From contig NZ_CP016780.1 in assembly GCF_002288325.1 (NCBI RefSeq), positions 1,178,001 to 1,242,000 on the forward strand: 64,000 bases of DNA. The letters run 5' to 3'. Position 1 is the first letter of the stretch. Each line of letters starts with the position of its first letter. Under the pieces are notes generated by a model. That model worked only from the letters and a program-made list of their open reading frames with translations, was not told the origin of the DNA and did no database searches. A program made the translations under genes and the position numbers. Source of the stretch: Candidatus Planktophila lacus. Lineage in GTDB: Bacteria; Actinomycetota; Actinomycetes; Nanopelagicales; Nanopelagicaceae. Positions 1 to 64,000 of the stretch are shown piece after piece.

Positions 1-425
1 TAATCAATTGGCGCTGTTGAAGTAACTGTCTCGATCTGATTTAAAGTTGCACGTAGTAGGCGGATATCTTCCTTTGTCGCCTTTTCCGCTGCCCACTTTG
101 ATGCCGGAACTTCCAGAACTTCACGAGCATCAAAGAGCTCATTTAAGCCATGGGTGGTGGCCATCATCGAAGCGCGCAGTTCTTGCGCAACTATCGGTTC
201 TTGAACAAAAGTGCCTTGTCCATGCTTTATTTGAACCAGACCTTGCGCCTGCAGAATATGCAGAGCTTCGCGCAGAGATGGACGACTGACTGCTAACAAT
301 TCTGCAAGGGTTCGCTCTGATGGCAAGCGGTCGTTGGGCTTTAGATTCTGAATTTCAATTAGTTCGATTAATTGTGTGGCAATACGCGCTGCACGTTGCG
401 GAGCAAGCGGGGTTACAGCGCTCAT
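1..425 (-). CDS. GntR-family (FadR subgroup) transcriptional regulator, 3' end outside window
   Basis: Only the first 141 codons are present, and the reading frame runs off the left edge without a stop. The N-terminus (about residues 10-75) is a GntR winged helix: RLPSERTLAELLAVSRPSLREA is followed by LQAQGLV and the wing GQGTFV. From about residue 90 the HGLNELFDAREVLE segment begins an FCD effector domain, which puts it in the FadR subgroup. The ATG lies 3 nt after the stop of the permease gene, so it is the last gene of the sugar-transport operon and is probably translationally coupled. By context it likely senses the transported sugar or a catabolite and controls this operon, but the ligand is unknown. 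Confidence 0.88.
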   Translation of the reverse strand, partial: MSAVTPLAPQRAARIATQLIELIEIQNLKPNDRLPSERTLAELLAVSRPSLREALHILQAQGLVQIKHGQGTFVQEPIVAQELRASMMATTHGLNELFDAREVLEVPASKWAAEKATKEDIRLLRATLNQIETVTSTAPID

Positions 426-428
426 CAA

Positions 429-1244
429 TTAACCCTTTACCGCTCCTGCTGTAAGACCAGCGATAAATGAGCGTTGCATCATGAGGTACATGATAACCAT
501 CGGAAGTGATGCCACCATTACCGCAGTGAAGAGCATCGAGAAGCTAACAAAGTATTCGCCACGGTATGCCAACATAGCTAGTGGAAGAGTTTTCTTATCT
601 GACTCTTGAATAAGCAATAGTGGCCAGAGAAGATCGTTCCAGTTGATGACAAAGAGAAATATCGCTGTTGCACCCATCGCAGGTCGGGATAACGGTAGGG
701 CGATAGAGCGATAGATGCGAAGTGGCGATGCGCCATCTACTTCAGAAGCTTCATACATATCTCGAGATATCTCGCGAAAGAAAGCGGTCAGAATAAAAAT
801 AGAAATTGGCAGGGTTGTGGTCACATTAATGATCACTAAGCCAAAGAACGAGTTAGTCAGCCCCAAATCTCGGAAGATGTAATAGATCGGAACAAGGTTG
901 ATCTGGGCGGGAATTGCCAAGCCGAGTGCAAATAAAGTTGCCAAGACTTTTCCGGAAACTGTGATCATTCTGGCGATAGCAAATGAAGCCAGGCTGGCAA
1001 ATAGCAAGGTGAAAATTACAGATAACAGGGTTACAACCACGCTATTTCTAAAGCTGACTTCTAAATCGCTTTCACTGATCAAACGCTGGTAATTATCTAA
1101 ATTCCAGTTTTCTGGCAGAGAGAGCGGCTTGTTATAGACCTCAGAGTCGGTCTTAAAGGAGCCTAGAACAACAATAAGCGAAGGAATCAGAATTAGCGCA
1201 GCAAAGAAAGTAAGCGAGATTATTCGAGAGCTCTTAAAGATCAT
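429..1244 (-). CDS. ABC sugar transporter permease, MalG/CUT1 type
   Basis: A 271-residue inner-membrane permease with about six hydrophobic segments. The EAA loop that docks the ATPase is visible at about residues 165-190 (MYEASEVDGASPLRIYRSIALP), and the C-terminus GLTAGAVKG is the usual MalG-type ending. It pairs with the upstream MalF-type permease, whose stop lies 10 nt before this ATG. A GGGA ribosome-binding site precedes the start. The two permeases and the binding protein form a carbohydrate uptake (CUT1) importer. The ATPase is not encoded here and is probably a shared MsmK/MalK-type subunit from elsewhere. The substrate cannot be read from the sequence. Confidence 0.93.
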   Translation of the reverse strand: MIFKSSRIISLTFFAALILIPSLIVVLGSFKTDSEVYNKPLSLPENWNLDNYQRLISESDLEVSFRNSVVVTLLSVIFTLLFASLASFAIARMITVSGKVLATLFALGLAIPAQINLVPIYYIFRDLGLTNSFFGLVIINVTTTLPISIFILTAFFREISRDMYEASEVDGASPLRIYRSIALPLSRPAMGATAIFLFVINWNDLLWPLLLIQESDKKTLPLAMLAYRGEYFVSFSMLFTAVMVASLPMVIMYLMMQRSFIAGLTAGAVKG

Positions 1245-1254
1245 TTCTTATCCC

Positions 1255-2103
1255 TCACTTCTCGTATCGTCCGCTAAATGCTCGGCGTTGTAGCCAAGTT
1301 ATAAGCACCATAGTGGCCACCATAAAGATTGTCTGTGCTGCGGCGTATCCCAGGCGAAGTTCATTAAACAAAGTGAAATAAACCAAGGTGCTGAAAATAC
1401 TTGTTGAGTTATTTGGTCCCGCGGTTGAGTTTGTCATAACCATGATCAAATCGAATGCGCGGAAAGATTGAATTGTTGTGTAGGCCATAACAACCAGAGT
1501 CGTTGGCATCGCCATCGGCCAGGTAATGCTGGTGAACTGCTTCCAGCGAGATGCGCCATCAACTTCGGCAGCCTCATATAACTCTTTTGGAATCTGCTGC
1601 AAGCCGGCGATATAGACAACCATCATCTGGCCGGTGTGGAACCAGACTTGGCTAAAGGCGATTGCGTAGAGCGCGCTGCTTTCGCTGCCTAGCCAGTTAA
1701 GTGCAAAAGATGGCAATCCAATGCTGTTAAAGAATAGGTTGATCGCACCGAAATTAGGGTCGTATAAGAAGAGCCAGATCATTCCGACAGAGACAGAAGA
1801 GAGAATTGTTGGGAAGAAGTAAAGAGTGCGAAGAGCAATATTGGTTTTGGAGTTTTTAACTAAGAAGACGGCAAATATCAAAGCTAGCGCGGTTTGGAAT
1901 ATAACAACCAGGAAGGTGAACTCGAGGTTATTTCCTAAAGTTTTGTAAAAGAGATCGTCATTGGTAAGTAAATTTGTAAAGTTTCTAAAGCCCACATTTT
2001 CAGGCTCGGTGATGCCATCCCAGCGGCGTGTGGCAAATTGCAGATTTTGCAGCGCTGGATATAGATAGAAGGCAAGAAAAAGGATTAGCGCAGGAGCGCC
2101 CAT
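1255..2103 (-). CDS. ABC sugar transporter permease, MalF/CUT1 type (start uncertain)
   Basis: A 282-residue permease from the only canonical in-frame ATG. The EAA loop ELYEAAEVDGASRWKQF lies at about residues 175-195. From this ATG the protein begins directly in the first membrane helix, without the basic cytoplasmic tail usual for the family. The same frame stays open upstream and encodes TRKKRKKDALVYYV just before the ATG, a typical MalF-type N-terminus. No ATG, GTG or TTG occurs in that extension back into the binding-protein gene. A CTG at 2208 overlaps the preceding TGA as CTGA and would add 35 residues; ATT at 2205 is also possible. The true start is therefore unsettled, while function as a CUT1 permease is secure. 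Confidence 0.9.
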   Translation of the reverse strand: MGAPALILFLAFYLYPALQNLQFATRRWDGITEPENVGFRNFTNLLTNDDLFYKTLGNNLEFTFLVVIFQTALALIFAVFLVKNSKTNIALRTLYFFPTILSSVSVGMIWLFLYDPNFGAINLFFNSIGLPSFALNWLGSESSALYAIAFSQVWFHTGQMMVVYIAGLQQIPKELYEAAEVDGASRWKQFTSITWPMAMPTTLVVMAYTTIQSFRAFDLIMVMTNSTAGPNNSTSIFSTLVYFTLFNELRLGYAAAQTIFMVATMVLITWLQRRAFSGRYEK

Positions 2104-2208
2104 TACATAGTAAACAAGCGCATCTTTCTTACGCTTTTTACGGGTAGCAGAAGTACCGCTCCCACCATTGGTGGGAGCGGTACCGGTAGCTAGTTTGGTT
2201 TTAATCAG
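2103..2208 (-). other. Probable N-terminal coding extension of the MalF-type permease
   Basis: The permease frame is open through this interval and would encode a Gly/Ser/Thr-rich stretch followed by RKKRKK and DALVYYV before the annotated ATG. Basic residues followed by an aromatic-rich helix start are normal for the cytoplasmic N-terminus of MalF-type permeases. A CTG or ATT start is inferred. The alternative is a 21-codon leader frame (2103-2168) whose TAA overlaps the permease ATG as TAATG. Confidence 0.45.
2153..2183. repeat. Perfect 14-bp inverted repeat, mRNA hairpin between binding-protein and permease genes
   Basis: Arms GTACCGCTCCCACC (2153-2166) and GGTGGGAGCGGTAC (2170-2183) are exactly complementary around a 3-nt loop. 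The hairpin is GC-rich and very stable. On the transcribed strand it is not followed by a T tract, so it is not a standard intrinsic terminator. Its place just after the binding-protein stop fits a structure that protects the upstream mRNA and lowers permease expression, as known for malE-malF type junctions. Confidence 0.85.
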
Positions 2209-3653
2209 CCAGCCAATTTCTGCTTGATCTGCTTAGAGAAGTCAGGCAGAACATCGTCTGGGCTCTTGCCACCAACGATTTGAATGAGGGCATCCTGAGT
2301 CAAATCTGAAACCGAAGTGTTCAGAATCAAGAAACGTGGAGCCAACATTGTGTTCTTAGCCTGGAAGGCAGATGTATTTAGCAAGTCAACGTTTGATGAG
2401 TAATCAACATCGAGAACGTTTACGTGCTGTGTGGTTGCAGTTGCGTAAATTGCTGCAACTGGACCTGTAGCCAAGTATGAAAGGAAGGATTTAGCAATGC
2501 GCTGATCCTTCGGATTTGACTTAGCATTTACGCTTAGGTTGAAGGTGTTGTTCATAATTCCTTCAGCGACAACTTTGCCATCTGTTAGAACCATGCTCAT
2601 CAACTGCATCTTGCCGGTTAGCGCTGGGTTCAGAGTCTTGATAGATCCCATTGAGAATGTACCGGTAGGAAGAATTGGTGACTTACCTGTCGCGAACAAG
2701 TTGTAAGCAGCAGCTTCAGTAACACCTGTTGGGTTATCTGGGAAGCATCCTGCGTTACGTAGCTTGACGTAGATATCTGCAACGCCCTTGAACCAAGTTG
2801 AAGTCAGATCGATCTTTCCTGAGTTCAAATCTGCCAAGTTTTCAGATAGCGCTTCGTAATCTGCTGCAGAGTTCATCAGAGCAGAGTTTGAGATCTGCGC
2901 TGCTTGTCCACGTGTTGCTCCTGGCCATGCAAGAGGAACATATCCCTTGGCCTTGGCATCCTTACACCAGGCGACCCAACCAGTTAGGTTCTTAGGAATA
3001 TCCCACTTCTCTTTTGCCCAGAGTTCAGTGTTATAGACAGGGTTGTTAAATAGGTAGTGGTAAGGAACTGCGAGTACGCGGCCCTTTTCAACTCCTGCTG
3101 TTAGACCCTTTGATACGAGGTTGCGCTTTACGAAACGCTCGTTAGTTAGATCTGCTGGCAATCCACTCTTAACGAAATCGTTGAAGATTGAACCACGTGC
3201 TGCAGCGAATAGCGCAGCCTTTGGATTTGCAAGGATCTGCACACGTGCAGTTGCGTTGTAATCAGTTGTTGTCTTGATTACCTGAGTGATTTTTGTACCT
3301 GGGTACTTTGCTTCGTAAGCTGTAATGATTTTTTCGAAGTGAGCCTTATCTTCTGGGCGGTAGTGCCAGAATTCAATTGTTCCAGCTGGTGGTGCAATTT
3401 CCTTAATTGGTGCACCGAGGCTTGAGCTTAGGCGAACCTTCTGCCAAGTCAGCTTTCCATTTGATCCAGCCTTGCAAACAAGTGAAGTTGAACTTGTTCC
3501 GGTTGAAACACCTTCAACCTTGCAAGCCTTTCCTAAGACTTCTCCAGCTGCAAATGCCGATGGCAATGTCGAGACAGCGACTGCGAATGCAACCACAGCT
3601 ACTGCGCCAAGGCGACGTGCACTAAAGGAAGTCATTCCTTGAGTTTTCATCAT
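2205..3653 (-). CDS. Extracellular sugar-binding protein of ABC importer, with extra N-terminal Cys-pair module
   Basis: A 482-residue solute-binding protein. The ATG at 3653 is chosen because AAAGGA lies 6 nt upstream; the frame is open further upstream without support. Residues 1-36 are a signal peptide ending AFA-AG, with no lipobox cysteine. Residues about 38-72 form a small module with two cysteines (C44, C60) ending in LTWQKV. The bacterial extracellular solute-binding type 1 fold then begins around residue 91 (GTIEFWHYRPEDKAHFEKI). It lies after the isomerase-like gene and before the two permeases. The substrate is unknown; a sugar or sugar derivative is inferred. How it is held at the cell surface is unclear, because neither a lipid anchor nor a membrane anchor is evident apart from an uncleaved signal. 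Confidence 0.88.
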   Translation of the reverse strand: MMKTQGMTSFSARRLGAVAVVAFAVAVSTLPSAFAAGEVLGKACKVEGVSTGTSSTSLVCKAGSNGKLTWQKVRLSSSLGAPIKEIAPPAGTIEFWHYRPEDKAHFEKIITAYEAKYPGTKITQVIKTTTDYNATARVQILANPKAALFAAARGSIFNDFVKSGLPADLTNERFVKRNLVSKGLTAGVEKGRVLAVPYHYLFNNPVYNTELWAKEKWDIPKNLTGWVAWCKDAKAKGYVPLAWPGATRGQAAQISNSALMNSAADYEALSENLADLNSGKIDLTSTWFKGVADIYVKLRNAGCFPDNPTGVTEAAAYNLFATGKSPILPTGTFSMGSIKTLNPALTGKMQLMSMVLTDGKVVAEGIMNNTFNLSVNAKSNPKDQRIAKSFLSYLATGPVAAIYATATTQHVNVLDVDYSSNVDLLNTSAFQAKNTMLAPRFLILNTSVSDLTQDALIQIVGGKSPDDVLPDFSKQIKQKLAG

Positions 3654-3688
3654 TTGTAGTCCTTTGCTAATCGAGGGTTTTAGTTGTT

Positions 3689-5089
3689 TTACCATTCTGT
3701 GAGGGGTATCCCTAACATCTTTGCCATTTGACGAATACCCGGACGCACATCTATCCACGAGATGACTAGATGATGCGGATATCCGCCAGTGACTATTCCA
3801 TTTACTAACGCAGCAGCATCAGGTTGAGTGATAACTGTTGCGGTATTTCCTTGGAAGTGATTGGGAGCAGGGATAGATTCCCCTCGGCTCACAACCATTC
3901 GTAAACCCGTGCTGTTGCTCGGATCTACATCCCGATCAATACGGAACAGCGTTACTGGTCCGGTCTTGAGCGGAAAATTACCTGCAACGCCTAATTTGCG
4001 ATTGCAGTGTGTTGTTTGTGTGGCATTTTGTGGATCTGCAGCCAACTTTGTCGCAGCTGAACCACAGTGCCAAAGTCGAACTAAACCTTTATCTGCATCT
4101 AGATCGACGATATCTACCAAATAGTTTTCATCTGAACCAAGTGACTCGCAAACCATCATTGTTACAGCGCCCAGCACATCGCGTTCGCAGGTTGTAACTG
4201 TGCCACGATCTGAAAGGCGGCCAAGCGAAGAACAGATGCAGGCTCCCATATCGGTTGGAAATTCTGGCCAGCAACGGATTGCAATTGCATCTAGTGACTC
4301 TTCTTCGCGCCAGGTATCTAGCGCAACTTCAACTCCATAAACTTTCTTCGCTTCATCAACATTTACTGAGGAAAGTGAAGGCTGTGCTGCTACTGCGTTT
4401 GCATAGGCTAATTCACGCGCTTCTTCCTTAACTTCGGCAATTCTGCCAAATGCATCATTAATTGTTATCTGGCGAACATCAAGACCAAAATACTTATTTA
4501 TCTGTTGGGCATCAAATACGCAAGGAGTAAATCCAATTGGAGCATCTCCAACAGCGCCGATCTTTTTGCCCTTTAACCAAGCAAAAGCTTTTTCAACTTC
4601 GCCAGCGGGTGCAAATTCTCCGACTATAGATTTTGGAGCAGTTGCTTCAGGAAGTTTGCCAGCGAGCGCATCACGAATTGCACTGCGCACATTCGCTTCA
4701 TCGGCGTTTCCATGGATATGTCGAATTGATTGCCCAACATTCATCAGTGCATGTGCCGCAAGATTTACACCGCACATTGAATTTAACTTAAGTCTTTCGC
4801 CAACTTCACCAGGTTCGCGCATCGACCAACCAAGAATTGGTCCTTTAACTTTTCCGAAGAGTTCGACTGCCGGTGATGCATCTGCAAATGAGGCCATAAA
4901 TAAAATGTGAATGTCAGCCGCTGGAAGTTTTACCGCAGCGAGATCATCAACTGTCATAACTAGTTCGCTTGGCCCAACGACCGATGCACCTAGTTCCGTT
5001 AACAGTGCACGCGCGCTATCGAAATTAGCCTGGGCGCAGGTCAGATCAAAGGTAGGTCGCGCTAACGCGACGAGAGCTACAGTGCTCAA
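3689..5089 (-). CDS. L-fucose/L-arabinose isomerase-family protein
   Basis: A 466-residue cytosolic protein of the aldose-ketose isomerase fold related to FucI and AraA. Candidate metal and active-site residues are E302 in the CERD motif, D326 in LVDIVDLD, H341 in WHCG, and H439/H440 near the C-terminus (GGYPHHLV). The CWPEFP...GACICSSLG stretch (273-290) is also typical of the family. The start is TTG at 5089, chosen for the GGAGG box 4 nt upstream. The gene lies between an M24-like gene and the binding protein of a sugar importer, so it probably converts the imported sugar into a ketose. The actual substrate (a deoxy, branched or sulfonated sugar is possible) cannot be assigned. Confidence 0.82.
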   Translation of the reverse strand: MSTVALVALARPTFDLTCAQANFDSARALLTELGASVVGPSELVMTVDDLAAVKLPAADIHILFMASFADASPAVELFGKVKGPILGWSMREPGEVGERLKLNSMCGVNLAAHALMNVGQSIRHIHGNADEANVRSAIRDALAGKLPEATAPKSIVGEFAPAGEVEKAFAWLKGKKIGAVGDAPIGFTPCVFDAQQINKYFGLDVRQITINDAFGRIAEVKEEARELAYANAVAAQPSLSSVNVDEAKKVYGVEVALDTWREEESLDAIAIRCWPEFPTDMGACICSSLGRLSDRGTVTTCERDVLGAVTMMVCESLGSDENYLVDIVDLDADKGLVRLWHCGSAATKLAADPQNATQTTHCNRKLGVAGNFPLKTGPVTLFRIDRDVDPSNSTGLRMVVSRGESIPAPNHFQGNTATVITQPDAAALVNGIVTGGYPHHLVISWIDVRPGIRQMAKMLGIPLTEW

Positions 5090-5204
5090 TTTGCCTCCAG
5101 TGGTAAGACCTCTTGGTGAAGGGTGCCACTGGCGACCTAGCGAGTCAATGGGAAAGCGCGAGTTTTTCGCTTGTTATGAGACCGTTATGAGCAAGGCGAA
5201 GGGG

Positions 5205-6269
5205 TTATCTTTGAAGGATGAAGGGTCTGGTCCGACCATTGACCTCAAAAGCAGGCCAATTCGGATCGTTGGTGAGTATCTCAACCCCCGACTTGGTCGC
5301 CAAAATCGTATCTTCAGCCTTGCAGCCTTTACCCGTTGGGTTCCATGCGATCGGTTGGTTCTGCGCAATCAATCTGGCTGTTCCCTGGTTTGCTGGCCAA
5401 TCACGAGGAAGGAAGCCGGTTGGCCCACCTTGGTGATGGTTCTGCCACTCATCCTTATCGAAACCATTTAGCGGGTAAGCAGCGATCGCAGCATTTATTG
5501 GATCTGAGAAAGGCCGACCAACCACAGTGGCATCGAACATCGCCGCCTCAACTTTAAATATTGATTCGTAGCCGTTTATCTCCTCTTGAGATAACTGCCC
5601 AAAACTGACAATTCTGGTTATTGATGCGATTAGCCCCTTATGTTTTGCGCATATTGAGGCCGAGACACGGTCTCCAATTGGCGTTGAGGTCGGTAGTGGA
5701 TGGCGAAACTTGGTGACTCGCTCTTGGCCGGCAACGCCTAGAAATGCGATCTCTAAATTAGAGCGCCATAAGGAACTAGTTATTAGCGCTGCCACATCGA
5801 TTTCTCGATCGCTACTTTTTACCTCTTTCATAGCGCTTCCTAGAGCTGATGCGGCTTCCAGGCAGATCTTCTTAAAGCGTTCTACATCATCTGCAATAAG
5901 TGAGCCGCGAATAATCTCGATCTCAACGCCTAGATCAACTCTGTCACCACCAGGTTGATCAGAACCAACTTTTGCTCCTGTTGGCAATAACGGATCGCGT
6001 CCTTGTGACCACGGCACGGTTTGTACTGAAACTTCTGCAGGAAACTCTTCAGTAATTAATCGTGGCGCCTCGACAACATTTGTTATTGCAACAGCAGAAT
6101 CTTTTGTAATGATTAAATCAAAACAAGCCGCATCGATTGTTGTTGGAACATGTGCTCGTCCAGAAATGGCCCAAGCCAGATTTGGATTACGGCGAAGCAC
6201 AAATGCATCAAGCCCTTTTTCAGCCATTAAATCTCGTACTGGTTGGATCCGAAGATTAAATGCGCTCAT
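5205..6269 (-). CDS. M24 (Xaa-Pro aminopeptidase fold) protein, probably lacking peptidase activity
   Basis: A 354-residue protein with a creatinase/prolidase N-terminal domain (about 1-125) and a C-terminal pita-bread M24 domain (about 125-354). Active M24 enzymes use Asp, Asp, His, Glu and Glu to bind two metals. Here the two aspartate positions read serine or alanine (VSASICAKHKG and ASITRI, about 202-220) and the first glutamate site reads IAWNPTG. Only H279 in HHQGG and E319 in KAEDTI look retained. It is the first gene of the sugar cluster, with a -10 box TAGCAT 7 nt before the ATG. It may be a pseudoenzyme or use a different chemistry; the role is unknown. Confidence 0.8.
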   Translation of the reverse strand: MSAFNLRIQPVRDLMAEKGLDAFVLRRNPNLAWAISGRAHVPTTIDAACFDLIITKDSAVAITNVVEAPRLITEEFPAEVSVQTVPWSQGRDPLLPTGAKVGSDQPGGDRVDLGVEIEIIRGSLIADDVERFKKICLEAASALGSAMKEVKSSDREIDVAALITSSLWRSNLEIAFLGVAGQERVTKFRHPLPTSTPIGDRVSASICAKHKGLIASITRIVSFGQLSQEEINGYESIFKVEAAMFDATVVGRPFSDPINAAIAAYPLNGFDKDEWQNHHQGGPTGFLPRDWPANQGTARLIAQNQPIAWNPTGKGCKAEDTILATKSGVEILTNDPNWPAFEVNGRTRPFILQR

Positions 6270-6276
6270 GGTAAGG

Positions 6277-6282
6277 ATGCTA
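6277..6282 (-). promoter_or_regulatory. -10 box (TAGCAT) of leaderless M24-like gene
   Basis: TAGCAT on the minus strand ends 7 nt before the ATG at 6269, too close for a ribosome-binding site. Transcription is expected to begin at or next to the start codon of the sugar cluster. Confidence 0.55.
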
Positions 6283-6291
6283 CAACTTTGG

Positions 6292-6311
6292 GCTCATAAG
6301 AAAAAGTGAGC
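6292..6311. promoter_or_regulatory. Dyad GCTCA-N10-TGAGC, candidate operator or tRNA 3' hairpin
   Basis: A 5-bp inverted repeat lies 9 nt beyond the -10 box of the M24-like gene, in the position of the -35 region. It could be an operator for the cluster's GntR regulator. It also lies 15 nt after the 3' end of tRNA-Tyr and could be part of transcript termination, as a T5 run falls in its loop. Neither role is proven. Confidence 0.3.
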
Positions 6312-6325
6312 AAAATAGGCGTTAC

Positions 6326-6410
6326 TGGTGGCGGGTGAAGGATTTGAACCTTCGAAGGCAGAGCCGGGGGATTTACAGTCCCCTCCCATTGGCCGCTCGG
6401 GCAACCCGCC
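6326..6410 (-). tRNA. tRNA-Tyr (anticodon GTA), CCA encoded
   Basis: The minus strand gives a full cloverleaf. The acceptor GGCGGGT pairs with ACCCGCC, followed by discriminator A. The anticodon loop reads CTGTAAA with anticodon GTA, a long class II variable arm follows, and the T-loop reads GGTTCAAATCC. The 3' CCA is encoded (6326-6328). It decodes UAU and UAC tyrosine codons. The tRNA 3' end faces the accessory sugar cluster. Confidence 0.96.
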
Positions 6411-6470
6411 AGGGTCATTCTTTTACGGCGGGCGCAAGATTACCTCAAATATTTAGCGAGGGGTAATCGG

Positions 6471-6992
6471 CTATTTTGCCCGCTTTTTCCAGATAAAAAT
6501 CAAGATTAGTAAGCCACCAACAATCGCAGTAGCGCTAAGAATTAGATAGATAGAAAGTTTATTACCTGAAGGAGATGGTGAAGTGGTTATAGGTTCAGAT
6601 TTAATCTCTGAAGTTGTTACTGCCGATGCTTCAACTGTGAAAGTAAATTCGCCCTCAATCACATGGCCATCAGCAGCAACTGCGCGATACTCGACTCTAA
6701 ATACTCCAGTTTTGTCGCTGGTTTTTAGCGCTTTAGAAAGCGTTGGACCAGCAACTAAAACCTCACCTTGGCTTACATCATTATTGGTGGAGTCAAAAAC
6801 CTTTATTGAATTCGAATCTCCAATAGCAATCAACTCTTCTGCGAAGGTGATGTTGATTTCTGGTGGAAGCGAATTAATCACTGATTCACTCTGAGGAATT
6901 GAGTTAACTAGCACTGTGTGCGCTGGCGCTGGAGATGCCGAAAATGCAAGGAAAATGGCTCCCGCTAAAGCGATAATCTGTCGTAAGCGCAT
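6471..6992 (-). CDS. CopC-domain protein, C-terminally membrane anchored
   Basis: A 173-residue exported protein. A signal peptide (about 1-24) ends PAPA and is followed at once by HTVL, the N-terminal histidine that CopC proteins use to bind Cu(II). A second CopC signature, AVAADGHVIEGEFTFTV, lies at about residues 105-122. A Ser/Thr/Pro linker leads to a C-terminal membrane helix (about 148-168) and a basic tail WKKRAK. It probably binds copper at the outer face of the membrane. No CopD partner is adjacent. The gene is divergent from yajQ and has a well-formed TAGAAT -10 box 6 nt before the ATG. Confidence 0.88.
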   Translation of the reverse strand: MRLRQIIALAGAIFLAFSASPAPAHTVLVNSIPQSESVINSLPPEINITFAEELIAIGDSNSIKVFDSTNNDVSQGEVLVAGPTLSKALKTSDKTGVFRVEYRAVAADGHVIEGEFTFTVEASAVTTSEIKSEPITTSPSPSGNKLSIYLILSATAIVGGLLILIFIWKKRAK

Positions 6993-6998
6993 GGATCA

Positions 6999-7004
6999 AT
7001 TCTA
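6999..7004 (-). promoter_or_regulatory. -10 box (TAGAAT) of leaderless copC-like gene
   Basis: TAGAAT on the minus strand lies 6 nt upstream of the ATG at 6992. The spacing predicts a transcript starting at the start codon. Confidence 0.6.
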
Positions 7005-7087
7005 CTTCGCATAAACTTTATTAATCCTTCTAAGCGCGATAACCTAGCGCTATTCAAAGTGATCTTCACCGCTTTTAGGAGGGCCCC

Positions 7088-7576
7088 ATGGCTGATAGCA
7101 GTTTCGATGTAGTTTCAAAGATTGATCGTATGGAGCTTGATAACGCGATCAACCAGGCGATCCGCGAGATTGATACGCGCTTTGACTTTAAAAATACCGG
7201 CGCAAAAATTGAAATGGCCGGCGAAAAGATAAATATTGAAGCTGATACCGAAGAACGCGCTAAGGCAACTCTCGACGTCATCAAAGATAAAATGATTAAG
7301 CGCGGGGTTTCACTTAAGCATATTGATCCAGGCGAGCCACAACTTTCTGGAAAGATCTACAAGATCTCTTGCCCGCTTAAAGAAGGTATCTCTACAGAGA
7401 ATGCAAAGAAGATCGCTAAGTTTTTACGTGATGAGGGTCCAAAGTCAGTTAAATCTCAGATCCAAGGTGATGAACTACGCGTCACTAGTAAGAGCCGTGA
7501 CGACCTGCAAGCCACGATGGCGATGATCAAAGAAGGTAAGTGGGAGTTCGCAGTTCAATTTGTGAATTTCCGTTAA
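7088..7576 (+). CDS. yajQ: YajQ-family nucleotide-binding protein
   Basis: A 162-residue cytosolic protein matching YajQ over its whole length: it starts with [23 protein letters not shown] and contains [11 protein letters not shown] (about 34-44), with two ferredoxin-like domains. Family members bind nucleotides, including cyclic di-GMP in some Gram-negative bacteria; the function in Actinobacteria is not established. It is one of the few genes here with a strong ribosome-binding site, AGGAGGG at 7077-7083. It is followed without a gap by the rarD-like gene, so the two are probably one transcript. Confidence 0.95.
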
Positions 7577-8467
7577 TTGAAAAAGCAGAAGCTTGGCCTC
7601 ATATATGGGGTTAGCGCATATGTCTTGTGGGGAATGTTTCCTCTCTATTGGCCGCTGCTCGAGCCTGCTAACCCGCTTGAAATCGTTTCGCACCGCGCTG
7701 TCTGGACTTTGATCTTCTGTGTAATTGTTCTGGCAATCACTCACGCCCTTAAATCAACCCTGGCCACTTTTCGTCGCCCAAAGGTGGCAATCAAGTTGTT
7801 CCTTGCCTCAGTTCTGATCTCAATAAACTGGCTGATTTATATCTGGGCAACCAATAACGGGCACGTTGTAGAAGCATCACTTGGTTATTACATAAATCCG
7901 CTGATAATTATCGCCTTTGGTGTTCTCTTATTGAAAGAGAAGATGCGCCGGCTGCAATGGGGAGCAGTTTCAATTGCAACAGTTGGAGTATTCATCCTTA
8001 CCGTTGATTACGGTCGTCTGCCTTGGGTTGCTTTGGGGCTTGCCCTTTCGTGGGGAACTTATGGACTTGTTAAGAAACAACTCGGTCTTGGTGCGCTAGA
8101 AGGTCTAGCGATCGAAACAATGATCGCCTTTATTCCCTACTGCGCATATCTATTCATTATTGGATCTAAGGGTGAAGGACAGTTTGGCAGCGGCGCAGGT
8201 TTAACCATTCTCTTGATTAGTGCGGGCGCAGTTACCGCTATTCCGTTGCTCTTATTTAACGGATCTACTACACGCCTTCCATATTCAACGATCGGGCTCT
8301 TGCAGTATATAACTCCAACGATTCAATTTTCGATCGGTGTTTGGGTAAACCATGAAGCGATGCCGACAGCGCGTTGGGTGGGATTTATCTTTATCTGGTT
8401 AGCGCTAATGACACTGGCAACGGATCTTTTGAAATCAGGCAGATCGGTCGACAACAGCATCGCATAG
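7577..8467 (+). CDS. rarD: RarD-type EamA/DMT family transporter
   Basis: A 296-residue membrane protein with about ten helices in two EamA repeats. The N-terminus KLGLIYGVSAYVLWGMFPLYWPLL and the motif ASLGYYINPL (about 93-102) are diagnostic of RarD. It starts with TTG directly after the yajQ stop with no gap and no clear ribosome-binding site, so it is probably translated by coupling. The substrate is unknown (RarD in E. coli is linked to chloramphenicol sensitivity; other members export small metabolites). Its last 33 nt overlap the 3' end of the convergent polyprenyl synthase gene. Confidence 0.92.
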   Translation: MKKQKLGLIYGVSAYVLWGMFPLYWPLLEPANPLEIVSHRAVWTLIFCVIVLAITHALKSTLATFRRPKVAIKLFLASVLISINWLIYIWATNNGHVVEASLGYYINPLIIIAFGVLLLKEKMRRLQWGAVSIATVGVFILTVDYGRLPWVALGLALSWGTYGLVKKQLGLGALEGLAIETMIAFIPYCAYLFIIGSKGEGQFGSGAGLTILLISAGAVTAIPLLLFNGSTTRLPYSTIGLLQYITPTIQFSIGVWVNHEAMPTARWVGFIFIWLALMTLATDLLKSGRSVDNSIA

Positions 8468-9424
8468 CGAGAATAAAGCGCTAGTTGCTGAATTAAGAGG
8501 CAGTGGGCCAAGTGCGGTGCGCGCATCTTTAGCAATATTTCCAAGCTGTTGACGGGCTTGTTGCAAGCCATCATGGGTGCGCAATGCGCGAAGAACTTGC
8601 TGCACCACAACTTCGTCATGAATAGGTGCGCTTAATAACTCTTTAAGTTCAGCATCTTCAGCTTTATTTGAAGCCATTACATTTAAAGTTACAAGGGTAG
8701 GAACGCCCTCACGCAGATCAGTTCCTGGAGTTTTTCCAGATTGGCTAGATTCGCTAGCGATGTCGATTACATCATCAGCCAGTTGGAATGCGATACCGAT
8801 CTGTTCTCCAAATTTAGTTAGCGTTTCAACGGTTTCACGCGGTGCTCCCGATAGAAGTGCGCCAAAGCGTGCGCTAGTTGCAATTAGCGAACCGGTCTTA
8901 TCCCCCACAACGCGCAGATAATGTGCGAGCGGATCTTCACCGTTCTGTGGTCCTTGGGTTTCCATGATCTGACCTATAACTAAACGTTCGAAAGTTCGCG
9001 CTTGTAAGCGAACCGCTTCAGGGCCTAAGTCGGCGAGTAGATCTGATGCCTTTGAGAAAAGGTAATCACCGGTCAAAATTGCGATGGTATTTCCCCAACG
9101 ATTATTTGCACTTTCTACACCGCGACGAAGTGGCGCTTCATCCATTACATCATCGTGATACAGCGTTGCCAGATGCGTTAATTCACAGACCACCGCTGCA
9201 GGAATTACTTCCTTGCGCGTTGGATCACCAAAATGAGATGAGATAAGAGTTAATAGTGGGCGCAAGCGCTTGCCGCCGGCTGCAACTAAGTGGCGAGAGG
9301 TTTCTTCAACAAGCGGGTAATCGCCTTTAATGTGTTCACGGAGTAAATGTTCAACGCCTTGCATACCTGTAGCAAGATCTGCCTCAAGTGCGGGATCTAG
9401 ATCAGGAATGCCGAATGATGACAT
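8435..9424 (-). CDS. Polyprenyl diphosphate synthase (menaquinone side chain)
   Basis: A 329-residue trans-prenyltransferase. The first Asp-rich motif is DDVMDEAPLRRG (about 91-102), the second is DDVIDIAS (about 217-224), and GGKRLRP (about 50-56) binds the diphosphate. It lengthens farnesyl or geranylgeranyl diphosphate with isopentenyl diphosphate to a long all-trans chain; the exact length is not certain from sequence. It is the last gene of the nuo operon, its ATG overlapping the nuoN stop as TAATG. In Actinobacteria this gene commonly sits with menG and makes the menaquinone tail. Confidence 0.93.
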   Translation of the reverse strand: MSSFGIPDLDPALEADLATGMQGVEHLLREHIKGDYPLVEETSRHLVAAGGKRLRPLLTLISSHFGDPTRKEVIPAAVVCELTHLATLYHDDVMDEAPLRRGVESANNRWGNTIAILTGDYLFSKASDLLADLGPEAVRLQARTFERLVIGQIMETQGPQNGEDPLAHYLRVVGDKTGSLIATSARFGALLSGAPRETVETLTKFGEQIGIAFQLADDVIDIASESSQSGKTPGTDLREGVPTLVTLNVMASNKAEDAELKELLSAPIHDEVVVQQVLRALRTHDGLQQARQQLGNIAKDARTALGPLPLNSATSALFSLCDAVVDRSA

Positions 9425-10944
9425 TAGCGAAGGAAGGCAGCTGAACTTTGAATAAAGTTAATCAAAGGAGTTGGGTAGATTCCAAGTGCGAATGTTGCTA
9501 CTGCAGATAACGTGATTGTGATCTGTGTGTAGATTGACGGGATTACAACGCTAGTTCCATCTTCGACTGGATCTTTAAAGAACATCAGAACAATTACGCG
9601 GATATAGAAGAACGCTGCGATTGCTGATGAAAGAACACCGGTAATCAAAATTGCTGTTGATCCACTTTCGTAGGCAGCTGAGAAGATCGAGAACTTTCCG
9701 ATAAATCCGCTCGTTAGCGGAATTCCTGCAAAGGCCAGTAAGAAACCAGCGAAAGCTGTGGCAACCCAAGGAGAACGCTTTCCTAGACCGCTCCAGCGAT
9801 TTAGATCGGTAACTTCACCAGCAGAATCGCGAACTAGAGTCACGATACCGAAGGCACCTACTGTGGCAATTCCGTATGCAAAGAGATAGAAGATTGAAGA
9901 TTCCAAACCTGATTTGCTAAGCGCAATTACACCTGAGAGCAAGAAGCCTGCATGGGCGATAGATGAGTAAGCAAGCATGCGCTTTACATCGCGCTGTGCG
10001 ATTGCAACTAGTGAACCAAAGACCATAGTTATCAACGCAATTGCGATGATCGCTGGACGCCATTGCCAGTAAGCCTCAGCGAATGAAACATAGAAGATAC
10101 GGAGCATTGCACCGAACGCGGCAACTTTGGTGGCAGCTGCCATAAGGGCGGTAACTGCAGTTGGTGCGCCCTGATAAACATCTGGTGACCAAGCGTGGAA
10201 CGGAACTGCGCCAACTTTAAAGAGAAGTCCGATTGAGATAAATGCGATTCCGAGAAGTAGATAAATATCATTTCCACTTCCACCAATTACCGCTGAGTGA
10301 ATTCCAGCGAAGGTAACGGATGATGAATATCCGTAAAGATATGCGATTCCCATCAAGAAGAAAGCAGATGCGAAAGCGCCGAGCAAGAAGTACTTAAGAG
10401 CAGCCTCTTGCGACATCAAGCGGCGGCGGCGCGATAGGCCGGCCAATAGATAAAGTGGAAGCGAAAGAACTTCTAGCGCCACAAAGAGAGTAATTAAATC
10501 GGTAGCAACTGGAAAGAGCATCATTCCGGCAATTGCAAAGAGAGTTAGCGGGTAGACCTCAGTGACTCTTAAATCTTGCTGCAGTGATGCACGTTCTTCA
10601 TCTGATCCTGGAAGAGCAGCAGCCAGCGCGGTGAAGTTCTCTTGATCTGCAAGCAAAAAGACCGCAATAATTGAAATAAGAAGTATCGAACCTTGAATCA
10701 ACATTCCTGCGCCATCGAAGGTTACTGACTCCATCGCAGCCGCTGATGATGAGCGATCACGCACGCTAATTAGCGAAACTAGCGATAGGACCAAAGTGGC
10801 CAGAGTAATAAATAGTTGTGATGAAGCGCGTGATTTACGAGGAGCAAAGGCTTCGATGAGCACGCCAAGAACAGCGCCACCAAGCACGATCAGAATCGGT
10901 GCAAGAAGTGCATAATCAAGGGTTGGAGATACGAATTCAATCAT
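9424..10944 (-). CDS. nuoN: NADH-quinone oxidoreductase subunit N
   Basis: A 506-residue antiporter-like membrane subunit of complex I with about fourteen helices. The conserved core is visible at AALKYFLLGAFASAFFLMG, VPFHAWSPDVYQGAPTAVTALMAAATKVAAF and SSIAHAGFLLSG, which carry the lysines and histidine of the proton half-channels. Its ATG overlaps the nuoM stop (TAATG) and its stop overlaps the polyprenyl synthase start. It acts in the distal proton-pumping arm with NuoL and NuoM. Confidence 0.97.
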   Translation of the reverse strand: MIEFVSPTLDYALLAPILIVLGGAVLGVLIEAFAPRKSRASSQLFITLATLVLSLVSLISVRDRSSSAAAMESVTFDGAGMLIQGSILLISIIAVFLLADQENFTALAAALPGSDEERASLQQDLRVTEVYPLTLFAIAGMMLFPVATDLITLFVALEVLSLPLYLLAGLSRRRRLMSQEAALKYFLLGAFASAFFLMGIAYLYGYSSSVTFAGIHSAVIGGSGNDIYLLLGIAFISIGLLFKVGAVPFHAWSPDVYQGAPTAVTALMAAATKVAAFGAMLRIFYVSFAEAYWQWRPAIIAIALITMVFGSLVAIAQRDVKRMLAYSSIAHAGFLLSGVIALSKSGLESSIFYLFAYGIATVGAFGIVTLVRDSAGEVTDLNRWSGLGKRSPWVATAFAGFLLAFAGIPLTSGFIGKFSIFSAAYESGSTAILITGVLSSAIAAFFYIRVIVLMFFKDPVEDGTSVVIPSIYTQITITLSAVATFALGIYPTPLINFIQSSAAFLR

Positions 10945-12476
10945 TACTTGCCCTCACTCATGGTTGGCGCTGGATCGCTAAATCCTTGTTGCGAAATGAT
11001 GGTCTGCGATGCTGGATTAATGATGTTTAACAACGGTGATGGGTAGAAACCAAGAACGACGATCGTTGCGATAACAGGTGCGATCGCAATTTTCTCGCGC
11101 AGAGTTAGATCGCTTAAATTCTCATTGCCCGGAGTTGTTGGGCCATGGAGCGCGCGTTGTACCGGAATCAAAATGTATAGAGCCGCTAAGACGATACCGA
11201 AGGTAGCGATAACCGCTGCAACTGGATATCGCGTAAAGGTTCCAACTAATACTAGGAATTCGCTAACGAAGCTAGAAAGACCCGGTAGCGCCAAGCTCGA
11301 TAGACCGGCGATAAAGAATGACCAAGCCATGATTGGTGTGACGCGTTGTAGTCCACCGAAATCTGAAATTGTCGATGAGTTACGGCGAGTGATCATAAAT
11401 CCAGCAACTAAGAAGAGCGCTGCAGTTGAGAATCCGTGGTTAAACATGTAAAGCGTTGAACCAGACATACCTTGCGAAGTCATCGCGAAGATTCCCATGG
11501 TGATAAATCCGAAGTGAGAAATCGAGGTATATGCGATCAGGCGCTTAATGTCTTTCGCACCAATTGCAAGAAATGCACCGTAGAGAATGGAGATAACTGC
11601 CAAGGTAATAATCATCGGAGTAAATGTCTTGCTTGCCTCTGGGAAGAGAGTTAGGCAGTAACGGATCATTCCGAATGTTCCGACCTTATCTAGAACACCT
11701 AAGAGCAATACTGAAGTTCCAGGGGTCGCTGATTTTGCAGCATCTGGTAGCCATGTATGTAGCGGCCAGAGCGGAGCTTTGATCGCAAATGCGATAAAGA
11801 ATCCGAGGAATAAGACGTTCTCCATCATCGGAGTCAGAACTGTATGTAGCTGAGAAAGTGTTGTTATATCGAAGGTGCGGTTGCCGTAGCGAGTTGCCAT
11901 TACATAAATGCCGATAATTGAAGCGAGCATTAGCAAGCCACCGAAGAGGCTGTAGAGCAAGAATTTAACTGCTGCGGCAGCGCGTTCGCCGGATCCAAAA
12001 CCACCAATTAAGAAGTAAACCGGAACCAACATCGCTTCAAAGAAGACGTAGAACAAGAAGACGTCAGTTGAAGCAAAGACGCCGATTATCATTGTTTCAA
12101 GTACTAGAAGTAGTGAGTAGAAGACCTTGGGGCTCCAACGTCCGCCTTCAGATTCATTCCAGCCCGCAACTACGACGATTGGGGTTAAGAGAACAGACAT
12201 CAAGATCAATACGAGGGCAATACCGTCAACACCCAAGGCATATTTGATACCAAAGGCAGGAATCCATTCGCGAGATTCTACGAATTGAAAACCTTTAGCG
12301 TTGAAGTCAAAGGAGATCGTCATGTAAATGCCAACAAGAGCAACCAATATTGTGGTCACAAGTGCGATCTGTTTAGTTAAAAGAACGTTTGTCTTAGGAG
12401 CTAGCGCGATGAAAGCGGTACCAATCAGCGGCAGCAGCATCAAGAAAGAGAGGATGTTCATATCTGCCAGGTTCAC
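10944..12476 (-). CDS. nuoM: NADH-quinone oxidoreductase subunit M
   Basis: A 510-residue complex I membrane subunit of the Mrp antiporter family. Signatures include [56 protein letters not shown] and TSISHFGFI, with proton-path Glu, Lys and His residues. The GTG at 12476 is preferred because it overlaps the nuoL stop as GTGA, the pattern used elsewhere in this operon. An ATG at 12461 is the alternative, and the frame is open further upstream. The stop overlaps nuoN as TAATG. Confidence 0.95.
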
Positions 12477-14362
12477 GTTGTTACCACCCAAATTGCCGCG
12501 ATCAGCGCTGCTGCGCCAATCAAAATTAGAACTGCATAGCTACGAACAAAACCTGTCTGAGTTTCGCGGAGCGCAGATCCAGAGCCGAGCGCCATCTTTC
12601 CAACACCGCGAACTGCGCCATCAACAACTGAGCCATCAATCTTGACTAGGGCAGAAGTTAACGCTTGTCCTGGGCGCATAAAGAGCGCTTCGTTTACATC
12701 ATCTTGGAGTAAATCGCGTCGTGCGATGCGAGTAAAGATTGAGACTTTCTCAGGTGCCACGTTATCAATTTCAGAGAGTTGGTACTTGATGACTGCAATT
12801 GCAACGCCAATTGCAACCATTGTGAGAGCAAGTCCAGAGACAACAATTGGAGGCAGAAGTTCGGTGTGCTCACCATGTTCTTCAAAGAGTGGCTCTAGCC
12901 AATGCTTGAACGCTTTTCCACGATAGAGCAGGTAGCCCGAGATAACTGAGCCGATTGCCAGAATTGCCATCGGAATCCACATCAAAGCAGGGGATTCATG
13001 TGGATGTTGGTTATCGTCCCAACGCTTTGGACTGGTAAAGGTCAAGATCATTACACGCGTCATATAGAAGGCCGTGATCGCTGCACCTAAGAGCGTGACT
13101 GAACCGAGAATAATTCCCTTTGCACCACCGGCATTTAGCGCCGTTTCGATAATCATATCTTTGGAGTAAAAACCAGCGAATGGTGGAACTCCGATAATTG
13201 CTAAGTAGCCAAGACCAAAGGTCACAAATGTGATCGGCATAAATTTACGCAGTCCACCATATTTGCGCATATTTACTTCATCGTTCATGCCATGCATTAC
13301 CGAACCTGCGCCAAGGAACATTCCGGCTTTAAAGAATCCGTGGGTAAGTAAGTGCATGATTGCAAATGCGTAACCGGCAGGTCCAAGGCCTGATGCCAAG
13401 ATCATGTAACCGATCTGAGACATCGTTGAAGCAGCAAGTGCTTTCTTGATGTCATCTTTAGCCATACCGATAATGGCACCGAACAAGAGAGTGATTGCTC
13501 CAACGATAACAACGAGAAGTTGTGCGGTTGGCGCGGCATCAAATACAAAGTTAGAGCGAACAATTAGATAAACGCCTGCTGTAACCATGGTTGCGGCGTG
13601 GATCAAAGCAGAAACTGGAGTTGGGCCAGCCATCGCATCGCCCAGCCATGCCTGCAATGGGAACTGCGCAGACTTTCCGACTGCCGCAACTAGCAACATA
13701 ACTCCGATGGCAGTCATAGCTGCTTCAGATGCATGATGTGAATGTTCTTTTACTCCGCTAAATGAAACGGTGCCTAATGTGGCAAAGGCGATCATGATCG
13801 CAAAGGAAAGCCCCATATCGCCGATACGGTTCATGACAAATGCCTTCTTAGAAGCAGTTGCATATGCTGGTTTTTGATTCCAGAAACCGATCAATAGATA
13901 GGAGGCAAGTCCTACGCCTTCCCAACCGACATAGAGGTTGAGATAAGAATCGCCAAGAACCAAGAGCAACATCGCTGCGATAAAGAGGTTTAGGTATGCA
14001 AAGAAACGACGGCGATCTTTGTCGTGAGACATATATGAGATGGAATAGATATGAATCAAAGTTCCAACGCCGGTGATTAGCAGTACAAAGCAGATCGATA
14101 ACTGATCTAACAAAAGCGATGCATCTACGTTAAAGCTTCCAACGCTGATCCAGGTAAAGAGCTTCTGCGTCACCGGGCGAAGCTCTGCTTCGCGATCAAG
14201 CATCTGTGAAAGTTGAATTAAACCAACTGCAAATGATCCAGCAGACATCGCAGTAGCAAGTAGGTGTCCCCACTTATCAGCCTTACGTCCAAGAAGCAGC
14301 AGGGCAAGTGCGCCAAAGAGTGGAAGCGCGATTAAATAAACAAGACCGTTATTGGTAGCCAT
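12473..14362 (-). CDS. nuoL: NADH-quinone oxidoreductase subunit L
   Basis: A 629-residue complex I subunit with the antiporter core and a C-terminal extension typical of NuoL, which forms the long lateral helix. Motifs include [54 protein letters not shown] and [10 protein letters not shown]. The ATG lies 2 nt after the nuoK stop. It pumps protons at the tip of the membrane arm. The full length agrees with a functional enzyme. Confidence 0.97.
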
Positions 14363-14364
14363 TT

Positions 14365-14664
14365 TTATCGCTTCAACAAACTGGCATCATCGATAGATGC
14401 TGATCGGCGTGAACGGTAGATAGTGACGATGATCGCAAGGCCAACTACTACTTCACAGGCTGCAACAACCATCGTGAAGAAGGCAACCACTTGACCATCT
14501 AGCGTTCCGTTAATTCTTGAGAAAGTTACTAGTGAAAGATTTGCTGCGTTGAGCATTAGCTCAATACACATAAAGACAACGATTGCGTTGCGGCGAACGA
14601 CTACGCCAACGGCGCCGATGGTAAATAGAATCGCGGAAAGGTAGAGATAGTTATCGAGGCTCAT
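14365..14664 (-). CDS. nuoK: NADH-quinone oxidoreductase subunit K
   Basis: A 99-residue complex I subunit with three membrane helices. The two buried glutamates of the family are present in [13 protein letters not shown] and in [12 protein letters not shown]. The size is normal. Its ATG overlaps the nuoJ stop as TAATG, so it is translationally coupled. Confidence 0.97.
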
Positions 14665-15443
14665 TACTTCTCCTCCACAACTGATGTATCAACATTGTCG
14701 AGTTGGAACTGAGCTGAATCAATTACATCTCCACGCGCCTTGAGCGTTGCAGAAATTGAAGAAGGAGCTGGCGTTCCATCTGGCAAAAGTGCTGGCACAT
14801 CAACTGCGTTGTGACGAGCAAAGACGCCTGGGCCAGGTAGGCCGGCAGCGCCTGCTAGAGAATCTGAGCGGAAACGATTTACTGATTGTTCGCGCTGAGT
14901 TGGGCGCGGGGTTGTGCGTTGATGATGTGCCAGAACCATTGCGCCAACTGCTGCGGTAATTAGCAGCGCTGAAATAACTTCAAATGGCCATACGTACTTT
15001 GAGAATAAGAGTGCAGCAAGTCCCTGCACATTTCCTGGTCCATTTGCAGCGTCTAATCCAACTGGTTCGCGACCCAAAGTTGCACGACCAAGGAGTGAAA
15101 CCATTAGTCCGCCAAAGCCGACTGCTGCAGTGATTGCAATAGGACGAAGTCCAGTAATTGTCTCGGTTAGCGAATCAGATGAATCAACACCGACCAACAT
15201 CAAGATAAAGAGGAAGAGCATCATCACCGCACCGGTGTAGACAACCACCTGAACAATTCCGAGGAAGAGCGCGCCTTGTGCGATGTAGAAAATTGCGAGC
15301 GAGACCATAACCCACGCAAGTAATAGCGCTGAATGAACTGCCTTCTTAACTAACAACATTCCAAGTGAAGCAAGAACTGAAAGTGGTGCTAAGAACCAGA
15401 AGAGAACTGTCTCTGGCGTCTGAATAGTTAGTAAAGGTTCCAT
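14664..15443 (-). CDS. nuoJ: NADH-quinone oxidoreductase subunit J
   Basis: A 259-residue complex I subunit. The first 170 residues hold the five helices of NuoJ, including [29 protein letters not shown], which contains the pi-bulge helix. About 85 hydrophilic residues follow (from [13 protein letters not shown]), an extension also known in other actinobacterial NuoJ proteins and absent from E. coli. Both ends overlap neighbours as TAATG. Confidence 0.96.
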
Positions 15444-16069
15444 TATTTTTGCTCCTGTGAAGGATGAGCTTCCTTAACATCGCCGTTGTAATAGTTGGTA
15501 TCGGTCATACCTGGATACATTGGATGTGGAGGTGGCAACATGCCTGCGCGAAGTGGACCTAGTAAATCGTCTTTTTCGAAGATCAATTTGCTGCGAGTTG
15601 AATCTGCTAGCTCGTATTCATTTGTCATGGTTAGCGCACGTGTTGGACATGCTTCAATGCAAAGCCCGCAGAAAACACAACGTAGATAGTTAATTTGGTA
15701 GACCTTGCCGTAACGCTCTCCTGGTGACATTTGATTATCAGGAGTGTTATCTGCACCTTCAACATAAATCGCATCAGCAGGGCATGCCCATGCACAAAGT
15801 TCGCAACCGATGCACTTTTCGAGTCCATCTGGGTGGCGATTTAACTGATGGCGACCGTGGAAACGCTCTGCAGTTGGCTCTTTAACTTCAGGGTATTGAA
15901 CAGTGTTTACCTTCTTAAACATGGTTATGAAGGTGACCCAGAAACCCTGCGCCTGCTTGAGCAAACTCTTTGGACCAGGTTGCTCTACTTTTTCATAGGC
16001 AACGCTGGTGATATCTACATCTTTATTCTCTTTATTTACGAGTGGTTGAAATTCGTTTTGGTCAGCCAC
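15443..16069 (-). CDS. nuoI: NADH-quinone oxidoreductase subunit I (2x 4Fe-4S)
   Basis: A 208-residue ferredoxin-like subunit carrying clusters N6a and N6b: [12 protein letters not shown] (about 88-99) and [12 protein letters not shown] (about 130-141). It passes electrons from NuoG towards NuoB. The start is taken as GTG at 16069 because AAGGGAGG lies just upstream and the start overlaps the nuoH stop by 8 nt. An ATG 24 nt further upstream would lie deeper inside nuoH and has no such support. Confidence 0.95.
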
Positions 16070-17318
16070 GATCGCCTCCCTTGTCTGAAACACTATTTGA
16101 AAGATTGATTGTGGTTATTTCGGATGGAAGCGATGGAACGGCAAAACTTGGAGCTGCTGCTTCTGGGTAAACATGTGCAGCGCGCTTTCTCTTTGAGGCA
16201 TCAACTGCTGTAGAAATTCCCATAACGATGAGGACTACGACGCCAGCAAAAATAAATGTGGTGACACGAGATTGGCTGGTAGTAGAAATTAGACGAAGCG
16301 TTGCAACTACCAAGATCCAGAGCAACGAGACCGGAATCAAGACTTTCCAACCGAATTGCATAAATTGGTCGTAACGCAAACGAGGAAGAGTTCCACGTAA
16401 CCATACGAAAACAAAGAAGAAGAAGAGAACCTTTAAGAAGAACCAAACGAGTGTGAACCAACCGCCGAGCCATTGCTCTGTAAAGCCCAGACCTGGAATT
16501 GCGTGGTAACCACCAAGGAATAACGTTGTTGCTAGTGCTGAAACAGCGATGATATTTACATATTCTGCCAAGAAGAAGAGTGCGAATTTAAGTGATGAAT
16601 ACTCAGTATGGAATCCACCAACGAGTTCGCCTTCAGCTTCGGCTAGGTCGAATGGCGCGCGGTTTGTTTCGCCAACCATTGAGATCGCATAGATAACAAA
16701 GGATGGGAAGAGAACTAGTCCGTACCACCAAGTGCTCTGCTGCGCGGCAACGATTGATGATGTAGACATTGATCCGGAGTAGATAAAGACTGAAACAAGT
16801 GAAAGTCCCATGGCGATTTCATAAGAAACAACCTGCGCGCTTGAGCGGAGCCCGCCAAGCAGCGGATAAGTCGAACCTGATGACCAACCAGCGAGAACAA
16901 TTCCGTAGACACCGACTGATGCGGTGGCAAGAACATAGAGAACACCGACTGGAAGGTCGGTTAACTGCATAACAGTTTCTTCGCCGAAGAAGTTAACTGG
17001 GCCAGTCATTGGCATAACCGCAAAGGCCATAAATGCTGCGGTGGTGCTGATTACTGGAGCAATTACAAAAACAACCTTGTCGGCTGCAGCCGGAATCAAA
17101 TCTTCTTTCAGCGCAAGCTTTACGCCATCTGCAAGCGCCTGAATTAAGCCGAATTTTCCAACGCGGTTAGGGCCAACGCGCATCTGCATACGAGCAACGA
17201 TGCGACGTTCGCCCCATACAGACATGATCGTCAAGACAACGCAAACGGCAAAGACAATAACTGCCTTAAGGGTGATGATCCAACCCGGATCATCTAGCAA
17301 TAACTGAGCGTTATTCAT
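16062..17318 (-). CDS. nuoH: NADH-quinone oxidoreductase subunit H
   Basis: A 418-residue membrane subunit that forms the quinone tunnel and links both arms of complex I. Motifs include [32 protein letters not shown] near the N-terminus, [26 protein letters not shown] in the middle and [15 protein letters not shown] near the C-terminus. ATG 17318 overlaps the nuoG stop as ATGA; the longer frame upstream of it lies inside nuoG and is not family-like. A hydrophilic tail of about 50 residues follows the last helix, as in other Actinobacteria. Confidence 0.97.
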
Positions 17319-19684
17319 GCCTTCACCACCGATACAACATCGCCGTGCACGGCATTTAATGAGATCAAAGTTTGTGTACCGAATGAGTTGCGTGGCACCC
17401 AAACTGCATCATCGTGAATATCTTCAACTAAAGCAGGAAGTGAGATTGATCCGTGTGAGTTAGAGACTCGCAAGATATCGCCATCTTTAACGCCCATTGT
17501 TTCAGCGCGCTTTGGAGAGATAACTGCAACGGATTTACGCGCAGTACCAGCCAAGTTTGCTTCGCCCTTTTGCAAAGTACCGAGATCTAGCAAGCGACGC
17601 CATGAAGTAAGTAGCGCTTCATTTCCAGAAACCTTATTTGCACCCGCTGCAGAAACTGCTGCGAAGTTAGCGCGTGCGCCATCCCATTTACCGAGTGATG
17701 AAATCTCACGCGCTGCTTGAGTAACTGTGCCGAGCATTATTGATTCGCCCATTTCGTCAGCGATAGCCGACAAGATACGAAGATCTGAACGATTTAGTGA
17801 ATCTGCAACTGCCGCATCGAAAGCACGTGCGCGGCCTTCCCAGTTAAGGAATGAACCAGATTTTTCAGTTACAGCCGCAACTGGCAGAACTACATCAGCC
17901 ACATTGGTAACTGCAGAGTGTGCAATCTCGAGTGATACAACAAATGACTTTGAAAGTGCGGCAAGTGCGGCTGCGCTATTTGGCATATCTTGTGGATCAA
18001 CGCCACCAACAACAACTGCATCAAGTGAACCGTTGCCAAGGCTTTCAATAATTTCAGAAGTTGTGCGACCAACGTTTGTAGGAATTGTTTGAACTCCCCA
18101 AACAGCCGCGATATCTACACGTGCTGCAGCATCGGCAACAGGGCGGCCACCTGGAAGAAGCGTGCCAATTGCACCAGCTTCAAGTGCGCCGCGTTCGCCT
18201 GCGCGACGCGGAATCCAAGCAAGCTTTGCGCCACTCTTTTCCGCAAGCGCAGCGGCTGCAGAAAGTAGACCAGTAGTTTCAGCAGCGCGTTCGCCAACCA
18301 AAATAACTGACTTACCGGTTAGAGAAAGTGCTGAAAGTGCAGCGCCTTCAGATCCTGGTGCGACCTTAATAAATTCAGCCTTTAACTTTTCAACGCCGAT
18401 TGAAAGCTTAGTTGCAACTGCGCTGACCTTTAGCGCGCGCTTGCGAACCTGCTTGTTGATTCGAAGGAAGACGATTGGTGATTCTTCTTCTGGTTCAAAA
18501 CCAATGAGAACCACATGATCTGCGATATCGATATCGCGGTAGGTAGTTGCTGAGCCAACAACTTTCGCGCCAAGGAAATCACGTTCTTCATCTGATGAAA
18601 CGCGCGCACGGAAATCGATATCGTTTGTGCCAAGTGCGATGCGTGCAAACTTGCTGTAACCGTAAGCATCTTCGGCAGTTGCGCGTCCACCAACTAGAAC
18701 CGCAGCGCGCTTGCCCTTAAGACCTGCTGCAGCTGCAGCGATTGCCTCTGGCCATGATGCAGGAGCAAGAACTCCGTCAGCGCCACGAACCATTGGAGTT
18801 GTTAGACGATCAACTTCAGTTACGTACTTAAATGCCCAGCGACCTTTATCGCAGTTCCATTCTTCGTTAACTGCGGCATCATCACCAGCAAGGCGACGTA
18901 AAGTCTTTCCTCGACGAACATCGGTGCGCATATCGCAACCGGATGCGCAATGTTCGCAGGCAGATGGTGTTGAAACTAAATCGAATGGACGTGCCCGGAA
19001 GCGATAAGCAGCCCCGGTAAGTGCGCCAACCGGACAGATCTGCACGGTGTTACCTGAGAAGTAGGACTCGAATGGTTGGTTCTCGTAGATACCAACTTGC
19101 TGCAGTGCACCGCGTTCGTTAAGAGTAATAAATGGATCGCCAGCAATTTGATCAGAGAAACGTGTACAACGAGCACAGAGAACGCAGCGTTCGCGATCGA
19201 GCAGAACCTGAGATGAAATCGCAACAGGCTTTTCAAATGTGCGCTTTACGCCTTCGAAGCGAGTCTCACCATTTCCGGTGCTCATCGCTTGGTTCTGCAA
19301 TGGACATTCGCCGCCCTTGTCGCAAACAGGGCAATCAAGTGGGTGGTTAACAAGGAGAAGTTCCATAACACCGCGCTGTGCTTTTTCAGCAACTGGTGAA
19401 GTTAGTTGAGTCTTTACGATCATATTTGGTTCTACTGGAATCGTGCATGAAGCCTGTGGCTTTGGAAATGCGCGACCGTTAATTTCGATATCAACTAAAC
19501 ATTGACGACAAGCGCCAACTGGATCAAGAAGTGGGTGATCGCAGAAACGTGGAATCTGAATTCCTAGTTTTTCTGCGGCGCGAATAACCAAGGTTCCCTT
19601 TGGAACGCTGACTTCAAAACCATCGATAACAACGGTAATGAGTTCTACTGCTTGCGCGGTTGTGGTCTCTTGAGTCGTAGTCAT
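17315..19684 (-). CDS. nuoG: NADH-quinone oxidoreductase subunit G
   Basis: A 789-residue iron-sulfur subunit. N-terminal 2Fe-2S ligands are C48, C59, C62 and C80; the His-liganded N5 cluster is H114, C118, C121 and C127; a 4Fe-4S set is C167, C170, C173 and C217. A further set, C243, C246, C250 and C278, matches the CxxCxxxCx27C pattern of cluster N7, which is kept only in some bacteria. The remaining part is a molybdopterin-oxidoreductase-like fold used structurally. It relays electrons from NuoE/F to NuoI. Both ends overlap neighbouring genes. Confidence 0.97.
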
Positions 19685-20964
19685 TATGCGTTTGCTCCAG
19701 AGAAGAGAGTTGATTTAACTGGATCGAATGGGCATCCACCGTTTGTTAAGTGGGCGATGTATTCGTCACGGAAATATTTGATTGAAGATGTGATTGGGCT
19801 AGTTGCGCCATCACCAAGTGCGCAGAATGAACGGCCCATGATGTTGTCGCAGAGATCGAGCAACTTAGCTAGATCTGCTTCAGTACCCACGCCGTTTTCT
19901 AGATCGCGCAGAATCTGAACCAACCACCATGTGCCTTCGCGACATGGTGTGCACTTGCCACATGACTCGTGCTTGTAGAACTCAGTCCAACGCAATACTG
20001 CGCGAACCACACAAGTTGTTTCATCAAAGATCTGTAGCGCTTTAGTGCCGAGCATTGAGCCAGCAGCGGCAACGCCTTCGTAATCAAGTGGAATATCAAG
20101 GTGCTGATCTGTAAATAGTGGCGTTGATGATCCACCTGGTGTCCAGAACTTCAACTTATGTCCGGCGCGAATTCCGCCTGACATCTCAAGAATTTCACGA
20201 AGAGTAATTCCAAGCGGGGCTTCAAATTGACCAGGATTTACAACGTGGCCAGAGAGTGAATAAAGCGTGGTTCCCTTTGATTTTTCAGTACCCATTGACT
20301 GGTACCACTCAGCACCGTTTGCAATGATCGCTGGAACTGAGGCGATTGATTCGACGTTATTTACAACTGTTGGTCGTGCATATAAACCTGCGATCGCAGG
20401 AAATGGTGGACGCAGACGTGGTTGACCACGGAAACCTTCAAGTGAATCAAGCAAAGCAGTTTCTTCACCGCAGATGTAAGCGCCGGCACCAACGTGGAGA
20501 ACAACATCAATACCTTTACCAAGATGGCCAGCTTTGTAAGCATCTTCGATCGCTTGATTTAAACGACGGACAACATGTGTAACTTCACCGCGGATATAGA
20601 TAAAGGCATGCTTTGCACGAATTGCGTGGCAAGCAATGATGCAGCCTTCAATAAGTACGTGTGGGTTTGCCATCAAAAGTGGTGTGTCTTTGCAAGTACC
20701 TGGCTCTGATTCGTCAGCGTTTACAACCAGGTAGTGATCTTTGTTATCGCCCTGTGGGATAAAGCCCCACTTCATTCCGGTTGGGAAGCCTGCGCCGCCG
20801 CGACCGCGAAGTCCAGAATCTTTTACAAGTTGAATAACTGCATCTGGATCCATAGCAAGTGCTTTGGTAGATGCCTTGTATCCACCATGACGTGTGTATG
20901 CATCGATTGTGAATGAATCTTTCTCATCCCAATGTGCGGAAAGTACTGGAGCTAGTTTTGTCAT
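19684..20964 (-). CDS. nuoF: NADH-quinone oxidoreductase subunit F (NADH/FMN site)
   Basis: A 426-residue NADH-binding subunit. [18 protein letters not shown] (about 51-68) binds NADH and [15 protein letters not shown] belongs to the FMN site, and [12 protein letters not shown] near residue 340 plus a later cysteine in [11 protein letters not shown] hold the N3 4Fe-4S cluster. It oxidises NADH and passes electrons to NuoG. TAATG overlaps join it to both nuoE and nuoG. Confidence 0.98.
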
Positions 20965-21590
20965 TACTTGCCCTCTTTCGAAAGTTTTAAACCGAGAAGT
21001 GTTGGTTCGCCAGCTTGCAATCCTTCATTGGCTTTTCCATCGCTTAAACCGGCAAGAACAGCTGATGCTTCTTTCCAAGTAACCAAAGAGTTAGGTCCAC
21101 GAGTTGGTGGTTTAGGTGTTCCCTTGCGCATTGAATCAACTAGATCTTTTGCAGTCTCAACGTTCTGGTTGTCGTAGAACTCCCAGTTAGCCATAACAAC
21201 TGGTGCGTAATCGCAGGCTGCGTTGCATTCGATATGTTCTAGAGAAACTTTTCCATCAGCGGTAACGCCATCGTTTTCAACGCCGAGGTGATCTTTAAGC
21301 GCTGCAAATATCGCATCTCCGCCCATAACCGCGCACAAGGTGTTGGTGCAAACACCTACGTGGTACTCGCCTACTGGGCGGCGCTTGTACTGGGTGTAGA
21401 AAGTTGCAACGGCAGTTACTTCAGCAGTTTCTAATTCAAGCAACTTAGCAATTTCTTCAATGCCTTCGTTGGTTACATAACCGGCAAGTGATTGCACGTA
21501 ATGAAGCAAAGGCATGATTGCAGAGCGGCTGCGTGGGTAGCGCTTGATAATCGAATTCATGATTTCGATCTGATCTGGTGAGTAAGCCAT
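20964..21590 (-). CDS. nuoE: NADH-quinone oxidoreductase subunit E
   Basis: A 208-residue thioredoxin-like 2Fe-2S subunit. The ligands C81, C86, C122 and C126 lie in GVCTNTLC and ECNAACDYAP. It holds cluster N1a next to the FMN of NuoF. Its start overlaps the nuoD stop (TAATG) and its stop overlaps the nuoF start in the same way. Confidence 0.97.
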   Translation of the reverse strand: MAYSPDQIEIMNSIIKRYPRSRSAIMPLLHYVQSLAGYVTNEGIEEIAKLLELETAEVTAVATFYTQYKRRPVGEYHVGVCTNTLCAVMGGDAIFAALKDHLGVENDGVTADGKVSLEHIECNAACDYAPVVMANWEFYDNQNVETAKDLVDSMRKGTPKPPTRGPNSLVTWKEASAVLAGLSDGKANEGLQAGEPTLLGLKLSKEGK

Positions 21591-22930
21591 TAGCGGTCAA
21601 CGCCTCCCATCACAGGATCGATTGAGGCAACGGCGCCGATGATGTCGGCAACCATTGAGCCCTCACACATTGCAGATGTTGATTGCAAGTTATTGAAAGA
21701 TGGTTCGCGGAAGTGAACGCGGTAAGGACGTGTGCCGCCATCAGAGACTACGTGTGCACCGAGTTCGCCACGTGGAGATTCAACTGCTGTGTAAACCTGA
21801 CCTGCTGGAACGCGGAAACCTTCGGTAACAAGTTTGAAGTGGTGGATCAAAGACTCCATTGATGTGCCCATGATTTCGCGGATGTGGTTAAGCGAGTTAC
21901 CCATTCCATCTGCACCAATTGCAAGCTGTGCTGGCCATGCAATCTTCTTATCGGCAACCATTACTGGTGCGCCTTCAAGTGATTTAAGTTTTTCAGCACA
22001 TTGTTCGATGATGCGAAGTGATTGTTCTAGTTCATTGATACGAATCAAGAAGCGGCCGTAAACATCGCAAGTGTCTGCGGTTACAACATCGAACTTGTAA
22101 TTCTCGTAACCTGAGTAAGGCTGAATCTTGCGTAGATCAAGTGGCAATCCAGTTGCGCGAATAACTGGACCTGTGACTCCAAGTGTTGTTGCACCAGCAA
22201 GATCAAGGTAACCAATTCCCTCGGTGCGCTTCATCCAGATGCTATTTCCCACGAGCAACTTCTCGTTATCTTTAAAGCTATGACGCAGATCTTTTACCGT
22301 TGCCAAAACTTTCTCAACAGTGCCAGCAGGAAGATCTTGAGCAACTCCACCTGGGCGGATATAGGCCATATTCATACGAAGGCCTGAGATAAATTCAAAG
22401 ATATCTAGAACTTTTTCACGTTCGCGGAAGCAGAAGATCATTGGTGAAAGCGCACCGAGTTCAAGCGCGCCAGTACCGAGCGCAACCATGTGTGAAGAGA
22501 TACGGTTGAACTCCATCATCATTACGCGAATAACATCGGCCTTTTCAGGAACATCGCCTGTAATTCCAAGGAGCTTTTCAACGCCTAAGCAGTAAGCAGC
22601 TTCGTTAAATAACGGAGCTAAGTAATCCATACGAGTTACAAATGTTGTGGCCTGAGTCCAGTTACGGAATTCGATATTCTTTTCGATTCCTGTGTGCAGG
22701 TATCCGATTCCGCAACGAACTTCAGTAACAGTTTCGCCTTCGAGTTCTAGAACCAAGCGAAGCACGCCGTGCGTTGATGGGTGCTGTGGACCCATATTTA
22801 CAACAACGCGCTCTTCTTTCGCCTGACCAATTTCAGTTACGAGTGAATCCCAATCGCCACCAGTTACAGAGAAGACAGTGCCTTCAGTGGTTTCGCGTGA
22901 TGATGCATATGGATCTGCGTACGTACTCAC
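21590..22930 (-). CDS. nuoD: NADH-quinone oxidoreductase subunit D
   Basis: A 446-residue 49-kDa-type subunit that shapes the quinone reduction site. Signatures are [21 protein letters not shown] (about 46-66), [12 protein letters not shown] and [20 protein letters not shown] near residue 390. It starts with GTG, overlapping the nuoC stop as GTGA. The length agrees with actinobacterial homologues. Confidence 0.98.
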
Positions 22931-23562
22931 TTGTAAGACCTCCGATCTGATGGAGGTGGTGTAACAGCGCCCTTGTATTCAACGCCGATTCCGCCAAGTG
23001 CGTAATCCTTACGTTGTGGATGTCCTTGCCAATCATCTGGCATCAAGATGCGAGTAAGTCCTGGGTGGCCATCAAAGATGATTCCGAACATGTCGTAAGT
23101 TTCGCGTTCGTTCCAGTTAGATCCAGCCCAGACTTCAACAAGTGAAGGAATGTGTGGATCGACATCTGGAACAGAAACTTCCAAACGAATTCGTTGGTTA
23201 TTTGTCACTGATAACAAGTGGTAAACCGCGTGAAGTTCGCGATTGGTATCTTCTGGATAGTGCACACCAGATACGCCCATCGACATTTCAAATTTCAATT
23301 TATCGCGCAAGATAAGTGCAACTTCTACTAAACGCTCGCGCTTGATGTGCAGAGTTAGCTCGCCGCGATCAACAACTACGCGCTCGATAGCATCTGCAAA
23401 ATCTGGATATGCGCGCTCTAGATCATCGGCAACCTGATCGAAATAACCACCAAATGGGCGCTGTGAAGAGCCTGCAGAAGCGGTCGCGCGAACTAGCCCA
23501 CCGTAACCTGAGGTATCCCCCGTGCCGGCAGCACCAAACATTCCGTGTTGCTCATCAGACAT
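22927..23562 (-). CDS. nuoC: NADH-quinone oxidoreductase subunit C
   Basis: A 211-residue 30-kDa-type hydrophilic subunit. The conserved core runs from [21 protein letters not shown] to [38 protein letters not shown]. It is separate from nuoD here, unlike the fused form of E. coli. It starts directly after the nuoB stop with no gap, and its stop overlaps nuoD. Confidence 0.97.
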
Positions 23563-24117
23563 TTAAGCCAACAACCCCTTCAACTGATGGGTTGGTACTG
23601 CAGCCATTGCCGCCGCTTCAACTTCCTTGATAACTTTTTCGCGGTTAGGTCCGAGTTTTTCGTCGTAAATCTGATCGTGCAATTTAAGAATTGCATCCAT
23701 CAACATTTCTGGACGTGGCGGACAACCTGGAAGATAAATATCAACTGGTACTACGTGGTCAACGCCCTGCACGATTGCGTAGTTGTTAAACATTCCGCCT
23801 GAAGATGCACATGCACCCATTGCGATAACCCACTTTGGTGCAGCCATTTGATCGTAAATCTGGCGAAGCACTGGAGCCATCTTGTTTGAAACGCGACCGG
23901 CAACGATCATCAAATCTGCTTGACGTGGGGATGCGCGGAAAACTTCCATACCAAAACGTGCGAGGTCGTAACGACCTGCACCTGCCGCCATCATCTCAAT
24001 TGCGCAACATGCTAAACCGAAAGTTGCTGGCCAAAGTGAATTTTTACGCATGTAACCTGCAAGTTTTTCAACTGAGGTTAAAACGATTCCGCTAGGTAAC
24101 TTCTCTTCTAATCCCAC
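23563..24117 (-). CDS. nuoB: NADH-quinone oxidoreductase subunit B
   Basis: A 184-residue subunit holding cluster N2, the last electron carrier before quinone. Ligands are the double cysteine in [11 protein letters not shown] (about 34-44), the cysteine in [11 protein letters not shown] and that in LPGCPPRPE. It overlaps the nuoA end by 10 nt and abuts nuoC. Confidence 0.98.
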
Positions 24118-24473
24118 TCGAGGCCTCCGCGACGCCAGACATATGCAAATGCAACGAAGACTGTTCCGATAAATATCGCCATTTCGACTAAACCAAATAG
24201 TCCAAGTTGATCAAAGGTGACAGCCCATGGATATAAGAAAACGATTTCAATATCAAAGATGATAAATAGCATCGCGGTTAGGAAGTACTTAACTGGAAAA
24301 CGTCCACCTTGCGCTGCTTGCGGTGAAGGTTCGATTCCGCACTCGTACGCCTCTAACTTTGCGCGGTTGTAACGAGCAGGTCCGGTAACGGCGGCTGCGG
24401 CAAGAGAGAAAATTGCGAAGCCAAAACCAACGGCTGCGATAGCCAGAATCGGAATATATGGATTACCGGTCAC
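24108..24473 (-). CDS. nuoA: NADH-quinone oxidoreductase subunit A
   Basis: A 121-residue membrane subunit with three helices. The typical [19 protein letters not shown] loop (about 35-53) includes the switch-sensitive cysteine, and [27 protein letters not shown] follows. It starts with GTG. A TAGGAT -10 box lies 7 nt upstream, so the nuo operon appears to have its own leaderless promoter besides read-through from menG. Confidence 0.97.
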
Positions 24474-24480
24474 AAGCGAA

Positions 24481-24486
24481 ATCCTA
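24481..24486 (-). promoter_or_regulatory. -10 box (TAGGAT) of leaderless nuoA
   Basis: TAGGAT on the minus strand ends 7 nt before the GTG start of nuoA, with no ribosome-binding site between. This predicts an internal promoter that drives the whole nuo operon. Confidence 0.5.
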
Positions 24487-24490
24487 AGGT

Positions 24491-24512
24491 GGCCACGGGG
24501 GTGGTCGTGACC
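24491..24512 (-). terminator. Hairpin between menG and nuoA, possible weak terminator
   Basis: GGTCACG and CGTGGCC (minus strand) pair over 7 bp with one G-U, around a 9-nt C-rich loop, directly after the menG stop. No T tract follows, so termination would be partial at most. It may separate menG expression from nuo. Confidence 0.35.
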
Positions 24513-24513
24513 G

Positions 24514-25206
24514 TTAGCCCTTTACGCCTCTGTGAACTGCAACAACCCCGAAAGTTAAGTTCTGCCAGCCGACTTGGCTCCATCCCGCAGCCTCGATCTT
24601 GGCGGCGAGCGCCTTCTGATTTGGCCAGGCGCGGATCGATTCGGCCAAGTAGATATAGGCATCTGGGTTAGAAGAGGTTTTCTTGGCGATCGCCGGGAGG
24701 GAGCGCATTAAGTAATTGGTATAGAGCTTTCGAAATGGAGCCCAAGTTGGGCTAGAAAACTCGGCTATGACGATCCTGCCACCCTTTTTGGTCACGCGTA
24801 GGGCTTCCCCGAGGGCTTTATCTACATCTGAGGTATTGCGCAGACCGAAAGAGATGGTCACAACATCGAATTCGCCATCGGCGAAGGGCAGATTTAAGGC
24901 ATCGGCGAAGGTGAAGGGCAGGTGCGGGCGGGCTTTACGGCCGGCAGCCAGCATGCCTTCAGAGAAATCGGCTGGAATAACGTCGGCGCCAGCGGCAGCC
25001 AAGGGTTCGGAGCTCGATCCCGTGCCTGCAGCCAAGTCGAGGATCTTCATTCCAGCCTTTGGGGCGATGATCGCAGTGGTCGCACGGCGCCAAGCCTTGG
25101 TCTGGCCCAGGCTGAGCAGATCATTTACGAGGTCATAGCGCTTGGCCACCCCATCGAACATTGCGGCGACTTCATCGGGGTTTTTATCCATATTTGCGCG
25201 CGACAT
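24514..25206 (-). CDS. menG: Demethylmenaquinone methyltransferase
   Basis: A 230-residue SAM-dependent methyltransferase of the UbiE/MenG family. Signatures are [26 protein letters not shown] near the N-terminus, the SAM-binding [15 protein letters not shown] and [15 protein letters not shown]. It adds the C-methyl group that completes menaquinone. ATG 25206 is preferred, with GAGAG 9 nt upstream; a GTG at 25236 is an alternative. The neighbouring nuo operon uses the quinone product. Confidence 0.94.
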
Positions 25207-25267
25207 AGGCGAAGTCTCTCGCAATAGTAGGCTCACTCACAACTCCAAAGCCATAAAGGGGAAGTAA

Positions 25268-25867
25268 ATGTCGATCTCAACCGGATCACTTCGGGCAACG
25301 GTCTTTCCTCGCAGCACTGCGCTAACCCATGCCACCTTTATCGTCGGCGGAACTTTGTTTATTGCCGCTTTGGCACAAATCGCTGTTCCGGTTCCGGGAT
25401 CCCCAGTTCCTGTAACAGGTCAAACACTTGCCGTTTATTTAATCGGAACCACTTACGGTGCACGACTTGGATTTGCAACATTCGCAACGTATTTATTAGC
25501 CGGCGTTGCAGGAGCTCCAGTATTTGCTGCAGCAACAGGTGCAACTAGCCACGGTATTGCCCGTTTAACTGGTGCAACTGGTGGTTACCTAATCGGAATG
25601 CTCGTTGCCACAGTTGTTCTTGGCGCGCTCGCAGATCGCAAAGCCGATCAGAAATTTAAAACTTCATTTCCAGCGTTAACTTTGGGAAGCGCAATTGTCT
25701 TTGCCTTTGGATTGATCTGGTTAAAAACATCGCTAGATCTTTCTTGGGCAGCAACAATCAGTGCAGGCCTTACTCCATTTATCTTCGGTGAACTTTTGAA
25801 GATTGCAATCACCGCAACTTCCCTGCCACTGATTTGGCGCAAGATTGCACAAAAGTTAAATCGATAA
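25268..25867 (+). CDS. bioY: BioY biotin transporter S component
   Basis: A 199-residue integral membrane protein with six helices. The motif QIAVPVPGSPVPVTGQTLAVYLIGTTYGARLG (about 37-68) and the TGATGGYLIGM segment identify BioY, the substrate-binding unit of energy-coupling-factor transporters. It imports biotin, alone or with shared EcfA/EcfT subunits that are not encoded here. An AAGGGGAAG ribosome-binding site lies 3 nt before the ATG. It is divergent from menG and 11 nt upstream of menF. Confidence 0.95.
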   Translation: MSISTGSLRATVFPRSTALTHATFIVGGTLFIAALAQIAVPVPGSPVPVTGQTLAVYLIGTTYGARLGFATFATYLLAGVAGAPVFAAATGATSHGIARLTGATGGYLIGMLVATVVLGALADRKADQKFKTSFPALTLGSAIVFAFGLIWLKTSLDLSWAATISAGLTPFIFGELLKIAITATSLPLIWRKIAQKLNR

Positions 25868-25870
25868 ACT
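25865..25870 (+). promoter_or_regulatory. -10 box (TAAACT) before menF, overlapping bioY stop
   Basis: TAAACT shares its first three bases with the bioY stop and lies 8 nt before the menF ATG. No ribosome-binding site is present, so menF may be transcribed leaderless. Confidence 0.4.
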
Positions 25871-25878
25871 AATTCTTT

Positions 25879-27099
25879 ATGCCGCAACTTATCCCCGTTA
25901 CTACTGCGCGCCTGGGCGAGCACTTACCGCTGCTGGAGCTACTTCCAGATAGCGCACCTGTTACTTGGGTTCGCGGCGGCGATGGCTTAGTTGGTTGGGG
26001 TTCTTACGCATCCACCACAGTGAGCGGCCCAAATAGATTTAAAGATGCTCGCACTTGGTGGCATCAACAGCTAGAAAAACTTGCGATCTCTGATTCAGTT
26101 CACGCCAGTGGCACAGGTCCAATTCTCTTTACCTCTTTCTCTTTTGATCAGAACGAAGAATCAGTTCTTGTCATTCCTGAAATCGTTGTCGGAATGCGCA
26201 ATGGAAGCTCTTGGATCACATGGATCGGCGATCAAGCCCAGCCAAAACTCGCTGAAAGCGCACAGATGCTTGAAGATGCTGAATACAACTGGGGCGATGG
26301 TTCGATTAGCCCAGCGGAATGGCAGATTCGCGTTGCACAAGCAATTAAAGAGATTGAAAGTACCAAACTTGAAAAAGTTGTTCTTGCACGAGATTTAAAA
26401 GTTAACTCACATCGCGCCATTGATCCACGGAAAATTCTTCGTAACCTAAGCGCCGAATATCCATCTACATGGATCTTTGCAGTCGATGGCTTGATCGGTG
26501 CAACACCTGAGCTCTTGCTCCGCTTATCTCGCGGCATGGTTACGTCACGAGTTCTTGCTGGAACGATCAGCAAAACTGGCGATGATGAGAGAGATTTAGC
26601 GCTAGCCGCATCATTGGCACGATCGTCCAAGGATCTCGAAGAGCACGAATACGCAGTTAGATCAGTTGCAGATGCGCTCGATCCTTTCTGCACATCAACT
26701 AACGTTCCAGAATCCCCATTTGTATTGCACTTGGCAAACGTTATGCACTTGGCGACTGACGTTACTGGTGCGCTAATCGAAAGCAAGAAGAGCGTTGATG
26801 CTTTTACAATTCTTGAGAAATTACATCCATCCGCTGCTGTATGCGGCACACCAACTGAGATTGCTGCAAAGCTGATTAAAGATATTGAAGGGATGCCACG
26901 TGGTCGCTATGCCGGACCAGTAGGTTGGCTAGATGCGCGCGGTGACGGTGAACTTGGAATCGCCCTTCGTTGTGGGCAAATTACTGAAAATGAACTGCGC
27001 ATCTTTGCGGGCTGCGGAATTGTGGCTGGTTCCAACCCAGAGAAAGAGTTAACCGAGAGCAACGCTAAATTTGCGCCGATGCGAAGCGCACTTTCATAA
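25879..27099 (+). CDS. menF: Isochorismate synthase
   Basis: A 406-residue chorismate-utilising enzyme. Core motifs are EKVVLARD (about 169-176), GATPELLLRLS, SSKDLEEHEYAVRSV, HPSAAVCGTP, GRYAGPVGW and GCGIVAGSNPEKELTESNAKF. It converts chorismate to isochorismate, the first step towards menaquinone. The protein could in principle be another member of the family such as a salicylate synthase, but the men genes around it support MenF. Its stop lies 3 nt from the convergent menD stop. Confidence 0.92.
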   Translation: MPQLIPVTTARLGEHLPLLELLPDSAPVTWVRGGDGLVGWGSYASTTVSGPNRFKDARTWWHQQLEKLAISDSVHASGTGPILFTSFSFDQNEESVLVIPEIVVGMRNGSSWITWIGDQAQPKLAESAQMLEDAEYNWGDGSISPAEWQIRVAQAIKEIESTKLEKVVLARDLKVNSHRAIDPRKILRNLSAEYPSTWIFAVDGLIGATPELLLRLSRGMVTSRVLAGTISKTGDDERDLALAASLARSSKDLEEHEYAVRSVADALDPFCTSTNVPESPFVLHLANVMHLATDVTGALIESKKSVDAFTILEKLHPSAAVCGTPTEIAAKLIKDIEGMPRGRYAGPVGWLDARGDGELGIALRCGQITENELRIFAGCGIVAGSNPEKELTESNAKFAPMRSALS

Positions 27100-27102
27100 G
27101 CT

Positions 27103-28677
27103 TTAAAGCGATTTCATCTTCTCTGCCAGATCTTTAATTAGATCGGCATTTGCTTCACGGTTAGGAACATCCAGGACTACAACGCTTAGCCCCTTAATTG
27201 GTGCAGTTATCTCTTTACTTAATTCTGCGGTGTTATCGATAGTTTTTCCGCTGATTCCCATTGATTTTGCAATCGCCGCAGGGTCTAGCCCGTGTGGTGT
27301 TCCAAAAACTTCTTCAAATCCTTCTACTCCGCGTTGTGGCAAAGTTGAGAAAATTCCGCCACCATCATTATTTACAACGAAGATCTTGAGGTTTACCTGG
27401 TCGTGATGAATTAACCCAGTTAAGTCATGCAGGAAAGCTAAATCTCCAAGTACTGCAATTGCCGAACCGTGATGTGTTGCAATTCCGGTTGCGGTAGAGA
27501 TATTTCCATCAATGCCTGCCAGACCACGATTTGCATAGGTTATGACTCCTGATCGTGCAGCTGCGAAAGCTTCGAGATCTCTAATGGGACGCGATGATGC
27601 GATAAACAGCGCTGTATCCGCAGAAAGGTTGGCTGCGATCTCACGAGCGATAAGTGGCTCAGACCAGATTGAAACATCTTTAACAACTTTGGCAGTGCGT
27701 TCAGAATATTTCTGCCATTTAGCGATCCATTCAGGATCGGCGGGTGCAACATAAAGTTCGGGAAGATCGGTAAAACGCTTATCTGCCGCGCGGTCTGAAT
27801 CCACTGTTGCAATGCGCGGATCAATAACAAATGTGGAACGTGCAGATTTGATGAGTGCGTTAACTGATCTAGACAGCGTTGTACGGCCAATTACGATCAC
27901 GGTATCTGGAGCTAAATCTTTTGCGATTGGAGTTGCTGTTAGAAATAGACTGGCATGGGCGTTTGCTTGCGCAAATGTCAGTGGATCCTCGCTAATTACC
28001 GGCCAACCGAGAGATTCAATAAATGCGCTAACCGCGGCAACTTCAAGTCCGCCACGGTCATGGCCAATTACTAGTAAGCCACGTGTTGATTTACTTGCGA
28101 GAGTTCCGGCTTTCTTGCGATCAAAGACTTTTGGTGGATTTACCTTTAAACCATCGAGCCACGCATCGTTATCATCACCAAGAAGTGGTTCTTCAAATTG
28201 CACATTGATATGTACTGGGCCGGTTTGAAGTGCGTTAAGTGGAAGTTCTAGCGGATAGGCCCCACCAGAAACATCGGAGAAGTAACGAACTGCTTTGCCA
28301 AAGATGCGTGCTTGCTCAGTGGTTTGGTTGGCGCCCGTTCGACGTAGTTCGGCTGGACGATCTGCAGTGATTACAAAGAGTGGGATATTTGAATGTGATG
28401 CTTCCAGAACTGCAGGATGGTAATTCGCAACCGCTGTTCCGCTAGTGCAGATAACTGGCACAGGACGATTACTGGCCTTTGCTAAACCAAGTGCGTAGAA
28501 AGCGGCAGTGCGTTCGTCGATGCGGATATGTAACTTAATCAAGCCGCGCTTTTGGGCCGCAACTAGTGCAAGAGATAAAGGCGCGTTTCGGGATCCTGGT
28601 GAAATAACTGCATCAGTTATTCCCGCCTCAAGAATTTGGCGAATGATTACCCGAGCCAGGGTTGTTGCTTGACTCAT
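27103..28677 (-). CDS. menD: SEPHCHC synthase (2-succinyl-5-enolpyruvyl-6-hydroxy-3-cyclohexene-1-carboxylate synthase)
   Basis: A 524-residue thiamine-diphosphate enzyme. The N-terminus TDAVISPGSRNAPLSLAL, the STSGT-like ICTSGTAVANYHPAVLEA and the cofactor-binding NRGLAGIDGNISTATGIA...VNNDGGGIFSTLPQ are diagnostic. It joins isochorismate and 2-oxoglutarate. ATG 28677 overlaps the menC stop as ATGA; the longer frame upstream is inside menC and unsupported. Confidence 0.96.
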   Translation of the reverse strand: MSQATTLARVIIRQILEAGITDAVISPGSRNAPLSLALVAAQKRGLIKLHIRIDERTAAFYALGLAKASNRPVPVICTSGTAVANYHPAVLEASHSNIPLFVITADRPAELRRTGANQTTEQARIFGKAVRYFSDVSGGAYPLELPLNALQTGPVHINVQFEEPLLGDDNDAWLDGLKVNPPKVFDRKKAGTLASKSTRGLLVIGHDRGGLEVAAVSAFIESLGWPVISEDPLTFAQANAHASLFLTATPIAKDLAPDTVIVIGRTTLSRSVNALIKSARSTFVIDPRIATVDSDRAADKRFTDLPELYVAPADPEWIAKWQKYSERTAKVVKDVSIWSEPLIAREIAANLSADTALFIASSRPIRDLEAFAAARSGVITYANRGLAGIDGNISTATGIATHHGSAIAVLGDLAFLHDLTGLIHHDQVNLKIFVVNNDGGGIFSTLPQRGVEGFEEVFGTPHGLDPAAIAKSMGISGKTIDNTAELSKEITAPIKGLSVVVLDVPNREANADLIKDLAEKMKSL

Positions 28678-29621
28678 GTAAGTAACTTCCCGACTCTCAT
28701 TATGCGATTCTTCCACCATTCGAAGCGATCGGGTGACACTTCAAGGCCATCTAGTTTTGGTGAAATCTGACCCAGCGCGATCTTTCCATCAACAATCTTA
28801 TGTTCTGCAACATCACGTGTCAGAAGTGAGCCTGTCGCTAAACCACAATCAAAGCTCAGATCACTAATTGATGCGGCAAGTTCAAGTCCATATTCGATTC
28901 CGATGGCACTTTCTAAAGCGCTAGAAACAACGACGGGCAGACCGTGGTGTTGAGCAATCTCAAGAGATCGTCGAATTCCTCCGAGTGGTTGCACTTTAAG
29001 CATCACAACATCTGCAGCATCGGTGAGGTCTACTTTAAATGGGTCGGTTGCTTTGCGAATGACTTCATCTGCTGCAATACGTAATGGAATCTTGATTCTG
29101 CGCTTTAGTTCACGTAGCTCTTCAATAGTTGCACAAGGTTGCTCAACATATTCAAGTGGGCCAATCTCTTCGTAATATGCGTAAAGATTAGTGAGCGCTT
29201 CTTCTACAGACCAGAGTCCGTTGACATCAACGCGGATTGCAGCCTTTGGAGCGTTAGAAAATACTCGAGCAACTCGCATGACGTCTTCAGTGAGATTACC
29301 TCCCACCTTTACTTTGAAAGTTTTTGCACCTGAAAATGTGCGCATCAGGGCTTCGATCTCTTTTTTATCATTTAGCTCTGGAATGGTTCCGTTGACTGCT
29401 ATTTCATTTCGGAAACGTTCGGGGCGAGCAACTGTTGCTGCTTCTATTGCACTAGCGAGCCATGGCGCGCACTCGTTATCGTCGTATTCCAGAAATGGTG
29501 AGAACTCTCCCCAGCCTTGCGGGCCCTGCAGCAGTGCAACTTCGCGATAAGTCACACCACGAAAATTGGTACGCGTGGGAATTGTGATTACGCGAAGGGT
29601 TGCAAGGAGGTCATCAAGCAT
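28674..29621 (-). CDS. menC: o-Succinylbenzoate synthase
   Basis: A 315-residue enolase-superfamily dehydratase. Catalytic features are the paired lysines in TFKVKVGG, metal ligands in RVDVNGLW, EQPCA and AADEV, and the final lysine in VVMLKVQPLGG. It makes o-succinylbenzoate from SHCHC. The ATG lies 5 nt after the menB stop and its own stop overlaps menD. MenH, which supplies its substrate, is not found in the window. Confidence 0.95.
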   Translation of the reverse strand: MLDDLLATLRVITIPTRTNFRGVTYREVALLQGPQGWGEFSPFLEYDDNECAPWLASAIEAATVARPERFRNEIAVNGTIPELNDKKEIEALMRTFSGAKTFKVKVGGNLTEDVMRVARVFSNAPKAAIRVDVNGLWSVEEALTNLYAYYEEIGPLEYVEQPCATIEELRELKRRIKIPLRIAADEVIRKATDPFKVDLTDAADVVMLKVQPLGGIRRSLEIAQHHGLPVVVSSALESAIGIEYGLELAASISDLSFDCGLATGSLLTRDVAEHKIVDGKIALGQISPKLDGLEVSPDRFEWWKNRIMRVGKLLT

Positions 29622-29626
29622 AAGTT

Positions 29627-30505
29627 TTATGGACGTTTAGGGAATTTACCGAAATCTGGCGCGCGCTTTTCCTTATACGCATCGCGACCTTCTTGACCTT
29701 CTTCGCTTAAGTAGAAGAGCAGCGTGGCATCGCCAGCCAGTTGTTGAATTCCGGCAAGGCCGTCATCGGCGGCGTTCATAGAAGATTTCAGCAAACGAAG
29801 TGCAAGAGGAGAGTTGCGCAGCATCTCGCGGCACCAAGAAACAGTTTCGGCTTCAAGTTCTTTAAGTGGAACAACGGTGTTAACAAGTCCCATGGCGAGC
29901 GCTTCTTGCGCATCGTATTGACGAGTCATAAACCAAATTTCGCGGGCTTTCTTCTGTCCAACACTTGCGGCTAGTAAACCTGAACCATAACCACCATCGA
30001 ATGAACCAACCATCGGACCGGTCTGCCCAAACTTTGCGTTATCGGCAGCGATTGTTAAATCGCAGACAACATGCAGAACATGTCCGCCGCCGATTGCCCA
30101 ACCAGCGACCATTGCAACAACTGGTTTAGGAGTGCGACGAATTTGAATTTGTAGATCTAAAACATTTAAGCGGCCGATGCCCTTTTGTGCCAAAGGATCT
30201 TCGCCGAGATATCCATCATCTCCGCGCACGCTGATATCTCCGCCAGAACAGAAGGCTTCATCGCCGGTTCCGGTAAAGATGATTACGCCGACATCTGAGT
30301 TATCGCGCGCAAGTGAGAAAGCTTCTTGTAATTCAATAATTGTTTGGGGGCGAAATGCGTTGCGCACCTCTGGTCGATTGATCGCGATCTTGGCCATGCC
30401 GTCGCCTACTTGATAGGTGATATCGGTAAATTTCTCTCCACCTGCGCCAGTTGCCCACGCAGGGATAGAACGGTTACCAAATTCACGCTTGATCGGCTTG
30501 CTCAC
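29627..30505 (-). CDS. menB: 1,4-Dihydroxy-2-naphthoyl-CoA synthase
   Basis: A 292-residue crotonase-fold enzyme. The GTG start at 30505 has a strong GGAGGA box just upstream. Motifs are [14 protein letters not shown], the oxyanion-hole region [11 protein letters not shown] and [41 protein letters not shown]. It closes the second ring from o-succinylbenzoyl-CoA. It is the first gene of menB-menC-menD and is divergent from menE over a 42-nt gap with a shared promoter element. Confidence 0.97.
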
Positions 30506-30532
30506 GATTCCTCCATCTTCGACTTCGAGCGA

Positions 30533-30539
30533 TAGCCTA
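30533..30539. promoter_or_regulatory. Overlapping divergent -10 element of menB and menE
   Basis: The 7-mer TAGCCTA reads TAGCCT on the plus strand, 9 nt before the menE ATG, and TAGGCT on the minus strand, upstream of menB. The two TANNNT boxes share five bases. Transcription in one direction should exclude the other. Confidence 0.5.
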
Positions 30540-30547
30540 CGCGTGCA

Positions 30548-31645
30548 ATGGAGCAGACGTCACAACGAGAGATTCGTGCGATAGATCCCACGTGGGACCT
30601 CGCCGAGTTAATGGCGCGCCTTGCCAAAGCCCTTATTGGAGAAGGCCCGGCTCTGGCCCTTGGCCCAGTTTCAGTCGCCGGCGCCCCAGATCGCGTGGCG
30701 CTAGTAGTCAATACCAGTGGATCAACTGGGATAGCTAAAGAAGTTGGTTTATCGGCCAGCGCACTTTTAGAGAGCGCCAAGAGCGCAAATAAATTTGTTG
30801 GTGCAAAGCCAGGACAGATCTGGTCGTTGTTGCTGCCGTTAACTCATATCGCCGGAATAAATATTTTAGTTAGAAGTTTAGAACTTGGAACAGTGCCAAT
30901 TGATGCCCGAGAAATTACTGGCAAATACCCGTTCGCTGATTTCACTGCAGTTGTGCCGACTCAACTATTTCGCGCACTAAATGGCGATGGCGATCTGCTG
31001 GAACATTTGATTTCTGCGCAAGCGGTATTGGTGGGAGGTGCGGCACTTTCTTCAGAGCTACGTGAAGCCGCACATGAAGCAGGTATCAAGGTAGTTGAGA
31101 CTTACGGCATGACCGAAACCTCAGGTGGATGCATTTACAACGGAACACCTCTTGACGGAACCGAATTTGAAATTGACGATCTTGGAGTTATTTCAATATC
31201 TAGCAAATCGCTAGCCACAACTTATCTAAATGATCCAAAATCTTGGGATGAGAAGATCCGTAACGGATACTTTGTCACAACTGATCTTGGATATATCGAA
31301 GATGGAAAACTTGTCGTAACCGGCAGAAGCGATGATCTGATAATAACGGGCGGAGAAAATATCTCTCTGGCTGAAGTCGAAAGAATCGTTTCGACAACTT
31401 TTTCTGGAATTGATTGTGCGGCATTTGCGGTTCCTGATTCGCAATGGGGACAGGCGCTGCAATTAGCGATTGCTGGTGATGTTAAGCCAGAGCAATCTGC
31501 GATAAATGAATATCTCTCTTCACAAATCTCAAAAGCGGCAAAGGTAAAGAACTTCTTATATGTAAGCCAACTCCCCCGTACCGCCCTTGGCAAAATTGAT
31601 CGCCGTAAACTTGCAGAGCTCGCGACTGAGGCAAACCATGGCTAA
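30548..31645 (+). CDS. menE: o-Succinylbenzoate-CoA ligase
   Basis: A 365-residue adenylate-forming ligase. The P-loop [12 protein letters not shown] is already at about residue 55, so the protein lacks much of the usual N-terminal domain; this short form is common in Actinobacteria. Other motifs are [37 protein letters not shown] and the catalytic lysine in [10 protein letters not shown]. It activates o-succinylbenzoate for MenB. Its stop overlaps the menA start by 8 nt. Confidence 0.93.
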
Positions 31646-32486
31646 TAAGTGGGTCCTTGGTGCGCGCCCGCGCACACTTGCTGCAGCTATTGCTCCGGTA
31701 TTAGTTGCTACCGCATTTGCAGGAAGTGACTGGAAACCCTTCCCTGCAGCACTCGCGCTCTTAGTTAGTTTGTCGCTGCAAATCGGCGTCAATTACGCAA
31801 ATGATTATTCAGATGGAATCCGCGGAACCGATGACTCTCGTATCGGTCCGATCCGTTTAACAGCAACCGGTCTAGCAAGTGCAAAATCTGTGAAGAACGC
31901 AGCGTTTATCTCTTTCTTCTTTGCTGCCGTCGCTGGGTTGGTTCTAGCGCTGCAAACTTCCTGGTGGTTAATTGCTGTCGGAGCGTTAGCAATCGCTGCA
32001 GCTTGGGGATACACCGGTGGTTCTAGCCCTTACGGATATAAAGGTTTAGGTGAAATCTCTGTATTCCTATTCTTCGGGATTGTTGCAACGGTCGGAAGTT
32101 ATTACGTACAGACCGAAGAGTTGAATTTGCAGATATTTATCGTGGCAGTTCCGATGGGTGCTCTGGCATGTGCCATCCTGGCAATTAACAACTTAAGAGA
32201 TCGCGGCCAAGATGAATTAGTTGGAAAGCGCACGATGGCGGTGCGGCTGGGAGATAAAGGTGCGCGTGCTCTTTACATATCTCTACTAGTTTCGGCCCAC
32301 CTCTTTGCTCTGCTTACCTTCGAGCCTTTTGCTTTACTTACTTTGTTAGCGCTACCTCTCAGCGTATCTCTGGCACGTTCGGTCTGGGCTGGGACAATTG
32401 GCGCAGCGCTGATTCCACTTCTGGCAAAGACTGGCAAGTTACAGATGCTCTTTGCCGCCCTATTTGCACTCGGCCTAGTCCTCTAA
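31638..32486 (+). CDS. menA: 1,4-Dihydroxy-2-naphthoate polyprenyltransferase
   Basis: A 282-residue UbiA-family membrane enzyme with about nine helices. Asp-rich motifs NYANDYSDGIRGTDD (about 50-64) and NNLRDRGQDE bind the prenyl diphosphate. It attaches the side chain made by the polyprenyl synthase to dihydroxynaphthoate. ATG 31638 lies in the last codons of menE and is coupled to it; the longer frame upstream lies inside menE. Confidence 0.95.
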   Translation: MANKWVLGARPRTLAAAIAPVLVATAFAGSDWKPFPAALALLVSLSLQIGVNYANDYSDGIRGTDDSRIGPIRLTATGLASAKSVKNAAFISFFFAAVAGLVLALQTSWWLIAVGALAIAAAWGYTGGSSPYGYKGLGEISVFLFFGIVATVGSYYVQTEELNLQIFIVAVPMGALACAILAINNLRDRGQDELVGKRTMAVRLGDKGARALYISLLVSAHLFALLTFEPFALLTLLALPLSVSLARSVWAGTIGAALIPLLAKTGKLQMLFAALFALGLVL

Positions 32487-32493
32487 CTTTCGC

Positions 32494-32499
32494 TAGACT
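32494..32499 (+). promoter_or_regulatory. -10 box (TAGACT) of leaderless PLDc_N gene
   Basis: TAGACT lies 6 nt upstream of the ATG at 32506, after the menA stop. This is a clear example of the leaderless pattern in this window. Confidence 0.6.
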
Positions 32500-32505
32500 C
32501 TACCC

Positions 32506-32766
32506 ATGCTCAGATTTCAAGCGCTCTTCGTTATCGCATCTCTTGCCTTAACTCTTTACTCGTTTATTGATTGTGCAAAACGTGATGAGTCGCTAATTCA
32601 GAAACTTCCTAAATGGGGTTGGCTGCTAATTATTTTGTTCTTCTCAGCTTTTGGAGCTATCGCTTATCTATTTATTGGTCGCACCCGCAGAGATAAAGGC
32701 CCTCGTCCACCAAAGCGCAGAATCTTGCCACCGGATGATGACCCAGATTTCTTACGTCGCCTTTAG
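32506..32766 (+). CDS. Small membrane protein with PLDc_N-type domain
   Basis: An 86-residue protein with two membrane helices (about 4-23 and 38-57). The pattern DCAKRDE between them and LPKWGWLLIILFFSAFGAIAYLFIGRTRR match the phospholipase D-nuclease N-terminal domain found as small stand-alone proteins in Actinobacteria. No catalytic HKD motif is present. A basic, Pro-rich tail ends in acidic residues. The function is unknown. Confidence 0.85.
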   Translation: MLRFQALFVIASLALTLYSFIDCAKRDESLIQKLPKWGWLLIILFFSAFGAIAYLFIGRTRRDKGPRPPKRRILPPDDDPDFLRRL

Positions 32767-32776
32767 TTTTTAACCT

Positions 32777-33691
32777 TTAAAGGCCGCTGTATGTGTGCTT
32801 TCCAGTTCCCCATACATTTACATATACATAGTTAAATAGAAATGTTGAGCCTGCAAATAAGCAGAGCCAAGCAGCGCGACGTCCACGCCAGCCAACTGTC
32901 ACGCGCGCGTGGAGATATGCAGCATAAGCAACCCAAGTAATAAAGGCCCAAGTCTCTTTTGGATCCCAACCCCAGTAACGACCCCATGCGCTCTCTGCCC
33001 AAATGGCACCTGCGATTACCGAGAAGGTCCAAAGTGGAAAGACAAATGCAACTAATCGATAAGAGAGTTGATCTAGCGTCTCTAATTCAGGAAGACGTTT
33101 CGCCCAAGGTTTACGTCCACCGCGTTTCTCCATTGAATCTAAGTAAAGAAATGCTCCCGCAATTACATTGGCTAACAAGAAGACGCCACCAGAAATGATT
33201 GCGGCAACGACATGGATAACTAACCAAGTAGATTTCAGTGCTGGTACTAAAGGTGCGCTGTCGCGATAAAGCAAAGTAATTGCAGTACCGAGCGTCAACA
33301 AGACTGCAATTGAAACAAAGAGCCCAAGCCAGCGTAGATCGTGTTTACGAAGAGCAATTAGATATGCGCCGGTAAAAGCCAGAGCACCGGTGATTGAGAA
33401 TTCATACATATTTCCCCATGGGACATGTCCATTGGAAATTCCACGCGCGATTACACCCGCGAGCAAAAGGAGAAAACCTAAGACCATCATCGCAGTTGCA
33501 ATTCGCGCTGCACGTTCGGTTCGCGTGTAATCAAAAGTTCTAGTTAAAGTATTTCCTGTCGCGCTATCAGCAAGCTCTGGTGAGCGAACTGCCCAAGCAG
33601 TCTCGAAGGCATGGGCTAAGAAAGAGAGCGCAAAAACTGCCATCGCTGAATAAATAGAGTAATTAGAAATATATGCCCAAGTTGTTTGCAT
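32777..33691 (-). CDS. ccsB: Cytochrome c biogenesis protein CcsB/ResC
   Basis: A 304-residue membrane protein with about eight helices. The heme-handling WWD-type motif reads WGRYWGWDPKETWAFITWVAYAAYLHAR (about 236-263), with histidines before and after it. It works with ResB in system II to move heme out of the cell and attach it to CxxCH motifs. Its ATG overlaps the resB stop (TAATG). Confidence 0.95.
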   Translation of the reverse strand: MQTTWAYISNYSIYSAMAVFALSFLAHAFETAWAVRSPELADSATGNTLTRTFDYTRTERAARIATAMMVLGFLLLLAGVIARGISNGHVPWGNMYEFSITGALAFTGAYLIALRKHDLRWLGLFVSIAVLLTLGTAITLLYRDSAPLVPALKSTWLVIHVVAAIISGGVFLLANVIAGAFLYLDSMEKRGGRKPWAKRLPELETLDQLSYRLVAFVFPLWTFSVIAGAIWAESAWGRYWGWDPKETWAFITWVAYAAYLHARVTVGWRGRRAAWLCLFAGSTFLFNYVYVNVWGTGKHTYSGL

Positions 33692-35166
33692 TACTTCTCA
33701 TCTCTCATATGCGCGGTTAATGAAGCGATCTCTTCTTCAAGTCCAGGTGCACCATTCTTGGCTAGCCCTGCTACTTCCACAACTCCAGATGATGTGATCC
33801 TTATCCAAATACGGCGGCGTCTTCCGAAGAGCGATGCCAGCAGGCCAAGGATTGCGGCGATAGCGCCATAGAGCGCATATTGCTTTCCGGGATCGTTAAC
33901 TATTTGCAGGTTTATCCAAGGTACAAAAGTTTCAAAGGTGATTGAGCCAGCGCTGAAATTGAAGGTTTCACCAGGCTTGAGCGAATCAAGTGCGATCCGC
34001 GACATCTCTGAAGTATCAATGCGATAGACAGATTGAGGAATTCCTGAATCTAAACCGAGGTCACCTTCCCAAATCGAGAATAGAAGTCTGGGATCTAGCG
34101 CTTCAGGAAAGAGTGAGATTCCGCCATCGACTGCTGAGCGTGAATAAGTAGGTAAGAAGCTTGCAACAAATCCAAGTTGGGGACGTGCATCAGGAACTTT
34201 GATCGAACCAATTGATTTTAGAAATCCGTCTTGCGGCAAGAATGGAACTGGACCTTGAAAAACAACAAAGCCAGCGGTATCTCTAACTGTAACAATTGGT
34301 GAGTAACCATTAGCCTGCAAATAAACGCGAGTATTTCCAAATGTAAGTGGGCTATTGACCTTCAAGATCTTCTCTTCAGAAACTTTTTCTCCAGGATTTG
34401 TTACCCGAACAGTTGCGGTGTAATCCCTTGGGGCTGCAGTAACTGGATCGTAATCTGCTTGGAAATCTTCCACTTCAATAATAAATGGATCGATTACATC
34501 TTCATTTACTAACTTTCCAAATGACAAGGTGTCATAAGAAGTCGGAACGCTAATGAACCGCTCTCCTTTGTTGACGATCGCTTCGCCGCGCATTCCAAAG
34601 AGCGATCCAACGCTGACGCCGACCAAGATCAAGATAAGTGAGAGGTGGAATAAGAGGTTTCCAGTTTCGCGCAAGTAACCCTTCTCTGCAGAAACTGCGC
34701 CGTCTTCGTAGCGAATTCGAAAACGTTTGCGCTTTAACCAAGCAGCGCCCTTATCAAAATTAGATTTATCGCCGCCAAAAGAAGTAAAGAACTCCATACG
34801 AGAGAGATTCTTTGGAGTTGCAGGCGGCACCGCGCGCATCGCTTTGAAATGCTCAGCCGATCTAGGTAGAACACAACCAATTAGAGAGATGAACAGCAGA
34901 ATATAAATAGCGCTAAACCAAGGCGATGAATAAACCTCAAATCCTGAGAAGCGATCGATCCAGCGAGCTAACTGCGGATCATCAATAAAGTATTGCCGCA
35001 CCGCCATTGGGTTCTGACTGCGCTGCGGGACGAGAGAACCTGGAATCGCAGCAAGGCCTAACATCATCAAGAGAATTAGCGCAGTGCGCATACTTGTTAA
35101 CTGGCGCCAAGCAAAGCGCGCTAAACCACCTGCGCCGAGCTCGGGAACTTCTACTTGGCTACTCAT
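33691..35166 (-). CDS. resB: Cytochrome c biogenesis protein ResB
   Basis: A 491-residue membrane protein. Three helices lie in the N-terminal 210 residues (LTSMRTALILLMMLGLAAIPGSLVPQRSQNP is typical), a large external domain spans about 215-440, and a final helix (AAILGLLASLF) precedes an RRRR stretch. It forms the heme transport and ligation complex with CcsB. Overlaps of the TAATG type join it to ccdA and ccsB. Confidence 0.95.
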   Translation of the reverse strand: MSSQVEVPELGAGGLARFAWRQLTSMRTALILLMMLGLAAIPGSLVPQRSQNPMAVRQYFIDDPQLARWIDRFSGFEVYSSPWFSAIYILLFISLIGCVLPRSAEHFKAMRAVPPATPKNLSRMEFFTSFGGDKSNFDKGAAWLKRKRFRIRYEDGAVSAEKGYLRETGNLLFHLSLILILVGVSVGSLFGMRGEAIVNKGERFISVPTSYDTLSFGKLVNEDVIDPFIIEVEDFQADYDPVTAAPRDYTATVRVTNPGEKVSEEKILKVNSPLTFGNTRVYLQANGYSPIVTVRDTAGFVVFQGPVPFLPQDGFLKSIGSIKVPDARPQLGFVASFLPTYSRSAVDGGISLFPEALDPRLLFSIWEGDLGLDSGIPQSVYRIDTSEMSRIALDSLKPGETFNFSAGSITFETFVPWINLQIVNDPGKQYALYGAIAAILGLLASLFGRRRRIWIRITSSGVVEVAGLAKNGAPGLEEEIASLTAHMRDEK

Positions 35167-35891
35167 TAGATCACCGGCGCAAAATCTGAAATTACTGAGC
35201 GAAGTGAGGCCATCAATTCAGACCAGAGACCAAGCAATTGTGCGATTCCGATCAGAATTAAAATCACTCCACCGATCTTGGAGATCAAATCACCACGTCT
35301 AACTAAGAACTTGCGCAACTTTTCGGATTTATCTAAAAAGAGTCCCGTTGCGATAAATGGCGCACCTAAACCGATGCAATATCCCAGAGATAAAATCGCT
35401 CCGCGTGCGGCACTTGACTCTTGAAAGGCGAGAGTTTGTACCGTTGCTAGCGCAGGTCCGATACATGGAGTCCAGCCGATTCCGAAGAGAAATCCCAGAA
35501 GTGGCGCGCCAATTAGCCCACCAGTTGTCGAAATACGTGGATGAAAAGTTGGCGCCATCGGAAAAATTCCCATAAAGAGCAGACCAAGGAGAATTGTTAA
35601 AACACCGAGAATTCGAGTTATCAACTCTTCTCGTGCAAATACTTCAGAACCGATTCCACCAAAGAGCGCACCGTAAGAGATAAAGAGCGCGCTAAATCCT
35701 GCTACAAAGAGAATTGATCCTAAGAAAACTCGGCCACGAGATTTAGAAAAGCCTGCGGCATAGGCGAGATAGCCCGGAACTAGCGGCAATACGCAAGGAG
35801 ATAGAAAAGAGATGATGCCCGCGAAGATTGCAAAAGGAAGAGCGGCGAGTAGATAGCCGCCAAATAACTGATCAACAACAAAGTCAATCAT
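35166..35891 (-). CDS. ccdA: CcdA-type thiol transporter
   Basis: A 241-residue membrane protein of the DsbD/CcdA family with six helices. The two membrane-embedded cysteines are in FLSPCVLPLVPGYLAYAAG (about 29-47) and GWTPCIGPALATV (about 138-150). It carries reducing equivalents across the membrane to the neighbouring TlpA/ResA protein, so that apocytochrome thiols stay reduced. Its start overlaps the tlpA stop as ATGA. Confidence 0.95.
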   Translation of the reverse strand: MIDFVVDQLFGGYLLAALPFAIFAGIISFLSPCVLPLVPGYLAYAAGFSKSRGRVFLGSILFVAGFSALFISYGALFGGIGSEVFAREELITRILGVLTILLGLLFMGIFPMAPTFHPRISTTGGLIGAPLLGFLFGIGWTPCIGPALATVQTLAFQESSAARGAILSLGYCIGLGAPFIATGLFLDKSEKLRKFLVRRGDLISKIGGVILILIGIAQLLGLWSELMASLRSVISDFAPVI

Positions 35892-36433
35892 TCTGCTTCC
35901 AACTTTCTAATTATCTTGCTCAGCGAAGTAAGCGTTACTTCACCAGAGATTCGTGCAGCAACATTTCCGTTCTTATCGATCAGAACAGTGGAAGGAATGG
36001 CATTTGCAGGAAGCGTAGATTTAAAGCCCAGCAAGAGCGCATCGTCGATAAAAGTTGGATAAGGGATATTCAATCTGCGCGCCAAAGCTTCCGCATTTAC
36101 TGGGTTATCTCGAGTCAATATCCCCATAAATTGCACGTTTGGATATTGCTTTGCAAGTTCAATCAACGTTGGGATTTCTGCGCGACATGGTGAACACCAA
36201 GAAGCCCAAACATTTACTACCGCTACTTGGCCAGGATTAAAGATAAAAGTCTTACCCGTTAGCGTCATTCCAGATAGCGCTGGCGCAGCTTTGCGATCTT
36301 CCAAATTTATATTGGTAACCGCCCCGCTGCCTTCAATAAAACTTTCTTCCGCTATCGAACTTCCGCCACCGCACGCAGTTAAAGTAAATGCGATAAGCAG
36401 AAATGGCGCGAGGCTAGAAAGACTTTTGCGCAT
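35888..36433 (-). CDS. TlpA/ResA-like thioredoxin lipoprotein
   Basis: A 181-residue thioredoxin-fold protein. The signal peptide ends in the lipobox LTAC (cysteine about 21). The active site is WASWCSPCRAEIP (about 86-98), and a cis-proline region is at ANAIPSTVLID. It is expected to reduce the heme-binding cysteines of apocytochrome c, using electrons from CcdA. It lies 3 nt after the phosphatase gene and overlaps ccdA. Confidence 0.93.
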   Translation of the reverse strand: MRKSLSSLAPFLLIAFTLTACGGGSSIAEESFIEGSGAVTNINLEDRKAAPALSGMTLTGKTFIFNPGQVAVVNVWASWCSPCRAEIPTLIELAKQYPNVQFMGILTRDNPVNAEALARRLNIPYPTFIDDALLLGFKSTLPANAIPSTVLIDKNGNVAARISGEVTLTSLSKIIRKLEAE

Positions 36434-36436
36434 TAC

Positions 36437-37060
36437 TTATTTCTTCTCGGGCAGTAAATGTCCGGCTGGTTCAGAATAGGAAAGTCCTGAAATAACGCCT
36501 TCATCATCAAAGTGAACGCTGGTCACTGAAGCGAGGGTGCAGATTCGCTTTCTTGGATCATGCAAAAGTGATCTACCTTCGATTGCACTTCTTAAAATCC
36601 AAATAGGCAGTTGATGAGAAACAACAATCGCATCTTTTCCATTGGCAGCTTTACGCGCGGCAAAGATTGCGGCAAGCATGCGGTTGATCTGCTCTTCATA
36701 CGGTTCTCCCCAAGATGGTTTCCAGGGGTTATATAAATGGCGCCATGACGATGGATGTTTTAGCACTCCACTGCCTAGTTCAAAACTCTTTCCTTCAAAG
36801 ACATTTGCAGCTTCGATTAGACGTTCATCGGTTGTTATCTCAATGCCGTGCGCGCGAGCAATTGGTGCGGCGGTTTCTTGCGCGCGTTGTAATGGCGAGA
36901 CATGGAGTGCGCCAAGGTTTATCGATTTAGACCATTCACCGAGAGTCTCAGCCATTTGCTGTCCGCGCGTTGAAAGTCTCCAACCTGGTTGACGTCCATA
37001 GAGAATTTTCTCAGGATTCTCTACTTCACCATGTCGCGCGATGTGAACCGTTGTACTCAT
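36437..37060 (-). CDS. Histidine phosphatase family protein (phosphoglycerate mutase-like)
   Basis: A 207-residue cytosolic phosphatase. The catalytic RHGE motif (HIARHGEVE, about 5-13) and the second histidine in IVVSHQLPIW (about 147-156) are present. ATG 37060 is chosen because a TATGCT -10 box lies 7 nt upstream and overlaps the only alternative ATG. The same gene stands before the resA-ccdA-resB-ccsB set in Mycobacterium. The substrate is unknown. Confidence 0.9.
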   Translation of the reverse strand: MSTTVHIARHGEVENPEKILYGRQPGWRLSTRGQQMAETLGEWSKSINLGALHVSPLQRAQETAAPIARAHGIEITTDERLIEAANVFEGKSFELGSGVLKHPSSWRHLYNPWKPSWGEPYEEQINRMLAAIFAARKAANGKDAIVVSHQLPIWILRSAIEGRSLLHDPRKRICTLASVTSVHFDDEGVISGLSYSEPAGHLLPEKK

Positions 37061-37067
37061 AGCGCTA

Positions 37068-37073
37068 AGCATA
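37068..37073 (-). promoter_or_regulatory. -10 box (TATGCT) of leaderless histidine phosphatase gene
   Basis: TATGCT on the minus strand ends 7 nt before ATG 37060. It probably drives the whole cytochrome c maturation operon. Confidence 0.55.
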
Positions 37074-37121
37074 AAGCGTCTGAAGGCTATGGATTAAACG
37101 AGAAATAGCGCTGATAATCGC

Positions 37122-37127
37122 TAGGGT
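37122..37127 (+). promoter_or_regulatory. -10 box (TAGGGT) of leaderless HAD phosphatase gene
   Basis: TAGGGT lies 6 nt before ATG 37134. The divergent -10 box of the phosphatase operon is about 50 nt away. Confidence 0.55.
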
Positions 37128-37133
37128 AGTGAC

Positions 37134-37901
37134 ATGTCACTCACCGTCAGACGCGCAGCGTTCTTTGACGTCGATAACACCTTGGTTCGTGGCTCAACAA
37201 TTTACTTCCTGGGCCGCGGCATGTACCAGCGCGGTTTCTTCACTAAATCAGATATTTCGCGATTTGTATTAGCCAATCTGAGATTTAGATTAACGGGGAC
37301 TGAAAAGCAGGATGAGATAAATCGCTTTCAAAAATCTGCCCAAGACTTTATCGGCGGCCATAACGTTTCTGAGATTAGAACTGTTGCACAAGAGATTTAT
37401 GACGAATATGTCTCTCCCTCACTTTGGGAAGGCACTATCGAAATCGCGCAAGCGCATCTAAATGATGGCGTAGAAGTTTGGTTGGTCACCGCAGCTCCGG
37501 AAGATATGGCAACGCTTATTGCGGAAAGACTTGGTTTTACTGGCGCTCTCGGCAGTAAGGCGGCGATAGTTGATGGCCACTACACCGGTGCAATGAACGG
37601 TCCGCTTTTGCACGGTAAAGAGAAAGCAGTTGCAATTGCAGAGATTGCTAAAGAGCGCGGATTTGTTCTAGCCGATTGCTTTGGATATTCCGATAGCCAC
37701 AATGATCTTCCTTTACTTCAAAGCGTTGGCCATCCATCTGCAATTAATCCTGATGCAAAGTTAAGAATTCGTGCACTTAAGGAGAATTGGCCGATCCATG
37801 ACTTCCGCAGAATGCGCTCTATCAATCGCTATCTGGGTCCGATCGTCTCGCGCGCTGCCTGGCTGGGAACTCGCTTAACTCCACGCAGAGAATCCAGATA
37901 A
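37134..37901 (+). CDS. HAD-IB family hydrolase (SerB-like)
   Basis: A 255-residue HAD-superfamily phosphatase. Motif I is FFDVDNTLVRGST (about 10-22), motif II is LVTAAPEDM, and motif III/IV is the lysine in GKEKAVAI followed by GYSDSHNDLPLL. The subfamily includes phosphoserine phosphatases and acyl- or lipid-phosphate phosphatases; this member resembles the mycobacterial SerB1 group, whose substrate is not settled. It stands alone between divergent and downstream promoters. Confidence 0.88.
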   Translation: MSLTVRRAAFFDVDNTLVRGSTIYFLGRGMYQRGFFTKSDISRFVLANLRFRLTGTEKQDEINRFQKSAQDFIGGHNVSEIRTVAQEIYDEYVSPSLWEGTIEIAQAHLNDGVEVWLVTAAPEDMATLIAERLGFTGALGSKAAIVDGHYTGAMNGPLLHGKEKAVAIAEIAKERGFVLADCFGYSDSHNDLPLLQSVGHPSAINPDAKLRIRALKENWPIHDFRRMRSINRYLGPIVSRAAWLGTRLTPRRESR

Positions 37902-37910
37902 CTCTTACAG

Positions 37911-37920
37911 TTCGCGCGAA
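37911..37920. repeat. 10-bp palindrome TTCGCGCGAA
   Basis: A perfect palindrome 10 nt after the HAD stop and 31 nt before the next ATG. It forms a tandem with the dyad at 37927-37949. It could be an operator half or part of a weak terminator. Confidence 0.4.
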
Positions 37921-37926
37921 GCGGTC

Positions 37927-37949
37927 ACTTGCCAGTAATGTAGGCAAGT
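37927..37949. promoter_or_regulatory. Dyad ACTTGCC-N9-GGCAAGT over the -10 region of the XPB unit
   Basis: Two perfect 7-bp arms flank the probable -10 box TAATGT (37936-37941) and end 1 nt before the ATG at 37951. This is the position of a repressor site. In RNA it could also hide the start region. Confidence 0.5.
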
Positions 37950-37950
37950 T

Positions 37951-40152
37951 ATGGAAACGCGCTCCTTTGCAGATTACTTACGTACCTTGGATGACGCTGC
38001 CCTAATATCCTTGTTTTCACATCGCCCAGATTTAATAACGCCGGTTCCACCTGATGTGGCATCTCTTGCAGTGCGCGCATCTTCTGCGCCCAGCCTGGCG
38101 CGCGCAATTGATGCGTTAAACGCCTGGCAATATCAAGTACTAGAAGCCTGCGCGATCGCTGCCGAACCATTTACCGAAAAAACCATTGCAGCGCTAACTG
38201 ATAAAGCAGCGCTCTTTGTTATTCCAGGCCTGCTCGAACGCGGCCTTATCTATCAAGGTAAAGATGGTTTCTATCTTCCAACCACCGTTCGCGAAGTCCT
38301 TGGCAATGAAATACAAGGACTTGGCCCACAGACTGTCGTTAAGTTAAATCTAAAGAAGTTAGATGAAGCACCAGCTGCTGCACAGAAAGCTTTGGAAGCA
38401 ATGGTCTGGGGTCCACCGCGCGGAACTGTTGCAGATGTAAAGAAGCCTGGCGCCGGCGTCGCTTGGTTACTTGAAAACAACTTTGTAGTTGCCGCTAATA
38501 CCAAGACAGTTCTTTTAGTGCGCGAAGTAGCTCTTGCGCTTCGTGGTGGCAAGTTACATAAAGAGTTACAAGTCCAAGAACCTACTTTGAAAACTGAGAA
38601 ACGCGATCTCAAGAGCGTGCAGTTAGCTGCGATCGCAAATATCACCACCTTCCTTAGATGGACAGAGGAGATTCTAAATTTCTGGGCGCAAGAGCCTGCC
38701 GATGCGCTGCGCTCTGGTGGCTTGGGAGTTCGCGATCTGAAAGTTCTCTCCACCCATCTTGGAGTCGATACCTCATGTGCCGCCTTTATCGCTGAGGTTT
38801 CATATTTGGCCGGACTCGTAACAATTGATGCCGATGATCGAATTCTTCCAACTACCCAATTTGATATCTGGTTGATGCAAACGCCATCTGCGAGATGGCA
38901 ATCTCTTGTTTCACCTTGGCTAATAACTTCTCGCGTGAGCGGTCTAGTTGGTAAAGATGAAAGTAAGAACGTTGCTCCACTTGGCCCAGAGTTAGATCGC
39001 GTATCTGCTGCACCAATCCGTAAGTTAGTTCTGCGCTTACTTTCCGAAAACCCATCTGTAGCACCTGAGTTCAACTCATTTGCAGCCCTGGCCACTTGGC
39101 ATATGCCGGCTAAGCGCAGCAACGGAATCCCAACTGATTATCTGCAGTGGGCGCTGCGCGAATCAGAATGGCTTGGAATTACTGGCCAAGGTGTAATTTC
39201 CAAATATGGCATCGAGTTCTTAGCAGGCGGTGAGTTAGAAAGCATTAACGAAGATCTACCTAAACCAGTTGATCACATACTTATTCAGAGCGATCACACC
39301 GCAATTGCCCCAGGACCTCTCGAACACGAAATCGCGCAAGAGCTTGCGATCTTGGCAGAGATTGAAAGTCGCGGTGGTGCGACTGTTTACCGATTCAGTG
39401 AAGCAACAATTCGCCGTGGTTTAGATCATGGCCGCAGTGGCGATGAAATTAAGGCCTTCTTAAAGAAGACTTCCAAGACTCCGATGCCACAGCCGCTTGA
39501 GTATTTGATTGCAGATGTTGCAAAGAAGCACGGCAAGTTGCGCGTTGGAAATACATCTGCGTTTATTCGATGTGAGGATGCTTCGCTAATCGCGCAGATC
39601 ATGAACGATAAGCGTTTAGATCTCTTATCGCTGCGCCAGATCGCGCCAGAAGTTTTAATCTGCCAACACGATGCCGGTGATGCTATGAATATTCTGCGCA
39701 GCTTTGGTTACCTTCCAGCCGGTGAAGATTCGCAAGGCGCTTTGCTGAGCGGACCGCGAATTCAGCGCGCTAAAACAAAAGCACGCCCACCAAGAATTAT
39801 CGGTGAGTTCGAGAGACCAGATGAGATTCAACTTGAAGGTGCACTACGTGCACTGCGCACTGGCGAAAAATCTAGCCACCGCCAAAGCACGATGCGAAAT
39901 ATTGCTTCCAATGCGCTGGGATCACTTCCTCGAACGACAGCCAATGAAACTTTAGATATTTTGGCTGATTATCTGCAGAACCAACCAGCTACATCTCTTT
40001 CAATCGGTTACGCCGATAACAATGGTCTGGTCTCGCATCGCATCATCGATCCGCTAAAACTCTCTGCTGGCTCACTTGTCGCGCGAGATCATGCGACCGG
40101 AGAAGTTCAAAGCTTCCGGATCGCTCGTATTACAGGTGTGGCAGCGATATGA
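37951..40152 (+). CDS. XPB-associated DNA-binding protein (Helicase_C_3 domain)
   Basis: A 733-residue cytosolic protein. The stretch ILIQSDHTAIAPGPLEHEIAQELAILAEIESRGGATVYRFSEATIRRGLD (about 438-490) is the signature of the helicase-associated C-terminal domain that resembles part of XPB/Ssl2. The N-terminal half is rich in winged-helix-like segments. No helicase motifs are visible. In Mycobacterium the homologue lies next to the XPB gene, as it does here with one gene between. It probably forms a complex with the XPB helicase or guides it to DNA; this is inference. Its stop overlaps the M20 start as ATGA. Confidence 0.85.
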   Translation: METRSFADYLRTLDDAALISLFSHRPDLITPVPPDVASLAVRASSAPSLARAIDALNAWQYQVLEACAIAAEPFTEKTIAALTDKAALFVIPGLLERGLIYQGKDGFYLPTTVREVLGNEIQGLGPQTVVKLNLKKLDEAPAAAQKALEAMVWGPPRGTVADVKKPGAGVAWLLENNFVVAANTKTVLLVREVALALRGGKLHKELQVQEPTLKTEKRDLKSVQLAAIANITTFLRWTEEILNFWAQEPADALRSGGLGVRDLKVLSTHLGVDTSCAAFIAEVSYLAGLVTIDADDRILPTTQFDIWLMQTPSARWQSLVSPWLITSRVSGLVGKDESKNVAPLGPELDRVSAAPIRKLVLRLLSENPSVAPEFNSFAALATWHMPAKRSNGIPTDYLQWALRESEWLGITGQGVISKYGIEFLAGGELESINEDLPKPVDHILIQSDHTAIAPGPLEHEIAQELAILAEIESRGGATVYRFSEATIRRGLDHGRSGDEIKAFLKKTSKTPMPQPLEYLIADVAKKHGKLRVGNTSAFIRCEDASLIAQIMNDKRLDLLSLRQIAPEVLICQHDAGDAMNILRSFGYLPAGEDSQGALLSGPRIQRAKTKARPPRIIGEFERPDEIQLEGALRALRTGEKSSHRQSTMRNIASNALGSLPRTTANETLDILADYLQNQPATSLSIGYADNNGLVSHRIIDPLKLSAGSLVARDHATGEVQSFRIARITGVAAI

Positions 40153-41258
40153 CGAGCGCCAATAGCGACCAATACGGCAGACTTAACCCTATGTTGGCAG
40201 CGATAGAAGCGTTGGTTCGTTGTGAATCACCGAGCGAAGATATTGAAGCTTGTCGCAACGTTGTTCGTTTAGCGAGCGATATTTCAACGCGCGTACTTGG
40301 AACACCTGCCCAGATAAAAGAGATCGAAGGCCGACCAGTTTTCTGGTGGGGATCAGATACTCCTGAAATTTTAATTTTGGCTCACCTCGATACCGTTTGG
40401 CCACATGGTTCTTATTCACCGCTCTGGGAAGTAAATGGCGATGTAGTTCGCGGCCCTGGCGTCTTTGATATGAAGGCGGGATTTGTTCAAGCCCTCTATG
40501 CGCTTAAGGGAATCTCTGAAGTTGGCGATCGCGTTGCACTTATTGCAACAACTGATGAAGAGACCGGAAGTTTTGCATCACGCAAATTAATTATGGATTT
40601 ATCCGCCAAAGCGAAGGCGGTATTAGTTCTAGAAGCATCGCTTAACGGAAAAGTTAAGACCGGGCGTAAAGGCACCGCGATGTACAAGGTCAGCGCACAT
40701 GGTCTGGCATCACATGCCGGCCTTGAACCAGAAAAGGGTGTCAACGCAACTGTTGAGATCGCGCATTTAATTCTGAAGTTATCTGCGTTAGAGGATTCAG
40801 CTCATGGAACAACTGTTGTCCCAACACTTCTTCGTTCTGGCAATAGCGCAAATACAGTTCCTGATTTAGCAGTGCTAGAAATTGATGCCCGATCTTTCTC
40901 AAAGGCCGAACTAGAGCGAATTGATAAGGCGATTAAAGCGCTGCCTTCTACGGTGTCTGGGGCGCGTATTGAAGTAACCGGTGGCTTAAATCGTCCGCCG
41001 CTACAACCTTCATCAACGAAAGAACTTTACGAGCGTGCAGAACGTGTCGCAAAAGAGATCGGCATGGCGCCTCTTGGTTGTGCCGAAGTCGGTGGCGCAA
41101 GCGATGGCAACTTTGCCGCGGCAGCTGGTGCGCAAGTACTAGATGGCTTAGGCGCAGTTGGCGGCGGAGCACATGCACCAAATGAATGGTTAAGTCTGAA
41201 ATCGATCGAAGAACGAAGTGCGCTTCTGCATGCTCTAATAAAGGATCTCTTGAAATGA
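40149..41258 (+). CDS. M20-family metallopeptidase (carboxypeptidase G2-like)
   Basis: A 369-residue zinc peptidase without a signal peptide. Metal and catalytic residues are visible in ILAHLDTVWP (His and Asp, about 76-85), GPGVFDMKAG (Asp), TTDEETGS (catalytic Glu pair), VLEAS and GGGAHAPNEW (last His). A dimerisation domain sits in the middle (about 170-285). It is embedded between the XPB partner and XPB with ATGA overlaps at both ends. Homologues cleave C-terminal glutamate from folates or act on dipeptides; the substrate here is unknown. Confidence 0.9.
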   Translation: MTSANSDQYGRLNPMLAAIEALVRCESPSEDIEACRNVVRLASDISTRVLGTPAQIKEIEGRPVFWWGSDTPEILILAHLDTVWPHGSYSPLWEVNGDVVRGPGVFDMKAGFVQALYALKGISEVGDRVALIATTDEETGSFASRKLIMDLSAKAKAVLVLEASLNGKVKTGRKGTAMYKVSAHGLASHAGLEPEKGVNATVEIAHLILKLSALEDSAHGTTVVPTLLRSGNSANTVPDLAVLEIDARSFSKAELERIDKAIKALPSTVSGARIEVTGGLNRPPLQPSSTKELYERAERVAKEIGMAPLGCAEVGGASDGNFAAAAGAQVLDGLGAVGGGAHAPNEWLSLKSIEERSALLHALIKDLLK

Positions 41259-42904
41259 GCGAAGGCCCGCTAATTGTTCAGAGCGATAAGACGCTCCTGC
41301 TAGATATTGATCATCCGATGTCGACAGAATGTCGTCGCGCTATTGCGCCTTTTGCTGAACTCGAACGTTCGCCTGAACATATTCATACCTACCGTTTAAC
41401 AAACCTTGGATTATGGAATGCGCGCGCTGCCGGCCACGATGCTGAGTTAGTTATCGATACTTTGATTAAGTATTCACGTTACGCAGTTCCGCATTCACTT
41501 CTTGTAGATGTTGCCGAAACTATGTCGCGTTACGGCCGTTTACGCCTTGAAGCCGACCCAGTACATGGCTTGATTCTTGTGACTACAGATGTCGGTGTAC
41601 TTGAAGAAGTTATTCGTGCCAAGAAGATTGCACCGCTACTCGGTGTGCGAATCGATCCGGAAACTATTGCAGTTCATCCCAGCCAACGTGGTGCGATCAA
41701 ACAATCACTACTGCGCTTAGGTTGGCCGGCAGAAGATTTCGCAGGTTATGTAGATGGCCAAGCACATGAAATCGCGCTAAAGCAGAGCGATTGGAAGATT
41801 CGTCCCTATCAAGAGTTAGCAGCAGAAGGTTTCTGGCACGGTGGTTCTGGCGTTGTTGTACTTCCTTGTGGCGCCGGAAAGACAATTGTCGGTGCTGCAG
41901 CAATGGCGCACGCCAAGGCAACAACTTTGATTTTGGTTACAAATACAGTTGCAGCGCGCCAATGGCGTGAAGAGTTGCTTCGTCGCACAACGCTTAATGA
42001 AGATGAGATCGGCGAATACTCAGGTGCTAAGAAAGAGATTCGCCCGGTCACAATTGCGACTTACCAAGTAATGACGAAGAAGAAGAACGGTGTTTACGCA
42101 CACCTTGATCTCTTCGATACCCACGACTGGGGCTTAATCATTTACGACGAAGTTCACTTGCTTCCAGCGCCGATCTTTCGCTTTACCGCTGATATTCAAT
42201 CGCGCCGCCGTTTAGGACTTACCGCAACGTTAGTGCGCGAAGATGGCATGGAGGGCGAAGTCTTTTCTCTCATTGGTCCCAAGCGCTTTGACGTTCCTTG
42301 GAAAGAGATTGAAGCGCAAGGGTATATCGCACCTGCTGAATGTATAGAGGTACGTGTAAATCTCACTGAAGCAGAGCGTCTCTTATACGCTACTGCCGAG
42401 CCTGAAGAGCGCTATCGCTACTGCGCAACTACCCGCACTAAACGTGATGTTGTTGAAGAACTTGTCGGTCTACATGCAGGAGAGCAGATTCTTGTGATCG
42501 GGCAATATATCGATCAGTTGGATGATCTCTCTGAAACGCTTGGCGTTCCGGTAATTAAAGGTGAGACACCAATCAAAGAGCGCGAAAAGCTCTTTGCAGC
42601 ATTTCGTTCAGGTGAAATAACTTGTCTAGTTGTATCAAAAGTCGCCAATTTTTCAATTGATCTACCTGAGGCAACCATTGCGATTCAGGTATCTGGAGCA
42701 TTTGGTTCTCGTCAGGAAGAAGCACAGCGCTTAGGGCGTATCTTGCGACCAAAGGCGGATGGACGAGGTGCAAAGTTTTACTCAGTTGTATCGCGAGACA
42801 CTATCGATCAAGATTTCGCGCAAAACCGCCAACGCTTCCTTGCTGAACAAGGTTATTCATACCAAATTATTGACGCAGACGATGTGTATAAAGGCAAGAT
42901 TTAA
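41255..42904 (+). CDS. XPB/ERCC3-type DNA helicase
   Basis: A 549-residue superfamily 2 helicase. A damage-recognition-like domain lies N-terminal (about 50-130), Walker A is LPCGAGKTIVGAA (about 204), the DEVH box is at about 297, and LTATLVREDGMEGEVFSLIGPKR carries the RED motif found only in XPB. A C-terminal helicase domain ends in EEAQRLGRILRPK. ATG 41255 overlaps the M20 stop (ATGA). Bacterial XPB proteins unwind DNA 3' to 5' in vitro; the cellular role is poorly known. The last 38 nt overlap the convergent glutaredoxin gene. Confidence 0.95.
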   Translation: MSEGPLIVQSDKTLLLDIDHPMSTECRRAIAPFAELERSPEHIHTYRLTNLGLWNARAAGHDAELVIDTLIKYSRYAVPHSLLVDVAETMSRYGRLRLEADPVHGLILVTTDVGVLEEVIRAKKIAPLLGVRIDPETIAVHPSQRGAIKQSLLRLGWPAEDFAGYVDGQAHEIALKQSDWKIRPYQELAAEGFWHGGSGVVVLPCGAGKTIVGAAAMAHAKATTLILVTNTVAARQWREELLRRTTLNEDEIGEYSGAKKEIRPVTIATYQVMTKKKNGVYAHLDLFDTHDWGLIIYDEVHLLPAPIFRFTADIQSRRRLGLTATLVREDGMEGEVFSLIGPKRFDVPWKEIEAQGYIAPAECIEVRVNLTEAERLLYATAEPEERYRYCATTRTKRDVVEELVGLHAGEQILVIGQYIDQLDDLSETLGVPVIKGETPIKEREKLFAAFRSGEITCLVVSKVANFSIDLPEATIAIQVSGAFGSRQEEAQRLGRILRPKADGRGAKFYSVVSRDTIDQDFAQNRQRFLAEQGYSYQIIDADDVYKGKI

Positions 42905-43121
42905 AACGCTCTACATCCACTCTGAAAAAATCATGATGCTCGCCATCGATATGAATCACCGGAACTTCGTGACCGTATAACTTTTCTAGTTCTGGACTTC
43001 CGTCAATCAGCTTTATCTCTAATTCAAAATTTAATTCTTCGGTAAGTCCCGCCAAAGTTACTTCAGCGTTCTCACATAAATGACAGCCGCTGCGTGAATA
43101 AACAGTTACTAGCGGTTTCAC
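42867..43121 (-). CDS. Glutaredoxin-like protein
   Basis: An 84-residue thioredoxin-fold protein with the CxxC site CHLC (C13, C16) in VYSRSGCHLCENAE, and the cis-proline segment HEVPVIHIDGE (about 51-61). It matches the glutaredoxin family DUF836 type common in Actinobacteria. The partner is unknown. Its ATG overlaps the stop of the upstream small gene (ATGA), and its 3' end overlaps the XPB gene by 38 nt. Confidence 0.88.
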   Translation of the reverse strand: MKPLVTVYSRSGCHLCENAEVTLAGLTEELNFELEIKLIDGSPELEKLYGHEVPVIHIDGEHHDFFRVDVERFKSCLYTHRLRQ

Positions 43122-43465
43122 TTCTTCTTTTTCTTTGGTGATGTAAATGCTCGGTCAACCAACTCTTGAATAATTAAGGTGGCATCACCTTTAGCGCGAT
43201 AAAGATTATCTTCTGCGTTCTTCAATAACGTCTCGGCAGTTGTCTTTGTGACAGTTCCTACTAATGGACCATACTTCTTTGAGAAAACCTTGTGAGCGAT
43301 CTCGCCGATCGAATTTGCTAACTCGGCGCGAGCCTCATCCAAGGTTGGTTCTGGGCGCGCTGCAGAAGTATTGAAATCCAAGGTAATTGGTCGCTCAGAT
43401 TTCATCCTTGAGATTACTTCTGTGAAATCTATGTCAACTATTTCTTCATTGGACTCAGGGGTCAT
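43118..43465 (-). CDS. Conserved hypothetical small protein with lysine tail
   Basis: A 115-residue soluble protein that I do not recognise. It has an acidic N-terminus (MTPESNEEIVDIDF), a probably helical middle part (ARAELANSIGEIAHKVFSKKYGPLVG) and a strongly basic C-terminus ending in five lysines. No signal peptide or membrane helix is visible. It is the first gene of a two-gene unit with the glutaredoxin-like gene, joined by an ATGA overlap. A weak GAGAAT box lies 6 nt before the ATG. The lysine tail hints at nucleic acid contact, but this is speculation. Confidence 0.7.
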   Translation of the reverse strand: MTPESNEEIVDIDFTEVISRMKSERPITLDFNTSAARPEPTLDEARAELANSIGEIAHKVFSKKYGPLVGTVTKTTAETLLKNAEDNLYRAKGDATLIIQELVDRAFTSPKKKKK

Positions 43466-43486
43466 GGCGACATTCTCGCATCCTGA

Positions 43487-43492
43487 TAGCGT
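43487..43492 (+). promoter_or_regulatory. -10 box (TAGCGT) of secreted HExxH protein gene
   Basis: TAGCGT lies 8 nt before ATG 43501, in a 35-nt divergent gap. It supports the first of two possible ATG starts. Confidence 0.4.
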
Positions 43493-43500
43493 TAGGCGCT

Positions 43501-45882
43501 ATGGCAAGGAAATTTATGCGAATTCCCACTCGCTCTGTTGCCATACTCACAGCAATCTCCTCACTTTTTCTGGGACTAGTTGCTCCGACATCAGCAGATG
43601 CTTTAGTTCTGGTTCGTCCTGCGACGCATTGGGGCAACGTTTATGCCGGTCCTGCAACAAACCTTCAGCAATCTCCAACTCCAAAAGTTGGAAAGCTAGA
43701 GAAGAAATCAAGAATTATTGTTAAGTACAACAACTTTCCAGAATGGACCAAGGTTCAGGTACAAGCCGCCGTTGATGTTTGGGCGGCAAACTTTGAATCC
43801 AGCGTTCCAATTTATATTGATGCGACTTGGGGAAGATCTTCCTCGTATAGCGTCTTAGGAAGTGCCCGACCTGGAAGTTACTTCTCAAATTTTAAAGGCG
43901 CTCCTGATTCCAGTCTCTGGTATCCATCGGCGCTAGCAAATGCACTTGCCGGTAAAGATTTAGATGGCGATAACCCCGAAATGATTATCACCGTTAACTC
44001 GTTAGCAAGTTGGTACCGTGGTACTGGATCTGGTCCAAGTAGAACTGAATACGATCTGCAATCTGTAATCCTGCATGAGATGGCACATGGATTGGGTTTT
44101 CTCTCAACCGATAGTTATGACGATTTCTTTGGTTACGGTTCCATTGATCAACCAACTCCATATGATGCATATGCGCAAACAGGAGACGGCCGCAGACTTT
44201 CCGATCTTCCTTCTCCTTCTCTTGAACTTGGTGAAGCGCTAACTTCGAAGTTAGTTTGGTCAGGACCACTTGGAGTTGCAGCAAATGGTGGCGTAAAGCC
44301 ACTGCTATATACGCCTAAGAAATATGAAGATGGCTCTTCAGTTAGCCATTTAGATGAAGCAACATTTTCAAACGCAGGTAAAGATGCGGCGATGTCTCCC
44401 AATCTTGATGCCGGAGAAATTTTCCACGAGCCAGGGCCACTGCTACTTGCGATGATGCAAGATCTACGTAATAAGCCACCTGTGGGTATTGCCGTTGGCA
44501 TTCCGCAGCAAGTTCGTAACGCTCAAGCACTCGTTTCAGATAGTTCAGCAATCATTCGCTTTGATCCACCTGCCAATGCTCGTGCTGCACAAATTACTAG
44601 CTACACCGTAAAGAACACTAAGACTGGTGCAGAGAAGAGTTTCACATCTGGCCCGGCTGTTATGACAGGGTTAAAGAACGGCACGCTGTATTCCTTTGAA
44701 ATAACTGCATCTAATTCATTGGGAACTTCTGATCCAGTCACAACAAATTCCATAACTCCGCAAGAGCCTTGGAAGAAGACGGTGATTGATCCGAAGGTAG
44801 ATGCACGTAATCTCACCAGCACTACCTTTAACGCCAATCCTGCGATTATTTATCAAGATGCGATAAATGGATCGCTTAAAGTTGCGCTCTGGAATGGCAA
44901 GCTGTGGAGCAAATTAACTGTTGACGGTCGTGGTGGATCTGCGGGCCGTACTCGCAACCCCATCGCAGGAGATGTCTCTGCCTGTGTAAGTGGATTTGGT
45001 AAGACCCAAGTACTTCATATCTTCTATTCGGATTCGGTAGATAAAGATCTACGTTATGCCACATACGATGGCAAGGGTTTCAAATATGAAATCATCGATG
45101 GCAACGGTCCAGCAGTAAATAGTTATGAAGATCCAATACGCGTGCGCACAGCTAGCGATGTCAGCGTTTCAAACGCCTGCTCAATTAGCTCAGCTGGTAC
45201 CCAAGTCTTCTATCGCGATGAGTCTCAAGGAATTCTCTTGGGCGCCGTAAAAGCCAAATCTAGTACCGAATGGAAATATGAACTCGTTGATGGTGATCGT
45301 AAAACTGATGATCGAACAACTGGAGATGTGGCTTTCCATCTAGATGCGCTCTTTGATGGCAAGGAGACTGTTCTGCTCTATGACTCAATTCTCACAATTA
45401 ACACTCGTAAGGAAGCAACCTCGGGTGCAATAAGAGTTGCTAAGCGAACTGGTCTAGCTGCGAGTAGTTGGCGCTACCAAACACTTGATATTTCAGGTGA
45501 TGCCATATCAGTTGTGGGTTACGACGTAGCACTACATAAAGGCGCTCGTGGAATTATTGCTACCTGGCTTACCTCTTCAGTTCTCACTCTGCCGAAGGCA
45601 GAGCAGATTCGTTGGGCATATCTAGGCGCCCCAACTGTCTTCACCACACTGCCACCAACTAACTATGGAACTCCCTCTAAGTTTCTAAGTAGCGATGGAA
45701 CGACAACGGCCTTCAACTGTCAGGAAAGACTCTGCGCAATTGATATCTCGAAGAAGACAATCTCGCTCGTTTCTAAAGAGCAGAGCTCAGATGGAATTGA
45801 TTCAACTTGGATAGTCTTAAATAAAGTGCGTAATTTAATTGCCGGCGTTGGTAACCAACTTATTTCGCTGCGCCCACTCTAA
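43501..45882 (+). CDS. Secreted putative zinc metalloprotease with fibronectin III and propeller-like regions
   Basis: A 793-residue exported protein. A signal peptide spans about residues 1-33 (ending TSADA). The zinc motif HEMAHGLGF has H192, E193 and H196. In metzincins a third ligand is expected at residue 202, which is serine here. The region 95-330 looks like one catalytic domain. A fibronectin type III domain follows (about 340-425: SSAIIRFDPPANARAAQITSYTVKNTKTG). The rest (about 430-793) has repeated segments such as LRYATYDGKGFKYEIIDG that suggest a beta-propeller. No cell-wall anchor is seen. It may digest external protein; the substrate is unknown. Its 3' end overlaps the next gene by 23 nt. 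Confidence 0.75.
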   Translation: MARKFMRIPTRSVAILTAISSLFLGLVAPTSADALVLVRPATHWGNVYAGPATNLQQSPTPKVGKLEKKSRIIVKYNNFPEWTKVQVQAAVDVWAANFESSVPIYIDATWGRSSSYSVLGSARPGSYFSNFKGAPDSSLWYPSALANALAGKDLDGDNPEMIITVNSLASWYRGTGSGPSRTEYDLQSVILHEMAHGLGFLSTDSYDDFFGYGSIDQPTPYDAYAQTGDGRRLSDLPSPSLELGEALTSKLVWSGPLGVAANGGVKPLLYTPKKYEDGSSVSHLDEATFSNAGKDAAMSPNLDAGEIFHEPGPLLLAMMQDLRNKPPVGIAVGIPQQVRNAQALVSDSSAIIRFDPPANARAAQITSYTVKNTKTGAEKSFTSGPAVMTGLKNGTLYSFEITASNSLGTSDPVTTNSITPQEPWKKTVIDPKVDARNLTSTTFNANPAIIYQDAINGSLKVALWNGKLWSKLTVDGRGGSAGRTRNPIAGDVSACVSGFGKTQVLHIFYSDSVDKDLRYATYDGKGFKYEIIDGNGPAVNSYEDPIRVRTASDVSVSNACSISSAGTQVFYRDESQGILLGAVKAKSSTEWKYELVDGDRKTDDRTTGDVAFHLDALFDGKETVLLYDSILTINTRKEATSGAIRVAKRTGLAASSWRYQTLDISGDAISVVGYDVALHKGARGIIATWLTSSVLTLPKAEQIRWAYLGAPTVFTTLPPTNYGTPSKFLSSDGTTTAFNCQERLCAIDISKKTISLVSKEQSSDGIDSTWIVLNKVRNLIAGVGNQLISLRPL

Positions 45883-47062
45883 ATATTCCAGTTTCGGTTA
45901 ATAGAAATAGTCCACCGCCAGCGGAGAAACCTGTTGATTTAACTTGACTCAATTCCGCAGCGGTAAAGGCGTTAATCAGTGAACCTTTACTATCAAACTG
46001 AAGAACAATACTTTGACCTTTTATTAACTTGGTTGGAGTTAAACCTTTAACTGCAGCGGTGGGTTCGAGAACAGCATAGAAGGAGTTATTGGGGCCATTT
46101 GATGCGAGCGTACTTCCAGTAGATGCGAAACGAGTTGTCCAGGTCGGTGCAAAAGAACTCGTGAATTTGGTAATTGCACTCTCACTCGTTGTTCCTGATC
46201 TAACTGAACCAGTCAGAAATAAAGTGCTAGTTGAATTAGTCCAACTGCGTTGTGCTCTCGGGGCAGAGCTTCGAACAACTGAAGAAATTGCTCCGGCTTT
46301 AGAGACTTTAATCAAGACTCCATCTTCGCGTCCTACCAATTTCTTACCAGCCAAAGTTTCAGTACTTGATCCAAATAAGTTAACAGTTCCATCACCGAGT
46401 CTGACTACAGAGTTCAACTTGGTCTTGGCTGTTCCGATCTTTAACTCTTTACCAAATTCACCTTTGAGGTTTGCTGAGATTAGAAATGGTCCAGATTCAC
46501 GAGAACAGATAAGAGAAATGCCTGTTGCGCTAATTGATATCGCATCGACAATTGAAATCTCACTTTGGACGCTAGAAAAGGTTTCAATAACTTCACCAAC
46601 CTTGCTTATCTTCCAGAGCGTTAACTGGCGCATATCTTGGCGAAGCGGAGTTACATTTTCTATCGCTACGTTATCTGGGTTTAGCGCGCTACCTGTTGCG
46701 GTAGCTGTATCTGCACTTGCCGCAGCGGCAGAATTGCCTGCCAGCCAGATATTTCCCTGGTTATCTGCAGCAATTGCTGTTGCAACCTCATCGCTGCCTG
46801 AATCAATGGTTTTTGACCAAAGGCTGGCGCCAGCAAAATCTCTCGCCTGAATCTCGATATTTGATGTGTTAGTCAATACGTTCTTAAGCGTGATTACTGA
46901 CTCTGCAGTAACAGCGAAAAGTTCAACTTCAGCGCTCTCTGCCCATTTAACAGCGCTTTTTACCGTAACTAATTTTGGTGCTGCGCTGGCAGTTGTCGGA
47001 AATACCAACGCCGAAATTAGAGTTAGGACAAATAATTTACGCAAGTTCTTGTGAGCGATCAC
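45860..47062 (-). CDS. Secreted propeller-like protein of unknown function
   Basis: A 400-residue exported protein that I do not recognise. The signal peptide (about 1-27) ends TASAA. The mature part is rich in Ser, Thr, Ala and Gly and has repeating short strands such as DNQGNIWLAGNS, LGDGTVNLFGSS and GGGLFLLTETGIFRVG, which suggest a beta-propeller. Only one cysteine is visible, so disulfides are unlikely. The GTG start at 47062 has AAGGCGG upstream and overlaps proC by 26 nt; a TTG at 47044 is an alternative. It converges on the HExxH protein gene. Confidence 0.7.
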   Translation of the reverse strand: MIAHKNLRKLFVLTLISALVFPTTASAAPKLVTVKSAVKWAESAEVELFAVTAESVITLKNVLTNTSNIEIQARDFAGASLWSKTIDSGSDEVATAIAADNQGNIWLAGNSAAAASADTATATGSALNPDNVAIENVTPLRQDMRQLTLWKISKVGEVIETFSSVQSEISIVDAISISATGISLICSRESGPFLISANLKGEFGKELKIGTAKTKLNSVVRLGDGTVNLFGSSTETLAGKKLVGREDGVLIKVSKAGAISSVVRSSAPRAQRSWTNSTSTLFLTGSVRSGTTSESAITKFTSSFAPTWTTRFASTGSTLASNGPNNSFYAVLEPTAAVKGLTPTKLIKGQSIVLQFDSKGSLINAFTAAELSQVKSTGFSAGGGLFLLTETGIFRVGAAK

Positions 47063-47861
47063 GTGCCGCCTTCATAGCTTTAGCAACGGTTGCCGAGATT
47101 TCAGAATCGTTAAAAGAATTGAGCGCTGCAAAAGTTGTTCCGTTAGGGCTAGTTACCTTTTCGCGAAGCGTAGTTGGGGAATCGCCAGATTGATCAAGTA
47201 GCTTTGCTGCTCCCACAATCGTCTGAATAGTTAATGTGGTTGCATCCTCTTTCGAGAGGCCGAGTGCAACCGCTCCATCGACCATCGCTTCTACAAATCT
47301 AAAGAAATATGCTGGGCCGGATCCGCTAGTTGCGGTTACGGCATCTTGTAGATCTTCATCTACTTCAATCACTTTTCCAACTGCACCCAAGAAGCCAAGG
47401 GTGAATGCTTTCTGTTCAGGCGATACCAGCGCACAGCAAGAGATAGCGGCCATGCCGGCGCCAACTAGCGTTGGTGTATTTGGCATTACGCGAATAACTG
47501 GGTTGGCAGAAGTTCCGATGATGTCGGCAATACCGCGGATCTGCTTACCGGCCACGAATGAGATAACTAGTACGCCCTTGCTGATCACAGGCGCGATTTC
47601 AGCCAATACCGTGGCCATATCTTGTGGCTTAACGACTAGAAGAATTAGATCGCTCTGCGCAACGTTCGTGGCTAAATCAGCGTTTGCCACTTTGTAACGA
47701 GAAATTAACTCAGCAGCGCGTTCTTCGCGCTTTTCAGAGATAGTGATATTTGTTGGCTTAACTCCGTAGGTAATCAAGGCAGAGATCAGTGCTTCGCCCA
47801 TTACTCCGGCCCCAATAACTGCGACCTTGGAGTCGATTAGAGATTTCTCTGAATTAGCCAT
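47037..47861 (-). CDS. proC: Pyrroline-5-carboxylate reductase
   Basis: A 274-residue NAD(P)H-dependent reductase for the last step of proline synthesis. The Rossmann motif is KVAVIGAGVMGEALISALI (about 12-30), and the C-terminal signature is TSGSGPAYFFRFVEAMVDGAVALGLSKEDA, followed by VTSPNGTT. The length is normal. A TACTCT -10 box lies 6 nt before the ATG, so the gene appears leaderless. Confidence 0.95.
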   Translation of the reverse strand: MANSEKSLIDSKVAVIGAGVMGEALISALITYGVKPTNITISEKREERAAELISRYKVANADLATNVAQSDLILLVVKPQDMATVLAEIAPVISKGVLVISFVAGKQIRGIADIIGTSANPVIRVMPNTPTLVGAGMAAISCCALVSPEQKAFTLGFLGAVGKVIEVDEDLQDAVTATSGSGPAYFFRFVEAMVDGAVALGLSKEDATTLTIQTIVGAAKLLDQSGDSPTTLREKVTSPNGTTFAALNSFNDSEISATVAKAMKAARDRSQELA

Positions 47862-47867
47862 AGCGAA

Positions 47868-47873
47868 AGAGTA
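47868..47873 (-). promoter_or_regulatory. -10 box (TACTCT) of leaderless proC
   Basis: TACTCT on the minus strand ends 6 nt before ATG 47861. It lies only 4 nt from the divergent -10 box at 47878-47883. Confidence 0.5.
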
Positions 47874-47877
47874 CGCG

Positions 47878-47883
47878 TAGGCT
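47878..47883 (+). promoter_or_regulatory. -10 box (TAGGCT) of cysteine-rich protein gene
   Basis: TAGGCT lies 8 nt before ATG 47892. With the proC box it forms a compact divergent promoter in a 30-nt gap. Confidence 0.45.
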
Positions 47884-47891
47884 CTGCGACT

Positions 47892-48701
47892 ATGTCAGAA
47901 ATTAAGCCAGGTTTCGCACGCGATTGGGTCGAATTCTCAGATCCCAACGATCCTGAGGAAATCTTTAAATGTGACTTAACGTGGCTGACTTCATATTGGA
48001 CCTGTATTTATGGCGATGGTTGCAAAGGCGTATTTGAAAACCGTCCCAATGCAGGATGCTGCACAGAAGGTGCGATGTATTCCGATGAAGATGACGAAGA
48101 ACGCGTTCGCAAAGCCGCCGCTGATCTAACTCCCGAGATGTGGCAGTTCTACGATCAAGCGCGCCCGAAGAAACCAAATGGGCAACTTCGTATCTCAGAT
48201 TTAGATGAAGATAAAGAACGTAAGACTCGCACCATTGATGATGGATGTATCTTCTTAAACCGTAAAGGTTATGAAGCGCCTGGCTTTACCGGAAACTTCG
48301 GTTGCGTTCTGCATCATTTAGCTCAAAAAGAAAATCGCCACTTCGTTGATACCAAACCAGATGTTTGCTGGCAGTTGCCGTTGCGTCGTAGTTTTGAAAC
48401 GCGCGAAGTAGGCGAACGCGAATATTCAATTACCGTAATTGGTGAATACGAAAGACTTGCATGGGGCGATGGCGGAGATGATTTCGATTGGTACTGCACA
48501 AGCAATACCGATGCACACGTCGGTAGCGAACCGGTTTACATCTCTAACCGCACCGAACTCCAAGCGCTAATGGGTGAAGCTGCATATGCAGTACTCGCCG
48601 AACATTGCGATAAGCGCGTTCAGGGAATTAACGATGCGAAAGCGCGCTCACTTCCACTCTTTGTAATCCAACACCCAGCATCTATCGCCGCTGGGAAGTA
48701 G
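47892..48701 (+). CDS. Conserved cysteine-rich protein, possible metal-binding (DUF3109/YkgJ-like)
   Basis: A 269-residue soluble protein with ten cysteines: C27, C38, C44, C56, C57, C119, C138, C159, C202 and C239. The run C-x10-C-x5-C-x11-CC near the N-terminus, then DDGCIFLNRKGY and FGCVLHHLA, resembles the metal or Fe-S binding YkgJ/DUF3109 type of proteins. No signal peptide is seen. It lies between proC and radA, with its stop 26 nt before the radA ATG. The family assignment is tentative and the function is unknown. Confidence 0.72.
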   Translation: MSEIKPGFARDWVEFSDPNDPEEIFKCDLTWLTSYWTCIYGDGCKGVFENRPNAGCCTEGAMYSDEDDEERVRKAAADLTPEMWQFYDQARPKKPNGQLRISDLDEDKERKTRTIDDGCIFLNRKGYEAPGFTGNFGCVLHHLAQKENRHFVDTKPDVCWQLPLRRSFETREVGEREYSITVIGEYERLAWGDGGDDFDWYCTSNTDAHVGSEPVYISNRTELQALMGEAAYAVLAEHCDKRVQGINDAKARSLPLFVIQHPASIAAGK

Positions 48702-48721
48702 TCAGCCCAACCCTCTAGAGT
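48699..48721 (+). promoter_or_regulatory. radA promoter with RecA-independent damage-type motif
   Basis: TAGAGT (48716-48721) lies 6 nt before the radA ATG and fits a leaderless -10 box. Exactly 8 nt upstream stands TAGTCAGCC (48699-48707), which matches six of nine positions of the TTGTCRGTG-N8-TANNNT motif of RecA-independent DNA damage promoters in mycobacteria. The upstream part overlaps the preceding stop codon. The regulatory meaning is inferred. Confidence 0.4.
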
Positions 48722-48727
48722 TTGGTC

Positions 48728-50095
48728 ATGGCCAAGGTAGAGAAAGATCCATTCCGCTGTTCTGAATGCGGTTGGGGCTCCCAAAAATGGGTTGGTCGCT
48801 GCGGTGAATGTCAGGCTTGGGGCAGCGTTGAAGAACTTGCTGCACCGAAGAAACTCTCACTTGTTCCCGGCAAAGTTACACATGCAGCAACACCAATTGG
48901 TGATGTCGATCTTTCATCTGCGCGCGCACGTGCAACTGGCGTCTCTGAACTAGATCGCGTACTGGGTGGCGGACTTGTTCCAGGTGCTGCAATCTTGCTC
49001 GCCGGCGAACCCGGCGTTGGTAAATCAACACTTCTGCTTTCAGTTGCTGCACAAACTGCCGCTAAAGGAATTCCTGCGCTCTACATCAGCGGCGAAGAGT
49101 CTGCATCCCAAGTTCGCTTACGTGCCGAACGAATTAACGCAGTCGATCCCAAATTATTTTTAGCATCTGAAACCGATCTCGGAGCGGTTATCGCACATAT
49201 TGATTCAGTTAAACCTGAGCTTTTAATTATCGATAGCGTGCAGACCATTGGTTCTGCAGCGGCAGATGGCTCACCTGGTGGTGTAACGCAAGTACGCGAA
49301 GTTGCCGGCGCACTTATCCGCATCTGTAAAGATCGTGACATCACGTTGTTGTTAGTTGGACATGTTACAAAAGATGGCTCAATTGCCGGTCCTCGTCTGC
49401 TCGAACATATCGTCGACGTTGTACTGCAATTCGAAGGCGAGCGTCACTCACGACTACGTTTAATTCGCGCAATTAAAAATCGTTTTGGAGCATCCGATGA
49501 AGTTGGTTGCTTCGACCTGAGTGACACCGGAATCGAGAGCGTTCTTGATCCAACTGGTTTATTTACTTCACGCCATGCCGAGCCAGTGCCAGGTACTTGC
49601 GTAACAGTTACCCTCGAAGGTCGCCGCCCGTTATTAGCCGAAATTCAAGCGCTGGTAAGCCAAGGTCGTGAAAATGATTTCGGAAATTCACGTCGCGTTA
49701 CCAGCGGACTCGACTCTGCTCGCACCGCAATGACTTTGGCTGTTCTCGAACTTCGTGCGGCCGTACGTGTTGGTGGTCGCGATGTTTACGCTGCAACAGT
49801 TGGCGGAATGAAGATGTCTGAACCCGCTGCTGATTTAGCGCTTGCTCTTGCCGTTGCATCTGCCGCAAAGGCTTTAGCGCTACCCGCAGATTTGGTTGCA
49901 ATCGGTGAAGTCGGTCTTGCTGGAGAAATACGTAAAGTCAGTGGTGTCTCTCGTCGCTTAGCCGAGGCATATCGTCTTGGATTTAAACGAGCTCTTGTTC
50001 CTGCAGGTAGCGATGTAAAGATTGATGGCATGGAGATCGTTGAAGTATCTCGCCTTGATCAAGCGTTGCAGCGCGTCAAAATAACTGGCGATTAA
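48728..50095 (+). CDS. radA: DNA repair protein RadA
   Basis: A 455-residue protein. It has an N-terminal zinc finger (C11, C14, C25, C28), a RecA-like ATPase with Walker A GEPGVGKST (about 92), the RadA-specific KNRFG motif (about 248) and a C-terminal Lon-like domain with KVSGVSRRLAEAYRLGFKRA. It is a helicase that extends D-loops during recombinational repair. ATG 48728 is preferred over an upstream TTG because of the 6-nt spacing from the -10 box. Confidence 0.96.
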   Translation: MAKVEKDPFRCSECGWGSQKWVGRCGECQAWGSVEELAAPKKLSLVPGKVTHAATPIGDVDLSSARARATGVSELDRVLGGGLVPGAAILLAGEPGVGKSTLLLSVAAQTAAKGIPALYISGEESASQVRLRAERINAVDPKLFLASETDLGAVIAHIDSVKPELLIIDSVQTIGSAAADGSPGGVTQVREVAGALIRICKDRDITLLLVGHVTKDGSIAGPRLLEHIVDVVLQFEGERHSRLRLIRAIKNRFGASDEVGCFDLSDTGIESVLDPTGLFTSRHAEPVPGTCVTVTLEGRRPLLAEIQALVSQGRENDFGNSRRVTSGLDSARTAMTLAVLELRAAVRVGGRDVYAATVGGMKMSEPAADLALALAVASAAKALALPADLVAIGEVGLAGEIRKVSGVSRRLAEAYRLGFKRALVPAGSDVKIDGMEIVEVSRLDQALQRVKITGD

Positions 50096-50114
50096 TACTT
50101 CTTTAAAAGCGCGA

Positions 50115-50120
50115 TAAAGT
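50115..50120 (+). promoter_or_regulatory. -10 box (TAAAGT) of leaderless GlcD-like gene
   Basis: TAAAGT lies 7 nt before ATG 50128, without a ribosome-binding site. Confidence 0.45.
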
Positions 50121-50127
50121 TGCAGGT

Positions 50128-51477
50128 ATGAGCCATCTCGTAGCGCTAGCAGCAGCGCTTGGACCAGATGCCACACTGATCTCCGATCCAGATATAACCG
50201 CTTCTTATTCACGTGACCATGCACCATTTGCAGTAAGCGCTCCGCCTTTTGCCGTTTTACTCGCTAAGAACGCACAGGAAATTTCTAAAGCTTTAATTTT
50301 TGCCAACGAAAATAATATCCCGGTTGTTACTCGTGGCGCCGGAAGTGGTCTATCAGGAGGCGCAAACTCAGATGCGCAAAGCTTGGTTATCTCTCTTGAA
50401 AAGATGAATCGGATTCTTAGCCTTGATGCAGCAAATCAAATTGCACGTGTGCAAGCAGGTGTAATCAATATTGATCTAGATACTGCCGCTAAAGAACACG
50501 GTCTGGCCTATCTGCCTGATCCAGCAAGCCGCGAATGGTCAACTCTTGGCGGAAATGCTGCAACCAATGCCGGTGGCATGTGCTGCGTTAAGTACGGCGT
50601 CACCTCAGCCCATGTACGTGCACTGCAAGTTGTATTGGCAACAGGTGAAATCATTGAACTAGGTAGCGCAACTAAGAAATCTGTAACAACTTATGACTTG
50701 GTCCATCTATTCGTTGGCTCTGAAGGAACGCTCGGAATCATTACTGAGTTAACTCTTAACCTGGAAATTCGCCCGGCTCCCCCAGCAACGCTAATTGCAA
50801 CTTTCCCCAGCGTTACTAACGCTGCAGCAGCTGCGGCTGCGCTACTTAAATATCGTCCCTCAATGCTCGAAATTGTTGATCAAACAACTTTGAAAGCTGT
50901 CCAAGCTTGGCACCCACTTGGCTTTGAAGTAGCCGGCAGTGTTCTGTTGATGCAGCTAGATGAAAACCATTCACTCTGCGAAGCAGCGCTAGAGACCTGT
51001 AAAGATTTTGATCTAATAGATGGCGTTTACTCAGATGACCCAGCCGATGCCGCGGATTTAATTCGCGTGCGAAAGTTGGCCTACCCCGCACTAGAACGCA
51101 TGGGTGCAACGCTGCTCGATGATGTTGCGTTGCCGATTACCAAGATCGCTGAGTTTGTTGAAAAGGTTGAAGCGCTAAGTCGCGAGACCAATTTAGTTAT
51201 CGGAATCTTTGGCCATGCCGGCGATGGAAATATGCACCCAACAATTGTTCACGATCACGGAGATACAGCAGCAGCTGATCGCGCTAAGCAAGCCTTTGCA
51301 CGGATCGTTGAAATTGCTCAATCACTAGGCGGAACGGCAAGTGGCGAACACGGAATTGGTTCGATTAAGCAAGGCTTTGTGGCAAATGAAATTTCGCCAA
51401 AAGTTGCAGGGTTACAGCGCGAAGTTAAGAAAACCTTTGACCCTAACGGGATTTTAAATCCCGGTAAGAAGATTTAA
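50128..51477 (+). CDS. FAD-linked 2-hydroxyacid dehydrogenase (GlcD/D-lactate dehydrogenase type)
   Basis: A 449-residue flavoprotein. A PCMH-type FAD domain is at about residues 35-215, with VVTRGAGSGLSGGANSD and SEGTLGIITELTLN. The C-terminal oxidase domain has the HAGDGNMHP metal/substrate motif (about 367-375) and SGEHGIGSIKQGF. Homologues oxidise glycolate or D-lactate and feed electrons to the quinone pool. No GlcE or GlcF partner is adjacent, so a single-subunit enzyme is likely. The exact substrate is open. Its stop directly abuts the clpC stop. Confidence 0.9.
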   Translation: MSHLVALAAALGPDATLISDPDITASYSRDHAPFAVSAPPFAVLLAKNAQEISKALIFANENNIPVVTRGAGSGLSGGANSDAQSLVISLEKMNRILSLDAANQIARVQAGVINIDLDTAAKEHGLAYLPDPASREWSTLGGNAATNAGGMCCVKYGVTSAHVRALQVVLATGEIIELGSATKKSVTTYDLVHLFVGSEGTLGIITELTLNLEIRPAPPATLIATFPSVTNAAAAAAALLKYRPSMLEIVDQTTLKAVQAWHPLGFEVAGSVLLMQLDENHSLCEAALETCKDFDLIDGVYSDDPADAADLIRVRKLAYPALERMGATLLDDVALPITKIAEFVEKVEALSRETNLVIGIFGHAGDGNMHPTIVHDHGDTAAADRAKQAFARIVEIAQSLGGTASGEHGIGSIKQGFVANEISPKVAGLQREVKKTFDPNGILNPGKKI

Positions 51478-53976
51478 TTACTTAGTTGCTTCAGCGAGAT
51501 CTTCTGGTGAGTCAGGCATTGTCGCCTTAGGCGCACCAGTGAATGTGAACTTCGCTTCAGCATCGACACCTTCAACATCTACAACGATGATCTCGCCGGC
51601 CTTTAGCTCGCCAAAAAGAATTCGCTCTGAGAGTGAATCTTCGATTTCGCGCTGAATAACGCGACGCAATGGACGCGCTCCAAGAAGTGGATCATAACCA
51701 CGAGCGGCAAGGAGATCCTTCGCTGCTTGAGTAAGTTCGATACCCATATCTTTCGCCTTCAAGCGATCATCAAGGTTTGCAACCATTAGATCAACGATGT
51801 GAATAATCTGATCCTTCGTCAACTGGTGGAAGACGATTACATCATCGATACGGTTTAAGAACTCAGGGCGGAAGTGGTTCTTGAGTTCATCTTGAACCTT
51901 GCCCTTCATGCGATCGTAATTTGTTAGATCGTCATCGACGTTGGCAAAGCCAAGTCCGAGGCTCTTAGAGATATCGCGAGTACCAAGGTTGGTAGTCATG
52001 ATGATTACAGTGTTCTTAAAGTCAACGGTGCGACCTTGTGAATCAGTTAGTCGACCATCTTCAAGTACTTGAAGCAGTGAGTTGAAGATATCTGGGTGAG
52101 CCTTTTCGATTTCATCGAAGAGAACTACTGAGAATGGGCGACGGCGAACCTTTTCAGTTAGCTGTCCACCTTCGTCGTAACCGACATATCCTGGAGGTGC
52201 ACCAAATAGTCGTGAGGTTGTGTGGCGCTCTGAATATTCAGACATATCGAGTTGGATAAGTGCGGTCTCATCACCGAATAGGAATGAGGCAAGTGTGCGT
52301 GAAAGTTCTGTCTTACCAACACCTGATGGGCCGGCGAAGATAAATGAACCACCAGGGCGCTTTGGATCTTTCAAGCCAGCGCGAGTACGGCGGATTGCTT
52401 GTGACAACGCCTTGATCGCTTGATCTTGTCCGATAACGCGACGGTGAAGTTCATCTTCCATGCGAAGCAGACGTGCAGTCTCTTCTTCAGTTAACTTAAA
52501 TACCGGGATACCAGTTGAGGCAGAGAGAACTTGTGCAATTAATTCTTCATCAACTTCGGTGACCTTATCTAGGTCAGTTGCCTTCCAATTCTTTTCAGCT
52601 TCTGCTTTCTCAGCGATAAGAGTCTTTTCCTTATCGCGAAGTGCGGCAGCGCCTTCAAAGTCTTGGCCATCGATTGCAGACTCTTTCGCCTTACGTGCTT
52701 CAGCGATCTTGTCATCGAATTCGCGGAGTTCAGCAGGTGCGGTCATGCGCTTGATGCGAAGACGTGAACCAGCTTCATCGATTAGATCGATCGCTTTATC
52801 TGGCAAGAAGCGATCTGAAATGTAGCGATCTGCCATATTTGCAGCAGCCGCTAGTGCGCCATCAGTAATTGATACGCGGTGGTGGGTTTCGTAACGATCG
52901 CGAAGTCCCTTAAGAATTTCAATTGTGTGAGCAACTGATGGCTCTTTAACTTGAATTGGTTGGAAGCGACGTTCTAGAGCAGCATCTTTCTCAACATGCT
53001 TGCGGTATTCATCGAGAGTTGTTGCACCAATTGTCTGGAGCTCACCGCGAGCAAGCATCGGCTTCAAGATGCTGGCAGCATCGATCGCACCTTCTGCAGC
53101 GCCTGCGCCTACAAGTGTGTGGATTTCATCGATAAACAAAATAATGTCGCCGCGAGTTTTGATCTCTTTCAAAACTTTCTTTAGGCGCTCTTCAAAGTCG
53201 CCGCGGTAGCGGCTACCGGCGACAAGTGCACCGAGATCGAGTGAGTAAAGCTGCTTATCTTTAAGTGTTTCTGGAACATCGTTCTTGTAAATTGCTTGTG
53301 CGAGACCTTCAACAACTGCAGTCTTTCCTACGCCTGGTTCGCCAATTAGCACTGGGTTATTTTTAGTACGACGTGAAAGAACCTGCATAACGCGTTCAAT
53401 TTCGGTTTCGCGACCGATAACTGGATCAAGCTTTCCTTCGCGCGCTGCCTGTGTGAGGTTACGACCGAATTGATCGAGAACAAGTGAAGTAGATGGCGTG
53501 CCTTCTGCAGGACCGCCAGATGTTGCCGCCTCTTTTCCTTGGTAACCGGAAAGCAGTTGGATAACTTGCTGACGTACGCGATTTAAATCAGCGCCAAGTT
53601 TTACAAGAACTTGTGCAGCAACGCCTTCACCTTCGCGGATTAGGCCGAGCAAAATATGTTCTGTGCCGATGTAGTTGTGGCCGAGTTGCAACGCTTCGCG
53701 AAGTGAGAGCTCAAGAACTTTCTTGGCGCGAGGTGTAAATGGAATATGGCCGCTAGGTGCTTGCTGACCTTGGCCGATAATTTCTTCAACTTGTGCGCGA
53801 ACGCCTTCAAGTGAGATGCCGAGCGCTTCGAGGCCCTTTGCAGCGACGCCTTCACCTTCGTGGATGAGGCCAAGGAGGATGTGTTCAGTGCCGATGTAGT
53901 TGTGATTGAGCATTCGTGCTTCTTCTTGAGCCAAGACAACAACGCGTCGGGCTCTATCGGTAAAGCGCTCAAACAT
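51478..53976 (-). CDS. clpC: ATP-dependent Clp protease ATP-binding subunit ClpC
   Basis: An 832-residue AAA+ unfoldase. Two Clp N repeats (about 1-145) both contain [15 protein letters not shown]1 has Walker A GEPGVGKT (about 214), a UVR motif is within the middle domain (about 420-455), and D2 has GPSGVGKT (about 548). ATG 53976 has AAGGAG upstream; a TTG six bases earlier is unlikely. It feeds substrates to ClpP and is essential in mycobacteria. It ends exactly where the convergent glcD-like gene ends. Confidence 0.97.
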
Positions 53977-54000
53977 GGGCAAGGCTCCTTCTATTGGTTA

Positions 54001-54027
54001 CTGCGTCAAGCCTATAACCCAACGCAG
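54001..54027. promoter_or_regulatory. clpC upstream region with dyad CTGCGT-N15-ACGCAG
   Basis: A 6-bp inverted repeat flanks the TATAGGCT segment, the best -10 candidate for clpC on the minus strand. About 25 nt lie between the dyad and the ATG, with AAGGAG in between. The dyad may be an operator, but it does not clearly match the known ClgR or HspR/HAIR consensus. Confidence 0.3.
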
Positions 54028-54108
54028 GGAAGACGCGAGGTGGATGGCTGGTACCCCTTAGAACCCCAGATTTAGCGGGGATATTCCCTATTAGGCCTAC
54101 TTGTGGGG

Positions 54109-54603
54109 CTAAAGAGTCAGGAGCATGCGGGTATTGCCAAGGGTATTTGGCTTTGCCGCTTCGAGATCCAAGAACTCAGCCACACCGGCATCGTAAGAAC
54201 GAAGGAGCTCTTGATAAACATCTGGTGCAACTGGCGTTCCTTCAATTTCAATAAATCCGTGGCTGCCGAAGAACTCAGTTCTAAAAGTTAAACAGAAAAT
54301 TCGTGCAACGCCAACTTCGCGGGCGCGTTCGATAATTCTTTCCAGGATTTGATGTCCAACGCCTTGGTTATGAAAACTTTTTTCAACGGCAACGGTACGA
54401 ACTTCAGCTAGGTCATCCCAAAGTACGTGGAGTGCGCCACAACCAATAACTTTTCCATCTACTTCAGCAACGGTAAATTCCTGAACGCTTTCATACAAAG
54501 TAACTGTCTCTTTAGAAAGCATCTGTCCAGGTGCTGCATAAGAATCAACTAACTGGCGAATTGCTTTGACATCGCTAGTGCGCGCGGGGCGGATATTTAC
54601 CAT
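54109..54603 (-). CDS. GNAT acetyltransferase, probable N-acetylglutamate synthase
   Basis: A 164-residue GNAT protein. The acetyl-CoA site is RTVAVEKSFHNQGVGHQILERII (about 69-91), and FRTEFFGSHGFIEIEG is typical of short ArgA-type synthases such as mycobacterial Rv2747. It would acetylate glutamate at the start of arginine synthesis. Other GNAT substrates remain possible. It lies 14 nt after lysS and 132 nt before clpC, where Mycobacterium has lsr2. Confidence 0.82.
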   Translation of the reverse strand: MVNIRPARTSDVKAIRQLVDSYAAPGQMLSKETVTLYESVQEFTVAEVDGKVIGCGALHVLWDDLAEVRTVAVEKSFHNQGVGHQILERIIERAREVGVARIFCLTFRTEFFGSHGFIEIEGTPVAPDVYQELLRSYDAGVAEFLDLEAAKPNTLGNTRMLLTL

Positions 54604-54617
54604 GAGAAAACTTTGCG

Positions 54618-56126
54618 TTATTCGATTTCTGGCTTAACGAGTGGGAAGAGAATTGTTTCGCGAATACCAAGACCAGTAAGTGCCATAAGCAAACGATCAA
54701 CGCCCATTCCCATTCCACCCATTGGTGGCATTGCAAATTCCATCGCGCGCAAGAAATCTTCATCAACTTGCATCGCTTCTAAATCACCCTTGGCACCGAG
54801 CGTTGCTTGTTCTACTAAACGCTCGCGCTGGATAACTGGATCAATTAATTCAGAGTAACCGGTTGCTAGTTCGAAGCCATCAACGTAGAGATCCCACTTT
54901 TCAGCAACGCCTGGAATCTCGCGATGTGCGCGAACAAGTGGTGATGTATCAACTGGGAATCCCATGACAAATGTAGGCTCAATTAACTGATCTTTTGCCA
55001 CGTGTTCGAAGATCTCTTCGGCTAATTTGCCAGTGATCCACTTCGGATCGATCTTCATACCGAGCTTGGTTGCAATCTTCTTTAGATCATCAATCGGGGT
55101 AAGCGCTGTAACGGTTTCTCCAACGCCTGTTGAAATAGCGTCATAGAGCGAAATCTCTTTCCACTTTCCGCCAAGGTCAGCCTGGCGACCATCATGATGA
55201 GTAACAGTGTGCGAACCGGCAACTGCCATCGCAGCGTTCTGTACTAGTGAACGAGTTAAATCTGCGATCGAACGCCAGTCACCATATGCCTGATAGCTCT
55301 CGATCATTGCAAACTCAGGAGAGTGTGAAGAATCAGCGCCTTCATTGCGGAAGTTACGGTTAATTTCAAATACGCGCTCGATGCCACCAACCACACAACG
55401 CTTCAAGAAAAGTTCTGGCGCAATACGCAGGAAGAGATCCATATCGTAAGCATTTGAGAAAGATTTGAAGGGACGAGCTGCTGCGCCACCGTGCATTACC
55501 TGCAACATCGGTGTTTCAACTTCAATGAAGTTCTCGTTATGGAAAGTCTCGCGCAGTGAACGCATTACCGCTGGACGCAGACGTGCATTAGAGCGCGCTT
55601 CTTCGCGAACAATGAGGTCTACATAACGCATGCGCACACGCGTTTCCTCAGACATTGGCTTGTGATCATTAGGAAGCGGACGAAGTGACTTTGCTGCAAT
55701 TGCATATGAGTTTGCCAAGATTGAAAGTTCACCGCGCTTTGAAGTGATGATCTCGCCAGTAACGCTGACGATATCTCCAAGATCGATATCGCTCTTCCAG
55801 GAATCTAAAACTTCTTGACCGACTTTGTCTAGAGAAAGCATCGCTTGAAGTTCAGTGCCATCGCCTTCGCGCAGAGTTGCAAAACAGAGCTTGCCGGTAT
55901 CGCGCTTAAAAATTACGCGACCCGTAAGGCTTTGAATATCTCCGGTGGCTTTATCTATTTCGAGATCTACGTACTTAGCGCGGATATCAGCCAGTGATGA
56001 GGTGCGAGCAACAGCAACTGGGTAAGGCTCAACGCCACGTTCGATTAAGCCAGCGCGCTTTTCGCGACGGATGCGCAGTTGTTCTGGCAGATCGTCTTCG
56101 ATTGGCGCTTGTGGTTCGTTGCTCAT
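54618..56126 (-). CDS. lysS: Lysyl-tRNA synthetase (class II)
   Basis: A 502-residue class II synthetase. The anticodon-binding OB fold is at about 60-165. Motif 2 lies in [26 protein letters not shown] (about 255-280), and motif 3 is [15 protein letters not shown] near the C-terminus. ATG 56126 has a TAGACT box 9 nt upstream, so lysS may have its own start of transcription within the coaX-clpC group. Confidence 0.97.
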
Positions 56127-56135
56127 AATGACAAG

Positions 56136-56141
56136 AGTCTA
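56136..56141 (-). promoter_or_regulatory. -10 box (TAGACT) before lysS
   Basis: TAGACT on the minus strand lies 9 nt before ATG 56126, just after the coaX stop. It predicts an internal, near-leaderless promoter. Confidence 0.4.
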
Positions 56142-56145
56142 CCTA

Positions 56146-56910
56146 TTAGATATTTCGCTCGTGGATCAGGCGCAGGCCAATTAGCGTGAGATCAGGCTCA
56201 TGCTCATCAATAGTTTCGGCAACGCCAATAATTAGCGGGGCTAAGCCACCAGTTGCAATAACGGTTGGTGCTTGGTCATAACTCTGCGCTAATTCGGCAG
56301 TAATGCGATCGACCAAACCATCTACCTGGCCAGCAAATCCAAAGATCGTTCCCGATTGCAAAGCTTCAACGGTGTTCTTACCAATAACGCTCTTCGGACG
56401 AATCAACTCAACTTTACGCAATTGCGCAGCGCGCGCAGCAAGGGCATCGACTGAAATTTCAATTCCGGGTGCAAGTGCGCCACCAAGGAATTCACCCTTT
56501 GGTGAAACAACGTCGAGATTTGTAGAAGTTCCGAAATCAACGACAATCGCTGGGCCACCATAGAGAACATGTGCAGCCAGAGTATTAACAATGCGGTCTG
56601 CGCCAATTTCCTTTGGATTATCAACCAACAGTGGGACGCCCGTCTTTGTTCCTGGCTCCACAATTGTTGTTGGAATCTTTGAGAAGTAAGAGGCGATCAT
56701 GGTGCGCAGTTCTCGTAAAGTTGCGGGAACAGTTGAACAGATTGATAAACCTGTTACTTCGTAATCCGCAACTAAAGCATTGAACTGCAACCAGAGCTCA
56801 TCAGCGGTTGTACGTGGATCGGTCTTAACGCGCCATGAGCGCACAAGTTCTTCGCCATCGAAGATTCCGAGGACCGTATTAGTATTTCCGACATCTACAG
56901 TTAACAACAT
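56146..56910 (-). CDS. coaX: Type III pantothenate kinase
   Basis: A 254-residue kinase of the ASKHA fold. Motifs are VDVGNTNTVLGIFDGEE at the N-terminus, NPKEIGADRIVN, VVDFGTSTNLDVVSPKGEFLGGALAPGI and VIATGGLAPLI. It phosphorylates pantothenate at the start of CoA synthesis. It starts 2 nt after nadC. Its position with panC and lysS is conserved in Actinobacteria. Confidence 0.96.
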   Translation of the reverse strand: MLLTVDVGNTNTVLGIFDGEELVRSWRVKTDPRTTADELWLQFNALVADYEVTGLSICSTVPATLRELRTMIASYFSKIPTTIVEPGTKTGVPLLVDNPKEIGADRIVNTLAAHVLYGGPAIVVDFGTSTNLDVVSPKGEFLGGALAPGIEISVDALAARAAQLRKVELIRPKSVIGKNTVEALQSGTIFGFAGQVDGLVDRITAELAQSYDQAPTVIATGGLAPLIIGVAETIDEHEPDLTLIGLRLIHERNI

Positions 56911-56912
56911 AA

Positions 56913-57749
56913 CTACTCCGCTCTCAGATCTAGACCGATATCAAAAACTGGCGCTGAATGTGTAAGGGCTCCGATGGCGATGTAATCAACGCCGCTTTCG
57001 GCATAGGCACGTGCGTTCTCTAGAGAAATTCCACCTGATGCTTCGAGTTTGCAAGCACCGTTAACAATTGCAACTGCTTCAGCGCATTGTGCGGGGCTCA
57101 TATTGTCGAGCAGAACTAGGTCGGGCTTCTGCGATAAAACTTCACGCAATTGATCGAGCGTATCTACTTCGATTTCAATCTCTGAATCTGGGTACAAAGC
57201 GCGCACTTTGGCAAAGGCTTCTACTACGCCACCAGCTGCTGCAATGTGATTATCTTTAATAAGCGCTGCATCACTCAAGTTCATGCGATGGTTGGTGCCG
57301 CCACCCATACGTACTGCGTATTTTTCAAGCACTCGCATACCCGGAGTTGTTTTGCGGGTATCGCGAACTTGGCATTTCGTACCGGCAACTTCTTTAACCC
57401 AGAGATTTGTTAGCGTCGCTACTCCACTTAATTGGCTAAAGAAGTTAAGCGCGGTGCGCTCGGCCAATAAAATTGCCCGGGTATTTCCAGAAACGCTGAG
57501 CAAAATATCTCCAGCGCTTACATGATCACCATCGTTCTTTACTCGCTTAATTTCAGTTAAACCAACCTCACGCAATACCGCTTCGGCAACTTCTATACCA
57601 GCGATGACTCCACTCTTGCGCGCAGTGAAATCAGCCTTGGCAGTTGCCTTTGCGTCAATGGTGGCAACGGAAGTTATATCTTCGCCGCCCGCCAAATCTT
57701 CAACGATAGCTGCTTTTATCAAATCAAGATCCGTAAGTGAAAGTTTCAT
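56913..57749 (-). CDS. nadC: Nicotinate-nucleotide pyrophosphorylase (quinolinate phosphoribosyltransferase)
   Basis: A 278-residue enzyme. Key residues lie in VRDTRKTTPGMRVLEKYAVRMGGGTNHRMNLSDAALIKDNHI (about 136-177) and in VLLDNMSP and LEASGGISLENARAYAESGVDYIAIGALTHSA. It makes nicotinate mononucleotide from quinolinate. Its ATG overlaps the nadB stop as TAATG. Confidence 0.97.
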   Translation of the reverse strand: MKLSLTDLDLIKAAIVEDLAGGEDITSVATIDAKATAKADFTARKSGVIAGIEVAEAVLREVGLTEIKRVKNDGDHVSAGDILLSVSGNTRAILLAERTALNFFSQLSGVATLTNLWVKEVAGTKCQVRDTRKTTPGMRVLEKYAVRMGGGTNHRMNLSDAALIKDNHIAAAGGVVEAFAKVRALYPDSEIEIEVDTLDQLREVLSQKPDLVLLDNMSPAQCAEAVAIVNGACKLEASGGISLENARAYAESGVDYIAIGALTHSAPVFDIGLDLRAE

Positions 57750-59359
57750 TACTTTCCTACCTCCTGATAGCTAGTGGTCCAATCGCCGCGTTTATCTAGT
57801 TGCTGGACAATGCGCTTTCGCCAGTTGTTCTGTGTCTCTGGAAAGTCTTCACGCCAGTGTGATCCGCGTGTTTCTTGGCGAATCAACGCTGCCTTAAGAA
57901 TTGCCTGCGCAAGTTGGAAGAGATTGGTGGTCTCCCAAGCTTCAACACATGGTTTATCGCTAGTGCGATCTTGAATACGAGTTAGATCAGCACTGGTTTG
58001 CAATAGCGAATCAGATGAACGAAGCACGCCGGCACCACGGCTCATACTTAACTGCAACTCACGACGCGTTTCTGGATCTAGTAAAACGCTTTCGGAATTG
58101 TTTTCAATGGGTTCGCTATGTTCAGTCAAATTACCGGCGATATCGGCAGCAATTCGCGCACTGAAAACCAAACCTTCGAGCAGTGAATTTGAAGCCAAAC
58201 GGTTGGCTCCGTGAACTCCAGAACAAGCAGTTTCACCGCAGGCATAGAGGCCATTGACGCTGGTGCGGCCATTTAAATCAACGCGAACTCCGCCTGATGC
58301 GTAATGTGAAGCCGGAGCAACTGGGATCAAATCTTTTGCAGGATCAATTCCATTTGCGATGCAAGATGCGTAAATAGTTGGGAAGCGCGCTTCAAAGCCA
58401 CTTAAATGTCGAACATCTAACCAGACGTGATGTGCGCCAGTTTTATTCATGGTGCGCATAGATGCGATTGCAACAACATCGCGCGGTGCAAGCTCAGCTA
58501 ACGCATGTTCGGCAACCATAAAGCGCTCACCAGCATCGTTAAGCAAATAAGCGCCTTCACCACGAACCGCTTCGCTAATTAGCGGTTGCTGACCTTGGGT
58601 ATTATCGCCAAGCCATAAAACTGTGGGGTGGAATTGGATAAATTCCACGTCAGCAACTTTTGCACCAGCGCGAAGTGCCAGCGCGACACCATCACCAGTT
58701 GAGACTGATGGGTTTGTGGTTTGTGCGAAAACTTGTCCGAGTCCTCCGGTTGCAAGCACAACTGCTTTACCAAGTGCGCGTCCAACGCCATCGCGACTAC
58801 CTGCACCGATTACGTGCAAGGTAACACCACAAACAGAACCACTGGCATCTTTAATTGCATCTAAGACGAGTGCATGTTCAACAACTTCAATCTCTGGGTC
58901 ATCATGAACCGCGGCAAGAAGTGCGCGTGATACTTCAGCACCTGTTGCATCGCCACCCGCGTGCAAGATGCGATTACGTAGATGACCACCTTCGCGAGTT
59001 AACGAGATTTCACCGCTTGCTTCAGTATCAAAAATTGCACCGCGTTCGATTAACTTGCGAACGGCTTCTGGTCCTTCGGTAACAAGTACGCGGACAGCTT
59101 CTTCATCGCATAAATCTGCGCCCGCAACTAACGTATCTTTTAGATGTTGATCAGGTGTATCCCCTGGACCAAGTGCTGCAGCAATACCGCCTTGCGCCCA
59201 TTTAGTAGAGCCTTCATCGACCTTTGATTTAGTAACAATCAAAACCGAAAGTCCATAAGTTCGCGCCTGTAGAGCGGTAGTTAACCCAGCGATTCCAGAA
59301 CCAACAACAATGACATCTGCTTGGGCGGTCCAGCCAGGAGCGGGCGCTAACAACTTCAT
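57749..59359 (-). CDS. nadB: L-aspartate oxidase
   Basis: A 536-residue flavoprotein. FAD binds at DVIVVGSGIAGLTTALQA (about 15-32); the active-site region is STKWAQGGIAAALGPGD and PVAPASHYASGGVRVDLNGRTSVNGLYACGETACSGVHGANRLASNSLLEGLVF. It makes iminoaspartate for quinolinate synthesis. ATG 59359 overlaps the panC stop as ATGA; the longer frame lies within panC. NadA, the next enzyme, is not in the window. Confidence 0.96.
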   Translation of the reverse strand: MKLLAPAPGWTAQADVIVVGSGIAGLTTALQARTYGLSVLIVTKSKVDEGSTKWAQGGIAAALGPGDTPDQHLKDTLVAGADLCDEEAVRVLVTEGPEAVRKLIERGAIFDTEASGEISLTREGGHLRNRILHAGGDATGAEVSRALLAAVHDDPEIEVVEHALVLDAIKDASGSVCGVTLHVIGAGSRDGVGRALGKAVVLATGGLGQVFAQTTNPSVSTGDGVALALRAGAKVADVEFIQFHPTVLWLGDNTQGQQPLISEAVRGEGAYLLNDAGERFMVAEHALAELAPRDVVAIASMRTMNKTGAHHVWLDVRHLSGFEARFPTIYASCIANGIDPAKDLIPVAPASHYASGGVRVDLNGRTSVNGLYACGETACSGVHGANRLASNSLLEGLVFSARIAADIAGNLTEHSEPIENNSESVLLDPETRRELQLSMSRGAGVLRSSDSLLQTSADLTRIQDRTSDKPCVEAWETTNLFQLAQAILKAALIRQETRGSHWREDFPETQNNWRKRIVQQLDKRGDWTTSYQEVGK

Positions 59360-60165
59360 CGCACAGATCCTAACTTCATCTCCATATTGTCGATCAAACG
59401 CACCCCATTTAGCCAACCGGCGATAATCGCACGCTTATTTGCCGTCGCATCTATCGCCTTTGAAAAATCCTTCTCATCGATGATCTCGGCATAATCCAAG
59501 TCGAAGCCTTCTTGTGAAACAGCTACCGATTGCAGAGCAGTTCGCGCGGTATCTAGATCCAAAGATAGCGCTGCAGCATTTAGTGCACGGTAGAGAACTT
59601 GTGCTTGCTCGCGCGCTTTTTCATCCAATCGCACATTGCGAGATGACATCGCAAGGCCATCGGTTTCACGGATTGTTGGTGCGGCAACAATTTCAATATC
59701 TGATTTGAGCTCTGTGATGAGCTTTCGAATAAGTGTTAACTGCTGAAAATCTTTCTCACCAAAGATCGCAGTTTTTGGTCTAACCAATTGAAATAACCTT
59801 GCAACTACGGTTACAACGCCATCAAAGTGTCCAGAACGAGAAGCGCCCTCATAGAGATCTCCCAATGCACCAGCAGATCGCTTTGCAAAGCCTGTTGGAT
59901 AAATCTCTTCGTAGGTAGGTAACCAGAGATGAGTAACGCCAGATTCTTTCGCTAGTTCAATATCCCGATCAGGAGTTTTGGGATATTTTGTTAACTCTGC
60001 CTGGTCTTCAAATTGCAGCGGATTTACAAAGATGCTTGCGACAACGTAATCTGATTTTTCACGCGCTAATTTAAATAGCGAAGCATGGCCTTGATGAAGC
60101 GCGCCCATCGTCGGAACAAATGCGCAGCCGTCAGCGAGTTCGGTTGAACTAGTGACTATCTTCAT
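59356..60165 (-). CDS. panC: Pantothenate synthetase
   Basis: A 269-residue ligase joining pantoate and beta-alanine. Motifs are FVPTMGALHQGHASLF (about 17-32) with the HxGH-type site, IFVNPLQF, FGEKDFQQLTLIRKL and MSSRNVRL. The ATG has GGAG about 10 nt upstream. It heads the run panC-nadB-nadC-coaX. PanB and PanD are absent nearby. Confidence 0.96.
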   Translation of the reverse strand: MKIVTSSTELADGCAFVPTMGALHQGHASLFKLAREKSDYVVASIFVNPLQFEDQAELTKYPKTPDRDIELAKESGVTHLWLPTYEEIYPTGFAKRSAGALGDLYEGASRSGHFDGVVTVVARLFQLVRPKTAIFGEKDFQQLTLIRKLITELKSDIEIVAAPTIRETDGLAMSSRNVRLDEKAREQAQVLYRALNAAALSLDLDTARTALQSVAVSQEGFDLDYAEIIDEKDFSKAIDATANKRAIIAGWLNGVRLIDNMEMKLGSVR

Positions 60166-60221
60166 GATCTTGGCTCCAGTCCTTTCAGGTACCGGGCGGT
60201 GATGAAGACAAGTTTAAGGCT

Positions 60222-60668
60222 TTACGGCAATTGCACCAAAAGCTCAGAAATCTTGCCATGGGTAAGAAGAATCGCCTCAGGATCAATCGAAACCCAGGGT
60301 TCAAGTACGAAACGCCTCTCATGTGCGCGTGGATGCGGGAGCTTTAATTCATCAGCAGAACTTAAAAGTGATCCGTATTGAATCAAATCTAAATCAATAG
60401 TGCGTGGTCCCCATTTTTCCAGGCGCTGTCTGCCAAGTGCTTTTTCGATACCGTGGAGTAATGAAAGTAAATCCATGGCAGGCAGTTCGCTTTCAACGAT
60501 ACAGACTGCATTTAGATAATCAGGTTGCTCGATATCGCTGACGGGTTTTGTGGAGAAATACTCAGAAACAGAGATTACATCCGTGGCCTCGCGCAACATC
60601 GCTACCGCTAAATCCATCTGTGCTTTGGGATCTCCAATATTTGCACCTAGCGCGATTACCGCTTTCAT
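60222..60668 (-). CDS. folK: 2-Amino-4-hydroxy-6-hydroxymethyldihydropteridine pyrophosphokinase
   Basis: A 148-residue enzyme. Motifs are ALGANIGDPKAQM at the N-terminus, EKWGPRTIDLDLIQYG (about 88-103) with the metal-binding aspartates, and LPHPRAHERRFVLEPW. It activates the pterin for FolP. It overlaps folB as ATGA. A 56-nt gap separates it from panC. Confidence 0.96.
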   Translation of the reverse strand: MKAVIALGANIGDPKAQMDLAVAMLREATDVISVSEYFSTKPVSDIEQPDYLNAVCIVESELPAMDLLSLLHGIEKALGRQRLEKWGPRTIDLDLIQYGSLLSSADELKLPHPRAHERRFVLEPWVSIDPEAILLTHGKISELLVQLP

Positions 60669-61021
60669 CGTGAGATGGTGACCGAGATGTCTTTTACTTC
60701 AGCCGCAACTGGCGCTTGTGGTTTATGAACAGTGACAGTTACTCGTGCTGCTTGAGCAAATGTAATCTTGATTCGTTCTGCAATACGACCGGCCAGTTTT
60801 TCAATTAGTGAAACTGGATTTGTGGTGATCTCTTCAACAACTAAATCGATGACTTCCGCGTAGTTAATTGTGTCTTTCACATCATCGCTGATACTTGCCC
60901 GAGTTAGGTCGACTTCAAGTTCTACATCGACATAGAAATCTTGGCCGTTGGCGCGTTCTGCCTCAAAGACTCCGTGATAACCAAAGCCTTTAATTCCAGT
61001 GATGCGAATTAGATCAGCCAT
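60665..61021 (-). CDS. folB: Dihydroneopterin aldolase
   Basis: A 118-residue enzyme. Typical features are ITGIKGFGYHGVFEAERANGQDFYVDVELEVDL at the N-terminus with the substrate-binding glutamate, DTINYAEVIDLV, and SLIEKLAGRIAERI. It converts dihydroneopterin to the substrate of FolK. It overlaps folP by 8 nt and folK by 4 nt. Confidence 0.96.
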   Translation of the reverse strand: MADLIRITGIKGFGYHGVFEAERANGQDFYVDVELEVDLTRASISDDVKDTINYAEVIDLVVEEITTNPVSLIEKLAGRIAERIKITFAQAARVTVTVHKPQAPVAAEVKDISVTISR

Positions 61022-61775
61022 GGTTTACAACTAAATCTTTATGTGATTTCACGCTATGAACTCTAACTGCCCAAATACTTTTATCAAGTAAAGATTTGGT
61101 GAGCGCTATCGTCGCTTCTTCACGCTCATCAGGAGTGCTGCCCCCAAGGAAACGTTTGCGCGATCCTCCAATTAGCACTGGATATCCAAGTTCAGTGAAT
61201 TCACCTATGCGATTTAAGATCTCCCAGTTATGTTCGGCCTCTTTAGAAAAACCTAAGCCTGGATCAATTATCAAGTTATTGCGGGCAATTCCAGCCTTTA
61301 ACGCTAGATCGATCTGCAACTGCATTTCTGCAATTACTTCTTTGACCACATCGCCGTATGTCGCAAGCGAATTCATATCTTTGGAATGACTGCGCCAATG
61401 CATCAAAATATATGGGCAACCCATTTCGGCAACGCTTTCATGCATCAAGTCATCAGCTAGCCCGCCACTTACATCGTTGACGATACTTGCGCCAGCTTCA
61501 ATTGCTAGCGCTGCTGTTTCGGCGCGCATTGTGTCGATACTTATGGGAACTCCGGTTTGCGAAAGTTTTTTTATAACTGGCAAGACTCGAGATTGTTCTT
61601 CTGCGGCGGATACCCGATCCGCACCCGGCCGAGTTGATTCGCCGCCAATATCGATAATGTCTACGCCTTCGGCGATCATCTCTAAACCGCGAGCAACCGC
61701 CTTTTCGTAAGTGTCATGCTTGCCACCATCTGCAAATGAATCAGGTGTGACATTCAAAATGCCTATGATCTTCAT
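61014..61775 (-). CDS. folP: Dihydropteroate synthase
   Basis: A 253-residue TIM-barrel enzyme and the target of sulfonamides. Motifs are GILNVTPDSFADGGKH (about 5-20), DIIDIGGESTRPGA (about 40-53), PISIDTMRAETA, IVNDVSGG, DPGLGFSKEAEHN and the final VRVHSVKSH. It starts 27 nt after folE. Confidence 0.97.
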   Translation of the reverse strand: MKIIGILNVTPDSFADGGKHDTYEKAVARGLEMIAEGVDIIDIGGESTRPGADRVSAAEEQSRVLPVIKKLSQTGVPISIDTMRAETAALAIEAGASIVNDVSGGLADDLMHESVAEMGCPYILMHWRSHSKDMNSLATYGDVVKEVIAEMQLQIDLALKAGIARNNLIIDPGLGFSKEAEHNWEILNRIGEFTELGYPVLIGGSRKRFLGGSTPDEREEATIALTKSLLDKSIWAVRVHSVKSHKDLVVNHG

Positions 61776-61802
61776 GATTTATCGATTGCTTTAGCGAATT
61801 AG

Positions 61803-62414
61803 TTAGCGGTTGGTGATCAGGCTGATCGCTTCAGCTCGTGTTGCTGGATCGCGCAGAACACCACGCACTGCACTTGTGGTTGTGCGTGCTTGTGATTTAC
61901 GAACCCCGCGCATCGACATACATAAATGTTCGCAATCAATAATCACAATCACGCCCATCGGATCGAGAATCTTCACCATCGCATCGGCAATTTGAGTTGT
62001 TAAGCGCTCTTGCACCTGTGGGCGACGGGCAAATAAATCAACTAAACGTGCAACTTTGGAAAGTCCCGTAATTTTGCCACGCGGAATATATCCAACATGT
62101 GCGACTCCGTGGAATGGAGTTAAGTGGTGTTCGCAATGTGAAAATACTTCGATATCGCGGATGATTACCAACTCTTCATGGCCGATATCAAAGGTGGTTG
62201 TTAACACCTCTTCTGGCGACTTCCAGAGTCCTTCAAAGTTCTCTTTAAAGGCGCGGGCAACGCGCGCTGGAGTCTCTTTTAAACCTTCGCGATCTGGATC
62301 TTCACCGAGAGCTAGAAGAAGTTCGCGAACTGCAGCAGTTGCGCGCGCTTCATCGTATGGGTGCAGAGCGCGCCCATCTTCAGGTCCCATTGAAACCGGA
62401 GTTACATCGTTCAC
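61803..62414 (-). CDS. folE: GTP cyclohydrolase I
   Basis: A 203-residue enzyme for the first folate step. Zinc ligands are in [22 protein letters not shown] (about 91-112) and [13 protein letters not shown] near residue 162. It starts with GTG overlapping the ftsH stop as GTGA. Gene order ftsH-folE-folP-folB-folK matches Mycobacterium. Confidence 0.97.
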
Positions 62415-64000
62415 TCTTGATCGGAATCTTTCTTTGCGCTCTTGCGAACTCGTGAAGGTTTCTTTTCAGATTCTGGTTCGATGACAATACGTTCTGGAAC
62501 ATCAACCGGTGGTTGCTGTGAAGGAATACGCGTTGCTGAACCTGTCCAGGCCGGACGGCGTGGCCAAGAGTTAACTTTCTTAAAGATCTTTGCAATTTCT
62601 TCTTTATTGAGAGTCTCTTTCTCAAGAAGCTGCAGAACCATCGCATCTAAAGTAGCGCGGTTTTCTACCAAGATATCAAAGGCTTCTTGGTGGGCATTTT
62701 CAATAAATTTACGGATCTCAGCATCAACGGTTGCCGCAATGTTTTCAGAGTAATCACGTTGGTGACCATAATCGCGACCCATAAATGGTTCTGATGCATC
62801 TGCTCCGAGCTTGATCGCACCGATAGTTTCGGTCATTCCGTATTGCGTAACCATGGCGCGGGCTAGTGCGGTTGCCTTTTCAATATCATTTGATGCGCCA
62901 GTTGATGGGTCATGGAAGATTAACTCTTCAGCAGCACGTCCTCCGAGTGAGTAAGCAAGTTGATCTAACAACTGATTGCGCGTTGTTGAGTACTTGTCAT
63001 CATCTGGCAGAACCATTGTGTAACCAAGTGCGCGACCGCGCGGCATGATCGTAATCTTGTGAACTGGATCAGTATGTGGAAGTGCATGCGCAACAAGTGC
63101 GTGGCCAGCTTCGTGATAAGCGGTAACGCGACGTTCATCATCAGACATAATCCTTGATTTACGCTGCGGACCAGCCATTACGCGATCAATTGCTTCATCG
63201 ATCTGGCTATTTGAAATTACCTTCTTCTCCTCGCGTGCGGCAAGAAGTGCAGCTTCGTTAAGAACATTTGCTAGATCTGCACCGGTAAATCCTGGGGTGC
63301 GACGTGCATAAGTAATTAGATCTACTTCATCTGAAAGTGGTTTGGTCTTGGCATGCACTTTGAGAATTTCTTCGCGACCCTTTAGATCTGGGCGATCAAC
63401 TGCGATCTGGCGATCGAAACGACCTGGACGCAATAGCGCAGGATCAAGTACATCTGGGCGGTTAGTTGCTGCGATCAAGATAACTTGACCGCCAGTTTCA
63501 AATCCATCCATCTCGACAAGAAGTTGGTTAAGAGTTTGTTCGCGTTCGTCGTGACCGCCACCCATACCGGCGCCGCGCTGGCGACCAACTGCATCAATTT
63601 CATCTACGAAGACAATTGCGGGTGCATTGGTCTTTGCCTGCGCAAATAAATCGCGAACTCGCGCTGCACCAACACCAACGAACATTTCAACAAAATCTGA
63701 ACCAGAGATTGAATAGAAAGGAACTTGCGCTTCTCCTGCTACTGCGCGAGCAAGAAGTGTCTTACCGGTTCCGGGAGGGCCGTAGAGAAGGACGCCTTTA
63801 GGAATCTTCGCGCCAAGGAGTGCGTACTTAGGTGGGTTAGCGAGAAAGTCTTTTATCTCTTCTAGCTCGGCGATCGCTTCATCAGCGCCAGCTACATCGG
63901 CAAAGGTATTTTGTGGAACATCGTTATCTTGTAATTTGGCGCGAGATTTTCCAAATGAGAAGACGCGATTTCCACCTTGCGCGCGGCTCATCAAGAAGAA
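62411..64000 (-). CDS. ftsH: ATP-dependent zinc metalloprotease FtsH, 5' end outside window
   Basis: The 3' part only, with the frame open through the right edge, so the N-terminal membrane helices are missing. The visible part starts just after the second helix with [22 protein letters not shown]. It contains Walker A GPPGTGKT, Walker [10 protein letters not shown], the second region of homology RPGRFDRQI, and the protease site HEAGH. The tail is basic and rich in Glu and Lys. It degrades membrane and regulatory proteins. Confidence 0.97.

Follow-up and report, generated by a model that had tools for sequence, protein, structure and literature searches.

A predicted p52-like partner of bacterial XPB and an M20 hydrolase probably lodged between the two genes in Nanopelagicaceae

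In TFIIH, p52 is a winged-helix protein with a clutch domain folded like the N-terminal domain of XPB, as described in a passage of PMC6422496. For bacteria, a passage of a 2012 paper states that bacteria had yielded neither p52 homologs nor any complex containing XPB (PMC3353954), and an excerpt from a 2026 review calls XPB function more elusive in archaea and bacteria (PMC13024598). A bacterial p52-like XPB partner was not found in the open-access literature searched, a scope outside which bioRxiv and most subscription journals lie. A known system of a different kind, the tandem of N-succinylamino acid racemase (NSAR) and L-succinylase of Geobacillus kaustophilus, is mentioned in part of PMC7431475.

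The window, i.e., the whole 64-kb stretch of DNA analysed here, carries three co-directional ORFs on the plus strand: XPB partner P733 (733 aa, 37951-40152), an M20 metallo-hydrolase (369 aa, 40149-41258) and XPB helicase (549 aa, 41255-42904). They are joined by two ATGA overlaps, 40149-40152 between partner and M20 and 41255-41258 between M20 and XPB (both plus strand), which the first-pass annotation had reported and which were confirmed in the DNA. A HAD-IB family hydrolase (37134-37901, plus strand), often found upstream in Nanopelagicaceae, precedes the partner. XPB consists of an N-terminal Helicase_C_3 domain (residues 6-133, Pfam) followed by the helicase core and scores 849.5 bits with the NCBIfam model repair_heli_XPB (NF045503, cut-off 610), which identifies it as a bacterial XPB. 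The ORF finder also gives a longer XPB ORF starting at 41186; this start is unnecessary because the repair_heli_XPB match already begins at residue 5 when translation starts at 41255.

The two repair genes, partner and XPB, are the real pair of the locus. Among 224 genomes of the same class outside Nanopelagicaceae both are present in 192 and both absent from 30, with two genomes holding only the partner and none holding only XPB. The partner is located upstream of XPB on the same strand in 51/60 class loci and in seven of the eight loci read outside the class, the eighth being truncated where its contig stops. Co-occurrence is stricter than synteny, since the two genes are widely separated in several class genomes (e.g., by about 23 kb in G229, and with the partner elsewhere on the chromosome in G289). 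The pair is seen in abundant lake bacteria. XPB itself was also matched in Corynebacterium glutamicum, one of two control genomes that gave an XPB match. A defence system was also considered and rejected: PADLOC matched only the XPB helicase core (with PbeA best, at E 2.8e-21) and the partner WYL domain (E 8.7e-5), and nothing in M20.

The partner, mentioned only briefly in the first-pass annotation, is a more unusual protein than M20. It is composed of a helical N-terminal part rich in winged helices, an XPB-NTD/clutch-like Helicase_C_3 domain folded like the N-terminal domain of XPB (residues 443-565, 39277-39645, plus strand; PF13625, E 4e-39) and a C-terminal WYL domain (residues 663-733, 39937-40149, plus strand). 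The latter two are the only Pfam domains of the window protein at E up to 1, a threshold at which WYL is recognised in 41/44 partner relatives (best 2e-12, window copy 0.054). In the predicted model WYL superposes on PafBC with Z 11.1 and rmsd 1.1 over 69 residues. When the AlphaFold model (pLDDT 88) was compared to PDB by Foldseek, the best matches were TFIIH p52 chains (8ebt_D, E 3.2e-8, 492 columns), followed by XPB. According to VIA-align, model residues 208-528 are co-linear with p52 residues 125-399 (Z 13.2, rmsd 11.0, 234 residues), and residues 439-593 match human XPB (Z 14.5, rmsd 3.6, 151 residues). A p52 fragment lacking the clutch, its N-terminal half, is matched too (6tru_D, Z 9.6, rmsd 4.2, 151 residues; 6tru_A, Foldseek E 0.01). 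A series of winged helices followed by an XPB-NTD-like clutch, an arrangement characteristic of p52/Tfb2, is therefore present in the predicted model of the partner. Over whole chains, p52 gives low TM-scores (0.12-0.29) and rmsd values mostly of 13-27, because the domains are oriented differently. The Pfam Tfb2 domain is absent among the 25 families listed, out of 28, for 44 partner sequences; with the partner profile, Tfb2 comes up only at E 0.34 and along 28 residues. A p8-binding domain could not be recognised in the partner, whose C-terminus is occupied by WYL. Overall, the partner appears to resemble p52 in its predicted structure, with sequence similarity being nearly nil.

The lack of a Tfb2 sequence match, the WYL domain typical of regulators and the low whole-chain TM-scores would also suit a WYL regulator going with XPB that is not p52-like by descent, in which winged helices and an XPB-NTD-type domain had been joined independently. 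We regard this as possible, though somewhat doubtful, as Foldseek puts p52 first with about 490 columns in chain order, the clutch-free half of p52 is matched as well, and not one of the 192 XPB-bearing genomes is devoid of the partner.

Returning to the p52-like partner, its gene, domains, predicted fold and near-perfect co-occurrence with XPB suggest that the two proteins may constitute an Actinomycetota DNA-repair or remodelling module which would act in the manner of XPB-p52 within TFIIH. The clutch-like domain could pair with the N-terminal domain of XPB and hold the helicase, while the partner may tune its ATPase and sensing or binding of single-stranded DNA is the probable task of the WYL tail. 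That this amounts to a two-protein TFIIH-like core in Actinomycetota, consisting of XPB and a p52-like recruiter/regulator whose WYL domain provides the link to single-stranded DNA or to damage signalling, is a proposition on which we are evenly divided. If true, bacteria would possess an equivalent of the eukaryotic XPB-p52 clutch, and bacterial XPB would have the partner reported as not identified in 2012. Since the partner is never absent beside XPB in our sample, is predicted to fold like p52 and carries a WYL tail, the role of bacterial XPB becomes testable with two proteins.

The product of the middle gene belongs to peptidase family M20, with PF01546 (Peptidase_M20) scoring 85.5 bits (cut-off 24.6) and PF07687 (M20_dimer) 63.3 bits (cut-off 21). 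The order partner-M20-XPB is found in 78/80 loci from named genomes, the other two starting or ending at a contig end, and is far beyond chance. M20 is present in all 77 near-complete Nanopelagicaceae genomes and is located immediately 5' of XPB in 91/96 genomes of this family; it also precedes XPB in 38/44 genomes of the related family f34 (the comparison covers genomes common to both listings, 96 of 121 and 44 of 59, respectively). In one Nanopelagicaceae locus (L019 of G118) there is no partner within 1.5 kb upstream of M20. The single coupled unit proposed in the first-pass annotation is thus borne out as a conserved and tight gene order, and the conserved M20 clade that it proposed to look for is recovered as a single clade in the M20 tree. 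The outcome named there as speaking against a new system, an M20 gene confined to close relatives, largely applies: among the 27 other families of the class in which XPB loci were read, M20 of the window kind stands beside XPB only in f34.

The form of the junctions adds little. In the window, 48 same-strand neighbours include 11 with an NTGA overlap and 10 with a one-base overlap, and since such junctions are this common (21/48), an ATGA overlap is weak evidence by itself. Of the 78 relatives that carry the complete trio, 48 have NTGA at the partner/M20 junction and 30 have these two genes separated by a few to about 50 bases, so the fixed ratio of the three proteins, earlier considered likely from the overlaps, is not general. 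The M20/XPB junction is NTGA in 37/78, and an 8-base overlap is possible in 39 of the remaining 41.

The distribution of M20 across the class points away from repair. In the same 224 genomes (Fisher tests, kinship ignored) M20 and XPB are both present in 57, M20 alone in 9, XPB alone in 135 and neither in 23 (p = 1): XPB is found in 57/66 M20-positive and 135/158 M20-negative genomes, meaning that M20 is independent of XPB. With a GNAT acyltransferase the picture is different. The corresponding counts, based on all 66 M20-positive and 65 GNAT-positive genomes, are 50, 16, 15 and 143 (odds ratio 30, p 1.4e-22). GNAT lies no more than 2 kb away from at least 42 of 61 strong M20 matches, and the other 19 have no typed GNAT within this distance; 42/61 is a lower bound, because typing did not extend to GNAT rows below about 9e-31 in strength or to some second copies, and the 61 rows omit 18 weaker M20 matches (E 4e-64 to 8e-41). 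The GNAT model (pLDDT 92.8) has N-acetyltransferases as nearly all of its 50 PDB matches listed.

An NSAR-like enolase often accompanies M20 in class loci. In f34, GNAT and the racemase-like enolase are located between partner and M20, and the order partner-[NSAR, GNAT on the opposite strand]-M20-XPB is complete in six loci (L220, L221, L223, L338, L345, and L346). Family f38 has GNAT/NSAR between partner and XPB, with no M20 at this site. M20 subfamily members with neither GNAT nor NSAR nearby are L358 and L362 (f36), L361 (f22), L363 (f38), and L364 (f19), and one further f36 copy has a GNAT neighbour. The GNAT-linked enolase is of the TIGR01928 type in all four cases tested (f34, f38, and f1). 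That it is a mere MenC was ruled out for these three families, where 21 of 22 genomes tested hold a dedicated MenC (E 1e-30 or better, 17 above the curated cut-off); in other families it may act as MenC, because only 5/12 genomes tested there have a dedicated one. The distant enolase of L171 (f2) falls below the TIGR01928 cut-off, lies on a very long branch and was excluded from the cassette evidence. The NSAR pathway was reportedly described by Sakai in 2006.

The M20 tree (16 Nanopelagicaceae, 11 f34 and 20 other sequences; subsets in all trees were hand-picked) places the Nanopelagicaceae clade as sister to f34 with support 98/91. In the XPB tree, obtained by a quick search, f1, f5, f34 and f38 come together with SH-aLRT of only 84. 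In those Nanopelagicaceae that carry GNAT/NSAR at another site, the enolase clusters with sequences from other parts of the class and not with f34 (89/90), and the GNAT weakly with f34 and f38 (72/86). As these groupings disagree, relocation of the pair is unsupported. We propose that a cassette of M20 deacylase, GNAT acyltransferase and N-acylamino-acid-racemase-like enolase, which may convert D- to L-amino acids, sat between partner and XPB in the ancestor of Nanopelagicaceae and f34, and that in Nanopelagicaceae the GNAT/enolase pair would have been lost from the site, M20 being retained and packed into a tight string. M20 can be considered a lodger there on the grounds of its linkage, tree, position and intact catalytic residues; its substrate, the direction of the pathway and its present role in genomes lacking the other two enzymes are inferred. 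Plain operon packing, in which a streamlined genome has merely brought unrelated genes together and the placement of M20 reflects no earlier event, would agree with the frequent overlaps in the window, but is unlikely: f34 shares the position, has the cassette partners alongside and holds the sister M20 clade, which points to an inherited insertion and not a local accident.

The most likely function of M20 is that of deacylase in this amino-acid cassette; it is predicted to have become lodged between two repair genes and is probably an L-specific N-succinyl- or N-acyl-amino-acid hydrolase. Residues H79, D107, E137, E138, E162, and H342, the metal and catalytic ones by analogy with CPG2, are invariant in 32 aligned rows, and dN/dS is 0.06-0.08 in three pairs. 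CPG2 provides the nearest solved structures (E 5.5e-36), yet a CPG2-like hydrolase of folate or peptides is quite improbable, as M20 scores 196 bits with the glutamate carboxypeptidase model NF004788, under the curated cut-off of 349, and its R173 and K174, invariant in the 32 sequences, were not found in CPG2 in the alignment. The present substrate may differ, because no GNAT is matched in the window genome at E 1e-10 and, out of its four MR_MLE-type matches, the strongest pair was classified as a galactonate dehydratase and a MenC, neither of them NSAR-like, while M20 is universal in the near-complete genomes. A virus-borne M20 gene was also rejected, no relative being found among viral contigs in a scan that detects close relatives only.

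A working role of M20 in the XPB system, e.g., in processing a repair protein, peptide tag or folate compound, the link between repair and peptidase originally suspected, is very improbable: the order kept in both families, the 4- or 8-base M20/XPB overlap possible in 76/78 relatives, the M20 that adjoins XPB in G414 and G422 of f34 although convergent, and the more distant M20 (38% identity) that lies immediately 3' of XPB in convergent orientation in G269 of f20 (L161) are outweighed by nine M20-bearing class genomes without XPB, by the partner-XPB pair present without M20 in sister family f5 and f34 genus g97, and by the company of GNAT/NSAR that M20 keeps elsewhere. We consider it likely that the locus as a whole combines a p52-like partner-XPB module with M20 as a lodger from an amino-acid cassette. 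If so, a conserved operon position in streamlined genomes may be the legacy of a metabolic cassette that had lodged there, and need not imply shared function.

Compared to known systems, M20 has the sequence family and zinc-site pattern of carboxypeptidase G2 (M20A), but is under the subfamily cut-off and has different neighbours. The NSAR/acyltransferase/L-succinylase pathway is approached in f34 and several other families, where GNAT, NSAR-like enolase and the M20 subfamily are neighbours, whereas the window genome shows M20 alone of the three. The archaeal XPB-Bax1 helicase-nuclease pair, as presented in parts of PMC7293015 and PMC13024598, likewise joins XPB with a dedicated partner, but no nuclease domain was matched in the window partner. 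The XPB-p52 module of TFIIH differs from the bacterial pair, whose partner ends in WYL and has very weak sequence similarity and no recognised p8-binding domain; what they have in common is XPB together with a winged-helix partner bearing, in the predicted model, a clutch of the XPB N-terminal fold.

The genome that carries the three-gene unit (1.38 Mb in one contig, completeness 99.97%) codes on the forward strand, at window positions 37951-42904, for the XPB partner (37951-40152; 733 aa, Helicase_C_3 and C-terminal WYL domains), an M20 metallo-hydrolase (40149-41258; 369 aa) and the XPB helicase (41255-42904; 549 aa). The three reading frames, their domains and the two ATGA junctions (partner/M20 and M20/XPB) are all as described in the first-pass annotation. 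With overlaps at 21 of 48 junctions between same-strand neighbours in the window, one of the ATGA type is ordinary for this genome. The M20 protein shares 99% identity with its counterpart in Candidatus Planktophila lacus MMS-21-148, a match from which the genome is placed in Nanopelagicaceae, a family of lake Actinomycetota. A HAD-IB hydrolase gene (37134-37901) ends 49 bases 5' of the partner gene; it is also found upstream in most Nanopelagicaceae loci with sufficient upstream sequence and is absent in locus L046.

The proposed coupling of the three genes is real and conserved. Partner, M20 and XPB follow each other in this order in 78 of 80 loci from named Nanopelagicaceae genomes (the remaining two start or end at a contig edge), and M20 is located directly upstream of XPB on the same strand in 91 of the 96 genomes of the family with both genes listed; four of the others have M20 and XPB on separate contigs and one has a partial XPB match. 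The coupling is therefore as old as the family. M20 of the window kind was found in 114 of 121 Nanopelagicaceae genomes, including all 77 with a completeness of 90% or more. It is under purifying selection: dN/dS in three pairs, with synonymous sites close to saturation, was 0.06-0.08 for M20, 0.04-0.07 for the partner and 0.01-0.02 for XPB, and the catalytic residues of M20 are invariant.

Outside Nanopelagicaceae, the strongest association found is that between the partner and XPB. Among 224 genomes of the class, 192 have both genes, none has XPB only, two have the partner only and 30 have neither. All partner matches have E-values no weaker than 1.8e-34; against a partner profile the N-terminal domain of XPB scores only about 1e-9, so XPB was not tallied as its own partner. 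In 60 sampled XPB loci covering 27 further families of the class (designated by f-numbers below), the partner is upstream of XPB on the same strand in 51. Among the nine remaining loci, the upstream sequence extends only 1.4-2.4 kb in four (L193, L202, L215 and L222), and L173 carries the partner close to XPB on the opposite strand. XPB is present in 25 of 198 genomes drawn across the phylum, eight of them outside the class; the partner lies no more than 1.5 kb upstream in seven of these eight loci and the eighth ends early. No M20 gene was found beside XPB in the seven readable loci.

M20 of the window kind adjoins XPB in only one of the 27 families, f34 (five of five loci). A wider count in f34 placed M20 directly upstream of XPB in 38 of 44 genomes; it is adjacent but convergent in two, 52 kb away in one and on another contig in three. 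The two f34 genomes with the convergent arrangement, which looks like a local inversion, are G414 and G422 (loci L331 and L332). A more distant M20 gene, which may be a chance neighbour, lies convergently just downstream of XPB in G269 of f20 (L161). XPB and window-type M20 are both missing in all six sampled genomes of the f34 genus g87 (G281, G327, G424, G431, G438, G445), and G281, searched for the partner too, lacks it. The absence of XPB and M20 in g87 is compatible with loss of the entire locus.

A repair role for M20, raised earlier as one possibility, is not borne out by its distribution. In the 224 class genomes outside Nanopelagicaceae, M20 presence is independent of XPB (both 57, M20 only 9, XPB only 135, neither 23; p = 1) but associated with a GNAT acyltransferase (both 50, M20 only 16, GNAT only 15, neither 143; odds ratio 30); both tests ignore kinship, but the contrast between them is drawn on one and the same set of genomes. 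M20 is best explained as a metabolic gene lodged in a repair unit.

In f34, two opposite-strand genes lie between partner and M20. One encodes an enolase-superfamily member that reaches 312 bits on the TIGR01928 model (cut-off 201); the product of the other is roughly 280 residues long. A Pfam search of two examples of the latter gave no match; its AlphaFold model (pLDDT 92.8) points to a GNAT fold, and almost every one of the 50 Foldseek matches listed is an N-acetyltransferase. Elsewhere in the class, M20 relatives are accompanied by both GNAT and enolase genes in single loci of f9, f11, f14, f17 and f26 and in two f19 loci, by GNAT alone in two f20 loci and another f11 locus, and by enolase alone in three f14 loci, f43 and f12 (GNAT is 9.5 kb away in f12). 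Neither was found near the M20 relative in f22, f36 (two loci), f38 and a third f19 locus. Sakai reportedly described in 2006 an N-succinylamino acid racemase (NSAR) pathway consisting of a TIGR01928-type enolase, an acyltransferase and an M20 hydrolase. This composition matches the gene set neighbouring M20 relatives in the class. An NSAR/L-succinylase tandem has also been described (PMC7431475). The linked enolase is probably not required as MenC in Nanopelagicaceae, f34 and f38, because 21 of 22 tested genomes of these families hold a dedicated MenC (17 above the curated cut-off); so do 5 of 12 tested genomes of other families. In the window, a dedicated o-succinylbenzoate synthase (MenC, PRK02901 type, 365 bits) is encoded at 28674-29621.

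In the M20 tree, Nanopelagicaceae are sister to f34 (98/91), separate from other class sequences. The XPB tree joins Nanopelagicaceae, f5, f34 and f38 with moderate support (84), Nanopelagicaceae grouping with f5 (96). The entire cassette (GNAT, NSAR-like enolase and M20) is located between partner and XPB in f34; GNAT and enolase, with no M20 there, in the f34 genus g97 and in f38; M20 alone in Nanopelagicaceae; in f5 only partner and XPB are present, and their genes overlap. The simplest reading would be a single cassette insertion between partner and XPB followed by losses differing by lineage. A GNAT-enolase pair is present away from the XPB locus in 5 of the 22 Nanopelagicaceae genomes of the class sample (L339-L343). 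The enolase of this pair clusters with sequences of other class members (89/90), and the GNAT shows a weak grouping with f34 and f38 (72/86), so the pair may be either a moved part of the cassette or a separate arrival. No GNAT match was found in the window genome, and its two strongest enolase-family matches are galactonate dehydratase and MenC. As a guess, the present role of the window M20 could be N-acyl-amino acid scavenging.

The novelty of the unit is the partner. No p52-like XPB partner in bacteria is named in the open-access literature searched, and none was known as of 2012 according to PMC3353954. The Helicase_C_3 domain of the partner is the same domain as at the XPB N-terminus. 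With E-values up to 1 allowed, the C-terminal WYL domain was detected in 41 of 44 relatives, the best value being 2e-12 and that of the window copy only 0.054; it is also seen in the predicted structure (pLDDT 88, pTM 0.74). PDB matches of this model were led by TFIIH p52 (8ebt_D, E 3.2e-8, 492 columns), followed by XPB and then WYL proteins such as PafBC. Closer structural alignment gave Z 14.5 for XPB over residues 439-593, up to 13.2 for p52 over 208-528 and 11.1 for WYL over 663-733.

Within TFIIH, XPB is recruited through its N-terminal domain, which pairs with the p52 clutch and has the same fold as that clutch (PMC6422496). The partner is like this system in its XPB-NTD-type Helicase_C_3 domain and predicted p52-like fold, and differs in the orientation of its domains to each other and in having almost no sequence similarity. 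Because the likeness comes from a predicted model, with this orientation mismatch and scant sequence similarity, we call the partner p52-like and keep it outside the p52 family. A TFIIH-like pairing of the partner domain with the XPB N-terminal domain would be the natural reading, and the partner resembles p52 and probably acts in a similar way.
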